The notes below the pieces were generated by a model. That model saw only the letters and a list, made by a program, of their open reading frames with translations. It ran no database searches and had not been told where the DNA came from. Positions 1 through 7,137 of a stretch of DNA of 7,137 bases are shown here, piece after piece (position 1 is the first letter of the stretch; each line of letters starts with the position of its first letter). The position numbers and the translations under genes were made by a program. Location: the NCBI GenBank assembly GCA_017400025.1, contig JAFQAF010000066.1, forward strand, positions 1-7,137. Direction: 5' to 3'. The DNA is from Oscillospiraceae bacterium. GTDB taxonomy: Bacteria; Bacillota_A; Clostridia; Oscillospirales; Ruminococcaceae.

Positions 1-2
1 AT

Positions 3-1235
3 GCACAGACCATGTCCATTTCTGAAAGTTCCGCCACACTGGCGCATCATCACAATGGTATGCAGAACTATCGCTGTATCATGTCATTGCTGGCTATTAC
101 AGGCAATATTGGCACACCAGGCGGTCAGAACCCAAGCGAGGGCCAGTTTGCTGAAAGAACCACAGGCTATGAAACACATGAAAGGGAATTCATGTTCGAA
201 ACATATCCGGAAAATGTGTACAAAGCTGTTGGCGCTGATGTTCATCCACTGTGGTATGAACTGCGCCGTGACATGCAGGCGAATGACCTGGCACAGAATA
301 TCCTGAATCAGGATGAAAAATCTATCAGGGCTCTTTATGCTCACGGCATGAACTATCGCATGTTTGCTGAAGACGGCAAAGTACTGGAAGCATTCAAAAA
401 ACTGGACTTTTTTGTTGACGTTGACCTGTTTATGACAGACAGTGCCAAATGGGCGGATATTGTACTGCCTTGCTGTACATCCCTGGAACGCAGCGAATTC
501 AAAGGCTATCCCGGTGCTCATATTATGTACACAAAACCTGTTGTACAGCCACTGGGCGAAAGCAAACGTGATGTTGACATCATTACTGAACTGGCCAATG
601 TAATGGGTATTGATGACCCTGTACTCTGTTCCGGCTATGAAAATGCTGTAAAATACATACTGCGCGATCTGCCTGTTGACCTGGACATGGTTATGGCCAG
701 TGATGACGTAATCAAAATTGACGGAGTAGGTGTAAAAGATGGCAAGTGGTATATGGAAAACGGTTGGCGCACTCCAACGGGAAAAATTGAACTTTACAGT
801 GAAGTTATCGGTGCTCATCCGGAATGGGGCCTGAATCCGCTGCCAAGCTATACACCACCGATTAACCCAGACCCCGAAAAATATCCGTTTATGCTGTGTT
901 CAGGTGCGCGCTTGCCAAATGTGCTGCATTCACGCCTTCACGGAAGTCCATGGCAGCGCAGCCTTCTGCCGGATCCTACAGTGGAAATCAATCCGGAAGA
1001 CTGCGAAAAACTGGGGATAGAAAATGGTGATGATGTTGAAATTGTTACATCTATCGGCAGCCTTACATTCAAGGCAAACCCTACACACACGGTAAAACAG
1101 GGCCAGCTGTTTGTTTACCATGGTTATCCTGAAAGAGATATAAACAGCATTATCCCATACCTAGAAATCTGCGACCCGTATTCAGGCTATCCTGCATACC
1201 GCAGCGTTTACTGCACAATAAGGAGGGTTGACTGA
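3..1235 (+). CDS. Molybdopterin oxidoreductase catalytic subunit (DMSO reductase superfamily), 5'-truncated by the window
   Basis: This is the C-terminal ~410 residues of a bis-molybdopterin-guanine-dinucleotide enzyme; the open frame begins before the window. It aligns without large gaps to the complete 707-aa paralog at 4659-6782 from about residue 300 of that protein, so roughly 299 N-terminal residues are missing, including the expected [4Fe-4S] motif and Mo ligand. Visible family features are the ESSA..HHxNGMQNYR block near the start, FFVDVDLFMTDSAKWADIVLPCCTSLER (a molybdopterin-binding stretch of this superfamily) and a C-terminal molydopterin dinucleotide-binding domain (CSGARLPNVLHSRLHG, NGDDVEIVTSIGSLTFKA). 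The stop codon shares one base with the next start (TGATG at 1233-1237), so the Fe-S subunit is translationally coupled. The substrate cannot be read from sequence. It is probably cytoplasmic, judged from the paralog, but this protein's N-terminus is not visible. Family assignment is firm; reaction unknown. Confidence -1.
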   Translation, partial: AQTMSISESSATLAHHHNGMQNYRCIMSLLAITGNIGTPGGQNPSEGQFAERTTGYETHEREFMFETYPENVYKAVGADVHPLWYELRRDMQANDLAQNILNQDEKSIRALYAHGMNYRMFAEDGKVLEAFKKLDFFVDVDLFMTDSAKWADIVLPCCTSLERSEFKGYPGAHIMYTKPVVQPLGESKRDVDIITELANVMGIDDPVLCSGYENAVKYILRDLPVDLDMVMASDDVIKIDGVGVKDGKWYMENGWRTPTGKIELYSEVIGAHPEWGLNPLPSYTPPINPDPEKYPFMLCSGARLPNVLHSRLHGSPWQRSLLPDPTVEINPEDCEKLGIENGDDVEIVTSIGSLTFKANPTHTVKQGQLFVYHGYPERDINSIIPYLEICDPYSGYPAYRSVYCTIRRVD

Positions 1236-1741
1236 TGGCTAAAAGAGTAGAACTGGATATTTCACGTTGCTGTGCCTGCGGCGCATGTTCAATTGCCTGT
1301 ATGGACCAGAACGATATTGATCTTAAAACAGGTGTCAGACCATACAGAACAGTCTTCAGACAGGAATTCAACCAGGGTGCATCCATTGAATATTATTCCA
1401 TTGCATGTATGCACTGTGAAAATGCCCCATGTGTTACAGCCTGTCCGTCCGGCGTCCTTTATAAGGATAAGGAAACCGGTCTTACCCTGTATGACAACAC
1501 CAACTGCATTGGCTGTCATAGCTGTGCTATGGCCTGTCCGTTCGGTGCACCAACTTTTGGCGAAGATGATAAAATGACCAAATGTGATGGCTGTTATGAC
1601 AGAATCAAAGCTGGTCTGCAACCGGCCTGTGTTCAGGCTTGTTTCTTCCGTGCTTTGAAAATTGTTGATGACGAAAATCCTGTTACACCGGAAAATTCAC
1701 TTATATATCAGTGTGACCAGCTGGTAAAAAGTCAGAAATAA
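1235..1741 (+). CDS. DmsB-like four-[4Fe-4S] electron-transfer subunit
   Basis: A 168-aa ferredoxin-type subunit that passes electrons to or from the molybdopterin subunit encoded just upstream. Sixteen cysteines fall into the four-cluster pattern of the DmsB/PsrB/NrfC family: C12-x2-C15-x2-C18-x3-C22; C58-x2-C61-x4-C66-x3-C70; C91-x2-C94-x2-C97-x3-C101; and C117-x2-C120 with C132-x3-C136. No signal peptide or membrane helix is visible, so a soluble cytoplasmic location is expected. The start is fixed by a strong AGGAGGG at 1221-1227, 7 nt before the ATG, and by the 1-nt overlap with the catalytic gene. By eye it is about 70% identical to the 169-aa protein at 4147-4656. A short poorly conserved tail follows the last cluster. 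No membrane anchor gene follows: the transcript runs straight into a terminator at 1751. Confidence -1.
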   Translation: MAKRVELDISRCCACGACSIACMDQNDIDLKTGVRPYRTVFRQEFNQGASIEYYSIACMHCENAPCVTACPSGVLYKDKETGLTLYDNTNCIGCHSCAMACPFGAPTFGEDDKMTKCDGCYDRIKAGLQPACVQACFFRALKIVDDENPVTPENSLIYQCDQLVKSQK

Positions 1742-1750
1742 TATTTTCAA

Positions 1751-1786
1751 AATAAAAGACGAGGTAGCGATACCTCGTCTTTTATT
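1751..1786. terminator. Bidirectional intrinsic terminator between convergent operons
   Basis: A perfect 16-bp inverted repeat (1751-1766 with 1771-1786) closes on a 4-nt GCGA loop, which has GNRA form on the + strand. The GC-rich core GACGAGGTA/TACCTCGTC is flanked by A-rich and T-rich arms, so a U-rich 3' arm is produced in both directions. It starts 9 nt after the + strand Fe-S gene stop, and its last base touches the minus-strand stop codon at 1786-1788. It can end both converging transcripts. Confidence -1.
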
Positions 1787-2886
1787 TATATCTTGCTATA
1801 ATCCTGTGGGGTGTTTATATTTTTAAACTGTTGCGGATATTTTGCTTCAACGTACCGCGTATTCACACTGTTCAGCAACTCCATCAGTCGGTAATTACCG
1901 CTGTTTATCTGCTTTTTCACCTGAGGCAGAACAATTTTTTTGTATATGCCCACAGTAGGGAACATGCGCCCGTCTGCTGAAAAGATTATAGCATCAGCAC
2001 CTGTGTCCATTTTGTCAAACAATTGAAAAATACTTTCTTCATTTACAAATGGCATATCACAAGGTATAAAAAATACATACTCTTTTTCACATCTGTCCAG
2101 AGCAGAATAAATGGCTCCCAGCGGGCCTGTATCTTTTACTTTGTCCCCTATCAGTTCACGGCCAAATCTGCTGTAGGTATTATCATTGGCTGAAATATAC
2201 TGAATATCAAAAACAGCTGAGTTGTAAATTATATGGTCAATAAAGGTATAGCCATTGTAATTCAGCAATCCCTTTGGTCTACCCATACGGCTTGATTTTC
2301 CGCCTGCAATTATCACGCAGTCACATTGCCTTATGTTTTTCATGGCGTTTCGGCGCAGCATAATACTTGTGGTTATTTCAGTTGCTTTATCCGAAAATAT
2401 CTGTCTGTCCAATCCGGTTTTATCTGTTATATAGTTTTCAATATGAGTATATAAACGGATTTTTTCATCTGTATTGCTGAAATATGCTGTTTCTATCATG
2501 GCCAGTACAGCTGAATAGTTGTCAGTGCTGTCGCCATAATGCCAGCTTTCAAAATCTATGCCATAGATTCTGTTGCCTGACAGAATAAAGTTTTTCAGAT
2601 TGATATCATCCAGTACAATGTTTTCGGTCAGCCTGTTAAACTCCTGCACAAAATCAACAACCCTTTCAAAAGCCGGAAACAGCATATTTTTATCATCAGT
2701 TATATCTGCCAGTATGTACCCGTCAATGAAACTTAACATTGAAGTTTTTTCACCACTGGCCAGCAATTCAGGGCATATATCATAGCCTTTTAACAGGTTC
2801 AGAACATACTTCTCTTTATCATATGCGATTCTGCTGTGATATTTTTTTTGTACGCCATCCTGAGTTATAATTATCTGATTTTTCAC
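1786..2886 (-). CDS. mobA: Fusion: APH/choline-kinase-like domain + MobA-type molybdenum cofactor guanylyltransferase
   Basis: A 366-aa two-domain protein. Residues ~188-366 are MobA-like and would transfer a nucleotide (GMP in classical MobA) to molybdopterin: NTP-binding loop IIAGGKSSRMGRPKG (192-206), DTGPLGAI (252-259), PCDMPF (275-280, Mg-binding Asp277), a GRMFPTVGIY segment (306-315) and FKNINTPQD (354-362). Residues ~1-160 resemble a compact aminoglycoside/choline kinase fold: a hinge-like LSFIDGYILAD (51-61), a catalytic-loop-like VLDDINLKNFIL (91-102, with D94 and N99 in HxDxxxxN positions but the His replaced by Leu), and IDFESWHYGDSTDN (110-123) matching the IDxE..xGDxxxD metal-binding motif. 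The start is GTG, supported by a 4-nt GTGA overlap with the upstream gene; no strong Shine-Dalgarno is seen, so translational coupling is likely. The MobA domain is clear; MocA-type CTP use is an alternative. Kinase activity and its substrate are inferred. Confidence -1.
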   Translation of the reverse strand: MKNQIIITQDGVQKKYHSRIAYDKEKYVLNLLKGYDICPELLASGEKTSMLSFIDGYILADITDDKNMLFPAFERVVDFVQEFNRLTENIVLDDINLKNFILSGNRIYGIDFESWHYGDSTDNYSAVLAMIETAYFSNTDEKIRLYTHIENYITDKTGLDRQIFSDKATEITTSIMLRRNAMKNIRQCDCVIIAGGKSSRMGRPKGLLNYNGYTFIDHIIYNSAVFDIQYISANDNTYSRFGRELIGDKVKDTGPLGAIYSALDRCEKEYVFFIPCDMPFVNEESIFQLFDKMDTGADAIIFSADGRMFPTVGIYKKIVLPQVKKQINSGNYRLMELLNSVNTRYVEAKYPQQFKNINTPQDYSKI

Positions 2887-3377
2887 TGTATTTTTACCAT
2901 CACTACATTTTTGGCCCAGCGTGTGGAAAATTCATCCATATTTACCACCAGCATAAAGCTACCGCTTTCCTGTGGTAAAGGCTGACCATTTTCCTGTGTG
3001 ATGATATACACGTTTTTATCGACCATTAATTCATCATATGTAAACTGTACAGCATACTGGTCAGCACATACTGCGCTTATTACAGTTGATTCTGTCAGGG
3101 CAATACCCATATCAGACAGAATATCTTTCAACTGAATACCGCTGTAATTTCTGTCGGTCACTTCGCCGTTTCTACGTTTCATCTGTGTGTCAAATGTGGT
3201 GTAACTGTCAGCTTCTTCGCTGTAGTAATACACTTTTTCTTCATCATTCACTACTATCTGCAGCTGCTTTGCATTTGCCATTTCTTCCTGCTTTTTTACA
3301 GAGTTTCTGTTGATAAATATAAGTGCTGTAACTATAGCAAGCAGTATAATCATCCATATGCTTTTCTTGTTTTTCAT
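2883..3377 (-). CDS. Membrane-anchored protein with a short sulfite-oxidase-type (Oxidored_molyb-like) domain
   Basis: A 164-aa protein with a basic N-terminus (MKNKK) followed by one hydrophobic helix at about residues 7-22, so the rest should lie outside the membrane as a single-pass or uncleaved-signal protein. Residues ~78-164 show the pattern of the C-terminal half of the SUOX molybdopterin-binding fold: YSGIQLKDILSDMGI (78-92), SAVCADQYAVQFTYDEL (101-117), VYIITQENGQPLPQESGSFMLVV (123-145) and RWAKNVVMVKI (153-163), the last resembling the family's wvK.v..I end. It is too short for a full sulfite oxidase domain, and the only cysteine (C104) is not clearly the Mo ligand, so a binding rather than catalytic role is more likely. 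The start is supported by AGAGGT about 7 nt upstream. It lies 5 nt after the S-component gene and overlaps the mobA fusion by 4 nt. Fold assignment is moderate; ligand unknown. Confidence -1.
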   Translation of the reverse strand: MKNKKSIWMIILLAIVTALIFINRNSVKKQEEMANAKQLQIVVNDEEKVYYYSEEADSYTTFDTQMKRRNGEVTDRNYSGIQLKDILSDMGIALTESTVISAVCADQYAVQFTYDELMVDKNVYIITQENGQPLPQESGSFMLVVNMDEFSTRWAKNVVMVKIQ

Positions 3378-3382
3378 AATTA

Positions 3383-3928
3383 TTACCTCTTGTTTTTCAT
3401 TGGCTGTGGAAGTCTTTCCATGATTTCATATGCGATATATCCACCAAATGCACCTGAAAGAATACCAAAGATATAAAACAGAACAAAAGGTATGACTGAA
3501 AGATGAAAATACAGTATGTTGGTAAATGCAGCCCCTGCCAGCACACCCATAGCACCAGCCAGCGACATGCGCTGCTGCATAGGCAATCTGGCAGATATAC
3601 TACTATACAGTACTATATCTATAGCTACCCCTGGCAGGGTATAGGTTATAAACACAAGTATACCTGCTGTGGCAGAAATGCCTGAGCCAAGTGAAATAAC
3701 CGCCTGCACCAGTCCCATTAGTGCCCCGGTGCCTTTTTTCTGTATATATGCAGCACCGAAAACTATAAACAGCATACTGAAGCCTGCTGTTACACTGCCA
3801 CCGGGAATTCTTATGAAATCCGTCAACAGATTGAATACCGGTGAAACCAGTGGTTTTATAAATATACCCAACACTGCCAGAAAGGCCATAAGGCATATTT
3901 CATATGTTGTAAAATGTTGTTTTTTCAT
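3383..3928 (-). CDS. ECF-type transporter substrate-binding (S) component, likely substrate Moco-related or a vitamin
   Basis: A 181-aa, almost wholly hydrophobic protein with about six membrane segments (roughly residues 9-30, 45-64, 67-82, 86-110, 122-141, 145-169), the size and topology of ECF S components. The ALMGLVQAVISLGSG stretch after a short cytoplasmic KKG loop, and the FIRIPGGSVTAGFSMLF segment, recall this class. No ATPase (A) or T component lies in the window, so it would share a module encoded elsewhere (group II ECF). The frame is open upstream to 4054, but that extension is the structured RNA leader; the ATG at 3926-3928 is chosen because it has GGAGA 5 nt upstream, sits just after the terminator, and gives a normal-length S component. 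Its substrate cannot be read from sequence. Operon partners (SUOX-like binding domain, kinase-MobA fusion) suggest a pterin or Moco precursor; a thiamin-type or other vitamin substrate remains possible. Confidence -1.
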   Translation of the reverse strand: MKKQHFTTYEICLMAFLAVLGIFIKPLVSPVFNLLTDFIRIPGGSVTAGFSMLFIVFGAAYIQKKGTGALMGLVQAVISLGSGISATAGILVFITYTLPGVAIDIVLYSSISARLPMQQRMSLAGAMGVLAGAAFTNILYFHLSVIPFVLFYIFGILSGAFGGYIAYEIMERLPQPMKNKR

Positions 3929-3933
3929 TTCAA

Positions 3934-3938
3934 TCTCC
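3934..3938 (-). promoter_or_regulatory. Ribosome binding site fixing the S-component start
   Basis: On the minus strand, GGAGA precedes the ATG at 3928 by 5 nt. It lies immediately 3' of the terminator U-tract, so it exists only in transcripts that read through the hairpin. It decides the 181-aa start over the longer open frame that runs back through the leader. Confidence -1.
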
Positions 3939-3972
3939 AAAATAAACGGGCATATCCTGAAAAGATATGCCC
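3939..3972 (-). terminator. Intrinsic terminator of the leader (probable riboswitch expression platform)
   Basis: Read on the minus strand, a perfect 9-bp stem GGGCAUAUC/GAUAUGCCC (3972-3964 with 3956-3948) with a 7-nt loop is followed by a U-rich run (UUUAUUUU, 3946-3939). It ends just before the Shine-Dalgarno of the S-component gene and 11 nt before its ATG. A terminator in this position, inside an otherwise continuous gene array, implies conditional read-through into the last three genes. Confidence -1.
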
Positions 3973-3975
3973 AAA

Positions 3976-4125
3976 CAGACCTTTCATCGAAAGGCCTGCG
4001 GTATTTCTTTTCAAATTGCATAATGCGGGAAGGCGAAGTTGTTTCCTTCTTCACCCCGGAAGCTGAATTAACAGCTTCGTCATACAGGCCATGGCAAAGG
4101 CTGTAGGCCTGTATGCTCGAAATAC
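3976..4125 (-). promoter_or_regulatory. Structured RNA leader, candidate Moco-family riboswitch
   Basis: On the minus strand a closed multi-branch RNA can be drawn by hand. P1 is GUAUUUC/GAAAUAC (4125-4119 with 4007-4001). Inside it lie a perfect 10-bp hairpin (4115-4106 with 4090-4081, 15-nt loop), a perfect 7-bp hairpin (4078-4072 with 4065-4059), and a compound hairpin (CGGG/CCCG plus GUGAAG/CUUCGC, 4058-4049 with 4038-4026) tipped by a GAAA tetraloop (4045-4042). A further 10-bp hairpin (3998-3989 with 3985-3976) leads into the terminator. This is a typical aptamer plus expression-platform layout. Moco family membership is suggested by the GNRA-capped GGUGAA...UUCGCC arm followed by UCCCGC, which fits my recollection of that class, and by Moco genes on both sides. 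TPP, FMN and cobalamin cores are not seen. Structured regulatory RNA: fairly sure; ligand: tentative. Confidence -1.
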
Positions 4126-4146
4126 AATATTAAATTGTAAGATTTA

Positions 4147-4656
4147 TTATTTCTGACTTTCTGCCAGCTGCCGGCACTGTTTTACCAGTGAAACATCTTC
4201 CGGAACAGGGTTGTTTTTATCATCAACCAGCATCAGCGCGCCAAAGGAACAGCCACGTACACAGGCAGGTTCCAGCCCTGCTCTGATACGGTTGATACAG
4301 CCGTCACATTTTTTCATTTTGCCGTCAGGACCAAACGTTGGTGCGCCAAAAGGACAAGCCATTGCGCAACTGTGGCATCCGATGCAGTATTCAGTGTTGA
4401 ACAGTGTCAGTCCAGTTTCAGTATCCTTGTACAGACAGCCGGATGGACAGGCAGTTACACAAGGTGCGTTGTCACAGTGCATACAGGACATTGAATAATA
4501 TTCAATCAGGCCCAGATCTCTTGTTTCCTGTCTGAACACCATTCTGAATGGGCGCACACCTGTGGAAAGATCTATATCGTTCTGGTCCATACAGGCAACA
4601 GCGCATGCACCGCAGGCACAGCAGCGGGATATATCAAGTTCAAGTTTCAATGCCAT
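4147..4656 (-). CDS. DmsB-like four-[4Fe-4S] electron-transfer subunit (second copy)
   Basis: A 169-aa ferredoxin-type partner of the 707-aa molybdopterin subunit, encoded 2 nt downstream of that gene's stop. The sixteen cluster cysteines match the paralog: C12/C15/C18/C22, C58/C61/C66/C70, C91/C94/C97/C101 and C117/C120/C132/C136. There is an extra cysteine at C74 and, as in the other copy, one at C13. It has no signal sequence or membrane helix. AGGAGG at 4670-4665, within the last codons of the upstream gene, sets the ATG start at 4656. Only 21 nt separate its stop from the first base of the P1 stem of the riboswitch-like leader, with no terminator of its own, so transcription probably runs on into that leader. 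Divergence from the + strand copy (about 70% identity by eye) is concentrated at residues 45-50 and in the C-terminal tail. Confidence -1.
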   Translation of the reverse strand: MALKLELDISRCCACGACAVACMDQNDIDLSTGVRPFRMVFRQETRDLGLIEYYSMSCMHCDNAPCVTACPSGCLYKDTETGLTLFNTEYCIGCHSCAMACPFGAPTFGPDGKMKKCDGCINRIRAGLEPACVRGCSFGALMLVDDKNNPVPEDVSLVKQCRQLAESQK

Positions 4657-4658
4657 TT

Positions 4659-6782
4659 TTATTTCCTCCTGATGTAACAGTAAGCACTGCGGTATGCCGG
4701 AAATCCTGTATATGGATCAAGATTTGTACCATCCAGAATACTGTTGATGTCCAGCTCGCGGTAACCGTGATATATAAATACTTCGCCTTTCTGTACAGTG
4801 GCTGTTGGAATAGCTTTGAAAGTAAGTGATCCGATATTTGTTACAATTTCAACATCGTCACCCAGTTCAATACCATATTCGTCTGCGTCTTCCATGCTCA
4901 TTTCTACTGATGGGTCAGGCAGAAGGTGTCTTTCCCACGGCATATCATGCAGACGTGAGTGCAATGCATTTGGAATACGTGTGCCTGCACACAGCAGGAA
5001 CGGGTATTTTTCTCTATCCGGGTTGAATGGAGGTGTATATGTAGGCAGTGCATCCAGTCCCCACTGCGGGTTGTCTGCAATCAGTTTTGAATACAGTTCC
5101 AGTTTGCCGGTAGGAGTATCAAAGCCTTTTTCCAAAGTGCTGCCATAGCGATATGGCGGTATACCCTGCAGCTTTATCGGATGAGGGGCCGCTTTCAGCT
5201 GATCTATTGTAACCGGCAGATCCTGAATAATATATTCAATACATTTTTCGTATCCGCCGCACAGCAGCTCGTCGTCCATACCCATTCTGTTTGCCAAAAG
5301 TGAAAGAATATCACAGTCAGATTTTGCTTCTCCCAGCGGTTCGACAACAGGATTTGTATACCATATAAACTGGCCTGGATAGGTTTTCAGTTCGCCTCGT
5401 TCCATGGATGTGCATGCCGGCAACACGATATCTGCCCATTTAGCTGTATCGGTCATAAACAGATCTACATCAACAAAAAAATCCAGCTTTTTGAAAGCTT
5501 CCAGATAGTTGTTGTCACCTGCAAACATTCTGTAATTCATACCCAATGCAAATATAGCTTTTACTGATTCTTCATCCTGACGCAGTATATTGAACGCCAG
5601 ATCATTTGCCTGCATATCACCGCGCAGTTCATACCACAGCGGGTGTTCTTTTGCACCTATAGCAGGTTTGCCGTTGTGAGGATATTTTTCATCCATAAAG
5701 TGTTCTTCTCTTGTGGCAAAACCACAGTCACGTTCCATAAAGGTGTGTGTGATAGGTTTTTGGCCGCCTTTTTTGTCAAAATTGCCGGTGATAACCAGCA
5801 ATGACATTATAGCGCGGTAGTTCTGCATGCCGTTTGTATGGTGTCCCATAGGTGCAGAACTTTCTGTAATACAGCAGCTGCCGGCCTGGTGAATCATTTC
5901 AGCAGCTTTTATAATGTCAGCAGCTGGTACACCTGTCAGTTCCTGACCCTTTTCCGGTGGGAACTGTGCAACATAGGCTGCATATTCTTCATAGCCGTAA
6001 ACGTATTTTTCGATAAATTCCTTATCAATCCAGCCATTGCTGATAAGTACATTGGCAATGGATAAGGCCAGCGCGCCGTCTGTGCCCAAATGCGGGCGCA
6101 GATGCAGATCTGCCAGGCGTTTTGTGGTAGGTGTGATACGCGGATCAACTATAATCAGCTTCATACCGCGTTCTTTGCCTTTTTCCATACCGCCCACCAT
6201 AGGGAAGCGGGAGAAATAACTGTTTGTGCCCCAGCCTATAAACAGATCGGTATTGGCCATATCCTGCAGCATATGATGCTGGGCGATTGTCTGCCATGCC
6301 ATAACACCACTGGTGAAGCAGCTGGATGATTCAGTGCCATAGTTCTGTGTGCCAAAGGCGTTTGCAAAACGTCGGAACATAAAGCGATACCACTTGCTGT
6401 AGCCGGAGTAAAAAGCCACCCGGTCAGGACCGTACTTGTTTTTTATACCCATCAGTTTCTCTGCAATTGTATCAATAGCCTCTTCCCAGCTGATTGGCTC
6501 AAACTTGCCTTCGCCTCTTTCTCCAACACGTTTCAGCGGTGTCAGCAGTCTGTCTTCCCTGTAGAGATACTGTCTGTTGGCGGCACCTTTGGTACATAAT
6601 TTACCTTTGTTCTGCGGATGTTCCTTTGTGCCTTCAACTTTAATGATTTTGCCGTCTTTCACATAAACATCCAACCCGCAGTGCATACCAGGCGTACAGA
6701 TATCGCACACAGAATGGCGTATTTCTATGCCGCTTTCTTCGCCGGGAACTTTGCCTTTCAGATAATCTATATTATTTGACAT
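4659..6782 (-). CDS. Molybdopterin oxidoreductase catalytic subunit (DMSO reductase superfamily), cytoplasmic
   Basis: A complete 707-aa bis-MGD enzyme. The N-terminal iron-sulfur motif is C26-x2-C29-x5-C35 ... C63 (CDICTPGMHCG ... GKLCTKG), likely a [4Fe-4S] site; the x5 spacing differs from the common x3. NYGTESSSCFTSGVMAW (147-163) places C155 where NapA-like enzymes carry the Mo-ligating Cys (inferred). Cofactor-binding features follow: GWGTN (184-188), IVDPRITPTTKRLADLHLRPHLGTDGALALS (211-241), TAKWADIVLPACTSMER (446-462), and a C-terminal dinucleotide-binding domain (~594-707). No twin-Arg signal is present. ATG at 6782 has GGAGGG 8 nt upstream (6796-6791), and the gene overlaps the upstream FAD oxidoreductase gene by 11 nt; the Fe-S gene follows by 2 nt. 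It could reduce, dehydroxylate or transhydroxylate a small substrate, as cytoplasmic relatives do; which one cannot be told. Family assignment very secure. Confidence -1.
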   Translation of the reverse strand: MSNNIDYLKGKVPGEESGIEIRHSVCDICTPGMHCGLDVYVKDGKIIKVEGTKEHPQNKGKLCTKGAANRQYLYREDRLLTPLKRVGERGEGKFEPISWEEAIDTIAEKLMGIKNKYGPDRVAFYSGYSKWYRFMFRRFANAFGTQNYGTESSSCFTSGVMAWQTIAQHHMLQDMANTDLFIGWGTNSYFSRFPMVGGMEKGKERGMKLIIVDPRITPTTKRLADLHLRPHLGTDGALALSIANVLISNGWIDKEFIEKYVYGYEEYAAYVAQFPPEKGQELTGVPAADIIKAAEMIHQAGSCCITESSAPMGHHTNGMQNYRAIMSLLVITGNFDKKGGQKPITHTFMERDCGFATREEHFMDEKYPHNGKPAIGAKEHPLWYELRGDMQANDLAFNILRQDEESVKAIFALGMNYRMFAGDNNYLEAFKKLDFFVDVDLFMTDTAKWADIVLPACTSMERGELKTYPGQFIWYTNPVVEPLGEAKSDCDILSLLANRMGMDDELLCGGYEKCIEYIIQDLPVTIDQLKAAPHPIKLQGIPPYRYGSTLEKGFDTPTGKLELYSKLIADNPQWGLDALPTYTPPFNPDREKYPFLLCAGTRIPNALHSRLHDMPWERHLLPDPSVEMSMEDADEYGIELGDDVEIVTNIGSLTFKAIPTATVQKGEVFIYHGYRELDINSILDGTNLDPYTGFPAYRSAYCYIRRK

Positions 6783-7137
6783 TAGCTTTTCCCTCCATTT
6801 TTTCTATAAATGATGGTCTTAACCCTTCTTTGATAAGTATACCTTTCTGAATTGGTGACAATGTGGTGTTTTTGCCTTCGATTATTCTGTACAGATAGTT
6901 TTTAACTGTGCCGCTGATACGGTAGTTATCCAAAATATTCACACCTGCCAGCCCATTTTCACCAATAACTGCTTCAACATACAGGCCTTTGTCAATGTGA
7001 CCGCTGGTCACTACCTGTCCTGTCAGTCGGTTGTCGCCAAATCCGATAAAGTCCATATCCATAAAATGCGTGATGTTGTGCATAAAGTTGCCTTCAAAGC
7101 TGGCAACAGCACCTGCCATATTTGCACCGGCTGTAAT
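6772..7137 (-). CDS. FAD/NAD(P)H-dependent oxidoreductase (pyridine nucleotide-disulfide type), C-terminal part, 5'-truncated by the window
   Basis: About 121 C-terminal residues; the open frame continues past the window edge, so the ATG at 7119 is not a real start. The fragment opens with ITAGANMAGAV, the FAD-proximal end of class-I pyridine-nucleotide oxidoreductases (AGxNMAG, as in NirB-, rubredoxin- and ferredoxin-reductase-like proteins). It continues with a C-terminal domain (FEGNFMHNITHFMDMDFIGFGD ... GLAGVNILDNY) of the kind that follows the two Rossmann domains. It overlaps the molybdopterin gene by 11 nt, so the two are surely co-translated. The likely role is to carry electrons between NAD(P)H and the Fe-S/Mo subunits, an inference from context. 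The N-terminal FAD and NAD sites lie outside the window. Confidence -1.
   Translation of the reverse strand: MTAGANMAGAVASFEGNFMHNITHFMDMDFIGFGDNRLTGQVVTSGHIDKGLYVEAVIGENGLAGVNILDNYRISGTVKNYLYRIIEGKNTTLSPIQKGILIKEGLRPSFIEKMEGKANVK

What the first reader, a model, noticed from the sequence alone, without database searches (positions are those of the whole stretch)
1786..3928. Candidate import-and-reactivation cassette: S component + SUOX-like binding protein + kinase-MobA fusion
Seen: three tightly packed genes (5-nt gap, then 4-nt overlap) encode a membrane S component, a single-TM outer-face protein with a SUOX-type domain, and a kinase-like/MobA fusion, all behind one conditional terminator. 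Established: salvage pathways often pair an importer, a kinase and a nucleotidyltransferase, as in choline LicB/LicA/LicC, and MobA attaches a nucleotide to the phosphate of molybdopterin. Inference: the cell may import a dephosphorylated molybdopterin or related pterin, phosphorylate it and nucleotidylate it. I know of no described molybdopterin uptake system of this form.
Basis: partly seen in the sequence, partly recalled or inferred. Interest (0 to 1): 0.8.

Follow-up and report, generated by a model that had tools for sequence, protein, structure and literature searches.

The report
Molybdenum cofactor import and reactivation cassette
Three neighbouring genes, switched by an RNA sensor of the molybdenum cofactor and found mostly in gut bacteria that seem unable to make that cofactor yet keep enzymes that need it, look like a way to take the cofactor up from outside and put its missing parts back on.

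Summary
In detail: an ECF-type S component (3383-3928), a membrane-anchored SUOX-fold protein (2883-3377) and a kinase-like/MobA fusion (1786-2886) form one minus-strand gene set. The 'conditional terminator' is a Moco riboswitch (RF01055, 3988-4134, E 2e-14) plus terminator. The trio recurs in 21 of 22 loci found in species genomes (the other contig ends inside the first gene); a Moco riboswitch lies upstream in 18 of 22. In five loci MobA is instead fused to an unrelated P-loop NTPase domain. Of 21 genomes, 20 encode a DMSO-reductase-family Mo/W enzyme, but 18 lack MoaA, MoaC, MoaE, MoeA and a ModB above the curated cut-off; one of the 18 is a named strain, not a MAG. The fusion is the only clear MobA. 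Loss of MoaE argues against cPMP uptake; loss of MoeA and ModB suggests that metal arrives with the pterin. Best reading: uptake of dephosphorylated, probably Mo-loaded, molybdopterin, re-phosphorylation, then GMP attachment. Substrate and kinase step are inferred. The papers searched describe no bacterial Moco importer, while several hundred 'orphan molybdoprotein' prokaryotes are an open problem. Caveats: mostly MAGs; one species complex has both cassette and moa genes.

The parts
3988..4134 (-). Moco riboswitch aptamer (RF01055), P3 stem present
   Evidence: 65.3 bits (gathering 36), E 2.1e-14; 7-bp P3 hairpin in the window, P3-position hairpin of 4-7 bp in 18 of 18 aligned aptamers
3947..3973 (-). 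intrinsic terminator hairpin, the riboswitch's likely expression platform
   Evidence: 12 pairs, 5 G-C, tail TTTATTTT; window 3945-4000 folds at -31.3 kcal/mol, z -7.0
3383..3928 (-). S component of an ECF-type transporter (181 aa), proposed Moco/molybdopterin importer
   Evidence: PF09819; 84 relatives; model nearest YkoE
2883..3377 (-). single-TM-anchored SUOX-fold (Oxidored_molyb) protein (164 aa), proposed extracytoplasmic cofactor binder
   Evidence: PF00174 E 1.1e-8; 42 relatives; DEFSTRW block invariant in the 21 aligned rows
2332..2886 (-). protein-kinase-like N-terminal domain of the fusion (about residues 1-185)
   Evidence: K14/E25/D94/N99/D111 conserved; pLDDT mostly above 90; Bud32/PRPK-type match, weak by sequence
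1786..2331 (-). MobA nucleotidyltransferase domain of the fusion (about residues 186-366)
4147..4656 (-). DmsB-like 4Fe-4S subunit next to the cassette (probable consumer)
   Evidence: PF13247 E 2.5e-22; TIGR02951 below its cut-off
4659..6782 (-). DMSO-reductase-family Mo/W catalytic subunit (707 aa) with the Cys expected as metal ligand
   Evidence: PF00384 E 6e-50, PF01568, PF04879; YGTESSSC motif (ligand reading recalled)
6772..7137 (-). C-terminal part of a probable flavin/NAD(P) oxidoreductase of the same operon, cut by the window end
   Evidence: no Pfam match itself; clusters with only two other ORFs, at locus starts; by position it corresponds to the PF07992 protein that precedes the Mo enzyme in L006 and L016
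12..1235 (+). second Mo/W catalytic subunit, cut by the window start
   Evidence: PF00384 and PF01568
1235..1741 (+). 4Fe-4S subunit of the second enzyme
   Evidence: PF13247 E 8.7e-24

Best explanation
The cassette is a molybdenum-cofactor salvage system. When cytoplasmic Moco is low, the riboswitch lets transcription through. The S component, energised by the cell's shared EcfA/A'/T module, takes up a dephosphorylated, probably already metal-loaded, molybdopterin; the anchored SUOX-fold protein catches or presents the cofactor outside. Inside, the kinase half restores the terminal phosphate and the MobA half adds GMP, giving the guanine-dinucleotide cofactor for the neighbouring DMSO-reductase-family enzyme. 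Shown here: gene linkage, riboswitch, absence of the de novo genes with retention of the enzymes in most genomes, MobA identity, S-component fold, presence of EcfT. Inferred: ligand identity, direction of transport, phosphorylation of the pterin, role of the SUOX-fold protein, direction of the riboswitch response.
For: Trio together in 21 of 22 loci in two gene orders. RF01055 upstream in 18 of 22 loci and in the window; all 18 aligned copies (window and 17 loci) have a hairpin at the P3 position, the form that PMC2408646 section 11 associates with Moco. Of 21 genomes: PF00384 in 20; no MoaC in 18, MoaE 18, MoaA 18, MoeA 20; ModB over cut-off in only 3, the same three that have moa genes (all 21 have weaker matches to other permeases); PF00994 matches beside moa genes only in those three; EcfT in 21; the fusion is the only MobA-domain match above 30 bits. 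Among genomes with a PF00384 match, MoaC is in 3 of 20 cassette genomes against 12 of 18 others from the order of G015, Fisher p 0.0023. Kinase residues K14/E25/D94/D111 kept in 16 of 16 kinase-type cassettes, N99 in 15 of 16; in the one full-length fusion found outside a cassette (G105, moa-positive, no S or SUOX gene on the stretch read), D94 and N99 are both His. Five of five fusion-first cassettes carry MobA joined to an NTPase_1 (PF03266) P-loop domain instead.
Against: G008 has the cassette with an intact kinase and a complete moa/moeA/modABC region, and its cassette contig is 96.6% identical over 8.3 kb to that of G012, a smaller MAG scored as lacking them; so salvage and synthesis can coexist, and G012's absence may be incompleteness. 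G018 and G020 have moaA/C/E and modB with the divergent cassette. Nearly all genomes are MAGs of unstated completeness. No riboswitch in L009 and L018 (relaxed search of one spacer each). L009 has Gly at N99 although G009 lacks moa genes. Two relatives of unknown context, P0125 and P0177, have lost kinase residues. The background includes PF00384 proteins that may not be Mo enzymes (G022, G221). No ligand data. PF03266 proteins are NTPases by annotation; that they phosphorylate the pterin is a guess. The SUOX domain match misses the first third of the profile.
Confidence: 0.72

Rival explanations
1. The cassette imports metal-free dephospho-molybdopterin; Mo or W is taken up separately and inserted by an unrecognised route.
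For: MPT-level import also explains loss of moaA/C/E. Insertion without MoeA/MogA at high molybdate, and molybdate entry by sulphate transporters, are described for E. coli (the second in PMC2408646 passages; the first recalled).
Against: MoeA is missing in 20 of 21 and over-cut-off ModB in 18 of 21 genomes; no MogA-like PF00994 match over cut-off was recognised in those 18 (by frame size). TupB and WtpB were not tested separately.
Confidence: 0.25
2. The S component imports a simpler pterin or precursor and these bacteria have an unknown molybdopterin synthesis.
For: The ligand is unknown; absence of known genes does not exclude unknown ones. PMC6147048 names new biosynthetic components as one possibility for orphan molybdoproteins (passages).
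Against: The cassette has no candidate for sulphur insertion or dithiolene formation, and MoaE is missing in 18 of 21, so cPMP would be a dead end.
Confidence: 0.1
3. The S component is a YkoE/ThiT-like thiamine or HMP transporter that lies here by chance.
For: PF09819 is the Pfam family matched, and the fold is nearest YkoE.
Against: Moco riboswitch, not a THI box, in 18 of 22 loci; constant partners in 21 of 22; thiamine-contact residues replaced, no Trp in the window protein.
Confidence: 0.03
4. The kinase-like half and the SUOX-like protein are regulators or chaperones for cofactor insertion, and no pterin is phosphorylated.
For: Bud32/RIO-type kinases can act on proteins (recalled); no small-molecule kinase of this subfamily was identified.
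Against: No de novo pathway was found in 18 of 21 genomes; an unrelated ATP-binding domain takes its place beside MobA in five loci.
Confidence: 0.1
5. The missing moa genes are an artefact of incomplete MAGs.
For: Completeness is not stated; G012 against G008 shows that it may happen.
Against: The same 18 genomes lack five markers, yet 17 of them keep a PF00384 match and all keep EcfT; one, Hydrogenoanaerobacterium saccharovorans An564, is a strain record not marked MAG.
Confidence: 0.06

Closest known systems
ECF vitamin uptake, in particular YkoE (YkoEDC, PDB 5edl) and group II S components such as ThiT
   Different: Moco riboswitch instead of THI box; ligand residues replaced; partnered with a SUOX-fold anchor and a kinase-MobA fusion; no EcfA/T genes in the window
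Bifunctional salvage enzymes NadR and CobU (recalled)
   Same: kinase plus nucleotidyltransferase activity in one polypeptide
   Different: here MobA (Moco guanylyltransferase) with either a Bud32-like or an NTPase_1 domain; a Moco version did not turn up in the papers searched
Moco riboswitch regulon (Regulski 2008, PMC2408646; abstract, passages and section 11 read)
   Same: RF01055 with P3, terminator-type platform
   Different: the paper lists molybdate transporters, Moco synthesis and Moco enzymes; in the parts I read no cofactor importer is named
Orphan molybdoprotein organisms (PMC6147048, abstract passages and further passages read)
   Same: Mo enzymes without a complete Moco pathway and mostly without Mo transporters (305 bacteria and 5 archaea in its Table 2)
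   Different: the passages offer no uptake system; they suggest new biosynthetic components or Mo-independent forms
T11SS outer-membrane proteins (PMC12282271, one passage read)
   Different: speculation from co-occurrence, Proteobacterial outer-membrane proteins; no S component, kinase or MobA fusion mentioned there
Dietary Moco use by C. elegans (PMC9793310, passages read)
   Same: an organism using Moco made by others
   Different: animal; protein-stabilised Moco; membrane passage by an unknown mechanism

Membership tests
ECF transporter S component | S-component fold of about six helices | tested here: met
ECF transporter S component | an EcfT/EcfA module in the genome | tested here: met
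   PF02361 over cut-off in 21 of 21 cassette genomes; EcfA not searched; the window's own genome is not held
ECF transporter S component | binds and transports a ligand | not testable with these tools
   needs protein
YkoE thiamine/HMP S component | Pfam PF09819 | tested here: met
   E 8.8e-7, 29.5 bits against cut-off 25.2
YkoE thiamine/HMP S component | thiamine-contact residues Trp49, Glu77, Gln95, Tyr46, Asp131 | tested here: not met
   profile alignment gives Ser51, Ser79, Pro99, Ala48, and Asp131 in a gapped part; weak alignment, but the window protein has no Trp (19 of 57 rows of A6 have none)
YkoE thiamine/HMP S component | THI-box control, ykoDC beside it | tested here: not met
   RF01055 instead; neither gene in the window
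MobA guanylyltransferase | NTP_transf_3 domain and MobA structure | tested here: met
MobA guanylyltransferase | NCBIfam MobA equivalog cut-off | tested here: not met
   best MobA models 116.7 against 164, 114.2 against 182 and 109.8 against 151.85 bits: a divergent MobA
Protein-kinase-like fold (Bud32/RIO type) | catalytic Lys, Glu, Asp, Asn, Asp | tested here: met
   16 of 16 kinase-type cassette fusions keep K14, E25, D94, D111; 15 of 16 N99
Protein-kinase-like fold (Bud32/RIO type) | family-level profile match | tested here: inconclusive
   no Pfam hit for the window's kinase half; NCBIfam Bud32 E 0.005, far below its cut-off; PRPK at Foldseek rank 50
Sulphite-oxidase (SUOX) fold, PF00174 | profile match | tested here: met
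   35.3 bits against cut-off 24, positions 58-159 of 169; the divergent L017 copy scores 19.3, below cut-off
Sulphite-oxidase enzymes | Mo-ligating Cys | tested here: inconclusive
   the only Cys, C104, is invariant in 21 rows but absent in the variants L017-L019 and lies late in the domain; the first 57 profile positions are unmatched
Moco riboswitch RF01055 | covariance-model score above gathering | tested here: met
   65.3 against 36 bits
Moco (not Tuco) type of that riboswitch | P3 stem | tested here: met
   hairpin of 4-7 bp at the P3 position in 18 of 18 aligned aptamers (short stems also arise by chance, no control run); criterion from PMC2408646 section 11

The most novel reading that the evidence does not exclude
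For a guild of gut bacteria the finished, metal-loaded molybdenum cofactor is a vitamin. The S component is a dedicated importer of it, the SUOX-fold anchor is its extracytoplasmic receptor that takes it from released Mo proteins, and a kinase-MobA (or MobA-NTPase_1) enzyme re-arms the imported, phosphatase-trimmed cofactor; this explains part of the orphan-molybdoprotein genomes.
Probability: 0.4. Interest if true: 0.93.

Novelty: new variant of a known kind. Interest (0 to 1): 0.85.

Why it matters
Almost all organisms that use Moco are reported to make it themselves (PMC6147048 passages), and it is highly unstable when free (PMC9793310 passage). The same survey counted 305 bacteria and 5 archaea with Mo enzymes but no Moco pathway and left them unexplained. 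How Moco crosses membranes is also an open question for animals that use dietary Moco. A bacterial importer and re-arming enzyme would give a mechanism for Moco cross-feeding in the gut, make both questions directly testable, and offer tools for delivering Moco. The kinase-MobA fusion and its unrelated replacement also predict a chemical form, a dephosphorylated cofactor, that can be looked for.

Tried and rejected
Thiamine/HMP transporter: rejected on riboswitch type, partners and ligand residues. Uptake of cPMP: disfavoured, since MoaE is missing in 18 of 21. Molybdate S component: would not help cells without moaA/C/E. Chance neighbours: rejected by 21 of 22 loci. Plasmid-borne spread: no match of the S component in the plasmid collection. 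The RNA hits named mir-71 and snoRNA are far below gathering scores; the first is the inverted repeat at 1747-1791, a terminator-like repeat between converging genes.

Tests that gave little: the background test in the order of G015 had only 2 full-length fusions in 295 genomes (G015 and G105), so fusion against MoaC could not be tested there (the match list of 44 is capped, but sorted by E-value). Of its 7 MoaC-negative, PF00384-positive genomes only G015 had the fusion. Complementarity between the aptamer's 3' strand and the terminator region (8-12 nt) was reached by 1 to 124 of 200 shuffles depending on locus, so an antiterminator is plausible but not shown. PDB sequence searches with S and SUOX profiles gave no relevant hit. 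The 50 VIA rows shown for the fusion cover residues 177-366 only and did not test the kinase half. Distances of S, SUOX and fusion correlate across 15 cassettes (Spearman 0.56-0.68), which may be only species relatedness (L003, L015 and L017-L021 were left out). Of genome G221 I fetched only part and stopped because the MAG is fragmented.

Literature: searches. The lists of 12, 74, 78 and 79 were capped (20 of 56, 20 of 631, 10 of 11, 12 of 30 shown). No listed title or abstract describes a bacterial Moco or molybdopterin importer. Two papers hold such phrases and I read those passages: PMC12282271 speculates that some T11SS proteins serve molybdopterin uptake; PMC3423039 treats Moco uptake as an unrealistic model solution for E. 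coli. PMC9674144 holds the words in unrelated places. Subscription papers and preprints are not in that library, so this is no proof of absence.
Full report
What is there. On the minus strand the window holds a leader and three genes. The leader carries a Moco riboswitch, RF01055, at 4134-3988 (65.3 bits, E 2.1e-14) and then a terminator hairpin at 3973-3947 (the leader piece 3945-4000, with this and one more hairpin, folds at z -7.0). The S component starts at 3928, the SUOX-like gene 5 nt after its end, and the fusion gene overlaps that by 4 nt. On both sides lie DMSO-reductase-family Mo/W enzymes with their 4Fe-4S subunits: 4147-6782 on the minus strand and 12-1741 on the plus strand. The catalytic subunit at 4659-6782 keeps a Cys in YGTESSSC at the expected metal-ligand place (recalled).

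SUOX-like protein. PF00174 matches with 35.3 bits (cut-off 24) over profile positions 58-159, after one hydrophobic N-terminal segment that follows a Lys-rich start, so the domain should face outside (inference). The 21 aligned relatives share a DEFSTRW block. Its only Cys is not kept in the divergent cassettes L017-L019. That it binds cofactor is inference from the fold alone.

Linkage. A scan of genome contigs (84,980 species) with the S-component alignment A3, through two peptide patterns, gave 22 loci; more distant relatives would be missed. Using profile searches, all three genes are together in 21 of 22; L014 ends inside the S gene. In 16 the order is S, SUOX, fusion; in L017 and L019-L021 it is fusion, S, SUOX, and in L018 the same with a 640-nt spacer. 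RF01055 lies upstream in 18 of 22 loci; L011 and L015 begin inside the S gene; L009 and L018 have none at gathering scores, nor with relaxed thresholds on the spacer before S (for L018 the leader of the fusion gene itself was searched only at gathering scores). A hairpin of 4-7 bp stands at the P3 position in 18 of 18 aligned aptamers (window and 17 loci; L007 was left out of the alignment). Regulski and colleagues found that P3-containing RNAs go with Moco and P3-lacking ones mostly with tungsten cofactor (section 11 of PMC2408646).

A replacement. In the five fusion-first loci L017-L021 the protein is MobA followed by a P-loop domain: PF03266 NTPase_1 matches 5 of 5, E 1e-21 to 1.7e-28. Two unrelated ATP-binding domains in the same role beside MobA suggest that one ATP-dependent step is needed before guanylylation. 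This is the best indirect support for a phosphorylation step.

The decisive genome test. Families were searched in the 21 genomes holding the loci (22 loci, 21 genomes, since L014 lies in the same MAG, isolate RGIG505, as L011). PF00384 Mo/W enzyme: 20 of 21. MoaC PF01967: 3 of 21. MoaE PF02391: 3 of 21. MoaA PF06463: 3 of 21. MoeA PF03453: 1 of 21. ModB TIGR02141 over cut-off: 3 of 21; all 21 have weaker matches to other ABC permeases. PF00994: 14 of 21, but beside moa genes only in 3; the remaining full matches are in frames of 276-1149 aa, as for CinA (size reading recalled), plus three weak partial matches below cut-off in G002-G004. The three positives for MoaA, MoaC, MoaE and ModB are the same: G008, G018 and G020; MoeA is in G008. 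So 18 of 21 lack the set, and 17 of those 18 have a PF00384 match (G014 has none). The fusion, in two pieces in G003, is the only MobA-domain match above 30 bits in each of the 21. One of the 18 is Hydrogenoanaerobacterium saccharovorans strain An564 (L016, G015), whose record is not marked MAG. As background, of 295 genomes of the order of G015, 41 have MoaC and 19 have PF00384; of these 19, 12 have MoaC. Leaving out G015, MoaC among PF00384-positive genomes is 12 of 18, against 3 of 20 in cassette genomes, Fisher p 0.0023. The background covers only that order, not Solobacterium relatives, and includes some PF00384 proteins that may not be Mo enzymes.

What this implies. Without MoaE, uptake of cPMP would be useless, so the imported compound must already have the dithiolene. 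Without MoeA or a recognised ModB, and with no MogA recognised, it probably already carries metal; TupB and WtpB were not searched separately. With MobA kept, the cell still adds the nucleotide itself. A kinase before MobA makes sense if the compound arrives without its phosphate, as many imported vitamins do (recalled). This gives the model in Best explanation; steps after 'imported' are inference.

A natural control. Among the 295 genomes only one other full-length fusion was found, in G105. That genome has MoaC, its contig also carries MoeA and an ABC ATPase (L034), and no S or SUOX gene is on the 19.5 of 21.1 kb read. There the catalytic D94 and N99 are both His. A dead kinase where synthesis is kept fits the model, but it is one case, and in G008, which has both moa genes and the whole cassette, the kinase residues are intact.

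Evidence against. G008 has both the cassette and a complete moa/moeA/modABC region, with G+C similar to the cassette contig (0.498 and 0.501), and its cassette is 96.6% identical over 8.3 kb to that of G012, a smaller MAG scored as lacking moa. So at least one species may have both, and G012 may be incomplete. G018 and G020 have moaA/C/E and modB with the divergent cassette; no MoeA_N was found there. L009 has Gly at N99 in a genome without moa genes. MAG completeness is not given. The ligand has not been seen.

Literature. PMC6147048 (passages) counts 305 bacteria and 5 archaea with Mo enzymes but no complete Moco pathway, most without Mo transporters, and leaves the cause open. PMC9793310 (passages) describes dietary Moco in C. 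elegans and asks how it crosses membranes. PMC12282271 (one passage) speculates that some T11SS outer-membrane proteins of Proteobacteria serve molybdopterin uptake. Searches, some with capped lists, listed no paper that describes a bacterial Moco importer.

Verdict. Observation confirmed, interpretation supported and sharpened. Each part belongs to a known superfamily, and the logic is that of ECF uptake plus kinase-nucleotidyltransferase salvage (NadR and CobU, recalled), so I rate it a new variant of a known kind; the substrate class would be new.

Noticed in passing
L035:6265-9809 (G221:C1) and L043:5050-6816: A free-standing relative of the kinase domain (224 aa) follows MobB, EcfT and two EcfA-like genes, in a MoaC-negative MAG that also has an aldehyde ferredoxin oxidoreductase (tungsten type, recalled); no MobA-domain match of it stood in the capped list. 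Perhaps a second Moco-salvage layout for an enzyme that needs no nucleotide.
   Followed up: partly
L025 / L034:14415-15578: Kinase-MobA fusion in a moa-positive genome (G105) with His at both D94 and N99: a probable dead kinase.
   Followed up: partly
L036:2333-3001, L041:5334-6002, L042:631-1284: Free-standing kinase-like relatives (217-222 aa) next to an ApbE-like gene (ApbE reading is recalled) in three genomes; function unknown.
   Followed up: no
L003:11024-12171: The fusion gene is split into two overlapping frames (273 and 110 aa): a frameshift or a sequencing error.
   Followed up: no
window 12-1741 and 4147-6782: Two related Mo/W enzyme operons (catalytic subunits about 62% identical over the shared part) flank the cassette on opposite strands; their substrates are unknown.
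   Followed up: no
window 1747-1791: Inverted repeat flanked by A- and T-rich stretches, a probable bidirectional terminator between the converging 4Fe-4S gene and the fusion gene; it gives a spurious mir-71 hit.
   Followed up: no
L008 and L012: Near-identical cassette regions (96.6% over 8.3 kb), one in a MAG with a moa/modABC contig and one in a smaller MAG without it.
   Followed up: partly
P0077-P0083: Distant S-component relatives (32-39% identity), P0083 named from Cloacimonetes; the five seen keep the IPGGS motif; their gene neighbours were not seen.
   Followed up: no
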